NCBI GenBank assembly: GCA_937924755.1
Contig: CALEVZ010000077.1
Span: 1-41,770, forward strand
Reading direction: 5' to 3'
DNA length: 41,770 nt
DNA from: an uncultured bacterium
GTDB taxonomy: Bacteria > Acidobacteriota > Thermoanaerobaculia > Thermoanaerobaculales > Thermoanaerobaculaceae
Shown: one piece after another, positions 1 through 41,770 of the stretch
Numbering within the stretch: the stretch's first letter is position 1
How the letters are laid out: every line of letters starts with the position of its first letter
The notes under the pieces: generated by a model
What the model saw: only the letters and a program-made list of their open reading frames with translations
Databases searched by the model: none
Told to the model about the DNA's origin: nothing
Translations under genes and position numbers: made by a program

Positions 1-135
1 GCCAGCGCTGGGCGATGCTCCAGGCGCTTTCGCCCGCCGGGCGGGTCGGCTTGACGGTGCGGTGCTGCTCTCCCGCCGGGTCGACCGCCGCCGCTCCGCG
101 CCAACGGACAGAGGTGGCCCGGTCTCCCGGAAGCG

Positions 136-141
136 TACAAT
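136..141 (+). promoter_or_regulatory. -10 box of selA, leaderless type
   Basis: TACAAT lies 7 bases before the ATG at 149 and matches TATAAT at five of six positions. The ATG has no Shine-Dalgarno within the usual distance. Transcription would begin at or within a base or two of the start codon. I see no good -35 hexamer 16-18 bases upstream. The same arrangement precedes several other operon-leading genes here, which supports both the promoter and the chosen selA start. Confidence 0.55.
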
Positions 142-148
142 TCCGTTC

Positions 149-1495
149 ATGGGCGACCAGCGCGCCGCTCTCCCCGCCGTCCATCGCCTCTTGGCGAGGC
201 CAGACCTCCACCAGGCGATCCTGCGACATGGCCGCGGCGCCTGCCGCGAGGCGGTGCGCCGGGCCATGGAGGAGGCCCGGCGGGCGGCGCAGGCCGGGGC
301 GCCGGTGCCGGATGCGGAGCAGCTGGCCGCCCGCGCCCTCGGTTTCCTGCAGGCCACCAGCCCCTTCGCCTATCCCGAAGTGATCAACGCCACCGGCGTG
401 CTGATCCACACCAATCTGGGGCGCGCCCCGCGCCTGGCACCACCCCTGCCGCCCTACCTGGCCCTGGAGTATGACCTCGAGGCCGGCGCCCGCGGCGAGC
501 GGCTGGCCCCGGTCACCGCCCGACTCACTCGATACTTCGGCGCCGAGGCGGCGCTGGTGGTGACCAATAATGCGGCGGCGCTGGTCCTGCTCCTCGCCAC
601 CCACGCCGGCGGACGCGAGGTCATCGTCTCGCGCGGGGAGCTCATCGAAATCGGCGGCTCCTTCCGCCTGCCCGAGATCATGGCCGCCGCCGGCGCGCGC
701 CTGAAGGAAATCGGGTGCACCAACCGCACGCACCTTAAGGACTACGAGGCCGCCATCGGCGGCGACACTGCCGCCATTCTCCTCGCCCACCGCTCCAACT
801 TTCACATCTCCGGCTTCACCGCCCGACCGACCCTCGCCCAGCTGGTGGCGCTGGGGCAGCGGAGAGGGCTGCCGGTCTGGGTGGACCAGGGCTCCGGGTG
901 CCATCTGGATCTGCGTCCCTTCGGCCTGCACCCCGAGCCCACGGTACAGGAGTTGCTGGCGGCTGGCGCCAACGCCGTGCTGTTCTCCGGCGACAAGCTG
1001 TTGGGCGGCCCCCAGGCCGGCATCCTGGTGGGACGAGCGGCGACCATCGAGGCGCTGCGGCGTCACCCCCTCCGGCGCGCCCTGCGCCCCGACAAGGGGG
1101 CGCTCACCGCTCTGGTGGCCACCCTGGATGCCTACCTGGCCGAACGGCCCCTGGAGGTGCCCCTCTACCGGCTGCTGGCCACCCCCGAAGGGGAGCTGCG
1201 CCGGCGCGCCCGTCGGCTGGCGCGACGGCTGGCGGCTGCCGGTCTGGCGGTGCGAGCCGTGCCCTGTCGGGCGGTGGTGGGCGGGGGCACCCTCCCCGAC
1301 CAGACCCTCCCCTCCTGGGGGGTGGAGCTGCCGGGAGGAGACCAGAAAACGGCGGCGGCGCTGCGGCGGAGTACCCCGCCGGTGGTGGCGCGTATCGAGG
1401 ACGAGCGGGTGATCCTGGACCTGCGGGCGGTGTTCCCCGAGCAGGACCGCCACCTCGCCGAGGCCGCCGCCACCGCCCTGACCACCTCAAGGTAG
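149..1495 (+). CDS. selA: L-seryl-tRNA(Sec) selenium transferase
   Basis: SelA is a cytoplasmic PLP enzyme that converts seryl-tRNA(Sec) to selenocysteinyl-tRNA(Sec) with selenophosphate. The 448-residue product matches the family length (about 460). Visible signatures are INATGVLIHTNLGRA (about 79-93), TNNAAA (139-144), SRGELIEIGG (161-170) and FSGDKLLGGPQAG (279-291), whose Lys283 is the expected PLP lysine. I chose ATG 149 over the upstream ATG at 62. Translation from 149 starts where the family does, and the bases before it carry a -10 box. The 29 extra residues from 62 are arginine-rich and look non-coding. No selB, selD or tRNA-Sec lies in the window, and I saw no obvious selenoprotein. 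The stop TAG touches the stop of the convergent regulator gene with no base between. Confidence 0.95.
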   Translation: MGDQRAALPAVHRLLARPDLHQAILRHGRGACREAVRRAMEEARRAAQAGAPVPDAEQLAARALGFLQATSPFAYPEVINATGVLIHTNLGRAPRLAPPLPPYLALEYDLEAGARGERLAPVTARLTRYFGAEAALVVTNNAAALVLLLATHAGGREVIVSRGELIEIGGSFRLPEIMAAAGARLKEIGCTNRTHLKDYEAAIGGDTAAILLAHRSNFHISGFTARPTLAQLVALGQRRGLPVWVDQGSGCHLDLRPFGLHPEPTVQELLAAGANAVLFSGDKLLGGPQAGILVGRAATIEALRRHPLRRALRPDKGALTALVATLDAYLAERPLEVPLYRLLATPEGELRRRARRLARRLAAAGLAVRAVPCRAVVGGGTLPDQTLPSWGVELPGGDQKTAAALRRSTPPVVARIEDERVILDLRAVFPEQDRHLAEAAATALTTSR

Positions 1496-2758
1496 CTAGG
1501 AGGGCTGGCGCGGCAACCCCAAAAAGGCCGCCAGCTCCTCCCCCTCGGCGCCGGCGGCGGCAAAGGCCAGCTGCCGTGCCCGGGCATCCTCCAGGGTCGG
1601 GCGGCAGCGGGCCGGCTCCAAGCCCAGCTCGGCCAGCCCCACCCACTCCCCGGTGGAGAGGATCGCCGCTCGCTCCAGGACGTTGGCCAGCTCCCGCACA
1701 TTCCCCGGCCAGGGGGCCAACAGCAGTGCCCCCTGGGCTGCCGGGCGCAGGGTGAGGGCCCGCCGCCCGAGGCGGGCGGCCACTCGTCCCAGAAGATGGG
1801 CAGCCAGCGCCGGGATGTCCTCCCGGCGCTCCGCCAGGGTCGGCAGGCGGATGGGAAACACGCTCAGGCGGTGGTACAGATCGGCGCGGAACGCCCCCTG
1901 CCGGACGGCGGCCTCCAGATCGCGGTTGGTGGCCGCCACCAGGCGCACGTCCACCGCCACCGTGCCGGTGCCCCCGAGGCGGCACACCGCCCGCTCCTCC
2001 AAGGCGCGCAGCAGCTTCACCTGCACCCCCAAGGGCACCTCGCCGATCTCGTCCAGCAGCAGCGTTCCGCCGCGCGCCTGCTCCAGTCGGCCCAGATGCC
2101 GCGCCGCCGCACCGGTGAACGCCCCCCGCTCGTAGCCGAACAGTTCCGCCTCGATGAGCGTTTCGGGCACCGCCGCGCAGTTGAAGGCCACGAAAGGTCC
2201 CCCCCGACGGGGGGAGAGGGCGTGGACAGTCTGGGCGAACAGCTCCTTGCCGGTGCCCGAGGCGCCCAGCAGCAGCACCGTGGCCTCGGTGGATGCCACC
2301 CGCCGCGCCGCCGCCAGGGCCGCGGTGAACAGCGGCGAGGTCCCCACCAGCACCGGCAGGCCGGCTTCCGCCGGGGCAGCGAGGAGCGCCTGGCGGGGCT
2401 GCACCGCCGCCCTCAACGCCGCCAGCACCCGATCCATGTCCAGGGGTTTCTGGAAATAGTCCCGCGCCCCCTGCTTGAGTGCCGCCACCGCCGTGTCCAC
2501 CGTGGCGTGGGCGGTCATCAGGAACACCGGCAGGTCGGGATCCTGCTGGCGCGCTGCCGCCAGCACCTGGATGCCATCGACGCCGGGGAGCTTGAGATCG
2601 GCGAGCACCGCCAAAAAACGCTCCCCTGACTGCAAGAGCGTTACCGCCTCATCCCCCCGCAGCGCCACGCGCACCGCATACCCCTCCCGCGCCAGCGTTT
2701 CCTCCAACATGGCCGCCAGGCTGCGACGGTCTTCCACCACCAGCACCGGCAGGCTCAC
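1496..2758 (-). CDS. Sigma-54-dependent response regulator, PilR/NtrC type, truncated HTH
   Basis: Cytoplasmic transcription activator of 420 residues. The receiver domain (about 4-118) has acidic E9/D10, phospho-acceptor Asp54, Thr82 and Lys104. The AAA+ domain (about 138-365) has Walker A GASGTGK (165-171) and the intact sigma-54 contact loop GAFTGA (212-217). The C-terminus begins like a Fis-type HTH ([11 protein letters not shown]...) but ends right after LGLPRQPS. The second (recognition) helix is therefore missing, and DNA binding through it is doubtful. Start: GTG 2758 overlaps the kinase stop in the string GTGA. An upstream ATG at 2806 would add 16 residues ahead of the receiver domain. 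It is last in the seven-gene operon, directly after its likely partner kinase and near the prepilin peptidase, so a PilR role is likely. NtrC or HydG subtypes cannot be excluded by sequence alone. Confidence 0.9.
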
Positions 2759-4407
2759 TGGGGTACCCCCTCCCGGGGCAGCCAGGCGACGAACCGGGCC
2801 CCGCACGAGAACTCCCCGTCGAGGGAGAGATCCCCCCCCAGCAGGCGCAGCAGACGGCGCGCCAGCGCCAGCCCGAAGCCGCCCGAGGGCTTGCTGGAAA
2901 CAAACGGCGAAAACACTTTCTCTCGTAGCCCAGGCGGGACGCCGGGGCCGTTGTCCTCCACCGTCACCTGAACGCCCTGGCTGCCGGCGGTCACCCGCAC
3001 CACCACCTGGGCATCTTCCCGCGCTTCGGCGGCGTTGCGCAGCAGGTTCTCCAGCACCACGGAAAGCGCGGTGCGGTCGGCCGCCACCACCACCTCGTCT
3101 CCCTCCACCGTGACCTTAAGGCGCGGAAACGCCCCCTGCAGGTGGCGCCCCGCCTCCTCGCAGACCCGGCGCAGCGGCACCCCCTCGCGGTGCAACAGGT
3201 GGGGTCGGGTGAAAGCGAGGAAGCGATCCACCAGGCGGTCCAGCCCCTCCGTCTCCGCGGCGATGGCCTCGAGGTAGCGAGGGCGCCGCTCCTCTCCGGC
3301 GTCGCCGAGCAGGCGAACGTAGCCCAGGATGGTGGCCAGGGCGTTGCGTACCTCGTGGGCCAGCCCGGCCGCCAGCTCGCCCAGCCCCGCCAGATGCTCC
3401 CGCTCCTCCAGCGCCCGCTCCAGCGCCTCCAAGCGTGTCCGGTCGGTCAGGAAAACCACCTCGCCCTGGGCTGTGCCGCTGGCCGAGGGTAACGGCAGGC
3501 GACGCACCTCCACGGTGCTTTCCCCCAGCCGTCGCCGGCCTTCACCCGCCAATGCCGGCGAGGCGAGGGGCGCGCCCACGGTCAGTTCCGCACCCAGCAG
3601 CTCCTCCGCCACGGCGTTGGCGGCGCGCACCGCCCCCGTCGCGTCGGTGATCACCACCCCCACCTCCGAGGAGCGGGTGAGCACGTCGGCCAGCACCTCC
3701 AGTTCGTCGGCGCGGCGCTTCAACTGCGCCTCGGACTCTTCCAGACGGCGCACCGCGTCGCGGAAGGTTTCCACCAGATAACGGTCCTCGGCGCGGTCGG
3801 GGGAACGCTGGGCCAGGCGCGCCGCCTCGGCGAGCAGGTCCCGGTAGGGGCTCAGCGCCCGAGCGATCAACACCCAGGCCAACAACACCCCACCTCCGGC
3901 CACCGCCAACCCCAAGGCCGCCCCCATCCACCGCCAGCGCAGCGCCGGGGAGGTGGTCGGGATGGGCTGTACCACGCGCAGGGCGCGCCCCCCACCCAGG
4001 TCGTGGTAGGCCACCATCACCCGCTCCCCCAGCAGGCGCTCGGGACCAGCCACCTGCCACCCCGACGCCACCCACCTCTCGCGGGACCCCCACGGCCACC
4101 AGGGGGGTTTCTCCGGTCCGGCCAGACCCACGCGGGCCACCACCCGCCCCCCCTCCAGCACCGCCACCCCTCCCCACACCTCGGGCAGGTCGCGGGTCAG
4201 CTCCTGCACGCTGGCGTGGGCTGCCATGATCCCCAGAAGTTGCGCCAGCGCCGCCGCCGACTCCGCCGCCTGCCGGTTGGCTGCCCGCCCCATGGCCAGC
4301 ATCCCCTGCACCACCACCAGCACCACCAGGAGCAGCAGCACCAGCGCCGCGCCGATCAGGCGCCGCACCTCGGCGAAGCGGCGGGAGGGAAGCGCCGAGT
4401 TCACCAT
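2755..4407 (-). CDS. Membrane sensor histidine kinase, PilS/NtrB-like
   Basis: Inner-membrane kinase of 550 residues that should phosphorylate the following regulator. Segments in order: TM1 (about 18-37), an extracytoplasmic stretch of about 120 residues, TM2 (about 162-182), a HAMP-like linker with coiled coil (183-235), a PAS domain (about 236-320), HisKA with GLAHEVRNALATI and phospho-acceptor His351, then HATPase_c with ENLLRNA (N box, Asn457), DNGPGVP (G1, about 485-491) and GGFGLALARRLL (G2, about 509-520). ATG 4407 overlaps the peptidase stop by 7 bases (ATGGTGA). GTG 4404 would give the 4-base overlap common in this window, so the start is uncertain by one codon. The operon also carries the prepilin peptidase, which favours a PilS-like role. 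The extracytoplasmic region is not a sensor fold I recognise, so the signal is unknown. Confidence 0.92.
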   Translation of the reverse strand: MVNSALPSRRFAEVRRLIGAALVLLLLVVLVVVQGMLAMGRAANRQAAESAAALAQLLGIMAAHASVQELTRDLPEVWGGVAVLEGGRVVARVGLAGPEKPPWWPWGSRERWVASGWQVAGPERLLGERVMVAYHDLGGGRALRVVQPIPTTSPALRWRWMGAALGLAVAGGGVLLAWVLIARALSPYRDLLAEAARLAQRSPDRAEDRYLVETFRDAVRRLEESEAQLKRRADELEVLADVLTRSSEVGVVITDATGAVRAANAVAEELLGAELTVGAPLASPALAGEGRRRLGESTVEVRRLPLPSASGTAQGEVVFLTDRTRLEALERALEEREHLAGLGELAAGLAHEVRNALATILGYVRLLGDAGEERRPRYLEAIAAETEGLDRLVDRFLAFTRPHLLHREGVPLRRVCEEAGRHLQGAFPRLKVTVEGDEVVVAADRTALSVVLENLLRNAAEAREDAQVVVRVTAGSQGVQVTVEDNGPGVPPGLREKVFSPFVSSKPSGGFGLALARRLLRLLGGDLSLDGEFSCGARFVAWLPREGVPQ

Positions 4408-5174
4408 CGGCCCCAACCGAAAAGCGCCAGCAGCGGGGCGCGAGCAAACAGCACCACCAGCGCCGCAGTCGCCAGGAAGCTGCCGAAGGGCAGCTCGGTG
4501 TCCGCCTTGCCCCGCCCGGCCAGCACCAACCCGATGCCCACCACGGCCCCGGCGCAGGCCCCCAGGCAGAGCGTCAGCAGCGCCCCCTGCCAACCCAGGA
4601 AGGCGCCGATCATGGCCAAGAGCTTCACGTCCCCCAGGCCCATCCCCTCCACCCCGCGCACCAGCCGGTAGAGCACGATGACAGCGTAGGGCAGCGCCGC
4701 CCCCAGGGCGGCACCGATGAGGGCGTCCCGCACCGGCACCAGCCCGCCCACCAGGGAAAACAGCAGGCCAGCCACGATTCCCGGCAGGGTCAACACGTCC
4801 GGCAACAGATAGTGCTCCAAATCGATGAGTGCCAGTGCCAGCAGCAGGGCCCCCAGCACCAGCGCCGCTGCCCCCGCCACGCTCACCCCGAAGCGTGCAG
4901 CGATACCCGCTAGCAGCAGCGAGGTGGCCAGTTCCACCAAGGGATAGCGAACCGAAACGGCGGCCTTGCAGCGCCGACACCGCCCGCGCAGCAGCAGCCA
5001 CGACAGCACCGGGATGTTGTCGAACCAGCGAATCGTGGCGCCGCAGGCGGGGCAGTGGGAGCGCGGCCGCAGGACGGACATCTGGCGTGGCACGCGGTAC
5101 ACCACAACGTTGAGAAAGCTGCCCAGCACCAGCCCGTAGGCCGCGGCAACGGCGATCAGCTCCGGTTCCGCCAT
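4401..5174 (-). CDS. pilD: Type IV prepilin peptidase / N-methyltransferase
   Basis: Bifunctional inner-membrane aspartic protease of 257 residues that cleaves type IV pilin and pseudopilin leaders after glycine and N-methylates the new first residue. The N-terminal methyltransferase segment has two CxxC pairs (Cys41/44 and Cys66/69), as in the zinc-containing class. Catalytic aspartates sit in IDLEHYLLPD (Asp118) and GMGLGDVK (Asp182), followed by several hydrophobic helices. Length is typical (250-290). ATG 5174 lies inside the end of the preceding glycosyltransferase gene (19-base overlap). Probable substrates in this window are the two pilin-like proteins at 35.0-36.0 kb, whose leaders end in Gly before Phe-Thr-Leu. 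Its place between a glycosyltransferase and a two-component pair is unusual, as pilD usually sits with pilB/pilC, neither of which is here. Confidence 0.95.
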   Translation of the reverse strand: MAEPELIAVAAAYGLVLGSFLNVVVYRVPRQMSVLRPRSHCPACGATIRWFDNIPVLSWLLLRGRCRRCKAAVSVRYPLVELATSLLLAGIAARFGVSVAGAAALVLGALLLALALIDLEHYLLPDVLTLPGIVAGLLFSLVGGLVPVRDALIGAALGAALPYAVIVLYRLVRGVEGMGLGDVKLLAMIGAFLGWQGALLTLCLGACAGAVVGIGLVLAGRGKADTELPFGSFLATAALVVLFARAPLLALFGWGRW

Positions 5175-6307
5175 GTCAGTTCCCGATACAGCTCCTCCTG
5201 CTGCCGCACCATGGTGTCCCGGTCCCACTCCCCAACGGTTTCGCCGGCGCGCGCTGCCATGGCTCGGTGAAGATCCTCTCGTTTTAGCAACAGCACCACC
5301 CGCTGCGCCAGTGCCTCCACATCGCCCTCCCCCACCACAAACCCGTCCACCTCGTCCCGCAGCACCTCCTCCACCCCCTCCACCGCCATGGCCACCACCG
5401 GCACCCCGGCAGCCAGAGCCTCCACCACCACCCGCGGCAGCCCCTCGAAACGGGAGGTGAGCGTCGCCACCGTCGCCGCTGCCAACAGAGCCGGCACATC
5501 CCGCCGCCACCCCGGCAGGTGCATCCGCCCCTCCAGACCCAGCTCCCGGCGGCGCCGCTCCAGGGCGGGGCGCAGCTCCCCGTCCCCCACCAGCACGAAG
5601 TGGGCTGCGGGGCAGTGCTGCAGCACCCTGGCCGCCGCCGCCAGGAAGCGCTCCGGCGCCTTCTGGGGCTTGAAGCACGACACCTGCAGAACGATCGGAG
5701 CGTGCGGGGGAATCCCCAGCTCCCGCCGCACCTCCTCGCCCCCCGAGGGGTGGCGAAACACTCTGAGGTCGATGCCGGAGCGGATCACCCTCACCTGCCA
5801 AGGCTCGAACAGCCCCAGCTCCACCCCCTGGGCGGCGTTGCGGCGGGAGACGGCGATAAAGGCGTCGGTCCACGGCGCCACCAGTCGCTCGGCGGCGAGA
5901 AAGACGGCGCGCACGGGGGCCCACTGGTGGGCGCCGAAGCCGAACCCGTGGATGGAGTGCACCACCCGCGGTACTCCCTCCAGTCGGGCGGCCAGCCGCC
6001 CCAGCACCCCCGCCTTGGAGGAGTGGGTGTGCACGATGTCCGGCCGGAACTCCCGGATAATCCGCCGCAGCTCCCCCACGGCGCGCCAGTCGTCCAGGGG
6101 GCGCACCTCCCGGCGCAGGTGGGGCAGCAGATAGACGTGGCAGTCGGCGATTGTCCTGGCCTCTCCCACCAGCGGCCCGTCGTTGGAACACGCCAGCGCC
6201 ACCGCAAAGCGGCTCCGGTCCAGGCCGGCCACCGTGTCCAGGGTGTTGCGCTGCGCTCCCCCCAGCTCCAGCATGGTGATGGCGTGCAGCACCCGCACCC
6301 GCTTCAT
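5156..6307 (-). CDS. Glycosyltransferase family 4
   Basis: Predicted cytoplasmic GT-B retaining glycosyltransferase of 383 residues that transfers a nucleotide-activated sugar to a growing lipid-linked glycan. The N-terminal acceptor domain starts RVRVLHAITMLELGGAQRN, with VHTHSSKAGVLGR typical of family 4. The C-terminal domain has VLVGDGELRPAL and the donor-binding EGLPRVVVEALAAGVPVVA, which contains the conserved E(x7)E pattern. ATG 6307 overlaps the stop of the preceding FAD gene as ATGA. Donor and acceptor sugars cannot be read from the sequence. It lies fourth in an operon that also contains a WecA-like initiating enzyme and a GT2, so it probably extends the same oligosaccharide. Confidence 0.9.
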   Translation of the reverse strand: MKRVRVLHAITMLELGGAQRNTLDTVAGLDRSRFAVALACSNDGPLVGEARTIADCHVYLLPHLRREVRPLDDWRAVGELRRIIREFRPDIVHTHSSKAGVLGRLAARLEGVPRVVHSIHGFGFGAHQWAPVRAVFLAAERLVAPWTDAFIAVSRRNAAQGVELGLFEPWQVRVIRSGIDLRVFRHPSGGEEVRRELGIPPHAPIVLQVSCFKPQKAPERFLAAAARVLQHCPAAHFVLVGDGELRPALERRRRELGLEGRMHLPGWRRDVPALLAAATVATLTSRFEGLPRVVVEALAAGVPVVAMAVEGVEEVLRDEVDGFVVGEGDVEALAQRVVLLLKREDLHRAMAARAGETVGEWDRDTMVRQQEELYRELTWRNRS

Positions 6308-7599
6308 GGGGACAGCCGCCGTGCCACTGCCGCCCCGTCCCACAGGGCGTCCTCCATGGTGGAGTACTTCCACTCCGCCCAGCGCCCGGCCAGCAACACA
6401 CCGTAACGGCGCAGACCGCTGCGCAGGGTCGCCACCGCCCGGGTCCGGGGACGGTCGAAGACCACATAGGCTGGATCCAGCCGCGCCATTGCAGTTAAAA
6501 CCACGTCCTGCCGCCGGCGCAGCAGTCCCAGCGACTCCAACCCCGCGAGACACAGCTCCTCGAAGCCGGGAGGCGCCGGCGCCCCGGCGGGCACGGACAT
6601 CTCCACCGAGACGGTGTGGCAGCCAGTCGGTGCCACCTCCCCGTGATTAGAGGGAAATCCCACTCGATAAAAGGGATACTGCGGCTCCGGGATGTACAGC
6701 CAGTGCTCGCGGCGGGGCGGCGATCCCTTCACCCCCAGGTTGAGGTTGAGCACCGCCACCGCCCGCAGCGCTCCGGCGGCGGCGGCCAGCTCGCCGGGCA
6801 GATCCGCCGCCAGGGAGGTCAGCGACGTCAGGGGGGCGGTCCACACCAGGGTGTCCCACTCCAGGGTCTGGCCGGCGGCCAGCGTCAGCCGTCGCCGTGC
6901 CAGATCCACGCCTGTGACCGGTGCCGACAACTCCAGCTGCGGCACCCGCGCCGCCAGGGCGTCGGCCAGCAGGCGGATCCCCCCCCGGCGCGGATAGTAA
7001 AAGGTGGCGTTGTACCCCACCGCGCCCCGGTGCAGGCCGAAGGCGCCGTCGATGACTTCCTCCAGGCGCGGGCGGGGGACGTAGCGACCCACCCACTCGG
7101 TGGTCAGCTCGGCGGCCGGCGTGCAGTAGAGCTTCTCGTTGTAGGGGAAGAAGAAGTGCCGGGCGAATCCCTCTCCGAAGCGGGACAGCACCCAGGCGGC
7201 GAAGCTCCCCTCCTCCTCCCCCTGGGCTTGAGGGGACATGGCCGCCCGCACGAACCCCAGCACGCAGTCCCGCCGCACCTCGGGAGGCAGCCGGTGGGTG
7301 TGGATCTGCAAAGGGTACGGCGTCACCCTCCCCCCCAGGGCAATCCCGGCCCGGCGCCGCTGCCGCCGCAGGCTCTCCCACACCCCCAGACGCTGGAGCA
7401 GCGTCCGAGACTCGGCCAGGCGCAGGTGCAGCAGGTGGCCGGTGAGATCAAAGGAAAAGCCGTCCTTTTCGATGGTTCTGCAGGCCCCGCCGGGGACCTT
7501 AAGAGCCTCGACGAGACGCGTCAGCACCCCGACGGCGGCCAGGTGGTACGCCGCCGACAGCCCGGTCAGGCCGGCTCCCACGATGACCACGCCGCTCAC
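6304..7599 (-). CDS. FAD-dependent amine oxidase / UDP-galactopyranose mutase-like protein
   Basis: Flavoprotein of 431 residues with an N-terminal Rossmann motif GAGLTGLSAAYHL (GxGxxG at 8-13), a partner motif GGACRTIEKDGFSFDLTGH, and a closing segment LLAGRWAEWKYSTMEDAL typical of the protoporphyrinogen oxidase-like / mutase-like group found in sugar clusters. FFFPYNEKLY and RPRLEEVIDGAFG are also characteristic. The start is GTG 7599, sharing GTGA with the stop of the preceding gene. The first residues then run directly into the FAD motif. Between a WecA-like enzyme and a GT4 it most likely remodels or isomerises a nucleotide sugar or lipid-linked sugar. True UDP-galactopyranose mutase activity is not established. 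A heme-biosynthetic role is unlikely in this setting. Confidence 0.8.
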   Translation of the reverse strand: MSGVVIVGAGLTGLSAAYHLAAVGVLTRLVEALKVPGGACRTIEKDGFSFDLTGHLLHLRLAESRTLLQRLGVWESLRRQRRRAGIALGGRVTPYPLQIHTHRLPPEVRRDCVLGFVRAAMSPQAQGEEEGSFAAWVLSRFGEGFARHFFFPYNEKLYCTPAAELTTEWVGRYVPRPRLEEVIDGAFGLHRGAVGYNATFYYPRRGGIRLLADALAARVPQLELSAPVTGVDLARRRLTLAAGQTLEWDTLVWTAPLTSLTSLAADLPGELAAAAGALRAVAVLNLNLGVKGSPPRREHWLYIPEPQYPFYRVGFPSNHGEVAPTGCHTVSVEMSVPAGAPAPPGFEELCLAGLESLGLLRRRQDVVLTAMARLDPAYVVFDRPRTRAVATLRSGLRRYGVLLAGRWAEWKYSTMEDALWDGAAVARRLSP

Positions 7600-8606
7600 C
7601 GGGACTCCATGGGCCGTCGCGCCAGCAGCATCAGCAGAACCAGTTGCAGCACCACCACCGCCGACATCCCGGCGAGACCCCACTCCCAGGGCAGCACCAC
7701 CACCGCGGCGACGCCGGCCACGCAGCCGGCCAGCGCCAGTCCCCAGCAGGCCAGCACGGTGCGCCGCACATCGCCGCCCAGGGCGCGCTTGAGGCGCAGG
7801 GGGAAGTGATCGGGGCTGCCGTGCCAGAACGGCTTGCCGGCGCGGGCGCGCAGCACCGTCACGTAGACGGTGTCGGCGAGGGGCACCAGAAGCAGCACCA
7901 GGGGGGCGAGAAACCCCGCCTCGCTGACCTCGGTCATGGGCAGCGCCAGCGCCAGCGCCCCCAGTGTGATCCCCACCGTCAACGCTCCGGCGTCGCCCAG
8001 GTAGATGCTGGCCGGCGTGAAGTTGAACACCACGAAACCAACCAGCGCCCCGGCCAGGGACAGCGCCAGCGCCGCCAGGGCAAACTGCCGCGTGGCCATG
8101 GCAATGATGCCCAGCGACAGCGCCGCCAAAGCTCCCACCCCGGCCGCCAGACCGTCAAGGATATCGATAATATTGAAGGCGTTGCACACCGCCAGCAGCC
8201 ACAGCGCGGCGAGCGGCCAGCGCAGCTGCTCGGGCACCTCGATCAGTTCGATCACCGCCCCCGAGCGCAGCAGCACGAAGACCGCCACGCCCTGACCCAA
8301 CAGCTTGGCGAAGGGGGTGAGCACGCCGAAATCGTCGATCAGCCCCACGAGCAGCGTCAGAGTGGCCGCCAGCAGGATTCCCAGCAGCACCCGATCGAAC
8401 TCCAGCACCAAGCCCAAAGCGATCACGAAGGCCACAAACACTGCGAGCCCACCCAGATAGGGCACCGGCTCGCGCTGCTGCTTCAAGGGCGTAGAGGGAC
8501 GGTCCACGATGCCGAAGCGCAACGCCGCCGCCCGCGCCACCGGGGTGAAGTACAGCGCCAGCATTAGGGCGAGCACGAAGGCCAGGGGCAGCAGCAGGGG
8601 GTTCAC
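7596..8606 (-). CDS. Undecaprenyl-phosphate sugar-1-phosphate transferase, WecA/MraY family
   Basis: Polytopic membrane enzyme of 336 residues that moves a sugar-1-phosphate from a UDP-sugar to undecaprenyl phosphate, the first step of lipid-linked glycan assembly. Visible motifs are the DD pair in VGLIDDFG (Asp91/92), NAFNIIDILDGLA (142-154) with its catalytic-loop aspartates, YLGDAG, and a basic loop GSPDHFPLRLKRALG near the C-terminus. About ten hydrophobic helices are evident. GTG 8606 overlaps the preceding stop as GTGA. This start puts the first helix at residue 3; an ATG farther upstream would add an Ala/Pro-rich stretch inside the preceding gene. The operon context (GT2, FAD protein, GT4) indicates surface glycan or pilin glycan priming rather than peptidoglycan. 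The sugar is unknown (HexNAc-1-P is usual). Confidence 0.9.
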   Translation of the reverse strand: MNPLLLPLAFVLALMLALYFTPVARAAALRFGIVDRPSTPLKQQREPVPYLGGLAVFVAFVIALGLVLEFDRVLLGILLAATLTLLVGLIDDFGVLTPFAKLLGQGVAVFVLLRSGAVIELIEVPEQLRWPLAALWLLAVCNAFNIIDILDGLAAGVGALAALSLGIIAMATRQFALAALALSLAGALVGFVVFNFTPASIYLGDAGALTVGITLGALALALPMTEVSEAGFLAPLVLLLVPLADTVYVTVLRARAGKPFWHGSPDHFPLRLKRALGGDVRRTVLACWGLALAGCVAGVAAVVVLPWEWGLAGMSAVVVLQLVLLMLLARRPMESR

Positions 8607-9553
8607 CGGGGCAACTCCCGCAGCCGCCGGCGCGGCAGCCGGCGGCGCTGACGCCAGGCCATGGCCAGGCGCGATCCGCCCCTGAGAAGATGTCCGCACA
8701 CCGCCGGACGCCGCCCGATCACCAAGAGCACCATCGCCAGATCCGCCAGAGACAGTAGCGGCAGCCGCAGCAGGAAATCAACCGCATGGAGATTGCGCAG
8801 CAGCGTCGCCCAGCGGTTCAGGAGAATGCACGCCTGCACCGCAGGCGGCCGGCGAAAGATCAGCCGCCCCCGCCCGGCTTTCGCCGTGGCGGCTCGCCGG
8901 TGCACCGCCACCGCGGAGGGTTCGTACACCACCCGCCAGCCGGCGTTGACCACCCGCCACCCCAGATCCACATCCTCCCAGAAGGCGAAAAACTCCCTGG
9001 GAAAGACCTCCCCTTCCACCGCCGCCGCCTGCAGTGCCGCCTGCCGGTACACCATCGCCGCTCCGCACGCCGCCAGCACGTCCGCGCCCTTGAGGTAGCG
9101 GCCGGCGGCCGGCTCCCCGAAACCCCGGTCGCGCACCCGCAGCAGCCAGGGGGTGAGCACCTGGCCGCAGCTGTCCAGCACTTCCCCCCCCGGTCGAATC
9201 AGGCGGGGGGCGACCCCCCCCGCGGTGGGGTCGCCCGCCAGAACCTCCAGGCAGCGGGCGAAGAATTCCTGTTCGGGGAAGCAGTCGGGGTTGAAGAAGC
9301 CGATCACCTCCGCCGCCGGCACCGCCGCCAGCCCCTCGGCACACCCCCCGGCGTACCCCAGGTTGGCCTCCAGGGGTAGACCCCGCACCCCCGCTGGAGG
9401 GTTCAGGGCCCACCGGCGCGAACCGTCGGTGGAGGCGCAGTCGACCAGCACCACCTCCACTGGCACCGACTGCTGCTGCAGCGCCTCCAGACAGCGGGGC
9501 ACGTCGTCCCCGCCGTTGTGGTTGACCACTACCGCCGCCGCTTGAGGGCACAT
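8603..9553 (-). CDS. Glycosyltransferase family 2 (rhamnosyltransferase-like)
   Basis: GT-A inverting glycosyltransferase of 316 residues. AAVVVNHNGGDD starts the nucleotide-binding domain, with VLVDCASTDGS (beta2), GFFNPDCFP (the DxD equivalent) and FAFWEDVDLGWRV containing the ED catalytic-base motif. This is the pattern of the WbbL/RfbN rhamnosyltransferase-like subgroup. The C-terminal 80 residues include a hydrophobic stretch (LLRLPLLSLADLAMVLLVIG), suggesting membrane association. It starts with ATG 9553 and heads the seven-gene operon. A TATCAT box lies 8 bases before it, in the 30-base gap after the DUF2723-like gene. Its product likely adds the second sugar to the WecA-like product. 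The donor is not determinable. Confidence 0.9.
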   Translation of the reverse strand: MCPQAAAVVVNHNGGDDVPRCLEALQQQSVPVEVVLVDCASTDGSRRWALNPPAGVRGLPLEANLGYAGGCAEGLAAVPAAEVIGFFNPDCFPEQEFFARCLEVLAGDPTAGGVAPRLIRPGGEVLDSCGQVLTPWLLRVRDRGFGEPAAGRYLKGADVLAACGAAMVYRQAALQAAAVEGEVFPREFFAFWEDVDLGWRVVNAGWRVVYEPSAVAVHRRAATAKAGRGRLIFRRPPAVQACILLNRWATLLRNLHAVDFLLRLPLLSLADLAMVLLVIGRRPAVCGHLLRGGSRLAMAWRQRRRLPRRRLRELPR

Positions 9554-9561
9554 CGCCGGCG

Positions 9562-9567
9562 ATGATA
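9562..9567 (-). promoter_or_regulatory. -10 box of the seven-gene glycan/pilin operon
   Basis: On the minus strand TATCAT (five of six consensus positions) ends 8 bases before ATG 9553. No Shine-Dalgarno is near that ATG. No convincing -35 is seen at 16-18 bases upstream. It lies wholly inside the 30-base gap after the DUF2723-like stop, so the downstream operon may have its own start apart from read-through. Confidence 0.45.
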
Positions 9568-9583
9568 GCCTCTCCCGCCGAGC

Positions 9584-11005
9584 CTACCGTTCGGGCCCCC
9601 GTTCCACCAGAAGACCCGGCCCGCAGGGCGCGAAGGAATAGCCCAGTTGGCGCAACTCCTGCACGCGATAGTAGGGCGGCCAGGAGTCGGCCAGCACCAC
9701 TGGCCGCCCCCCCGCCTTGGCCTCGGCGATCCGTCCCGCCAGCGTCGCCGCCGGGCGGGGAGTGGCCAGCGCGTCGTCCACCGCCGTGGGGATGACCGTC
9801 ACGTCGAATCGCAGCCCCTCCAGTTCCTGCACCAGCCGCAGCACCGCGCCGGGGTTGAAGTCGGCCAGCACCAGGGCGTTCTCCGGAACCGCCGCCAGCA
9901 GCCGTCGGGCGTACCCCTCGGCGCTGCGCTCCCAGCTCTTGGGGGGGAGCAGGAAGTAGGTGGCATTGTCTCGACCGGGAAGCTGCCGCACCCCCAGAGA
10001 CTCGCGCCCTGCGAGATGGGCTCCCCCTGCCGCGGCGCCGTAGAGCGCCACCTGCAGTGCCCCATGGGCAATGCACCAACGCAGGCGCAACGCTGGCGGC
10101 GCCAGCAGGACTGCCCCGACCACCACAAAGCCCACCATCAGGTGGAGGCGGTAGGGGCTGTAAGTGGTGAGCAGCAGCGCCAGCAGCACCAACATGATCG
10201 CCGCCCCGACGGGGTGGGGGTGCCGCGAGACCCCTCCCTCCTGCATCCGCCTCAGCACTCCCCACCACCCCAACGGTCCCACGGCCAGGCCCAGGGCGCC
10301 GAGGAGCATCGCCGCCCCCAGCAGCGTTCTGGCAGGTGAAAGGAAGGTCGACACGTGCCAGCTCCAGCTCGCCCAGCCGGCACCGGAAGAGCCGGTGAGC
10401 GGATTCTGCGGCGAGCCCCACAGGGCCAGCCAGGCGGGCGCAGCGCCCGCCACCAATCCCAGCACCAGCGCCGCCCGATCTCCCCTTCGGCCGGCCCTCA
10501 CCAATGGGGCCATCAACACTGCGGCGAAAGCATGGACTGACATCGCCAGCCCCCAACTCACCCCTGCGCCCACCCTCGTCCGCTGCCGCAGCAGCGCTCC
10601 AACCACCACTAGTGCCAGGGCCGGGGTGTAGCTCTCGGCCACCGCCGCCGCCCACCACAGGGGGTGCGCCGCCAGCAGCACCGCCGCCGCCCCGTGCGCC
10701 GACTCCGGCCGCTCTCCCCAGCGGAGCAGCAGGCGGTGCACCCCGCCCACGACCACCGCCCCGGCGGCGGCCGACAACAGGTGGAGGGAGTAGGCCGGCG
10801 GCAAGAACCAGGTGAGCCCCAGCCACCCCTGCGCCAGCAGGACCCATCCCGCGTGGTCGCCGGGGTTGAGGGTGGGCAGATAGGTGTGCAGCGCGTAGAG
10901 AGTGAGTTTGGCGCTGTCCGCCCACACCACCCCCGGCGCCGCAGACAAGCCGTACACCGCGGCGGCAGCGGCTCCCCACAACAGCGAGGCTCTGGCGTGA
11001 GGCAC
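9584..11005 (-). CDS. Multi-spanning membrane protein, DUF2723-like
   Basis: Integral membrane protein of 473 residues with about ten hydrophobic helices up to residue 320, followed by a soluble C-terminal domain. The N-terminus carries PGVVWADSAKLTLYALHTY and LNPGDHAGW after the first helix, resembling the first loop of DUF2723 proteins (often with GDSGEL and HPPGYPL). These resemble GT-C type dolichol- or polyprenyl-phosphate-sugar mannosyltransferases. The C-terminal part (AVPENALVLADFNPGAVLRLVQ) resembles their conserved soluble tail. The start is GTG 11005, which has a TAGGAT box 5 bases upstream; the gene is divergent from the degenerate methyltransferase. A role in glycosylating a surface protein or lipid is inferred from fold only. 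Confidence is good for a membrane protein, moderate for the family. Confidence 0.7.
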   Translation of the reverse strand: MPHARASLLWGAAAAAVYGLSAAPGVVWADSAKLTLYALHTYLPTLNPGDHAGWVLLAQGWLGLTWFLPPAYSLHLLSAAAGAVVVGGVHRLLLRWGERPESAHGAAAVLLAAHPLWWAAAVAESYTPALALVVVGALLRQRTRVGAGVSWGLAMSVHAFAAVLMAPLVRAGRRGDRAALVLGLVAGAAPAWLALWGSPQNPLTGSSGAGWASWSWHVSTFLSPARTLLGAAMLLGALGLAVGPLGWWGVLRRMQEGGVSRHPHPVGAAIMLVLLALLLTTYSPYRLHLMVGFVVVGAVLLAPPALRLRWCIAHGALQVALYGAAAGGAHLAGRESLGVRQLPGRDNATYFLLPPKSWERSAEGYARRLLAAVPENALVLADFNPGAVLRLVQELEGLRFDVTVIPTAVDDALATPRPAATLAGRIAEAKAGGRPVVLADSWPPYYRVQELRQLGYSFAPCGPGLLVERGPER

Positions 11006-11010
11006 ACCCC

Positions 11011-11016
11011 ATCCTA
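11011..11016 (-). promoter_or_regulatory. -10-like box before the DUF2723-like gene
   Basis: TAGGAT on the minus strand ends 5 bases before GTG 11005. It matches the consensus at four of six positions and has no clear -35 partner. It is packed with an opposite-strand box into the same 37-base divergent gap. Confidence 0.3.
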
Positions 11017-11030
11017 GCAGGGGCCGACTC

Positions 11031-11036
11031 TATACT
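11031..11036 (+). promoter_or_regulatory. -10 box before the degenerate methyltransferase
   Basis: TATACT (five of six positions) lies 6 bases before ATG 11043, placing the likely transcription start on the start codon. No -35 match is seen 17 bases upstream. The promoter may still drive the glycosyltransferase at 11658, whose start lies 3 bases after the end of this frame. Confidence 0.45.
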
Positions 11037-11042
11037 CTCCTC

Positions 11043-11654
11043 ATGGTCTCGAGCGCCCGCTACGAGAACGCGGGCTGGATCATCACCGTACTCCACCCGC
11101 AAGGCCGGCCACCGCAGATGGGGTGGGGTGTCGGCACCTACACCGGGCGGCTGCGGTTCCTCGCCTCCCGCCCGGTCTGCGGGGACATGAAAGCCTCCCA
11201 CCTTGCGACCGTCCATGAGCTGCTCGGCAACGCCCCGGGGGGGCCGGTGGTGGCGGGGACGCTCGACGAGGATCCGTTCTCTTTACCGGACACTTTCGAT
11301 ACCATGCACTCTCTCAGTATCGCGGACCTCATCGGTGATAACGGTCACGCTGTCCGCCAACTCGCCCGGTGGCTGGCGCCGGGGTACTCCCGCCGAAACG
11401 CAGCGAGGGCTGTACAAAGATTGGCGGGAGAGCTGGACCTTATCCCCCTCTCACCTCCCTGCTACCTCTACGCCCTGGGCGTGGCGGGCCGGCGGTGGAG
11501 TGGTCGCCTCCCGGGCCGCGCCCAGGTTCCCGGACACAGGATCGCTAAGTCAAACCCGCTGGTGAAGCTCCTTCACCGGCCCGTCGGCGGTTTGTCTTCG
11601 GCCTCGAGGCTTACCGCCATGGCTCGGGCAGCTCACCGACGGGCGAACGGGTAA
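11043..11654 (+). pseudogene. Degenerate class I SAM methyltransferase with internal deletion
   Basis: The frame is open for 203 residues but reads as a worn copy of the methyltransferase type common in glycan clusters. Recognisable are QMGWGVGTYTGRL in place of motif I (normally D/E-V-G-C-G-x-G), VVAGTLDEDPFSLPDTFDT in place of the motif II/III region, HSLSIADLIGD where the family has LSVLEHI, and ARWLAPG where it has RxLxPGG. Immediately after LAPG the sequence jumps to YSRRNAARAVQRL, the helix that normally follows the missing beta5 strand and GHxRR loop, so roughly 25 residues appear deleted in frame. The tail (SNPLVKLLHRPVG) resembles the usual C-terminal helices. With the SAM-binding glycines altered and a strand missing, catalysis is unlikely. 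It could instead be a divergent active protein. Confidence 0.6.
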
Positions 11655-11657
11655 ACC

Positions 11658-12767
11658 ATGGGTGTCGCTGGAATCCGGGAACGAAACTCGATGGCGGCCG
11701 GTCTCGGCAAAGCGCGACTCCTCGTTCTTGCAGTTGGCAACGAGCAGGTCGCCAGTACTCGATACCGCGTACTCGCTCACCTTCCGGCTTTGCGGGCGGC
11801 CGGCTGGGAAACCCGCCTCCGCTGGCCGCTGGGCCTTGCCGCGCGGGACCGGACCAGGCGAAGGTTCTGGCGGCTGCTGGACATGATGCGGGATATCCTG
11901 GGGTGGCGTGCAGCGGAGGTGGTGCTCCTTCAACGCAAGCTGTTTCCACCAGCGCTGGCTCGACGACTGCCTCGGAGGGGACAACGGCTCGTCCTGGATT
12001 TCGACGACGCCATCGATCTTCCCCCCCCCTCGGTGCCGGCCGAGTCTTCCCTCCTGGCGCGCTACAGGCGAAACTTTCACGCCACCGCAACGGTGATCGA
12101 CCACGCCCTGTGCGGCAACACCCGCCTCGCCGAACGGCTCCCCCACCGAAGGCACACCATCATCCCCACGCCGGTGGACACCGCGCGTTTCTCACCGAGC
12201 GCGCTGCCCCCTCCAGAAGAGTTTGCGCTCGGCTGGGTAGGGCACTCCGACAACCTTCCCGATCTGGAGTCGCTGCGGGAGCCTCTCGTGCAACTCCATG
12301 CGATTCACCCCGGTCTGAGGCTCATCGTGTGCTCCAACCGGCCGCCCAAGCTGCCGGGAATGATGGTCGAATACCGCCAGTGGAGCCTGGCGGAAGAGGT
12401 GAGCTGTTTCCGAGGTATTCGCATCGGCTTGATGCCACTGAAAAAAGACGATGCGTGGACGCAAGGCAAGTGCGCTTTCAAGGCTATCCAGTACCTGGCG
12501 CTGGGCATTCCAACCGTGGCCTCGCCGGTGGGGATGACCACCGAGGTGGTGATGGATGGCTCCACCGGATTTCTGGCAAGGGATGATGCGGGGTGGGTCT
12601 CCGCGGTGGACACCCTTCTCAGGAATCGCCAGCTCTGGCAGGCGCTCGCCATTCAAGGCCGGCACCATATCTGTCGCCACTTTTCCCTGGAGGCAATCTC
12701 GCCACGGTTCGTGGCGGCGCTGGAGAACGTGTTAAGGGGGGAGTGGGCGCGCCAAGATACCCGCTAG
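11658..12767 (+). CDS. Glycosyltransferase family 4
   Basis: GT-B glycosyltransferase of 369 residues. NEQVASTRYRVLAHLPAL is typical of a subgroup acting in polysaccharide clusters, VLDFDDAIDLP is also typical, and the C-terminal domain has LGWVGHSDNLPDLESL, FKAIQYLALGIPTVASPVG and TGFLARDDAGW. The length is normal and no frame break is seen, so it appears intact despite lying between two gene remnants. The start is either ATG 11658 (used here) or ATG 11691, which would begin MAAGLGKARLLVLAVG. The latter removes an unconserved 11-residue lead and is quite possible. Neither has a strong Shine-Dalgarno. The gene may be read from the TATACT promoter at 11031. Sugar specificity is unknown. Confidence 0.85.
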   Translation: MGVAGIRERNSMAAGLGKARLLVLAVGNEQVASTRYRVLAHLPALRAAGWETRLRWPLGLAARDRTRRRFWRLLDMMRDILGWRAAEVVLLQRKLFPPALARRLPRRGQRLVLDFDDAIDLPPPSVPAESSLLARYRRNFHATATVIDHALCGNTRLAERLPHRRHTIIPTPVDTARFSPSALPPPEEFALGWVGHSDNLPDLESLREPLVQLHAIHPGLRLIVCSNRPPKLPGMMVEYRQWSLAEEVSCFRGIRIGLMPLKKDDAWTQGKCAFKAIQYLALGIPTVASPVGMTTEVVMDGSTGFLARDDAGWVSAVDTLLRNRQLWQALAIQGRHHICRHFSLEAISPRFVAALENVLRGEWARQDTR

Positions 12768-12905
12768 CCGAACTCGATACGGCTGGCAGCAACGGCAGGA
12801 TGCGGGGGTAGCATGCGTCCGAGGGCTGATCCGGCGCCATAGCCGCACGTCCGGACCCCCGCGAAAGAATTCGAATTTCCTCCGCGGGGCAAGCCTCCAC
12901 GATGA

Positions 12906-12911
12906 TAGGAT
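12906..12911 (+). promoter_or_regulatory. -10-like box before the asparagine synthetase remnant
   Basis: TAGGAT lies 7 bases before ATG 12919 and matches four of six consensus positions. It has the same geometry as the other leaderless-type starts here, suggesting that the ancestral gene began its own transcript at this point. Confidence 0.3.
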
Positions 12912-12918
12912 GAGTTGA

Positions 12919-13125
12919 ATGTGCGGTATCTGCGGCATCTTCGACTCTCCGAGGGACTCCGCCGCGCGCCGGCCCAGCGGCCCCGACCGCCGCAGCTCCT
13001 TCGTTGAGGCTGGCGTCGCCGGAAGATGCTGGCGCCTCGCGGACATCGACCCGGAATGTCACGCGCGCACCCTTTCCAGGATCATCCAGCCCGTGCCGAC
13101 CATGGCGAAAGACTGTGGGCTCTGA
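12919..13125 (+). pseudogene. 5' remnant of a glutamine-dependent asparagine synthetase
   Basis: The frame opens with MCGICGIFDS, the hallmark N-terminus of class II glutamine amidotransferases such as AsnB, where Cys2 is the catalytic nucleophile. The family then continues within about 40 residues to an HRGPDDxGxW motif. Here a long unmatched stretch follows, then TLSRIIQPVP and KDCGL ending at TGA, which looks like an eroded helix plus the end of that motif (DCGLW with TGG changed to TGA). Nothing of the synthetase domain follows; a glycosyltransferase begins 76 bases later. The remnant explains most of the 434-base stretch between the flanking glycosyltransferase genes. In the rest (12768-12918 and 13126-13201) I see nothing recognisable. 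Confidence 0.6.
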
Positions 13126-13201
13126 CCGTTCTGAACTCGCGGCCGCGCCACCTAGCAGCGGCGCAACGGCAAGGGGAGCCGCGAGTCCCCTGTCACTTGC
13201 C

Positions 13202-14356
13202 ATGCTTTCTCACCTGGCATCCGAACGGGCACCCACGGGCGCGGAGCGTAGCCTCGCCACGCTGGCCGCCGGGCTGGCCGGACGGGGGCACCGCGTGGTC
13301 GTGCTTTGTCCCGGCCGGTGGGTCCTCAGAGGCGACCTCGAAACGGCAGGTGTGGAGGTGCGCGAGATCCCCAACCAACCACTCTGGCTTACCTACTGGG
13401 AACCTAAACCCCTCCCGGTGGCCGCCGGCAAGTTCTTGAAATTCATGGCCAATCGGCACTGTCGATGGCGCCTGGCTAGGTTTCTGGCTTCCTGGCGACC
13501 CGACGTAGTGCACGTCAACTGCCTGCCTCACCTCCATGGCGCCATCGCCGCCCGGCGGGTCGGCCCCCCCGTCGTCTGGCACGTTCGGGAAATCCTTCCA
13601 CCGGGGCTGCGCCGACGTTTCTGGGCCCGGCAGCTGACCCGCCATGCCAGCCGGATCGTGGCGGTAAGCGAGGCGACTGCCAAGTGGATGAAGGAGGAGG
13701 GCGTCGGCCGCCACATCACGGTTGTGTATAACGGGGTCGAGATTCCCGAGCGAGTCCCTTCGCCTCCCCAGGCCCGCCGATCCCTCGGCCTGCCCGAGCA
13801 GGGTGTCTGGGTGGGCCTAGTGGGGCAGCTCTTGCCCCACAAGGGGACGGACGTCTTCCTGGCAGCCGCCCGGAAGGCCATGAACCAAAACCGCGAGATC
13901 CGTTTCCTTCTCGCGGGGCCAGCCGGACACCACGAACGAGAGCGCCTGCTGCGCGCCATCGCTGCTCTGCCCGAGCCGCCGCGCTGCCGCCTGCTGCCGC
14001 CTCATCCCGACGGCCTCGCGCTCATTGCCGCCTGTGACATCATCTGCGTCCCCACCCTCACTCCCGATCCCCTGCCCCGCTCGGTGCTGGAGGCGATGGC
14101 AGCCGGCCGGCCCGTGGTGGGCACTTGTCTCGGCGGCATCCCCGAGCTCGTCGTCGACGGCGTCACCGGCCACCTTGTGGCGCCCGAGCGGATCAACGAG
14201 ATGGGCCCGATACTCGCCCGACTTGCCGAAAGTGAACCGGCGAGGTTGTCCCTGGGCGTCGCTGGGCGGACTCGGGCAAAGGAATCATTCAGCATGGAGT
14301 CTCACGTTGCAACGATGGAGGCCCTCATTTCTACGACCCACAGAGGTTTGAAGTGA
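13202..14356 (+). CDS. Glycosyltransferase family 4
   Basis: GT-B glycosyltransferase of 384 residues. N-terminal motifs are MLSHLASERAPTGAERSLA and VVHVNCLPHLHGAIAARR; the C-terminal domain has VGLVGQLLPHKGTDVFLAA, ACDIICVPTL, PRSVLEAMAAGRPVVGT and GIPELVVDGVTGHLV. The start is a problem. Homologues usually begin two to four residues before the AMLSHL strand, and here the upstream codons read CTG-TCA-CTT-GCC-ATG, so CTG 13190 (with AAGGGGAG at 13171-13178) or the ATG used here are candidates. Longer starts at 13004 would run through the asparagine synthetase remnant and are rejected. It overlaps the next glycosyltransferase as GTGA, so the two are translationally coupled. Confidence 0.85.
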   Translation: MLSHLASERAPTGAERSLATLAAGLAGRGHRVVVLCPGRWVLRGDLETAGVEVREIPNQPLWLTYWEPKPLPVAAGKFLKFMANRHCRWRLARFLASWRPDVVHVNCLPHLHGAIAARRVGPPVVWHVREILPPGLRRRFWARQLTRHASRIVAVSEATAKWMKEEGVGRHITVVYNGVEIPERVPSPPQARRSLGLPEQGVWVGLVGQLLPHKGTDVFLAAARKAMNQNREIRFLLAGPAGHHERERLLRAIAALPEPPRCRLLPPHPDGLALIAACDIICVPTLTPDPLPRSVLEAMAAGRPVVGTCLGGIPELVVDGVTGHLVAPERINEMGPILARLAESEPARLSLGVAGRTRAKESFSMESHVATMEALISTTHRGLK

Positions 14357-15330
14357 GTTCCGTGCCCCTCATTTCTGTGGTGATTCCCACCCACAACCGA
14401 CGCGAACTGCTGGCCAGTTCGCTGGCCTCCGTACAGGCCCAGACGCTGGGCGACATCGAGATTCTCGTCGTCGACGACGGCTCCACCGACGACACCGAAG
14501 GGCTTGTTCGAGAGGTCATGGGCAGCGACATCCGCATCTCGTACGTGCGATCCGCCATCCCGGGGGTTGCCGCCGCTCGTAATCTCGGGCTCTCGCAGGC
14601 TCATGCCAGCTGGATTTACTATCTCGACGACGACGACCTGGCTCACCCTAAGGGCCTGGAGATACTGTATACCCGCGTTCGCCATCCGGCGGTGGCTGGC
14701 CGCGCCTGGCGATTCGCCAGTTCCTCACCCGACGTGCAGCCGGTTGATGTCGTCGCTGATCCCCGGCGTTTTCAGGCCCGCCCGTGGCCTCCCACCCTCC
14801 CTTCCCAGGTGACTATCAGGGACCTCCTGACCGCCCCTCGTATTCCCATGGGTGCTGCGCTGTTCTCGCGCCAGGCCTTGCTCACTGCAGGCGGCTTCTC
14901 TAGCAAGCGACGCGCCGCCGAGGACTACGACCTGTGGTTGAGGTTGGCGCTGCTGGGCGTGATCTCCACCCTCGACGAGGTGGTGGTGTACTGTCGACAA
15001 CACCAGGTGCAGACGAGTCGAGACCAGCGCCTGCACTCTCGGGAAACCCGTCTGGTCCTGGAATCCTTCGCCAAAACGCACCCCCGGCTCATTGCCGCCC
15101 ACGGCCGCCTCCGTTTTCGCCGTCGGCTGGCCAGCCTCTGGCGCGAGGAGGCCTACGAGCTTTTCCGCAGCGGCCTTCCCAGAGAAGGGGTGGCCACGGC
15201 CCTTCGCGGTCTGGTGCGCTGGCCGGGTGAGTGGCGACTCTGGGCCTACCTCGCAGCCGCGGCATTGCGTCGCTTCCCTCGCAACCTCCGGCCGACCACT
15301 CTCGTCGCCGAAAATGGGGATTCACGATGA
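14353..15330 (+). CDS. Glycosyltransferase family 2
   Basis: GT-A glycosyltransferase of 325 residues. ISVVIPTHNRRELLASSL and ILVVDDGSTDDT form the nucleotide-binding face, ARNLGLSQA follows, and YYLDDDDLAHPKGLE holds the metal-binding aspartates. A later AEDYDLWLRLAL matches the catalytic-base helix of the family. The C-terminal 80 residues are basic and helical. GTG 14353 shares GTGA with the stop of the preceding glycosyltransferase, and its own stop shares ATGA with the next, making a three-gene chain of glycosyltransferases. The specificity is unknown. Confidence 0.9.
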   Translation: MSSVPLISVVIPTHNRRELLASSLASVQAQTLGDIEILVVDDGSTDDTEGLVREVMGSDIRISYVRSAIPGVAAARNLGLSQAHASWIYYLDDDDLAHPKGLEILYTRVRHPAVAGRAWRFASSSPDVQPVDVVADPRRFQARPWPPTLPSQVTIRDLLTAPRIPMGAALFSRQALLTAGGFSSKRRAAEDYDLWLRLALLGVISTLDEVVVYCRQHQVQTSRDQRLHSRETRLVLESFAKTHPRLIAAHGRLRFRRRLASLWREEAYELFRSGLPREGVATALRGLVRWPGEWRLWAYLAAAALRRFPRNLRPTTLVAENGDSR

Positions 15331-16415
15331 ACCCACGGCGGGCACCCACCCTCGCCGACCTCCCTTCCCCTCCGCCCCATCGTCATGGGTGGCCGTGGAC
15401 CACCGCACCGCTGCCTCTGCCGGAGGCGGCGGATCTTCCCACCATCACCGTGATCACGCCTTCGCTCAACCAGGGGGAGTTCATCGAGGAGACCATCCGA
15501 TCCGTGCTCCTGCAAGGCTACCCGCGCCTCGAGTACCTGGTCATCGACGGCGGCAGCACCGATGAAACCCTAAGAGTCCTCCGCAGGTACGAGCGGTGGA
15601 TCGATTTCTGGACCTCCGAACGCGACGGCGGTCAGGCGGATGCCATTACCAAGGCCCTGGAGCGGTGCACCGGTGCGATCTGCAACTGGATCAACTCGGA
15701 CGATCTCCTCCTGCCCGACTGCCTTACCCTCGTGGCAAGGGCCTTCACCTCCGACGTGGATGCGGTGGCCGGGGCTTGCCTCAACTTCGGCGGCGACCAG
15801 CCCGATGAAGTGCTTCCCAACCGCCGCCTGTCGGCCCGCTCCCTGCTGCGGGGCACCCGCGGCGCGGTGTTCCAGCAGCCATCGTTCTGGTTCCGGCCGC
15901 CTGCCCTGGCCGCTGTCGGTGGCCTCGACACCACCATGCACTACGGCTTCGACTTCGATATGGCCGTCCGCTACACGGCCCGCTTCCCACGCATCCGTTA
16001 TCTTCAGGCGACTCTGGCGGCATTCCGTCGCCATCCGGCGGCCAAGACCACGACCTCGCCCCGCCGGTTCCTGGAGGACTACCGCAGGACATTGGTCAAG
16101 ATCGTGGAAGCGGACCAGCCGCCGTCTCTGAAGAGAGTCGCCCGGTTGCGCCTGCATGAGCTCAATCTCCACAGCGATATAGCCCGCCTCCTGGAGGAGG
16201 CGCACCGGCCATTCCTGGCTCGCTTTTTCACCCTCGCGTCCTGGATTGCCCGCCGGCCAACCCCAGGCACGGTGGCCATCGGCCTCGCTGCCGGCAGGCG
16301 ACTGGTGAGCGGCCGCCCCTGGTTCATGGAGCCGCTGGCTCGTTGGGAAGGGAAAGGAGAAGCCGGTAAAGATCCCAATAGCGCGCTGCCTGCAGGGCGA
16401 GATCGAACTGGCTGA
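15327..16415 (+). CDS. Glycosyltransferase family 2 (WcaA-like)
   Basis: GT-A glycosyltransferase of 362 residues. After a Pro-rich 45-residue lead come ITVITPSLNQGEFIEETI, YLVIDGGSTDETL, SERDGGQADAITKAL and CNWINSDDLLLP, the last holding the DxD-type motif. This pattern (GGQADA, N-SDD) marks a well-defined GT2 subgroup in exopolysaccharide clusters. ATG 15327 overlaps the previous stop as ATGA; the in-frame start at 15231 lies inside the upstream gene and adds no conserved sequence. The last 30 residues are read from DNA that is also the 3' end of the convergent GT4 gene (92-base overlap), so the real or ancestral end may be earlier. Otherwise it looks intact. Confidence 0.88.
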   Translation: MNPRRAPTLADLPSPPPHRHGWPWTTAPLPLPEAADLPTITVITPSLNQGEFIEETIRSVLLQGYPRLEYLVIDGGSTDETLRVLRRYERWIDFWTSERDGGQADAITKALERCTGAICNWINSDDLLLPDCLTLVARAFTSDVDAVAGACLNFGGDQPDEVLPNRRLSARSLLRGTRGAVFQQPSFWFRPPALAAVGGLDTTMHYGFDFDMAVRYTARFPRIRYLQATLAAFRRHPAAKTTTSPRRFLEDYRRTLVKIVEADQPPSLKRVARLRLHELNLHSDIARLLEEAHRPFLARFFTLASWIARRPTPGTVAIGLAAGRRLVSGRPWFMEPLARWEGKGEAGKDPNSALPAGRDRTG

Positions 16416-17589
16416 CCGCCAGCGCCCGGCATTGGGCGGCCATTTCCCGGAGCCGTTCGCCGCTCTCGAGGAGCTCCACTGTCGCAGCAATTATGTGGCC
16501 GACATCCCCCGGGCGCGCCAGCGCACCACTCACCCCTGGGCGCACCACCTCGGCAAGGCCCCCGACCTCGAAGGCAACCACCGGCGTCCCGCAGGCCATC
16601 GCCTCGAGAACCGTGTTGGGAAGGTTGTCCTGCAAGGACGGGACGAGTAGCAAGTCAGCGGCGCGATAAACCCTCGCCATCAGGTGGTCGTCGGTGATCG
16701 TACCCAGGTAGTACACCCCGCCTTCCCCACGCTTTTCGTCCTTTGCCCGACCGACCATGACCACTGCTCCAACCGCTGGGCTGGCGCAGAGCCCGCGCAC
16801 TAGGCTGGGAATGAGCCGACCCCCCTTGCGCGGAACCGAGAGATCGTGGGCGACCAGCAGCACGACGTTGCCCTCCACCGGCAACCCGAGCGCTTCCCGA
16901 GCAGGCCCCCTCTCTGCTGGGCGGAACAAATCGACATCCACACCATAGGGGATGACCCGGCAGGACACGCCCTTGCCGATAGTACTCCTGCCGAACTCGC
17001 GGGCCAGCCAGTGCGATGGGGTCACCACCTGCAGATCGCTCCGCCCCCCATACGCTCGGCTCTTGCGACTCCAGGACCGTCTCGACAGATCGTGAGGCCA
17101 ACGCGACGACAGCTGCGGGCACTTGCCACACCCCTCCACGAAGCGTCCGCACTCCCCGTCGAAGTGGCACCCTCCCGTGAAGGGGTGCATGTCGTGCAGG
17201 GTCCACACCAGCCGGGGACCTGCCCTCCCTCGGCGGCGCAGCGCGCGGGGATGGAGGAGGCCCGCCACCCAGTGGAGGTTCACGATGGGAGCCGCCGGCA
17301 GCCTCAACCCGCAGCCGAACAGCGGCCGGTCATCGGTGAAAATCTCGTATCCCGTGGGCCGATACGCCCGTCCCTCCAGCCTCCGCAGGATCCTCTGGGG
17401 AAATCGGAAATATCGGTGCCACCAGCGGCTCGGGACGCCGAACTGCTGGACCGTCGGATCATCGGTGACCTTGCTGGCCACCAGCATCCTGGAGGCACAA
17501 CTGAGACGCAACAGGCCCTGATGAAGGCGGTAGGCCGCCCGGGCGGCACCGCCCCCGCCGTCGGAGACACATAGGTGGACGACTTCCAT
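16324..17589 (-). CDS. Glycosyltransferase family 4 (WcaC-like, Cys-rich motif)
   Basis: GT-B glycosyltransferase of 421 residues. The N-terminus HLCVSDGGGGAARAAYRLHQ is the typical acceptor-domain start. VWTLHDMHPFTGGCHFDGEC leads into further cysteines (GRFVEGCGKCP), a cysteine cluster characteristic of WcaC-like enzymes of exopolysaccharide pathways. The donor domain has VLLVAHDLSVPRKGG, LVPSLQDNLPNTVLEAMACG and TPVVAFEVGGLAEVV. ATG 17589 has GGAGG 8 bases upstream, one of the few clear Shine-Dalgarno sites here, so its mRNA should have a leader. The 213 bases between it and the next upstream gene hold no recognisable gene; I saw no clear promoter there. The 3' end overlaps the convergent GT2 by 92 bases. 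Confidence 0.9.
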   Translation of the reverse strand: MEVVHLCVSDGGGGAARAAYRLHQGLLRLSCASRMLVASKVTDDPTVQQFGVPSRWWHRYFRFPQRILRRLEGRAYRPTGYEIFTDDRPLFGCGLRLPAAPIVNLHWVAGLLHPRALRRRGRAGPRLVWTLHDMHPFTGGCHFDGECGRFVEGCGKCPQLSSRWPHDLSRRSWSRKSRAYGGRSDLQVVTPSHWLAREFGRSTIGKGVSCRVIPYGVDVDLFRPAERGPAREALGLPVEGNVVLLVAHDLSVPRKGGRLIPSLVRGLCASPAVGAVVMVGRAKDEKRGEGGVYYLGTITDDHLMARVYRAADLLLVPSLQDNLPNTVLEAMACGTPVVAFEVGGLAEVVRPGVSGALARPGDVGHIIAATVELLESGERLREMAAQCRALAVSQFDLALQAARYWDLYRLLLSLPNEPAAP

Positions 17590-17802
17590 CAGAGTAGCCT
17601 CCGCCCTCCCGGTCGCTGCGTCCCCCCCACCCGCCCGATCGCCCCTTCCGGGGTTCCACCAACCGCACCGAAGTCAACCCTTCCCATCCCCCGAAGAAAG
17701 CCCAGCCGACTGCAGCGGGGTCCTCGCCCCACAACCTCCATCTCCATGGTTCAGCACTCGCCTCCTGCCGCCTGCCACCTTTCTCGCCGTTGTTGCGCCC
17801 GA

Positions 17803-18741
17803 CTACCCGCCTCGCAGCCTGCGGGCCGCGTACTTGGCCGCCTGCCGGGCGAACCGCCCGAACCGTCGCAGCAGCGTCGCCTCCCCGACGCGAAAATGAT
17901 TCCGGGAGACGAAATCATCGAAGGTCGTGAGGGGAGCTAGGCTCGAGGGGTGGAGGAGCGGAAACTCGATCCGGCCGCGGGCGGTGAACTCCCGTCCCGC
18001 TGGCGTCGAGAATGTGTGGGTGGCATCCTCCCCAAAGCCAATGTTGGAGACCAGGTTCACCCTCGGCGTGCAGGTCAGGCCACCCTCTTTCCAGCAACTC
18101 CAGGTCCACACCAGCGCCCAGCTGTCTAGCCGGCCCGCCGCCACCTCGGCCAGTTGCTGCGTGAAGTAAGAGACAAATCCTGGAACACGAGAGAGCTGAC
18201 GGAGTCGGCGCCGGCCCCCCAGCGCCTGGAAGGTGGCCAGCTGCGCGTCGAAAAGCTCCCAGGCCCGCCGCCAACTCGCCCACCCCCAGCAGTGGTTGAA
18301 GATCGAAAAGTAGTAACTGTACGGCCAGTCACCCATATCCCTCTGGAAGTTATTGCCGGTAATACACATCACTCGAGGCTCCCGGCGATAGCGGGAAAGC
18401 AGTTCGGCGCAGAAGGGAAAAAACGAGGCATCCGGCAGACAGTCATCCTCCAGAATGACCCCTTCTGCCTCCGATTGGAAGAACCAGGTGATGGCCTCGC
18501 TGACCGCTCGCCGGCAGCCGAGATTTCGGGGGCGAAACAGGGTGCGTAGCTCACACGGCCAGTCCACGGCGGTGGCGATTTGCCGCACCTCGGCGCAGCG
18601 TTCGGCCTCCCCTGCCCGCTCGCCGCGCGGCCCATCGGCGGCCACATAAAGCCGCGTCGGCCGGGCGGCGCGAATCGCCTCGAAAACCCGCGCCGTGGTA
18701 TGCGGGCGCCTGTAGACCACGAAGAGAACCGGCGGAATCAC
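17803..18741 (-). CDS. Glycosyltransferase-like protein of the HlpA-like (nucleotide-diphospho-sugar transferase) group
   Basis: Protein of 312 residues with a GT-A-like start (PPVLFVVYRRPHTTARVFEAI, RLYVAADGPR), then EGVILEDDCLPDASFFPF, where EDDC plays the DxD role, and YYFSIFNHCWGWASWRRAWELFD, a block seen in proteins often annotated hemolytic protein HlpA-like and found in O-antigen or capsule clusters. WSCWKEGGLTCTPRVNLVSNIGF is also characteristic. The start is GTG 18741, overlapping the asparagine synthase-like stop as GTGA; an ATG at 18909 adds only Gly/Ala-rich sequence inside the neighbouring gene. It is last in the wzm-wzt operon. A sugar transferase role is inferred from the fold; the hemolysin name has no support here. 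Confidence 0.8.
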   Translation of the reverse strand: MIPPVLFVVYRRPHTTARVFEAIRAARPTRLYVAADGPRGERAGEAERCAEVRQIATAVDWPCELRTLFRPRNLGCRRAVSEAITWFFQSEAEGVILEDDCLPDASFFPFCAELLSRYRREPRVMCITGNNFQRDMGDWPYSYYFSIFNHCWGWASWRRAWELFDAQLATFQALGGRRRLRQLSRVPGFVSYFTQQLAEVAAGRLDSWALVWTWSCWKEGGLTCTPRVNLVSNIGFGEDATHTFSTPAGREFTARGRIEFPLLHPSSLAPLTTFDDFVSRNHFRVGEATLLRRFGRFARQAAKYAARRLRGG

Positions 18742-20147
18742 AGCGCCGCTGCCCCCCCCAGTTCCCGCGCCTGCAGCAGGGCGTGGAGGGGATACAAGGT
18801 CAGGTAGGCGTAATAGGCCTGCAAGCGGTCGTCGCGCACGCCCACCAGCCGCTGCAGCCTCCCCACCCCCGGCCAGGCCGGCCAGCTCCACGGCAACAGG
18901 TACCGCCACCAGCGGGCACAGCCCTGCACCCGCCGGTTGATCCAGCGCACATAGGCGGGCCTGATGATCTGCGCCAGCAGATCCTCATCCAGCGGCGGCG
19001 GCGGGAGGAGCCGGCACGCCTGCAGATTCAGGGTGTTGCGATAATCGGCCGGCGGTGGATCGTCTTCGATTAGCAGGCGACGGCGGCGAAAGTACTCCTG
19101 TTGCCACGCTCGGTGGCGCCTCTGGTTCTCCGGAATGCACAGCATCTCCATGGCGATCTCGAAATCCAGAAACGGGGCGAACGGTTGCAAACCATAATGC
19201 CGCGGAACGCGCAGGAGATAGGACAGTAGGATCAGTTTCGCCCGCATCGCCTCCACCACGCGGGCCGCCGGCTCGGCGAGCCAGTGTCTGGCGGACTCGA
19301 AGTAGGCTTCTTCACACTCCCAGCTCGCCGGCGCGATCAGCTGGTCGGCGTCGGCGTGCAGGCCGTGGGTGTAACCAAGTTTGGGCAGCTCGCCGGGGGT
19401 ACGAATGGGTGCAACCTCCAGTCCGGCCCAGACGTCCCCGATCAGCCCACTCAGCAGGCGCCTGCCCTCGCCGACGTAGCGGCACACCTGCCGGTAGAAC
19501 TCCATCTGGTACATGCCGTGGGCGTGTGTGCTCGGACCCTGCAGAGCATACCAGTCGGGGAGGAGATGGTGATAATAGCCTAGGGGGATCTGCCGCCAGG
19601 CGACGCCCAGTCGTCGGGCCACCTCGGCCGCGTAGCGAACCTCGAAGCTTTCCCACTGCCGCTTCGAAAGCCCGAAAGTAAACGCCCGCGCACGTTGCGG
19701 TTGCTGCAACAGCGACAGCAAGAACCGCGAGTCGAAGCCGCCACTTAAGGGCACAGCAATGCATCCGTCGGCGGCCGCTTCCCAGGTCTGCACCAGCGCC
19801 CGGGTCCGCTCGATCACCTGCTCGGGGTTACCTCGCCGGCCCATCCAGGCGACCGCCGGGTCAGGGTCTGTGACAATTCGTCGCCATCCATTCGCCTGGC
19901 TTTCGATCCGCTGGTTGGCTAGACAAAAGCGGACGCCGCGGATTGGGGTGCGACCGAAGACGGAAAAGCCGAACCGCAGGTAGGCCGACAGGCCGGCATG
20001 ATCGAACTGGAAATCGGCCGGATCGAAAAGATCCCAGATGCTGGTGGAACTGGCCAGATCCTTTTCACGGTAATAGACCGTGGGAAGACCCAACCACGCC
20101 GCCCCCCCGAAGACCTCCTTTGGCAGCTGGCCCGGCGCGGTGGTCAA
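18738..20147 (-). CDS. Asparagine synthase-like amidotransferase lacking the glutaminase cysteine
   Basis: Protein of about 469 residues. The C-terminal two thirds form an asparagine synthase-type ATP pyrophosphatase domain with the PP-loop VPLSGGFDSRFLL (SGGFDS at about 135-140), which adenylates a carboxylate before amide formation. The N-terminal part retains only the later portion of a class II glutaminase domain (AYLRFGFSVFGRTPIRGVRF, like the segment joining the two AsnB domains) and has no MCGI start with nucleophilic Cys2. It would need free ammonia, another partner, or a different nucleophile. Start: TTG 20147 overlaps the CapA stop as TTGA, matching neighbouring junctions; upstream ATG choices run through capA out of phase. 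In polysaccharide clusters such proteins amidate uronic acids or modify sugars; the substrate here is unknown. Confidence 0.75.
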   Translation of the reverse strand: MTTAPGQLPKEVFGGAAWLGLPTVYYREKDLASSTSIWDLFDPADFQFDHAGLSAYLRFGFSVFGRTPIRGVRFCLANQRIESQANGWRRIVTDPDPAVAWMGRRGNPEQVIERTRALVQTWEAAADGCIAVPLSGGFDSRFLLSLLQQPQRARAFTFGLSKRQWESFEVRYAAEVARRLGVAWRQIPLGYYHHLLPDWYALQGPSTHAHGMYQMEFYRQVCRYVGEGRRLLSGLIGDVWAGLEVAPIRTPGELPKLGYTHGLHADADQLIAPASWECEEAYFESARHWLAEPAARVVEAMRAKLILLSYLLRVPRHYGLQPFAPFLDFEIAMEMLCIPENQRRHRAWQQEYFRRRRLLIEDDPPPADYRNTLNLQACRLLPPPPLDEDLLAQIIRPAYVRWINRRVQGCARWWRYLLPWSWPAWPGVGRLQRLVGVRDDRLQAYYAYLTLYPLHALLQARELGGAAAL

Positions 20148-21340
20148 AATTCCACCCCCATCTCGTCCACCAGCGCCGCCGATCGGGCGCTGCGCAGGTC
20201 GGGCAATTCCCCGCTCAGCACCCCGAGCGCAGTGGCGATCGCCTCCCGGTGGCTTTCGCAGGCGAACAGACAGTAGCGCAGGAGCATGCTGGCCCGCTCG
20301 GACTCGCCCCGGATCCGCCGCCCTGCTGACGGCCTCCCCAACAGACGAGAGGCAGGAAAGCGCAGGCCCCGCAAGGGCGCGAGAAACAGTCCGCGGGTAC
20401 TTGGCGCTGGTTCGAGCCAGTCTCGGTAGAAGCCGTTGTAGGCTCGCACCGCCACCTCCTGCCACACCGCCTCCAGAAGCCGCGGATCGCTCAAGGGGGC
20501 GCTGGCGCGGGCGAGGTAGGCGTCGTGCTCTCGCCGCTCCGCCGGAGATGAGGGGCGCACGACCACCACTTCCTCCTGCACCTCCACCTCGGTGGTCCCC
20601 ACGGCGACCTCCAGCGAACTGCCCCGCCACCCCAGCGTGGGCACCAGCGACCAGCGGGCGTCCGGCGATCGCCAGACCCCGGGGTCGACGCAGAAGTTTC
20701 CTAACCCATAGAAGATGACGCCGTCCTTCCAGAGCTCCCAGCCCTGCGGACTGTGGGCGTGATGGCCGTGGATTACGTCGGCACCCGCTTCAATTAGGGC
20801 TCGCATGAACTGCTGGGTCCTCGGCGACGGCCATGGCGCCGCCTCGAAGCCCTGATGAAGGGAAACGATCACCACATCCACCTCGGCCTTGAGGGCGCGG
20901 ATCGCCGATTCCAGGCCAGGCTCGATGGAGGCCACACCCCCGCGGGTGGAGGTGGCGATACCGAACTGGGTTTCGCAGCGGGCCAGGATGCCGATCCGGG
21001 CGCCGCCGTCTTCGACCACCACCGGCTCTCGGGCGGCGGCCAGCGTCGGGCCGACGCCGACCCACCTCCACCCCCTGGCCTGCGCTCCCGCGATCGTCGC
21101 CGCCACGCCATCCCAGCCGAAGTCCATGGCGTGATTGTTGGCCAGCACCAGCACCCCACCCCCTCCTACCGTGGGAAACGCCCGGTGCCGCAGGGTAGGA
21201 CCGGCCTTGCCTGCGGGCGCCAGCTGCGCTGCCGCGCTCTGGGGAAGCACCGGCCCCTCGAGGTTCACCAGCAAGAGATCGTCCCAGGGCAGTGGGGCGA
21301 CCTCCCTGGCCCCTGGCGCCCAGTCGCCGCACAGCCTCAT
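20144..21340 (-). CDS. CapA-family protein (PGA_cap metallophosphoesterase-like fold)
   Basis: Protein of 398 residues of the CapA/PgsA family, known from poly-gamma-glutamate capsule synthesis but also widespread in polysaccharide clusters. Motifs in order: RLCGDWAPG (where the family has GDVMLGR), LLLVNLEGPVLP, VLVLANNHAMDFGWDG, VIVSLHQGFE and GADVIHGHHAHSPQGWELWKDGVIFYGLGNF, which supply the Asp/Asn/His residues of the metal site. No signal peptide is visible, so it may be cytoplasmic, unlike membrane-anchored CapA. ATG 21340 overlaps the preceding methyltransferase stop as ATGA. The C-terminal 130 residues are an extension I do not recognise. No ligase gene pgsB/capB is nearby, so poly-glutamate synthesis is unlikely. 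Confidence 0.85.
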   Translation of the reverse strand: MRLCGDWAPGAREVAPLPWDDLLLVNLEGPVLPQSAAAQLAPAGKAGPTLRHRAFPTVGGGGVLVLANNHAMDFGWDGVAATIAGAQARGWRWVGVGPTLAAAREPVVVEDGGARIGILARCETQFGIATSTRGGVASIEPGLESAIRALKAEVDVVIVSLHQGFEAAPWPSPRTQQFMRALIEAGADVIHGHHAHSPQGWELWKDGVIFYGLGNFCVDPGVWRSPDARWSLVPTLGWRGSSLEVAVGTTEVEVQEEVVVVRPSSPAERREHDAYLARASAPLSDPRLLEAVWQEVAVRAYNGFYRDWLEPAPSTRGLFLAPLRGLRFPASRLLGRPSAGRRIRGESERASMLLRYCLFACESHREAIATALGVLSGELPDLRSARSAALVDEMGVEF

Positions 21341-21981
21341 TTCCAGGCCTCGATGTACACCGACGAGAATCGCCACTTCCCATCGATCAAGGGGTCGTAC
21401 TGCGCCGGATGGACGCGAGAAAAGCCGGCCTGCCTCACATGGGCGACGATCGATTCGGAATCAAACATGCAGCGGTGTTCGCCATCGCGCAGCAGCAGCC
21501 AGCTTAAGAAATCGAAGACCGTGAGAAACAGATGGGCATGTTCGGTGGGAATATCGGTGATCCTTTCCCTGAAGAACTCCACGTTGCGACCCTGGTAGGC
21601 GCCCAGGAAGGGATCGATGTGGGGCACGCTGAACCGCAGCCTGCCCCCTGGCTGCAGGACCCGATGGCATTCCCGCAGCAAAGCTGCCACCTCAGCGAGC
21701 CTCAGGTGTTCCAGAAAGTGATCGGAAAAGATCGCCGCCACACTGGCATCGGGGAGCGGAAGGCCGCATCGCAAATCAAGGACAATATCCGCGCCCGGTG
21801 CGAGATCGATGCCCACCGCTCCGGGCCGGCCCGGCCCGCCCGAACCCAGGTCGAGCACCAGCGGTGCACCCCGTTGGCGCAGCCGTGTGAAGGCCCGCTG
21901 CGCCCGCCGCCAACGGCGGGTATCCCGCCAGGCGGTGACGGTGTTTCTGGCCAAGCGAGCGAGGCGAGAAAGGGGGTTCAT
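21337..21981 (-). CDS. Class I SAM-dependent methyltransferase
   Basis: Protein of 214 residues with the SAM-binding strand and glycine loop LVLDLGSGGPGR (about 41-52), an acidic end of strand 2 in VGIDLAPGADIVLD, PLPDASVAAIFSDHFLEHL and LLRECHRVLQPGGRLRFSVP, the classical motif order of Methyltransf_11. The C-terminus (RWRFSSVYIEAWK) is typical of small sugar methyltransferases. ATG 21981 shares ATGA with the fkbM-like stop, and its own stop shares ATGA with capA. It lies in the wzm-wzt operon and so probably methylates a glycan residue. All key positions appear intact, unlike the degenerate homologue at 11 kb. Confidence 0.88.
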   Translation of the reverse strand: MNPLSRLARLARNTVTAWRDTRRWRRAQRAFTRLRQRGAPLVLDLGSGGPGRPGAVGIDLAPGADIVLDLRCGLPLPDASVAAIFSDHFLEHLRLAEVAALLRECHRVLQPGGRLRFSVPHIDPFLGAYQGRNVEFFRERITDIPTEHAHLFLTVFDFLSWLLLRDGEHRCMFDSESIVAHVRQAGFSRVHPAQYDPLIDGKWRFSSVYIEAWK

Positions 21982-22832
21982 GACAGGCGAGGAGCGTCGG
22001 GGTTCAATATCGCGACGTAGTCGCCGTGGGGTAACGGGGCAGCGCCATCGACCTTCGTCCCCTGCAAATCGTGACAGCCATAGCCATTCGCCTCCAGGAA
22101 GGTGACGATGGACTCCGGCGCGATCCCCCTCTCCGCCAACAGTGACGGAGCCAACTCGAAGGCGATCATGGCGATCCGGCGGTTTTTCAGCGCGCCCTCG
22201 GCGCCGCGCAGGACCTCCAGCTCGAACCCCTCCACGTCCACCTTCAGGAAGTCCACACGAGTGATGCCCAGGCGGGACAGGAAGGCGTCCAACGTGGTGG
22301 TCTGCACCCGCTCCTCGCCCAGGGTGGGCGAACTGCTCACCGGCGCCAGGGAGTGGTGCCCATGCCCCTGCAGGAGGTGAAGGGTTACCGTCCCCATGCC
22401 ATCGCTGACCGCCAGCGGGTGCAACGTCACGTTGCCCACCCCGTTGAGGGCCATCGTCGCCCGAAAACGCTCCTGGTTGACGGTGGCCGGTTCAAAGGCA
22501 TGAACCTCGGCAAAATGGCGGGCCAGGAACACCGAAGCGATGCCGCGGTTGGCCCCCACATCCAGTGCTACCTGGCCACCGATTCCGAGGGCCGCGAGGC
22601 ACCGGAGGAGGGGGACTACGTCGCTGGAGTAGCCCCGCTGCAGGATGTCGGCGAAATTGTCGTCGGCATACAGCTGCGAGAGGATGCCAAACGGATCGCG
22701 GGCGAGCAAGTGAAATTGCTGGTGCTCGGCGAGATTGGCGGCGATAAAGTGGTTGATCAGTTGCTTGGCTTCGGACCCCGCGCGCCGAAGGAGAAAAACA
22801 CGCGCCCAGCGCCCCACCAGCCTAGCCAGCAT
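21978..22832 (-). CDS. FkbM-family methyltransferase
   Basis: Protein of 284 residues of the FkbM group (Methyltransf_21), SAM enzymes that commonly methylate sugar hydroxyls. VALDVGANRGIASVF (89-103) is motif I, EVHAFEPATVNQERF the adenosine-binding segment, and RVDFLKVDVEGFELEVLRGA the strongly conserved FkbM block. The first 75 residues are a helical lead. ATG 22832 lies 11 bases inside the end of the ABC-transporter gene. In ABC-exported O antigens a chain-terminating methylation can serve as the export signal recognised by the Wzt C-terminal domain. That is established for other systems and is only an inference here, but the direct adjacency to wzt fits it. Confidence 0.9.
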   Translation of the reverse strand: MLARLVGRWARVFLLRRAGSEAKQLINHFIAANLAEHQQFHLLARDPFGILSQLYADDNFADILQRGYSSDVVPLLRCLAALGIGGQVALDVGANRGIASVFLARHFAEVHAFEPATVNQERFRATMALNGVGNVTLHPLAVSDGMGTVTLHLLQGHGHHSLAPVSSSPTLGEERVQTTTLDAFLSRLGITRVDFLKVDVEGFELEVLRGAEGALKNRRIAMIAFELAPSLLAERGIAPESIVTFLEANGYGCHDLQGTKVDGAAPLPHGDYVAILNPDAPRLS

Positions 22833-24150
22833 GGTCGCCCTCCCCCCTCGTCAAGTCCGGCGCGGGCCGCCGACACCAGCGCCAGCTCGCCGGCACGTAC
22901 ACCGGACCGAGGCCGGCGCTCCAGGACAACATCCGGGGTGGTCGCTGCGGCCACAGGACCTCGAAAGATAGCGCCGGCGATACCCCGTCCAGCATTTCTC
23001 CCGGCGTCCACAGGCGGACGGCAATCAGGTAGCGCCCCGGCGTGAGGGGCAGGCGGTCGATCCGGCACTCGAAGTCGTACTCGCCCCTCTCCAGCCCCAG
23101 CGGCTCCTCGCTCTGGTAGGCGCTCACCGTGGTGAAAATCACGCGGTCAAAGGCATCGCGAAAACTCAACGTGAGTTGCGGGTGCTCCAGCGCATGGGCG
23201 GGCAATCGGGTGGTGTCCACGGTGACCCTGACCAGGAGGGGCTCGCCGGTCTGGGGTTGAGGGGCGCCGAGAGCGTCGATCAGCAGGTTCCGCAAGGCCC
23301 CGCTGCAAGTCCCCTTTTCCCGCCCCCGGTGCTCGCTTAAGGACACCTCGAGCCTGGACGGCTCCTGATCGAGATAGGCGGAAACCACGGTGGCCGTCGC
23401 TCCGTCCATTACCAGTCGTCCCTGCTGGAGCAAGATGGCCCGCCGGCAGAGGGCCGTCAAGGCCGCCATGTTGTGACTGACGAAGAGCACCGTGCGACCG
23501 CCGCCGGCGATGTCCTGCATCTTGCCCAGACACTTCCTCTGAAACTCCGCGTCCCCCACCGCCAGCACCTCGTCAACCAGCAGGATTTCTGCCTCCAGGT
23601 GCGCCGCCACAGCAAACGCCAGGCGCACGTACATCCCCGAGGAGTAGCGCTTCACCGGCGTGTCTAAGAACTGTTCGACGCCGGCGAAGTCGACAATCTC
23701 GTCGAAGCGCCGGCGAATCTCGGCGCGGGTCATGCCGAGAATGGCGCCATTGAGATAGATATTTTCCCGGCCGCTCAGCTCCGGGTGAAAACCGGTGCCG
23801 ACCTCCAGCAGGCTCGCCGCCCTTCCCTTCAACACCACCCGGCCGGTTGACGGCTCAGTGATTCGCGACAAGATCTTGAGAAGCGTCGTCTTGCCTGCGC
23901 CGTTGCGGCCGATGATACCGACCGCTTCACCGCTGGAGATCTCCACATCGACATCTTGCAGCGCCCAGAACTCCTCGCGTACGTCACCTACCACCAGGGG
24001 CCGACCGGCAATCACGTCCAGGGCCGAACGGAGAAAGCGCCGGCCCTGCTGGGCGATCACGTTGCGCAGCGCCGGGTAGCGCTCCCGGGACTGGTGCCCG
24101 ATCACGTACCTCTTGCCCAACCCGCGGGAGCTGATGACTATCTCGCCCAT
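22822..24150 (-). CDS. wzt: Polysaccharide ABC transporter ATP-binding protein with C-terminal carbohydrate-binding domain (Wzt)
   Basis: Cytoplasmic ATPase of 442 residues that powers export of an undecaprenyl-linked polysaccharide with the Wzm permease. Walker A is GRNGAGKTT (81-89), signature YSSGMYVRLAFA, Walker B AEILLVDEVLAVGD, and H-loop VSHN. The long N-terminal segment with RYPALRNVIA and the block KGRAASLLEVGTGFHPELSGREN are specific for the O-antigen/teichoic exporter subfamily. Residues from about 290 on form a beta-rich domain like Wzt_C (LTLSFRDAFDRVIFTTVSAY, PLTPGRYLIAVRLWTPG), which binds the exported chain end. ATG 24150 overlaps the permease stop by one base (TGATG). It is one of two such systems in the window. 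Confidence 0.93.
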   Translation of the reverse strand: MGEIVISSRGLGKRYVIGHQSRERYPALRNVIAQQGRRFLRSALDVIAGRPLVVGDVREEFWALQDVDVEISSGEAVGIIGRNGAGKTTLLKILSRITEPSTGRVVLKGRAASLLEVGTGFHPELSGRENIYLNGAILGMTRAEIRRRFDEIVDFAGVEQFLDTPVKRYSSGMYVRLAFAVAAHLEAEILLVDEVLAVGDAEFQRKCLGKMQDIAGGGRTVLFVSHNMAALTALCRRAILLQQGRLVMDGATATVVSAYLDQEPSRLEVSLSEHRGREKGTCSGALRNLLIDALGAPQPQTGEPLLVRVTVDTTRLPAHALEHPQLTLSFRDAFDRVIFTTVSAYQSEEPLGLERGEYDFECRIDRLPLTPGRYLIAVRLWTPGEMLDGVSPALSFEVLWPQRPPRMLSWSAGLGPVYVPASWRWCRRPAPDLTRGEGDHAG

Positions 24151-24998
24151 CAGATGAGATCCGCGAAGGAACGTTCGGTGCGGCGGAACACCCCCCCGCC
24201 GTACCACAGAAAGAACGTGCTCACTGCCACACTCAGCACAAGGCTGGTTGGTTCGAGCGCCGTCTGGCCGCCCAGCAGGCACCAGCGAAAGCCGTCGATC
24301 ACCCCCACCATGGGGTTGAGCCCGTAAACCAGCGCCCACTGGGCCGGCACGTGGGCGCTGGAAAAACCCACCGGCGAGATATACAGGCCGAACTGGACGG
24401 CAAAGGGGATGAGATGGCGGAAGTCCCGATACTTGACGTTGAGTGCCGCCAACAACAACGCCGGGCCCAGGGCGGCGAGCACGGCGAGGACGACAAAGGC
24501 GGGAAGAACGACCACCCGCCAGTCCGGCAGGAAGCGAAACCAGAGCATCACCGCAGCCATGGCCGCGAGGTTGACCAGCAGGTCGACGAGCGAAACCACA
24601 GCCGCGCTCAACGGCAGCACGATGCGCGGAAAGTACACTTTTCCCACAAGTTGCGCGTTTGTCACCAGGCTGTTGGCGGCCTCGCTCAAAATCGTCGCGA
24701 AGAGAAACCAGGGCAGCACGCCGGCTAGAACCAGCAGGGGGTAAGGGGCGTCCCCCTCCGTGGGCAGGCGGGCCACCCGGCTGAAGACGACGGTCAAGAC
24801 CAGTGTGGTCAAGAACGGCCGGATCACCGCCCAGGCCACGCCGACGAGAGTCTGCTTGTAGCGCACGGCGATGTCGCGCCACGCCAGGATGGCGAACAGC
24901 TCCCGGTACAGCCACAGATCTCTCCAGTATTGGGCATCCCTCCTCCCCGCCTCAAGCACCAGGATGCGCGCCGGCCCGACGACGGGGTCGCTACCCAC
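24150..24998 (-). CDS. wzm: Polysaccharide ABC transporter permease (Wzm)
   Basis: Inner-membrane permease of 282 residues, ABC2 family. After an amphipathic lead come YRELFAILAWRDIAVRYKQTLVGVAW, the conserved cytoplasmic gate region of Wzm/TagG proteins, six hydrophobic helices, and NVKYRDFRHLIPF and GLNPMVGVIDGFRW near the C-terminus. Start GTG 24998 has GGAGG at 25006-25010, 7 bases away, indicating a leadered mRNA for this seven-gene operon (wzm, wzt, fkbM, methyltransferase, capA, asparagine synthase-like, glycosyltransferase). The 296 bases upstream, up to the divergent methyltransferase at 25295, contain no gene and no convincing -10/-35 pair that I could find. Confidence 0.93.
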   Translation of the reverse strand: MGSDPVVGPARILVLEAGRRDAQYWRDLWLYRELFAILAWRDIAVRYKQTLVGVAWAVIRPFLTTLVLTVVFSRVARLPTEGDAPYPLLVLAGVLPWFLFATILSEAANSLVTNAQLVGKVYFPRIVLPLSAAVVSLVDLLVNLAAMAAVMLWFRFLPDWRVVVLPAFVVLAVLAALGPALLLAALNVKYRDFRHLIPFAVQFGLYISPVGFSSAHVPAQWALVYGLNPMVGVIDGFRWCLLGGQTALEPTSLVLSVAVSTFFLWYGGGVFRRTERSFADLI

Positions 24999-25294
24999 CG
25001 GCGATCCTCCCCCTCGCCCCAGTGACCCCGACGGGGGCCCGGTGCCGCCTGCGCAGCAGCCTCACGGCCAGTCACCCCCCGCTGTTGTCGCGCCGCCCCT
25101 CCCCGCGATTCGGGCCAGCCTCGCCCGCCGCTGCCGCCGGGAAAGATCCCCTTCGCCCGCAAGAGCCCACTGGTCACTCCCTTTTAGCCCGCCGCCCGTG
25201 GCCTGTCCCGTCATGCCACCGCCCGCCAGCTGTTTCCTCTCGCTCTGACCTGGGGGATACCATATCATGGCTGGCAGGCCGAGGATGACTGGAG

Positions 25295-26149
25295 ATGCGG
25301 GCGAGAAACGCACGCCTCAGCAGCGCCGAGGTAGTACAGAGATGGCGGAGGGAACTGGGCATCGACGTGGCTCCCTATTTTGTGGGGGTCGAGCATCTGC
25401 AGCTGCGCGAAGAACCCGGCAGCGGGCTGGAGTTCTTCCACCCCCCGGTAATCGGCGACGCGGCCCTGTACGAGGCGTTGCAGCGGTTTCCCTGGTATTA
25501 CCTGGAGAACAAGTGGGAGTTTGAGCGCGCCCTGGCGGGCATGCCGCAGCCGTGCCGCCTGCTGGAGGTCGGCTGCGGCCGGGGCGCCTTTCTGCGCCAG
25601 GCGAAGACTAGAGGGCACACCGGCGTGGGGTTGGAAACGAACCCTGCCGCCGCCGCCCAGGCGCGAGCCGCAGGGCTCGACGTCCGGCTGGAGAGCTTGC
25701 CGGAGTTTCTGGCCAGCAACCGCATGCGTTTTGACCGCGTGTTCTCCTTTCAACTGCTGGAGCACCTCAGCGATCCCCTGGCGACGCTGCGGGAGATGGC
25801 CACCGCCCTCGCCCCCGGCGGGCGCATCTGCTTCGCCGTCCCCAACGCCGACGGCTTCCTGGCCACCACCGACAGCTTGCTCGACATGCCCCCCCATCAC
25901 CTGAGCCGCTGGCGCCCCCGTGCCATCGAGAGGATCGCGGCGCTCCTTGGAGCCCGGCGAGTCACCATCGAGGAAGGCCCCCTGGAGGAGGTACATTTCG
26001 ACTGGTTCCTGGAGACCCGTCTGGGGGCGATGCGGGGGAAGAGGTACCTGCTCAACGGACCGGTTCGCCGTCTCCTCAAGGCGCTCCTGAGGGCCCATTT
26101 CGCCCGTCGCATCAAGGGGCATTCCGTTTACGCCGAGTACCATTTTTGA
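25295..26149 (+). CDS. Class I SAM-dependent methyltransferase (Methyltransf_23-like)
   Basis: Protein of 284 residues. A helical, aromatic-rich N-terminus (FFHPPVIGDAALYEALQRF, PWYYLENKWEFERAL) precedes the SAM domain: CRLLEVGCGRGAFLRQA (87-103), GVGLETNPAAAAQARAAG, FDRVFSFQLLEHLSDPLATL and MATALAPGGRICFAVPN. All key SAM-binding residues are present. ATG 25295 has GAGG at 25281-25284, 10 bases away. It is a single-gene unit, divergent from wzm and convergent with the GDP-fucose synthase gene. This type (with the HP-x-h-G-D segment) is often found beside glycosyltransferases and may methylate a nucleotide sugar or glycan. The substrate is not identifiable. Confidence 0.87.
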   Translation: MRARNARLSSAEVVQRWRRELGIDVAPYFVGVEHLQLREEPGSGLEFFHPPVIGDAALYEALQRFPWYYLENKWEFERALAGMPQPCRLLEVGCGRGAFLRQAKTRGHTGVGLETNPAAAAQARAAGLDVRLESLPEFLASNRMRFDRVFSFQLLEHLSDPLATLREMATALAPGGRICFAVPNADGFLATTDSLLDMPPHHLSRWRPRAIERIAALLGARRVTIEEGPLEEVHFDWFLETRLGAMRGKRYLLNGPVRRLLKALLRAHFARRIKGHSVYAEYHF

Positions 26150-26179
26150 CCTTCTCGTGTTGGAGCGGGCTGACGCGAC

Positions 26180-26197
26180 CATGCCTGCATCGGCATG
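26180..26197. repeat. Inverted repeat between convergent genes
   Basis: CATGCC and GGCATG, separated by six bases, form a perfect six-pair stem. It sits in the 51-base gap between the convergent methyltransferase and GDP-fucose synthase genes. There is no T-run on either side, so it is at best a weak or factor-assisted terminator. Confidence 0.25.
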
Positions 26198-26200
26198 CCG

Positions 26201-27151
26201 TCACTGCCTTGGGGCGACGTGGTCCAGATACCAGCGGACGGTCCGCGCGATGCCTTCGGGCAACTCCACCGAATGGCGCCAGCCCAGGCGGTGCAGGCGT
26301 GAGACATCGAGCAGTTTTCGCGGCATTCCATCGGGCATTGAGGGGTCGAGTTCGATCAGCCCTTCCGGGTACACGGCGTCGCGAACCAGCTCGGCGAGAG
26401 CCAAGATGGAGATATCTTTTCCCGTGCCAACGTTGATGTGTTCCGCCTCGTCATAGTTTTCCATCAAAAAAACGCAGGCGTCGGCCAAATCATCCACGAA
26501 GAGAAACTCCCGCCGAGGGGTTCCTGTGCCCCATACCACCACCGACTTTTCGCGGTGCAAACGCGCCTGGTAAAACTTGTGGATCAACGCCGGCAACACA
26601 TGGCCGCTGGCGGGATCGAAATTGTCACCAGGACCGTACAAGTTGGTCGGCATAGCGGAAATGAAGTTACAACCATACTGGCGACGATACGCCTGGCACA
26701 GACGAATGCCGGCAATCTTTGCCACCGCGTAGGGCTCGTTGGTGGGTTCGAGGGGCCCACTCAGCAGATACTCCTCGCGGATCGGCTGCGCACACTCCCG
26801 CGGGTAAATACATGAACTCCCCAGATACAGCAGCTTGCGTACACCGTACAGGTGGGCGGCATGCACCACCGTGGCGTGGATCATCAGATTGTCGTAAATG
26901 AACTCCGCCGGGCGCGTGGAGTTGGCCAGAATGCCGCCCACGGTGCCAGCGACAAGAAACACGAAATCCGGCCGCTGGAGGCGAAAAAACTGGTTCACCG
27001 CCGCCTGATCGCGCAGGTCCAGCTCGGCACGCGTGGCGGTCAGCAGATTGCTGATCCCAGCCCGTTGCAGGCGCCGCACGATGGCCGATCCCACCAAGCC
27101 GCGGTGACCGGCGACAAAGACCCGTCCAGTGCTCAGGTCCACTGCCGTCAT
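26201..27151 (-). CDS. fcl: GDP-L-fucose synthase
   Basis: SDR epimerase/reductase of 316 residues that converts GDP-4-keto-6-deoxy-D-mannose to GDP-L-fucose with NADPH in the cytoplasm. Cofactor motif GHRGLVG (15-21); GSSCIYP with Ser112 and Cys114; catalytic Tyr141 and Lys145 in EPYAVAKIAG; NLYGPGDNFDP and TPRREFLFVDDLADAC are family hallmarks. Spacing of Ser, Cys, Tyr and Lys agrees with the E. coli enzyme (107, 109, 136, 140). Length is normal. ATG 27151 has a TAGTAT box 6 bases upstream and no Shine-Dalgarno. The partner GDP-mannose 4,6-dehydratase (gmd), usually adjacent, is not in the window and must be elsewhere if fucose is made. Confidence 0.95.
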   Translation of the reverse strand: MTAVDLSTGRVFVAGHRGLVGSAIVRRLQRAGISNLLTATRAELDLRDQAAVNQFFRLQRPDFVFLVAGTVGGILANSTRPAEFIYDNLMIHATVVHAAHLYGVRKLLYLGSSCIYPRECAQPIREEYLLSGPLEPTNEPYAVAKIAGIRLCQAYRRQYGCNFISAMPTNLYGPGDNFDPASGHVLPALIHKFYQARLHREKSVVVWGTGTPRREFLFVDDLADACVFLMENYDEAEHINVGTGKDISILALAELVRDAVYPEGLIELDPSMPDGMPRKLLDVSRLHRLGWRHSVELPEGIARTVRWYLDHVAPRQ

Positions 27152-27157
27152 GGATTC

Positions 27158-27163
27158 ATACTA
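27158..27163 (-). promoter_or_regulatory. -10 box of fcl, leaderless type
   Basis: TAGTAT on the minus strand ends 6 bases before ATG 27151; T1, A2, A5 and T6 match the consensus. No Shine-Dalgarno and no good -35 hexamer are seen. The remaining upstream bases to 27309 show nothing else. Confidence 0.45.
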
Positions 27164-27309
27164 CACTGGATTTCATCGCCTCCGCCGAGGGCGCCGCGGA
27201 GATCGGATCGCGGCCGCTCACCGGAAGTCGGGCCACCCTCTACCTCGCCCCATCCGCGAACCCGACCCGGCGACGGTGCCATCCCCCGCTCGTCCCCCAC
27301 ACCAATCGC

Positions 27310-29676
27310 TCACCGCCCGCCGCCCATCCGGCCGCCCAGCTGCCGCAGGTGAGCGCGAATCGTCTCGTCGCGGTGGACGGCGACCTCCGGCCAGGCGGCC
27401 GGCAGGCCCGCGAAGGGGTTGGACCTGGCGCGGAAGGCGTAGAGCATCTGGAAGTTCTCCAGCCAGGTGCGCTCCCGGTCTAGGATGCGGCCGGAGCGGT
27501 ACTCCACTTCCGGAAAATCGTCCACGTGGGGAGGCTCGTCGGTGACCAAAAACGCCACCTCCCGGGGGCCGAGCAGCAGCATGCCCGCCAGCAGCTCCGG
27601 CCGGCTGATCCCCGCCTCCGCCAGGGTATCGGCGAGCGCCGGGTCAGCGAGCGCCTGCCAGCGCACGCGCACCAGGCCAGCCTCGGCCACCCCGGTAACC
27701 ACGGTGAACTCGTTGAGCACGATCGGGTCGTACCACACCGCCGTGCCCGGAAACACCTCCCAGAAGGCGCGTAGGATGGATAGATACGACTCGCGGGTGA
27801 GGGAGTACATGGGCAGCCACATGGACGCCACCCCGCCGGGGGCCAGGCGGCGACGACACAGCTCGAAATACTCCCGGGTGTAGAGGGCGGAATTGCCCGC
27901 GTACACCGGATGAATAGAGTCGGAGAGGATGGCGTCCCACCTCCGGCGCGCCGCCACCAGCACGTTGCGGCCGTCGTTGACGATCAGCTCCACGCGGGGG
28001 TCCCGCAGCACACCGAAGTTGACGTCGGCGAACACCGAGTCGGACACCGCCAGCACCTCCGGCGAGATCTCGGCGATGGAGATGGCCTCCACCTCCCGGT
28101 GACGCGACACCGCCCACGCCGTACCGCCGGAGCCGAAGCCGATGTGCAGCACGTGCCTTGGCCGCTCGGCGAGCAAGAGCGGCAAGTGGCCCTGCAACCT
28201 CTGGATGGCGCGCAGCTCCGTGGAGGTGCCGGCTACGTTGACGCCGTTGAGTTCCAGCGACCGCCACGTCCCGCGGGCGTCGCTGATGCGACGGACCACC
28301 ACCGTGGCCGAGGCGCTTTCGGAGATGGTCTCCACCTCCCCCTCGGAAATCATGGCCGACCCTTTCAACACCGCCACCGGCGGCACCGCCACGGCGATGA
28401 TCGCCAACCCCGCCAGGGCGATGCCCCCCAGCCACCGGCTGGCCCGTCGGCCCTCCAGGAGCAGGGCGGCGACGGCGCCGACGGCGGCCAGCAGCAACAG
28501 GGCCCGCTGCGTGCCCACCAGGGGCACCAGCACCAGCGGCCCGGCGATGGCGCCGGCGATGGCGCCCAGGGTGTTGGCGGCCGATACCGCCCCGGTGCGA
28601 GCCGTCTCGCTGCCGGGAAGCGGCGCCGCCGCCACCGCCAGGGGGAAGCTCGCCCCGAACAGGACCGTCGCCGGCAGGAGGAGCAGCATCACCCCCAGGG
28701 CCAGGGTCAGCTGCAACCCGGCAAACCCGGAGGGTCTGGCCAGACGCGCCAGCGCCTCCAGCACGTCGCCGAACCCGGCGAACAGCGGCACCTGGGCGGC
28801 CATCACCAGGGCCAGAAGCCCCTGACAGAACGCCAGGGCAGCCCGCGGATCGCCCGGCAGTCGCCGGGCCAGCATCGAACCCAGCGACAGCCCCAGTAGA
28901 TACACGGCCAGGATCAAGGCGAAGGCGTAGACCCGCGACCCCAGATGGAGGAGCAAGATTCTGGTCCACACCAGCTCTGCCGCCAGCGCGGCGAAGCCGA
29001 ACAGCGCAGGCCAGACCAGCCAGGGGGACCAGCCGGCGCGCTGCCGCGGTGCTATCGCCACCGCGCGGGGCAGCCGGGGCTCCGCCACCCACGCCGTCAG
29101 CGCCACCCCCAGCCCCACCGTGGCGGCGGCGGCCAGGGTACCCGTCTCCCCCAAGTTCGGCAGGGCCAGATAGGCGGTGACCACGACCCCGGCCATGGCG
29201 CCCAGGGTGTTGGCGGCATACAGCTTGGCCACCCGCGCCTGGAGCGCGCCGGAGCGCGCCGCCCGCTCCACCATCACTGGCAGCGTCACCCCCAGGGCCA
29301 CCGTGGGCAAACCCAGAAATAGCCCGGCCACGGCGAAGCGCCCGGCCAGGGGCAGCCCCCAGCCGGCCAGCGGCGCCGGACCCAGCGCCGCCGCCAGGGG
29401 GGTGAGCAGTGCCAGCGCCGGCCCCGTGCCCAGGGCAAACAGGGCCGCCACCGCCTCCGCCCCGGCGTACCAGCGGGCATGGCGCTCCAGGCGGTACCCC
29501 CAGCGCGCCACCAAGGCGCTTCCCACCGCCATTCCGCCCATGTACGCAGCCACCACCAACACCGCCGCCCACAGGGAGTTACCCACCAGCAGGCCGAGGG
29601 CGCGCACCCACACCAGCTGGTAGGCCAGCGCCGCAAACCCCGAGAGAAAGAAAAGGATGCTCACCAGACTCGCCAT
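27310..29676 (-). CDS. Membrane protein fused to a spermidine synthase-like domain
   Basis: Protein of 788 residues. The first 430 form about 12-14 hydrophobic helices in two similar halves (FAALAYQLVWVRALGLLVG early, FGFAALAAELVWTRILLLHLG at about 225), resembling an MFS-like transporter. The rest is a soluble Rossmann domain of the polyamine aminopropyltransferase type: HVLHIGFGSGGTAWAVSRH, ISIAEISPEVL, WDAILSDSIHPVYAGN, LYTREYFELCRRRLAPGG. The domain lacks the usual GGGDG loop and the DSSDP active-site string (here SDSIHP), so true spermidine synthesis is doubtful. Such fusions are common in environmental genomes with unknown substrate. ATG 29676 lies 98 bases inside the preceding YfhO-like frame. 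It is last of a four-gene operon with two ligase-like proteins, suggesting a polysaccharide-linked role. Confidence 0.85.
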   Translation of the reverse strand: MASLVSILFFLSGFAALAYQLVWVRALGLLVGNSLWAAVLVVAAYMGGMAVGSALVARWGYRLERHARWYAGAEAVAALFALGTGPALALLTPLAAALGPAPLAGWGLPLAGRFAVAGLFLGLPTVALGVTLPVMVERAARSGALQARVAKLYAANTLGAMAGVVVTAYLALPNLGETGTLAAAATVGLGVALTAWVAEPRLPRAVAIAPRQRAGWSPWLVWPALFGFAALAAELVWTRILLLHLGSRVYAFALILAVYLLGLSLGSMLARRLPGDPRAALAFCQGLLALVMAAQVPLFAGFGDVLEALARLARPSGFAGLQLTLALGVMLLLLPATVLFGASFPLAVAAAPLPGSETARTGAVSAANTLGAIAGAIAGPLVLVPLVGTQRALLLLAAVGAVAALLLEGRRASRWLGGIALAGLAIIAVAVPPVAVLKGSAMISEGEVETISESASATVVVRRISDARGTWRSLELNGVNVAGTSTELRAIQRLQGHLPLLLAERPRHVLHIGFGSGGTAWAVSRHREVEAISIAEISPEVLAVSDSVFADVNFGVLRDPRVELIVNDGRNVLVAARRRWDAILSDSIHPVYAGNSALYTREYFELCRRRLAPGGVASMWLPMYSLTRESYLSILRAFWEVFPGTAVWYDPIVLNEFTVVTGVAEAGLVRVRWQALADPALADTLAEAGISRPELLAGMLLLGPREVAFLVTDEPPHVDDFPEVEYRSGRILDRERTWLENFQMLYAFRARSNPFAGLPAAWPEVAVHRDETIRAHLRQLGGRMGGGR

Positions 29677-31678
29677 GTCCTCCCCCGCCGCCCGAGCTTG
29701 CCGCCGAGCCCTGCGCCCTCTTCCACCCGCACGTCTCCCCCCCGCTGCGCCGGCGAGACCGGCGGACCGGGCTGGCCATCACCAGCAGCGCCACCAAGGT
29801 GATTCCCGCCCCCACCCCCAGCCCCGGCGGGCGGTGTCGAGCCTCCACCACGTGTTCCCCCGGCGGCACGGGCACCCCCTGGAGGATACCCGCCCCTCGC
29901 AGGGGGCTGACCCGCTGGCCGTCCACCCTGTACCGCCAACCCCGATCCGGGGTGTCCAGGCGCAGCAGCAGGGCGCTCTCGTTGTCCACCCGGACCGTCC
30001 AGCGATGGTAACTGCCCCCTCCCCCATGGTGGAGAAGCTCGCCCGCCGGCACCGGATTAGCCCCCGGGGGGGGCATGCCGGCCACCACCGCGAAATGGGG
30101 CCAGGCCTGGGGGTTGGCGGACACCACCAGACCACCCCCCCGGCAGACCACGGGCAACCCCGCAATGGGCTGCACGCTCACCACCGCGTCGGCGGCTAGA
30201 CTATCGAGCCACCAGCGCCCCGCCGGTCCCCGGTCGGCCTGGCGCAGATGGGCGGCAAGATCGGCGCTCGCCAGCGGCGCGAAGGTGCGCGCCACGCGGC
30301 GCCCATCCTGCAGGGGGTGATACCCCAAACCCAGGGCCCTGGTGCGGCGCAACGGGTCCTCGGCCACCCAGGCGAGCATGACCCGGGAGGGCTCCACCAG
30401 GTAGACGCGAGATGCGGCTTGCTGCGCCTCCAGGCATGGCACCGGCGCTTCGAGGGGGGGACCCAGGGCCAGCGCTGTTCCCTGTTGGGCGGCCAGCGCC
30501 AGCGACCCGGCCGTCGCCGCCGCCGCTCCCCACGGCGACGCCGTCGCCAGCCCCGCCGCCACCGCCTGCACGACCGTCCCCGCTGCCGCACCCGCCGCCA
30601 GGACACCGATGGTGGCCAGACCCATCGCCAGGGCGAGGCTGACGCCCATCCGCCACCGCACCCGGCCCAGCGCCACCACCGCCGCCGCCGCACCCATCAC
30701 CGCCGCCGGCAGCAGCAGCCGCGCCGGGTAGCGCAGCAGACCCAGCGTCACCGCCGTCCACGCCCCTTCTCCCGCCGGCGTGCTGGCCAGCGCCGCCGCG
30801 GCCACACCCGCCAGGGTCGCCAGGGCCAGTCGTCGAGCCGGCCCCGCCCTGGCCAGCGCCAGTGCCACCCCGAGCAGGACCCAAAGGGGCAGGGTGGGAT
30901 GCACGACGAAGAGAAACCCACCCCCACCGGTCCCGGCGCCGGGGAAGGCGAGGGCTGGCAGGAGAGCCGCGGGCAGCCCTCCCCGCGCCGCCTCCTCCAC
31001 GCCCATGGCCGCACCCCGGTCGCCGCCCGCCACCCAGAAGGCGAAGGGGATGGCCTGCACGGCGATGATCCCGCCGGCGAGCAGTACCCCCTGCGCCGTG
31101 CGCCGGGCCGGTGCCAAAAGCAGGGACACCACCGCCCCCAGCGCCGCCAGCTGCGGCTCGCCGGCGAAAAACGCCAGCGCCGAGAACGCCGCGCACCGCT
31201 TGAGCGCCCCCGCCAGCGCCGCCTCCCACGCCCACGGCAGCCAGGTCAGCGCCGTGAGGTTGTTGAGCACCCCGGCGCTGTCCATCACCGGCCCGGCGCT
31301 AACGGCGCCCAGGCCGGCCGCCGCCGCCCACCACCCCGCGGCCCCCAGCCGGCGGGCCAGCCACGCCGTGCCCACCCCCAGCAGGGCGAGGTGCAGCCCC
31401 ACCTCCACGCCCACCGCCGTCGCCGGGGGCAGCAGCAGCGCCAGCCAGGCCGGAGGGTAGAGGAGGGCGCTTTGGGGGTTGGCGAACAAAGGCTCCCCGC
31501 ACCCCACCTGCTCATTCCAGAAGGGGGACGCCTCCCCCTTCAGCACCCGGGCGGTGTGCTCCCGCAAGGGGACGAAGTAAGCGGGAATGTCCCGGGCCTG
31601 GGGCACCCACCCCGCCAATGCGGCCAGGGCCACGGCCACGCCGGGTAGGGCCGCGGCGGAGAGCGCCCGGCGGCTCAC
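29579..31678 (-). CDS. YfhO-like multi-spanning membrane protein (GT-C type)
   Basis: Integral membrane protein of 699 residues with 12 or more helices. The first loop DIPAYFVPLREHTARVLKGE followed by SPFWNEQVGCGEPLFANPQS and LLYPPAW is the signature of YfhO-like GT-C proteins, which use polyprenyl-phosphate sugars to modify surface polymers. The C-terminal domain keeps the family pattern RGWRYRVDGQRV and GVPVPPGEHVVE. GTG 31678 overlaps the ligase stop as GTGA. The last 50 residues after the final helix are Gly/Arg-rich and read from DNA that already encodes the start of the next gene (98-base overlap), so the functional protein may once have ended earlier. Its paralogue lies at 36.1 kb on the other strand. 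Confidence 0.8.
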   Translation of the reverse strand: MSRRALSAAALPGVAVALAALAGWVPQARDIPAYFVPLREHTARVLKGEASPFWNEQVGCGEPLFANPQSALLYPPAWLALLLPPATAVGVEVGLHLALLGVGTAWLARRLGAAGWWAAAAGLGAVSAGPVMDSAGVLNNLTALTWLPWAWEAALAGALKRCAAFSALAFFAGEPQLAALGAVVSLLLAPARRTAQGVLLAGGIIAVQAIPFAFWVAGGDRGAAMGVEEAARGGLPAALLPALAFPGAGTGGGGFLFVVHPTLPLWVLLGVALALARAGPARRLALATLAGVAAAALASTPAGEGAWTAVTLGLLRYPARLLLPAAVMGAAAAVVALGRVRWRMGVSLALAMGLATIGVLAAGAAAGTVVQAVAAGLATASPWGAAAATAGSLALAAQQGTALALGPPLEAPVPCLEAQQAASRVYLVEPSRVMLAWVAEDPLRRTRALGLGYHPLQDGRRVARTFAPLASADLAAHLRQADRGPAGRWWLDSLAADAVVSVQPIAGLPVVCRGGGLVVSANPQAWPHFAVVAGMPPPGANPVPAGELLHHGGGGSYHRWTVRVDNESALLLRLDTPDRGWRYRVDGQRVSPLRGAGILQGVPVPPGEHVVEARHRPPGLGVGAGITLVALLVMASPVRRSRRRSGGETCGWKRAQGSAASSGGGGGHGESGEHPFLSLGVCGAGLPAGVGARPRPAGG

Positions 31679-33372
31679 CGGCCGGCCTCGCAGGCGTCGG
31701 CCACCAGCGCCGCCCGGGTGCCGTCCCAGCGCACCAGTTCCCGCTCGTAGGCGCTGATCATTCTCACCCCTAGCGCCGCCCGCCGGCCCCCCTCGGCCTG
31801 CCGCAGGGCCTCACACGCCGCCTGCAGTCGCCCCTCCCCCAGCTCCAGCGCCGCCAACAGCAGCCAGGCGCGGGCGAAGTGAGGCTCCTCCCGCACCGCC
31901 AGCTGGCCCAGCCGGCGAGCCTGCCCGCGACGCCCCAGGATGGCGGCGCACTCCGCCTCCCCGTAGGCGGCAAAGGCATCACGAGGGTTGCGTTCCCGGG
32001 CCATCGCAAAGGCCTCCGCCGCCCGTTCCACCAACGCCGCCTCGCGGCGCTCCAACCCCCGCGCCAGATGGAGAGAACCCAGCAGGCGGCGGCCCTCCCC
32101 CCAGCGGGGGCGACGGCGGACTGCCTCGGAGGCGAGAACGGTGGCTTGCGCGGGATCGCCGCCCGCCAGCCGGCGCGCCTCGGCGGCCAGGGTTTCGGCG
32201 TCGACGGTGATCCCGGGTCGGGGCCAGGACAGCGCCAGACCCACCACCACCGCCAGGCACACTCCGCCGGCCCCCGCCTGGACCGGCGAGCAGCGCCAGA
32301 GGGCCGCTGCTCGCGGCCGCCGCAGCGTCCCCGCCACCGCCAGCGCGGCGGCGATGGCCACGGCGGGCACCGGCAGCTGGGTGGTCACCGCGCTGGTGAC
32401 CGCCAGCGCCCCGAGAACGCCGCGCCCCGTAGCCGTGCTGCGGCGAAGGAGGAGCACCGCCAGTGCCCCTGCCAGCGCCACCCCGGGCAGCCCCAGCGAT
32501 CCGGCCAGCTGCAGGAGGTCCGACTCAGCCAGCGAGGGCTCCCGGTAGAAGCGCGCCAGCTCCCCCTCCCGGGGGAAGTTGTGGGGCAGCGCTGCGTCGG
32601 CAAAACCCGCCGGCCCGGAGCCCCAGGGAGCCTCCGCCAGCGCCGTGCGTATTGCCACCTGCCAGATGCGCAGGCGCTCCCAGCGCAACGGGTCGGCATC
32701 GGTGAGCAGGCGCGCGGCAAGCCCGCTCACGGAGATGATCGCCAAAACTAGGGCGCCGGTTCGGACCCGACGGTCCGTTTGCGACCACCCCCACACCAGC
32801 GCCACGGCCGCCGCCCCCAACATCGCCGCCCGCGAGCCCGAGGCGACGATCCCGGCCAGCAGCACCGCTCCCCCCGCCGCCCGGGCCAGCGACGGCGCCG
32901 CCAGCGCCGGCAGCAGCGCCAGGGCCAGCACCGCCAGGGTGGCCGACAGCCCCGGATGCTCCAGCGGTCCCCCCGGGCGTACCCCCCGGACCAGGCGTTC
33001 CACCACCAGGTAGAGCGCCGCCACCCCCCCGGCCGCCGCCACCCCCCACCGCGCACCCACCTGCGCCCGGGGGCGCTGCGCCGCCGCCGCCCCCCCGACT
33101 GCCACCACCCCCCCGGCCACCGTCCAGGCTGCGGGCGCCAGGTCCACCGGCCGGAGGGCCATCAGCAGCGCCGCCCAGCCTACCAGCGCCGCGAGCAACA
33201 GGAGCGCCGGGTCGCGGCGCACTCCCCGGGCCGCTGCCCAGGCGGCCATCCCCCCGGTCAGCGCCCCCGCCAACGCGGCCGCCGCCGGCCGCAGCGTCAC
33301 CCCCGCCGCGCCCACCACCGGCGTGAGAGCCATCAGCGCTACCGCCAGAAGTATCAACGGGCGAGCGTACAC
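31675..33372 (-). CDS. O-antigen ligase/polymerase-like membrane protein with C-terminal TPR-like region
   Basis: Protein of about 565 residues. Ten or more hydrophobic helices precede a periplasmic loop typical of Wzy/WaaL-type enzymes (RLRIWQVAIRTALAEAPWGSG, ALPHNFPREGE, ESDLLQLAGSLGLPGVALAG), where W-x-x-A and the H-N pair correspond to the conserved ligase region. From about residue 410 the protein turns into alpha-helical repeats resembling TPRs (PAQATVLASEAVRRRPRWGEG, RNPRDAFAAYGEAECAAILG, EEPHFARAWLLLAALELGEG). GTG 33372 is preferred: GGAGG lies 4 bases before it. TTG 33357 would give a TTGA overlap instead but has no nearby Shine-Dalgarno. It overlaps both neighbours. Whether it polymerises, ligates to lipid A or glycosylates proteins cannot be told. 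Confidence 0.8.
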   Translation of the reverse strand: MYARPLILLAVALMALTPVVGAAGVTLRPAAAALAGALTGGMAAWAAARGVRRDPALLLLAALVGWAALLMALRPVDLAPAAWTVAGGVVAVGGAAAAQRPRAQVGARWGVAAAGGVAALYLVVERLVRGVRPGGPLEHPGLSATLAVLALALLPALAAPSLARAAGGAVLLAGIVASGSRAAMLGAAAVALVWGWSQTDRRVRTGALVLAIISVSGLAARLLTDADPLRWERLRIWQVAIRTALAEAPWGSGPAGFADAALPHNFPREGELARFYREPSLAESDLLQLAGSLGLPGVALAGALAVLLLRRSTATGRGVLGALAVTSAVTTQLPVPAVAIAAALAVAGTLRRPRAAALWRCSPVQAGAGGVCLAVVVGLALSWPRPGITVDAETLAAEARRLAGGDPAQATVLASEAVRRRPRWGEGRRLLGSLHLARGLERREAALVERAAEAFAMARERNPRDAFAAYGEAECAAILGRRGQARRLGQLAVREEPHFARAWLLLAALELGEGRLQAACEALRQAEGGRRAALGVRMISAYERELVRWDGTRAALVADACEAGR

Positions 33373-34910
33373 GCCGCCTCCAGCTCGGCGAGCTCCCGCC
33401 GCCAGGGCGCCCGCCGCCGCGCCTCCGCCGCCCACGCCTCCGCCTCACCGTACCGGCCCGAAAGCAGCAGCAGCCGGGCTCGCGCCTCCGCCACCGAGGC
33501 CGAGACCGGGCGCAGGTGGGCGCGCCGTTCCAGCATGTCCAGCACATCGTCGAGCGGTGCGGCAGCTCCCGCGCTCGCCGACGCCAGCTCGGCAGCGGTC
33601 AGCACCGGGGTCACCGCCCACGGCGCCAGCCGCGCCGCCACCAGCGCCGGGGCCGCCCGCTCCTCCCGGATTGCCTGCTGCAGCCGCTCCTCCGCCAGGA
33701 AGTTGAGGCTCGACACCACGAAGCCGGCGCCCAGCAGGGGCAGCAACACCCCGGCCGGGGTCACCCTCCGGGCCGGAGGGCCGCAGCGAGCCGCCAGCGT
33801 GCCCGCCAGGACCGCCCAGGGCAACACCACCTCCGGGGCGTAGGCGGAGAAGTCCACCAGGTTGTGCACCGGCAGCACCAGGACCGCAAGCGCCAGGGGC
33901 AGCTCCCGCTGGATCCCGCGGGCGAGGAGTCGGGCCAGCCCCACCAGGCCGACGCCCAGCGCGCCGATGCCGGCCACCCCCAGCTCGGCGGGCAGCTGCA
34001 GGTAGCTATTGTGGGCGTAGGGCGTGATGTTCTGCGCCCCCAGGGGCCCTGCTAGCCCCGCCTGGCCCACCCCCCCCAGCCCCACCCCCAGCCAGGGGTG
34101 CTGGAGAAACGCCGCACCCGCCACCTGCCAGTTCACGAGGCGCAGCCGCACGGGTTCCAGGGTGCCCAAATCATCCCGCCGCATCAGGGTCGATACAGCC
34201 ACCACCGCCACCGCCAGCACCCCCGCCACCACCATGGGGGCGGCCCCGCGTCGGCGCGCCGCCACCACCAGCAGCAGAACCGCCGCCACCCCCACCGCCG
34301 CCAGGGAGCGGGTTACCACGATACCGGCGCAACACAGCACCGCCAACAGTGTGAAAACCCCGCGGGAGGCGAGGCCGCGGTGGCGCGCCGCCGCGGCCAG
34401 CAGCGGCGGCAGGGCGAGCAGCTGCAGCGCCGCGAAGTGCCCGGGCAGCGCCGCGGTGCCGAAGGCTCGGCCCGAAGCCAGGCGCGCGGCGGCGGCCTCC
34501 CGCATCCCCGGGGGAAGGGCGTCCAGGGATCCAGCCAGGTGGACCAGCGCTCCGGCCCCCTGGGCCAGCGCCGGGATCGCCGTCAAGGCGATCGCCACCG
34601 CCAGAGTTGCGATGCCCCGCTCGGAAAGGGCGACCAGGCGCGCCAGGGCGCAAAGCAGCGCCGCTGCCAGGAACGTCACCCCGTGCCCCACCGCCGCCTC
34701 CCGATCCAGGGCGTTGACCCAGCCGGCGGCGAACAGCGCCGCCCCCAAGGCCAGCCAGCGGGGATCCAGCAGACGGCGCTGCTGTGGGGGTAGCGCCAGG
34801 CAGGTGAGCAACAACGCCAGCCACAGGAGGGGGGCAAACCAGCTGCTCCCCGCCGCCCACCAGGCGGCGCCGGCGCCGGCCAGCAGCGTCACGGTGACAG
34901 CGAGGTGCAC
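33354..34910 (-). CDS. O-antigen ligase/polymerase-like membrane protein (Wzy_C domain)
   Basis: Protein of 518 residues with about 12 helices. The main loop contains RLVNWQVAGAAFLQHPWLGV, then GVGQAG, and ITPYAHNSYLQLPAELGVAG, the R/W...HPxxGxG...HNxxL pattern of the Wzy_C / O-antigen ligase superfamily, which transfers undecaprenyl-linked glycan to an acceptor in the periplasm. After the last helix a helical tail of about 120 residues with TPR-like pairs (SGRYGEAEAWAAEARRRAP) parallels its neighbour. GTG 34910 is chosen because TTGTGC-17-TACACT ends 6 bases upstream; the longer frame to 35084 would run through that promoter and the pilin terminator. It heads the four-gene operon. The two tandem ligase-like genes may be an old duplication or have different acceptors. 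Confidence 0.88.
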   Translation of the reverse strand: MHLAVTVTLLAGAGAAWWAAGSSWFAPLLWLALLLTCLALPPQQRRLLDPRWLALGAALFAAGWVNALDREAAVGHGVTFLAAALLCALARLVALSERGIATLAVAIALTAIPALAQGAGALVHLAGSLDALPPGMREAAAARLASGRAFGTAALPGHFAALQLLALPPLLAAAARHRGLASRGVFTLLAVLCCAGIVVTRSLAAVGVAAVLLLVVAARRRGAAPMVVAGVLAVAVVAVSTLMRRDDLGTLEPVRLRLVNWQVAGAAFLQHPWLGVGLGGVGQAGLAGPLGAQNITPYAHNSYLQLPAELGVAGIGALGVGLVGLARLLARGIQRELPLALAVLVLPVHNLVDFSAYAPEVVLPWAVLAGTLAARCGPPARRVTPAGVLLPLLGAGFVVSSLNFLAEERLQQAIREERAAPALVAARLAPWAVTPVLTAAELASASAGAAAPLDDVLDMLERRAHLRPVSASVAEARARLLLLSGRYGEAEAWAAEARRRAPWRRELAELEAACTLAR

Positions 34911-34916
34911 CCCGGC

Positions 34917-34945
34917 AGTGTAGCGGCGACGCCCACCGGGCACAA
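34917..34945 (-). promoter_or_regulatory. Sigma-70-type promoter of the ligase operon
   Basis: On the minus strand TTGTGC (34945-34940), a spacer of exactly 17, then TACACT (34922-34917), ending 6 bases before GTG 34910. No Shine-Dalgarno precedes that GTG, so the transcript should be leaderless or nearly so. The -35 lies inside the T-rich tail of the pilin terminator. Confidence 0.65.
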
Positions 34946-34974
34946 AAGAAGAGGGCCCGGCACGCCGGGCCCTC
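34940..34974 (-). terminator. Intrinsic terminator of the pilin gene
   Basis: Read on the minus strand, GAGGGCCCGG and CCGGGCCCTC form a perfect ten-pair stem with a four-base loop, followed directly by TTCTTTTGTG. It lies 21 bases after the stop of the pilin gene at 34996. This is the only classical hairpin-plus-T terminator I find in the window. Confidence 0.85.
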
Positions 34975-34995
34975 GTGGAATGAGCGTTGACGTCT

Positions 34996-35454
34996 TCAGT
35001 TCTGCAACCCTTCCGGCCACTGCACGAAGGAGCCGTTAGTGAAGATGATGTCGTCGTCAAACGAGGTGGTCGGACCGCCGACATAATTTATATTGGTGTT
35101 CTTGTTGCGGGTCCCCGACCACAGGGTGTACTCCCGCCCGAACGTGCCGTCGCCGATCACGTAGATGTCGCCGTTCCAGCCGTCGGCCACGGGAATGCGA
35201 CGGATATAGGTGGGCTCCAGGTACGGATAAAGGAGCGCGCGCGCCTGCCCTTGGCCAACCCTGGGGTACTGGTTGTAGTCCACCGAGTACGACTCGATCG
35301 CCGTGCCGATGTTGCGGATGTCAGCCATCGTCCGCTTCTGGCGGCCGCGGTTGATGGCGTTGAGCAGGTTGGGGATGGCGATTGCCGCGATGATCCCGAT
35401 GATCGCCACCACGATGAGCAACTCGATCAGGGTGAAACCTTTTTGTCTCCTCAT
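34996..35454 (-). CDS. Type IV pilin-like / pseudopilin protein
   Basis: Protein of 152 residues with a class III prepilin leader: MRRQKG cut before FTLIELLIVVAIIGIIAAIA, with Glu5 of the mature chain present, then the N-terminal helix continuing to about residue 55. The globular part (YPRVGQGQARALLYPYLEPTYI, DGWNGDIYVIG, REYTLWSG) resembles GspG-like major pseudopilins or short pilins. It ends SFVQWPEGLQN, an ending shared almost exactly with the next pilin. Probable substrate of the prepilin peptidase at 4.4 kb. ATG 35454 has GGGAGAG about 5 bases upstream, and a sigma-54 element is 28 bases upstream. Whether it forms a pilus or a secretion pseudopilus is undecided, as no pilus motor or secretin gene is here. 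Confidence 0.92.
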   Translation of the reverse strand: MRRQKGFTLIELLIVVAIIGIIAAIAIPNLLNAINRGRQKRTMADIRNIGTAIESYSVDYNQYPRVGQGQARALLYPYLEPTYIRRIPVADGWNGDIYVIGDGTFGREYTLWSGTRNKNTNINYVGGPTTSFDDDIIFTNGSFVQWPEGLQN

Positions 35455-35481
35455 ATCTCTCTCCCTTCGCCCAAGCTATTA

Positions 35482-35497
35482 AGCAAAACCCATGCCT
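35482..35497 (-). promoter_or_regulatory. Sigma-54 (-24/-12) promoter of the first pilin gene
   Basis: On the minus strand AGGCATGGGTTTTGCT matches TGGCACG-N4-TTGCW: GGCA, the G at position 7 and TTGCT fit, and the GG-to-GC spacing is exactly 12. The start of transcription would fall about 16 bases before ATG 35454, leaving room for the GGGAGAG ribosome-binding site. Confidence 0.7.
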
Positions 35498-35579
35498 ACT
35501 TCAAAAACCCTTCGCTCCATCCCGGTGACGCTGAGCGGCACCGAGGGCCGGCGCCAGTGCCGTCTCGCGCGCCGCCCGA

Positions 35580-36029
35580 TCATCGCTGCGCCCCCTCCGG
35601 CCACTGCACGAACGTGCCGCTGGCCAGCACGATGTCCGCCTCGAAACGGGTGGTGGGACCGAAACTGATCGAGGTATCCTGGAGATTGTCCGCCCCGCGG
35701 CTACGAAGCGTGTACTGCGTGCCCGCCGCCGTGTAGAAGAGGGGGTTTCCCCACCCATCCCGAGTGGGCAGATGCCTGCCATAAGTCGGGCTCAGGTAAG
35801 GTACGATGTCGGCGACCGTGCCCCCTGCCACCTGCGGCACGGTGGCCCAGTCAGTGGCGTAGGACGAGACCGCCAAGGACACGGTGCGGATGTTGGACAC
35901 CGTGGCCTGCTGGCGGGCCCGCTGCCACACCTGGAAGAAGTTGGCGGCCGCAATGGCGACGATCACTCCCAGCACCGCCACGACGACAAGTAGTTCCACC
36001 AGGGTGAAGCCGCGAAGGCCACGATTCAT
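35580..36029 (-). CDS. Type IV pilin-like / pseudopilin protein
   Basis: Protein of 149 residues. Leader MNRGLRG is cut before FTLVELLVVVAVLGVIVAIA (Glu5 present). The soluble part carries DGWGNPLFYTAAGTQYTLRS, the GspG-like DGWGNPL block, and ends FVQWPEGAQR. It is clearly a paralogue of the downstream pilin, from which it is separated by 125 bases containing the latter's own promoter, so the two can be expressed independently. Start ATG 36029 is the only start that fits the leader; no Shine-Dalgarno is visible and a sigma-54 element ends about 12 bases before it, predicting an almost leaderless mRNA. No clear terminator follows. Processing by the PilD at 4.4 kb is inferred. Confidence 0.92.
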   Translation of the reverse strand: MNRGLRGFTLVELLVVVAVLGVIVAIAAANFFQVWQRARQQATVSNIRTVSLAVSSYATDWATVPQVAGGTVADIVPYLSPTYGRHLPTRDGWGNPLFYTAAGTQYTLRSRGADNLQDTSISFGPTTRFEADIVLASGTFVQWPEGAQR

Positions 36030-36040
36030 GCCGAGGGCGA

Positions 36041-36058
36041 ATGCAAAAACGAGGCCAA
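36041..36058 (-). promoter_or_regulatory. Sigma-54 (-24/-12) promoter of the second pilin gene
   Basis: On the minus strand TTGGCCTCGTTTTTGCAT contains TGGC and TTGCA with the GG-to-GC spacing of exactly 12 that sigma-54 requires. The predicted transcription start is about 2 bases before ATG 36029. The element lies in the 54-base gap shared with the divergent YfhO-like gene. Confidence 0.65.
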
Positions 36059-36070
36059 CTGTAGACCGGC

Positions 36071-36076
36071 TACACT
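36071..36076 (+). promoter_or_regulatory. -10 box of the YfhO-like gene, leaderless type
   Basis: TACACT, identical to the box of the ligase operon, ends 7 bases before ATG 36084. No Shine-Dalgarno is present, and no clear -35 is visible. The region where a -35 would lie overlaps the sigma-54 element of the divergent pilin. Confidence 0.5.
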
Positions 36077-36083
36077 TGAGCCC

Positions 36084-38372
36084 ATGTCCCGCACCACGTC
36101 AGCCCTGATCCTCCTGGTGGGGCTGTGGGGCGCAGTGTTTCTGCCGGCGCTGCTACGCGGCCACACCTTCCCGGCCCGGGACGTGGGGGCTACCCATATC
36201 CCCTGGCGAGCGGAGGCACAGCGGCAGCTGGCCACCGGCCACGTTCCCCTGTGGAACCCCCTGGCCAACGGCGGCCGGCCGCTGCTGGCCAACCCCAACG
36301 CCCAAGCCGGCTATCCCCTTACGCTGCTCCTGCTGGCGATGGATCCCGAACGCTTTCTCGCCCTCTCCCTCGCCTTCCATCACCTGTTCTTCGTCCTCGG
36401 CTGTTTCGCCCTTGCCCGCCGGGCCGGCGCGGGCGGCGGAGCTGCGGCGGTGGCTGCCGCCGCGGTGGGCTTTTCAGGCTTTCCCCTGTCGGCGACGCTC
36501 CTGCCCAATTTGCAGGCCTCCCTGGCCTGGGGGCCGTGGGCACTGGCAACGGCACTGCCAGGTGACGACCGCTCCCGGTGGGTGAGGCGAGCGCTGCTGG
36601 GAGGTGCCTGCCTGGGGCTCTCGTTTCTCGGCGGAGAACCTGTCACCGCGGCCCTCGTCGCCCTCACGTGGGCGGTGGTCGCGATCTGGAGTCACCCGCG
36701 ACGGGCGCCACTCGGCCTGGCTCTGGCCGGCGCCGCCGCCGTGGGAGTCGCGGCGCCGGTGCTCCTGCCGCTTTTGACCGTGTACCGGGACACCGCCCGG
36801 GCCGCCCTGCCAGGAGCCCCCGGGGCGCTCGCCGCCGACGCCCTGGCGCCGCGCCGCTGGATCGAACTGTTCTTGCCCCATGTGCTGGGGGACTTTCACG
36901 CCGCCACCGCGCCGGCCTTCTGGGCCGCCCCCAGCTTTCCCTGGCTGCGCTACTTCCCGGCGCTGTTCGTCGGCGTGTTACCGGTCCTTCTGGCCTGGCG
37001 AGCCGGGTTCTCCAGCCGAACTGCCCCGTGGTGGGCAGTCGCCGGGGCCGGCACCGCTGGCGCCGTCCTGGGGGGGGTTGTTCCCGGCGCCGAAGACCTG
37101 GCGGTGCCCCACGTGCGCTACGCCATCAAGCTCCTGGTGTGGACCGGGCTAGCCCTACCGCCCCTGGTGGCGCTGGGGTGGGAGCGCCTCACCGCGGAGA
37201 GCCAGCGATCCCTGCGGCGCCACGGCGTCGCCGCTGCGGCTGCGGTTGCCCCCATGATCCTGCTGGCCGCCTTCCCGGAGTCGTTGACGCGCCCACTGCT
37301 GGCCCGGATCTACCCCGCCTCGGCGAAGGCGCTCGCCCAGGTGCCGCCCGGCAGCCTCTCCAACCGCCTGGTCCTGGACACCACCGCCCTGGCTCTCCCG
37401 CTGGCGGTTCTCTCCCTCGCCCCCGGGGCCCCCCTGGCGGTGGCGGCGGCGGCCGGCGCCGGCGGAGTGCTGGCCACCTGGGGTCTGCTGGTCGGCGAGC
37501 CCGCCTCCCGTTGGGCGAGCCCTCCCCCCTTGGCGGAGGGACTTTCGCCCGGCACTCGGCTGGTCGCCCTTGCGCCTGCCGCCGAACCGGTCGCCACGGA
37601 GGACGGCCCGCTGGCCCACTACCAGGCCATGCGTGCTGCGCTGGTTCCCAACTACCCCAACCGCTGGGGACTGGGGACGGTGCTGGAGCGCGGCCCCGAC
37701 GGTCTCGAGTCGGCCCGCCACGAGCTCCTGGCGGCGGCCGTCAGTACCCTGCCCACGGAGCTCCGGGCGCGGGTGGCGGCAGCCCTGGGAGCGCAAGTGG
37801 CAATCACTCCTGAGGAACCCATCGACGCTGGCGGCGAACGCATCGCCGGTGTGTGGCGCCGGCGCCTGCCGGCAGCGCCCGAGGCCTATCTGGCAGAGCG
37901 CCTCCTTTTCGCTCAAGGCGCACTGGCCACGGCAGCGACCCTGGGCGCTGCTCCGTTTCGACCGGGGTGGGACGCGGTGCTGGAGGGAGACGGTGGAGTC
38001 CAGGATCTGGCTCCAGGACAGTTGGCCGAACTACCCGGAGCGCCCCACCGCCGCACCTTTCGGGTGCAGGCACCCGAGGGTGCCCTGCTCGTTCTGCAAC
38101 AGAGCCACATGCGTTGCTGGCGGGCAGACATCGACGGTAAGCGAACGTCCATCGTCACCGTCAACGGTGCCATGATGGGGGTGTGGGTGCCGAAGGGAGA
38201 ACACCGGGTGCGACTGGCCATCGACCCCACCCCATACCGTCTGGGCCTGGTCGGTCCGATACTGGTGCTGCTGGCGCTGGGGCTCACCCGGCGGGGGGGC
38301 GCATGGCGGGGCCGCGGGGCACCCAGCGGTGACGCGGAGCGTAACTCCCCGGCCACCCCACCGGCGCGGTGA
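36084..38372 (+). CDS. YfhO-like multi-spanning membrane protein (GT-C type)
   Basis: Integral membrane protein of 762 residues. HTFPARDVGATHIPWRAEA, HVPLWNPLANGGRPLLANPN and GYPLTLLLLAMDPERF near the N-terminus are the family signature; about 12 helices follow, then a periplasmic-type domain ending LLVLQQSHMRCWRADIDGKR and GVWVPKGEHRVRLAIDPTPYR before a final helix. YfhO proteins of Firmicutes glycosylate teichoic polymers; in Gram-negative genomes their acceptor is unknown. ATG 36084 is divergent from the pilins. The last 30 residues, after the final helix, are Arg/Gly/Pro-rich and overlap the end of the convergent wzt-like gene by 89 bases, so the ancestral end may have been shorter. It is a paralogue of the protein at 29.6-31.7 kb. 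Confidence 0.85.
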   Translation: MSRTTSALILLVGLWGAVFLPALLRGHTFPARDVGATHIPWRAEAQRQLATGHVPLWNPLANGGRPLLANPNAQAGYPLTLLLLAMDPERFLALSLAFHHLFFVLGCFALARRAGAGGGAAAVAAAAVGFSGFPLSATLLPNLQASLAWGPWALATALPGDDRSRWVRRALLGGACLGLSFLGGEPVTAALVALTWAVVAIWSHPRRAPLGLALAGAAAVGVAAPVLLPLLTVYRDTARAALPGAPGALAADALAPRRWIELFLPHVLGDFHAATAPAFWAAPSFPWLRYFPALFVGVLPVLLAWRAGFSSRTAPWWAVAGAGTAGAVLGGVVPGAEDLAVPHVRYAIKLLVWTGLALPPLVALGWERLTAESQRSLRRHGVAAAAAVAPMILLAAFPESLTRPLLARIYPASAKALAQVPPGSLSNRLVLDTTALALPLAVLSLAPGAPLAVAAAAGAGGVLATWGLLVGEPASRWASPPPLAEGLSPGTRLVALAPAAEPVATEDGPLAHYQAMRAALVPNYPNRWGLGTVLERGPDGLESARHELLAAAVSTLPTELRARVAAALGAQVAITPEEPIDAGGERIAGVWRRRLPAAPEAYLAERLLFAQGALATAATLGAAPFRPGWDAVLEGDGGVQDLAPGQLAELPGAPHRRTFRVQAPEGALLVLQQSHMRCWRADIDGKRTSIVTVNGAMMGVWVPKGEHRVRLAIDPTPYRLGLVGPILVLLALGLTRRGGAWRGRGAPSGDAERNSPATPPAR

Positions 38373-39522
38373 CCAGGAAGCTCAGCACTTCACAGGCGTA
38401 GTCGAACGCCAGGCCGGCGGCGCGATGCACCGCTGCGTCCACCAGGTAGCGGCCGGGGGCCAGCTGCAGGGAGGGGAACTCGATCACCACCTCGCCATCC
38501 TGCTCCAGGCTCTCCGGTACCCAGCCGTCGAGCTCGGTGTTGGTGCCGAACACGTGCTGCCCGTCCTCCCGGTGAATGGCCACGCCGAAGACGAAATCCT
38601 GCTGCGGCTCGTGGACGCGGTAGGCGAGGCGCAGCGCCGCCGGCTCACCCCACGGAATCGACCCCACCGGCCGCCCCTCGCCGTCCAGCAGCTCCACCGC
38701 CTGCAGGGTCACCCAGCGGTTCCCCCAGCGCTTGCCCGTGGCCTCGGGGCGGGCCACCTCTGCCTCGTCGGCGGCCACGTCGGAGCGGTACCGAGACACC
38801 ACCGCCCCAGCCGTTCCCTCCAGCGTCACCCGCCCCTCCTGCAGGTACACCACCCGGTGGGCCAGCGCCTCCACCAGCGCGAGGTCGTGGCTCACCAGCA
38901 GCACCGCCGTCCCCCCCCGCTGCATGCGGGCGATGCGATCCAGGCAGCGATGGGCGAAGGCCTGATCGCCCACGGCCAGGATCTCGTCCACCAGCAGCAC
39001 GTCGGGGCCCACCGCGGTGGCGACGGCGAAGCCGAGCCGCACGTACATCCCCGAGGAGTAGGTCTTCACCGGCTCGTCGATGAACGCCCCCAGCCCGGCA
39101 AAGGCGATGATGTCGTCCAGGCGAGCGAGGATCTCGCGCCGCGACAGGCCCAGCATCATGCCGTTGATGATGGCGTTCTCGCGCCCGGAAATCTCCGGGT
39201 GGAAGCCGGCCCCCAGCTCGATGAGCGCCGTCACGCGGCCGCGCACCGTCACGGTGCCGGCGGTGGGCTTCAGGATCCCCGCCACCAGCTTGAGCAGCGT
39301 CGATTTCCCCGAGCCGTTGGGGCCGATCACCGCCACCGTCTCCCCGGGGCGGACGGTGAGATCGACGTCGGCGACAGCCAAAAAACCGCTCTGCTCCTGC
39401 TTGAGCCGCCACAGCGCCCCGTGCAGCAACGCCCCTTTGAGGGACTGCAGCCTGCCCCGCCGCGTCCCCGAGGGGTAGCGCTTGCTCACCCCGGCGAGCA
39501 GTACCGCCGGTTCGACACTCAT
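38284..39522 (-). CDS. Polysaccharide ABC transporter ATP-binding protein (second Wzt-like)
   Basis: Cytoplasmic ATPase of 412 residues. Walker A GPNGSGKST (67-75), signature YSSGMYVRLGFA, Walker B DVLLVDEILAVGD and H-loop VSHD; the exporter-specific RGRVTALIELGAGFHPEISG is present. From about residue 265 a Wzt_C-like beta domain follows (LRLAYRVHEPQQDFVFGVAIH, LAPGRYLVDAAVHRAAG), again suggesting recognition of the exported chain. ATG 39522 overlaps the permease stop as ATGA. It is clearly distinct from the 22.8 kb copy (Ser instead of Ala in the Walker loop, different C-terminal domain), so the two systems probably export different glycans. The 3' end overlaps the convergent YfhO-like gene by 89 bases. 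Confidence 0.9.
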   Translation of the reverse strand: MSVEPAVLLAGVSKRYPSGTRRGRLQSLKGALLHGALWRLKQEQSGFLAVADVDLTVRPGETVAVIGPNGSGKSTLLKLVAGILKPTAGTVTVRGRVTALIELGAGFHPEISGRENAIINGMMLGLSRREILARLDDIIAFAGLGAFIDEPVKTYSSGMYVRLGFAVATAVGPDVLLVDEILAVGDQAFAHRCLDRIARMQRGGTAVLLVSHDLALVEALAHRVVYLQEGRVTLEGTAGAVVSRYRSDVAADEAEVARPEATGKRWGNRWVTLQAVELLDGEGRPVGSIPWGEPAALRLAYRVHEPQQDFVFGVAIHREDGQHVFGTNTELDGWVPESLEQDGEVVIEFPSLQLAPGRYLVDAAVHRAAGLAFDYACEVLSFLVTAPVGWPGSYAPRHRWVPRGPAMRPPAG

Positions 39523-40310
39523 ACCGCCTCCACCAGGGTTTCCTTGAGGCGGGTGAAGATCCCCACGCCCGCGAGCCAGCCCACCGCCCCCACCACCGCC
39601 GACCACCCCCACACCGACAGGGGGGGGAGCGTGCCCAGGAGCACCGTGTCCCGGTAGAGGGAAATGAGCGGCGTCACCGGGTTGGCGAGGATGAGGCGGC
39701 GCAGAAGCCCTTCCGGCACCAGCTCCACGGTGTAAATGATGGGGGTGGTGAAGAACAGCAGATTGAGCAGGTTGTGCAGGAGATCCTTGAGGTCGCGGAA
39801 ATGCACCGCCAGCGCCGACACCGCCAGCGACACGCCGCCCACCGCCACCAGCCAGGGCAGGAGCACCACCGGCAGCAGCAGCACCGTCCACGACAGCGTG
39901 CCGTGGCCGGTCAGCGTCGCCACCAGCGCCGCCACCAGCAGCACCGGCAGCGCCAGCAGGTGGTGCGCCAGATGGGAGAGCACCACCACTGCAGGAAAGA
40001 CCTCCGGCGGGCACACCACCTTCTTGAGCAGCGGGCCGTTGTCGATCAGGGTGATGGTGGAGTCCAGCAGCGCCCCCGAGAGGAACAGCCAGGGCAGCAG
40101 GCCGGCGAAGAGGAACAGCGGGTAGGGGACGGCGGTGGACACCCGCGCCGGGATGACCACGGTAAACACCACCGTGTACACCAGCAGCAGCAACAACGGG
40201 TTGAGCAGCGACCAGAAATACCCGAACAACGTGCCCCGGTAGCGCGCCTCGAGCTCCCGTACCACCAAAACCGCCACCAGGTGGCGCTGACGGTAAAGGG
40301 TGACAACCAC
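39519..40310 (-). CDS. Polysaccharide ABC transporter permease (second Wzm-like)
   Basis: Inner-membrane permease of 263 residues, ABC2 family. LVVRELEARYRGTLFGYFWSLLNP is the family's conserved N-terminal segment, followed by six helices, VHFRDLKDLLHNLLNLLFFTTPIIY and NPVTPLISLYRDTVL, all typical of O-antigen/teichoic exporters. Start GTG 40310, 26 bases after the stop of the lipoprotein gene, without an obvious strong Shine-Dalgarno. It lacks the roughly 35-residue N-terminal lead of the other Wzm here, so the start could be slightly wrong. Co-directional with the upstream Peripla_BP_6 lipoprotein and overlapping its ATPase gene, it forms a three-gene unit read from the promoter at 41545-41573. 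Confidence 0.9.
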   Translation of the reverse strand: MVVTLYRQRHLVAVLVVRELEARYRGTLFGYFWSLLNPLLLLLVYTVVFTVVIPARVSTAVPYPLFLFAGLLPWLFLSGALLDSTITLIDNGPLLKKVVCPPEVFPAVVVLSHLAHHLLALPVLLVAALVATLTGHGTLSWTVLLLPVVLLPWLVAVGGVSLAVSALAVHFRDLKDLLHNLLNLLFFTTPIIYTVELVPEGLLRRLILANPVTPLISLYRDTVLLGTLPPLSVWGWSAVVGAVGWLAGVGIFTRLKETLVEAV

Positions 40311-40336
40311 GCCGGTGGGCCCGGCGGAGGGGCTGG

Positions 40337-41506
40337 CTACGGCGTCCTCCCACGCATCAGGGCGCGCTCGAACTCGGCGCGGATGCGCTCTTTCTCGCGC
40401 TCCAGGTAGCGCTCGTAGTCCTCCACCTTGCCCTCGCGGATCCAGTGGGTGCGCAGGTAATGCTTGATGTTGCCGTAGTCGTCGAAGGCGAGGGGGCCGG
40501 TCACCCCGATGACCTCCCCCAGCCCTTTCAGCTTCAGCGCCACATCGCCGCCCGAGCGGGTGCGCAGCCCGCGCAGCGCCTCGATGGCGGCCAGACCGGC
40601 GTCGTAGCCATGGGCGGCGTAAATGTCCGGCATCAACTTGTAGACCTCGTAGTAGCGCTTCACGAAGGTCTTGATGGGGTCCTTCTCGGAGGTGGTGTCG
40701 AAGCTGGCCAGGGGGAAGAACACCCCGTCGGCCAGACGGCCGGCGCGCTGCAGGAAGGTCATGGTGTTGATCGCCGACGTGGTGCCGATGACCCCCGCGT
40801 ACTCCGCCCCCCGCAGCACCTTGAGGGCCTCGATGATGGCGTCCCCGTAGCCACAGATGTACACCCCGTCCGGCTTGCGGGTCTCCAGAACGGCTCGGGT
40901 GCCCTGCTCCCAGTCGGCACTGCCGATGGCGACCGAGTCGACGATCTCGCCGCCGTGGGCCTTGAACGCCCCCATGAAGACGGGCAGCAGCCCGCGGGTG
41001 TAGGCGTTGTCCTCCTGCAGGATGAGCACCCTCCGCACGTTGCGGGGGGCTTGGTAGAGAAGATCCGCTGCCTTAACCCCCTCTAGGTCGTCGGAGGGGT
41101 AGACGCGGAAAAAGAACAGACTGCGCCGGACCAGATCGGGGGCCGAGGCGGAGGGTGAGAGGAGAACCCGTTGCCGCTGGTCGGCCACCGGGATCATCGC
41201 CCGCGCCTCCTGGGTAGTGGCGCCACCGATGACGATGAGCGCCCCCTGTTCAAACAGCGCCTCGGCCTCACTCGCGGCCCTGGCCACATCCGAGCCGGAA
41301 TCGCGGTAGACGACCTGCAACCCCTCCGGCAGGGTGTTGTTGGCCCGAGCCTCGTCGAAGGCGAGCTTGACCCCACTCTTGATGGGGGCCCCGTACACCG
41401 CGTTGTCGCCGGTCTCGGGGAGTACGACGCCAACCAAGAGCTTACGGGAGCACCCCACGGAGGCTATCACACCAACCGCGACCGCCACCGCAGCTATCCG
41501 TCTCAT
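40337..41506 (-). CDS. Periplasmic binding lipoprotein, branched-chain amino acid type (Peripla_BP_6)
   Basis: Lipoprotein of 389 residues: a 17-residue hydrophobic lead with a lipobox ending SVGC (Cys19), then a type I periplasmic binding fold. LLVGVVLPETGDNAVYGAPIKSG is the usual first strand and ligand loop, with VIGGATTQEARAMIPVA, VLLSPSASAPDL, FFFRVYPSDDLEGVKAADLL, GSADWEQGTRAVL and AHGYDAGLAAIEAL in family order. The C-terminal 40 residues are a charged helix. Homologues bind amino acids or amides for LivHMGF transporters, but none of those genes is present; it is followed instead by a Wzm/Wzt pair. ATG 41506 has GGAGG 4 bases upstream and a leader of about 30 bases. The ligand is unknown. 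Confidence 0.9.
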   Translation of the reverse strand: MRRIAAVAVAVGVIASVGCSRKLLVGVVLPETGDNAVYGAPIKSGVKLAFDEARANNTLPEGLQVVYRDSGSDVARAASEAEALFEQGALIVIGGATTQEARAMIPVADQRQRVLLSPSASAPDLVRRSLFFFRVYPSDDLEGVKAADLLYQAPRNVRRVLILQEDNAYTRGLLPVFMGAFKAHGGEIVDSVAIGSADWEQGTRAVLETRKPDGVYICGYGDAIIEALKVLRGAEYAGVIGTTSAINTMTFLQRAGRLADGVFFPLASFDTTSEKDPIKTFVKRYYEVYKLMPDIYAAHGYDAGLAAIEALRGLRTRSGGDVALKLKGLGEVIGVTGPLAFDDYGNIKHYLRTHWIREGKVEDYERYLEREKERIRAEFERALMRGRTP

Positions 41507-41544
41507 GATGCCTCCGGACGCGCCACCGGCGCGCTGCTCTCACA

Positions 41545-41573
41545 TTTGTACCATGGGACCGCTCCCGGCGCAA
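41545..41573 (-). promoter_or_regulatory. Sigma-70-type promoter of the binding protein / second exporter operon
   Basis: On the minus strand TTGCGC (41573-41568), a 17-base spacer, and TACAAA (41550-41545). Transcription would start about 30 bases before ATG 41506, giving a leader that carries GGAGG. This contrasts with the leaderless-type starts elsewhere in the window. Confidence 0.55.
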
Positions 41574-41594
41574 ACCGGCCCGACCCCCAGCGGC

Positions 41595-41623
41595 TTGCCT
41601 TGCGCCCGGGCGACGGGTATACT
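41595..41623 (+). promoter_or_regulatory. Sigma-70-type promoter of the terminal lipoprotein gene
   Basis: TTGCCT (41595-41600), a 17-base spacer and TATACT (41618-41623). ATG 41634 follows 10 bases after the -10, so the leader would be only a few bases. It is divergent from the promoter at 41545-41573, their -35 boxes being 21 bases apart. Confidence 0.6.
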
Positions 41624-41633
41624 GCCCGGAGTC

Positions 41634-41770
41634 ATGCGTGGTGTCCCCTTGCTCGCCGTGGTTCTGGCCGTTTCGGTGCTTTCAGGGTGCAGCGAGGATC
41701 TCTTTGACGCCGAATCGGACCTGGTCATCATGAACGAGAGCGTCTGCAATCTGACGATCTTCGTGGACGG
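41634..41770 (+). CDS. Putative lipoprotein, 5' part only
   Basis: The window ends after 45 codons of an open frame. MRGVPLLAVVLAVSVLSGCS is a clear lipoprotein signal peptide with lipobox LSGC (Cys19). The mature part begins EDLFDAESDLVIMNESVCNL and continues TIFVDG, which suggests a beta-strand domain but does not identify a family. The start is supported by the TTGCCT-17-TATACT promoter just upstream. Function cannot be assigned. Confidence 0.75.
   Translation, partial: MRGVPLLAVVLAVSVLSGCSEDLFDAESDLVIMNESVCNLTIFVD

Follow-up and report, generated by a model that had tools for sequence, protein, structure and literature searches.

The closest described counterpart of the system analysed here is the control of pilA by PilS, PilR and RpoN in Pseudomonas aeruginosa, Geobacter sulfurreducens and Myxococcus, with which it shares an RpoN promoter before the pilin, a membrane PilS with six segments, a PilR made of receiver, AAA+ and Fis HTH domains, and adjacent pilB, pilT and pilC genes. 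It differs in having two pilins with a promoter each, in the location of the pilins and pilR on different contigs, in a palindrome, GTGACGYNNNRCGTCAC, and in a second pilin that is apparently leaderless and has, behind it, a putative activator site. Sigma-54 enhancers that lie downstream have precedents. The ftr/FlbD activator sites of Caulobacter lie downstream of the transcription start and are true enhancers there. In Vibrio, FlrC also acts from true enhancers downstream of the start, within the promoter region (PMC6504787). Unlike either, the putative site considered here is placed past the gene's 3' end, at a distance of about 470-620 nt from the inferred start. It doubles, in gene pairs, as the upstream site of the next gene. 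The leaderless mRNAs of Deinococcus, Leptospira, Mycobacterium and Sinorhizobium likewise combine a promoter element directly before the start codon with the lack of a Shine-Dalgarno sequence, but their sigma-70 -10 box is here replaced by a -24/-12 element. A literature search of limited coverage found no description of a leaderless sigma-54 gene that is conserved, nothing useful on pilus regulation in Acidobacteriota, and no paper on a pilus regulon in Thermoanaerobaculia.

Two pilin genes and their sigma-54 promoters

The window, by which we mean the whole 41.8-kb stretch of DNA that was analysed, belongs to a genome of 3.35 Mb in 86 contigs. The comparison covered 37 genomes of the order, the named relatives being Thermoanaerobaculum and other Thermoanaerobaculales (Acidobacteriota); for metagenome assemblies, gene starts were set by rule. 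The features of the pilin locus are as follows.

34996..35454, minus strand: pilin 1, 152 aa, with a class III signal peptide, T2SSG-like (N_methyl 3e-11)
35461..35467, minus strand: Shine-Dalgarno sequence of pilin 1, AAGGGAG, anti-SD energy -12.6 kcal/mol
35482..35497, minus strand: -24/-12 sigma-54 element of pilin 1, AGGCATGGGTTTTGCT, read directly from the sequence and kept in orthologues
35525..35541, minus strand: candidate activator palindrome GTGCCGCTCAGCGTCAC, 13/14, centred 50 nt upstream of the -12 C of pilin 1 and at about +498 from the pilin 2 start
35580..36029, minus strand: pilin 2, 149 aa, a paralogue of pilin 1, its start codon fixed by the prepilin Gly
36042..36057, minus strand: -24/-12 sigma-54 element of pilin 2, TGGCCTCGTTTTTGCA, read directly from the sequence
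36086..36102, minus strand: weak copy of the candidate activator site, upstream of pilin 2, CTGACGTGGTGCGGGAC, 11/14, centred 51 nt upstream of the -12 C of pilin 2

Both ORFs carry N_methyl and T2SSG pilin domains, a prepilin signal being followed by a T2SSG-like body. Pilin 1 matches solved chains of GspG, geopilin and type IV pilins, has homologues in 37/37 genomes of the order, and is likely the major type IV pilin.

The pilin -24/-12 elements are conserved across the order Thermoanaerobaculales, in two families, and the case for them is stronger than first noted. The first-pass annotation had described correctly spaced sigma-54 elements before both pilins, and the sequence is as it said: the GG-to-GC offset is 12 in each, in a TGGCAYRNNNNTTGCW context. 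Across the 3.35-Mb genome there are 23 matches to the strict pattern GGCAYNNNNNTTGCW and 9 to its reversed control, and the single match to the strict pattern in the window is the element of pilin 1. Taken alone the element of pilin 2 is weaker, at 10/12 (nine places in the window score at least 10), and before pilin 2 orthologues the element scores 10-12/12 in every genome examined. Altogether 52 pilin-1 and pilin-2 genes from both families are preceded by a -24/-12 element (10-12 of 12 letters), as against 1/35 other pseudopilin genes of the same genomes; three further pilin paralogues of one genus have none, and most pilin-1 orthologues of Acidobacteriota outside the order retain it. The genome also has rpoN, which the annotation had proposed to look for, in one copy. 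This conservation and the presence of rpoN support the predicted sigma-54 control of both pilins.

In the rest of the window, the glycan cluster included, there is no further sigma-54 site of at least 11/12. The sole positive among the 35 other pseudopilins lies before the minor-pilin cluster on contig C23 of the window genome, where TGGCATGGGATATGCA (G000, about C23:25824-25839) stands 15 nt before the first gene and marks a possible further sigma-54 target. Pseudopilins of the C65 type were also considered as targets and were set aside, there being no sites at them.

Leaders and translation starts of the two pilins

Transcription from sigma-54 promoters starts about 12 nt after the GC. The predicted +1 of pilin 1 in the window is at about 35471, which gives a 17-nt leader, and that of pilin 2 at about 36031, with a leader of about 2 nt and no Shine-Dalgarno sequence. 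The prepilin glycine leaves only a few codons of uncertainty about the reading start, which allows the distance between the -12 element and the start to be measured across genomes. Counted from the -12 C, it is 26-39 nt for pilin 1, with a mean anti-SD energy of -13.8 kcal/mol (n=25). For pilin 2 it is 11-17 nt, with a mean of -2.6 kcal/mol (n=23), and there is no overlap between the energies of the two genes even if the start with the best Shine-Dalgarno sequence is chosen for pilin 2. The corresponding inferred leaders are 15-28 nt with a strong Shine-Dalgarno sequence and about 0-6 nt. With +1 placed from the -12 element, a close start and the absence of a Shine-Dalgarno sequence go together at pilin 2 in 22/23 genomes. 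A Shine-Dalgarno-like stretch precedes pilin 2 in genomes G030 and G021, and in genus g10, whose pilin 2 is placed behind pilin 1, such a stretch accompanies a gap of 24-25 nt.

This arrangement suggests that the pilin 2 mRNA is a leaderless or near-leaderless sigma-54 mRNA. A start codon that close to a -12 element could also mean that pilin 2 owes most of its transcription to a promoter farther upstream that escaped notice, with a leader of the normal kind, the -24/-12 element being a secondary promoter or a parking site for sigma-54. We think this unlikely: pilin 2 has no Shine-Dalgarno sequence in nearly all genomes, so that a longer leader would supply none, and the distance from element to start is held at about 14 nt even with signal peptides longer by 4-5 residues, and is again 14 nt in genera whose signal peptide has about 10 residues.

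In 383 kb of the window genome that were sampled, genes without a Shine-Dalgarno sequence show a peak of TANNNT 6-9 nt before the start (14/80), where leaderless genes read by sigma-70 would be expected to have it. This genome, and so this lineage of Acidobacteriota, seems to contain genes of that kind.

A palindrome between and behind the pilins

In 20/26 genomes of both families, the centre of the palindrome GTGACGYNNNRCGTCAC falls 50-52 nt before the -12 C of pilin 1, or at about -62 from the inferred pilin-1 start. The window copy has one mismatch and is one of eight places in the genome with at most one. A full palindrome is absent at pilin 1 of genera g10 and g6, two g7 genomes have it at 82 rather than 50-52, and outside the order related TGAC(A/G)-N5-(T/C)GTCA sites lie farther upstream. 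A near-perfect second palindrome in the window, GTGACGCGGAGCGTAAC (38329-38345), is 2.8 kb away from the first and close to where ORF 36084-38372 has its 3' end, with no sigma-54 site of at least 11/12 beside it.

The palindrome is able to fold into a 7-bp hairpin and is often found immediately past the stop codon, as would be a transcription terminator of pilin 2 that falls upstream of pilin 1 by accident. We consider this reading very unlikely: the distance of the palindrome to the -12 element of pilin 1 is fixed at 50-52 nt even at pilin-1 genes that are separate from pilin 2 or have no pilin 2 at all, most copies have no T-run, degenerate copies such as GTGACGTTGTGGGGCAC lose the pairing and retain the TGACG letters, and tandem copies occur 31-32 nt apart. 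An activator site remains the preferred reading of the palindrome.

Genomes in which pilin 2 is solitary bear on the genes that such a site would serve. There are nine, from four genera, with a divergent tRNA-Gly gene beside pilin 2. In 9/9 of them, one or two palindromes lie 5-182 nt past the stop codon of pilin 2, the nearest at no more than 150 nt, and in three loci they are in tandem, 31-32 nt apart. The search matrix was built from pilin-1 sites alone and has a background of 4 matches per 317,790 positions, or 0.003 expected per 250 nt. The same matrix finds 0/9 sites upstream of solitary pilin 2, and palindromes at 0/3 of the paralogues without a sigma-54 promoter. No sigma-54 element of at least 10/12 is present on either strand in the 400 nt behind the solitary pilin-2 stop. 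The nine cases are probably not independent and descend from one ancestor, because the loci, with the same tRNA-Gly neighbour, look like one inherited locus.

The palindrome behind solitary pilin 2 is a probable downstream enhancer, which in the pair would be common to both genes. In the simplest reading, the site would activate pilin 2 from about +470 to +620 and, in the pair, pilin 1 from -62. The pair is probably the older arrangement, because it is found in both families, and the solitary copies might accordingly be relics of a lost pilin-1 promoter, with pilin 2 served by an activator that has no conserved site. This is rather improbable, since the -24/-12 element of pilin 1 is gone in 9/9 solitary loci, whereas the palindrome and its tandem copies have been kept in four genera with unalike flanks.

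A downstream enhancer may not be the only one of pilin 2 in the window, where there is also the weak upstream site, CTGACGTGGTGCGGGAC. This site has a position-specific p of about 0.0005 and coincides in part with the start of the divergent ORF at 36084. Genera g2 and g6 are the only others with comparable full or half sites at the -62 place of pilin 2. In these two genera and the window genome, upstream activation of pilin 2 may have been added or substituted. In family f2, there is no conserved upstream activator site for pilin 2, and the shared upstream feature is the divergent tRNA-Gly gene only.

A proposed regulator and a model for the pilin pair

Three further genes of the window concern processing and control.

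1496..2806, minus strand: response regulator of the sigma-54 activator type, not PilR; GAFTGA present, C-terminus without a full Fis HTH
2755..4400 (start approximate), minus strand: histidine kinase, not PilS; no 6TM_PilS domain, clear orthologues confined to its own family
4401..5170 (start approximate), minus strand: PilD prepilin peptidase with A24_N and Peptidase_A24 domains

The annotation had recognized a prepilin peptidase here, and this is PilD, the single A24 peptidase of the genome. It had also seen a PilS/PilR-like set 30 kb from the pilins, and in this it was mistaken, as the true pair sits on contig C10, in an operon of the order pilB-pilT-pilC-pilS-pilR. The C10 PilS is a 558-aa kinase with 6TM_PilS and HisKA/HATPase domains, and PilR is a 450-aa receiver-AAA+-HTH_8 activator. 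Orthologues of this PilS occur in 35/37 genomes and are missing from none of the 25 most complete ones. Of three marks of PilS/PilR, namely a 6TM domain, a Fis HTH and pilBTC neighbours, the window pair (1496-4400) has none (0/3) and the C10 pair has all. Compared with activators that bear the HTH, the window activator and its orthologues are cut off some 30-40 residues early, and Pfam HTH_8 is present in C10 PilR and absent from the window activator; strong matches to the window kinase are restricted to its own family, although the pilin promoters are kept in both families. We therefore rejected the window kinase and activator as PilS/PilR. The "split regulon" that had been proposed, with processing and control in a glycan operon and the pilins elsewhere, is true in another sense: the regulator is on C10, and PilD and the pilins are in the glycan region.

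The window pair, under whatever name, might still drive the pilin promoters, with the activator working from solution because it is without a full HTH. It carries GAFTGA, and kinase and activator lie within 15-33 kb of the pilins in seven genomes of family f1. Family f2, however, has no clear orthologue of the pair and has the same promoters and palindromes, a driver of this kind cannot account for the conserved palindrome, and the PilS with the 6TM domain is nearly universal; we judge it distinctly unlikely. In six other family members the pilins and the PilD-kinase-activator set are 15-18 kb apart on one contig, so this linkage is conserved though the regulator of the pilins is a different system. 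The window genome has 12 strong sigma-54 activators, and that PilR is the one that binds the palindrome is inferred from its operon context, its near-universality and precedent. In genus g10, where the pilins are without the palindrome, PilR has the recognition helix RSFRYY for RAFRYH, a possible co-change of protein and site.

Other observations concern the region around PilD. PilD, the kinase and the HTH-incomplete sigma-54 activator (1496-5170) form a gene set conserved in one family. At 62-1498, the stop codon of selA (selenocysteine synthase) directly adjoins that of the convergent activator gene (1495/1496). TGA codons inside the kinase matches of relatives were considered as selenocysteine and discarded, as they lie where the query ORF runs into PilD in a different frame.

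We favour, with moderate confidence, a sigma-54/PilR-type pilin pair with a shared palindrome, activation by PilR, a near-leaderless pilin 2 and a single PilD. Phosphorylated PilR, encoded on C10 beside PilS and the pilus motors, would bind the palindrome between the pilins. At pilin 1 it would remodel RpoN-polymerase from the usual upstream place (-62), and at pilin 2 it would do so through a DNA loop, from a position about 500 bp downstream. The 5' end of the pilin 2 mRNA would coincide with the start codon or lie a few nt from it, and translation would proceed without a Shine-Dalgarno sequence, so that the two subunits would be co-induced and translated by different routes, by which the subunit ratio may be set. 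The single PilD of the linked glycan region would process both pilins. We give about an even chance to the proposal of a conserved module in which one PilR site would activate the second gene, pilin 1, from upstream and the first, pilin 2, from behind its 3' end, with a leaderless first mRNA and two modes of translation.

These loci offer natural replicates for testing whether an enhancer can act from past the 3' end of a bacterial gene, and pilin 2, a conserved gene with a -24/-12 promoter, is a candidate for being leaderless. With the PilS/PilR assignment corrected, the palindrome provides a defined motif that may serve as activator site in the pilus regulon of Thermoanaerobaculia (Acidobacteriota).
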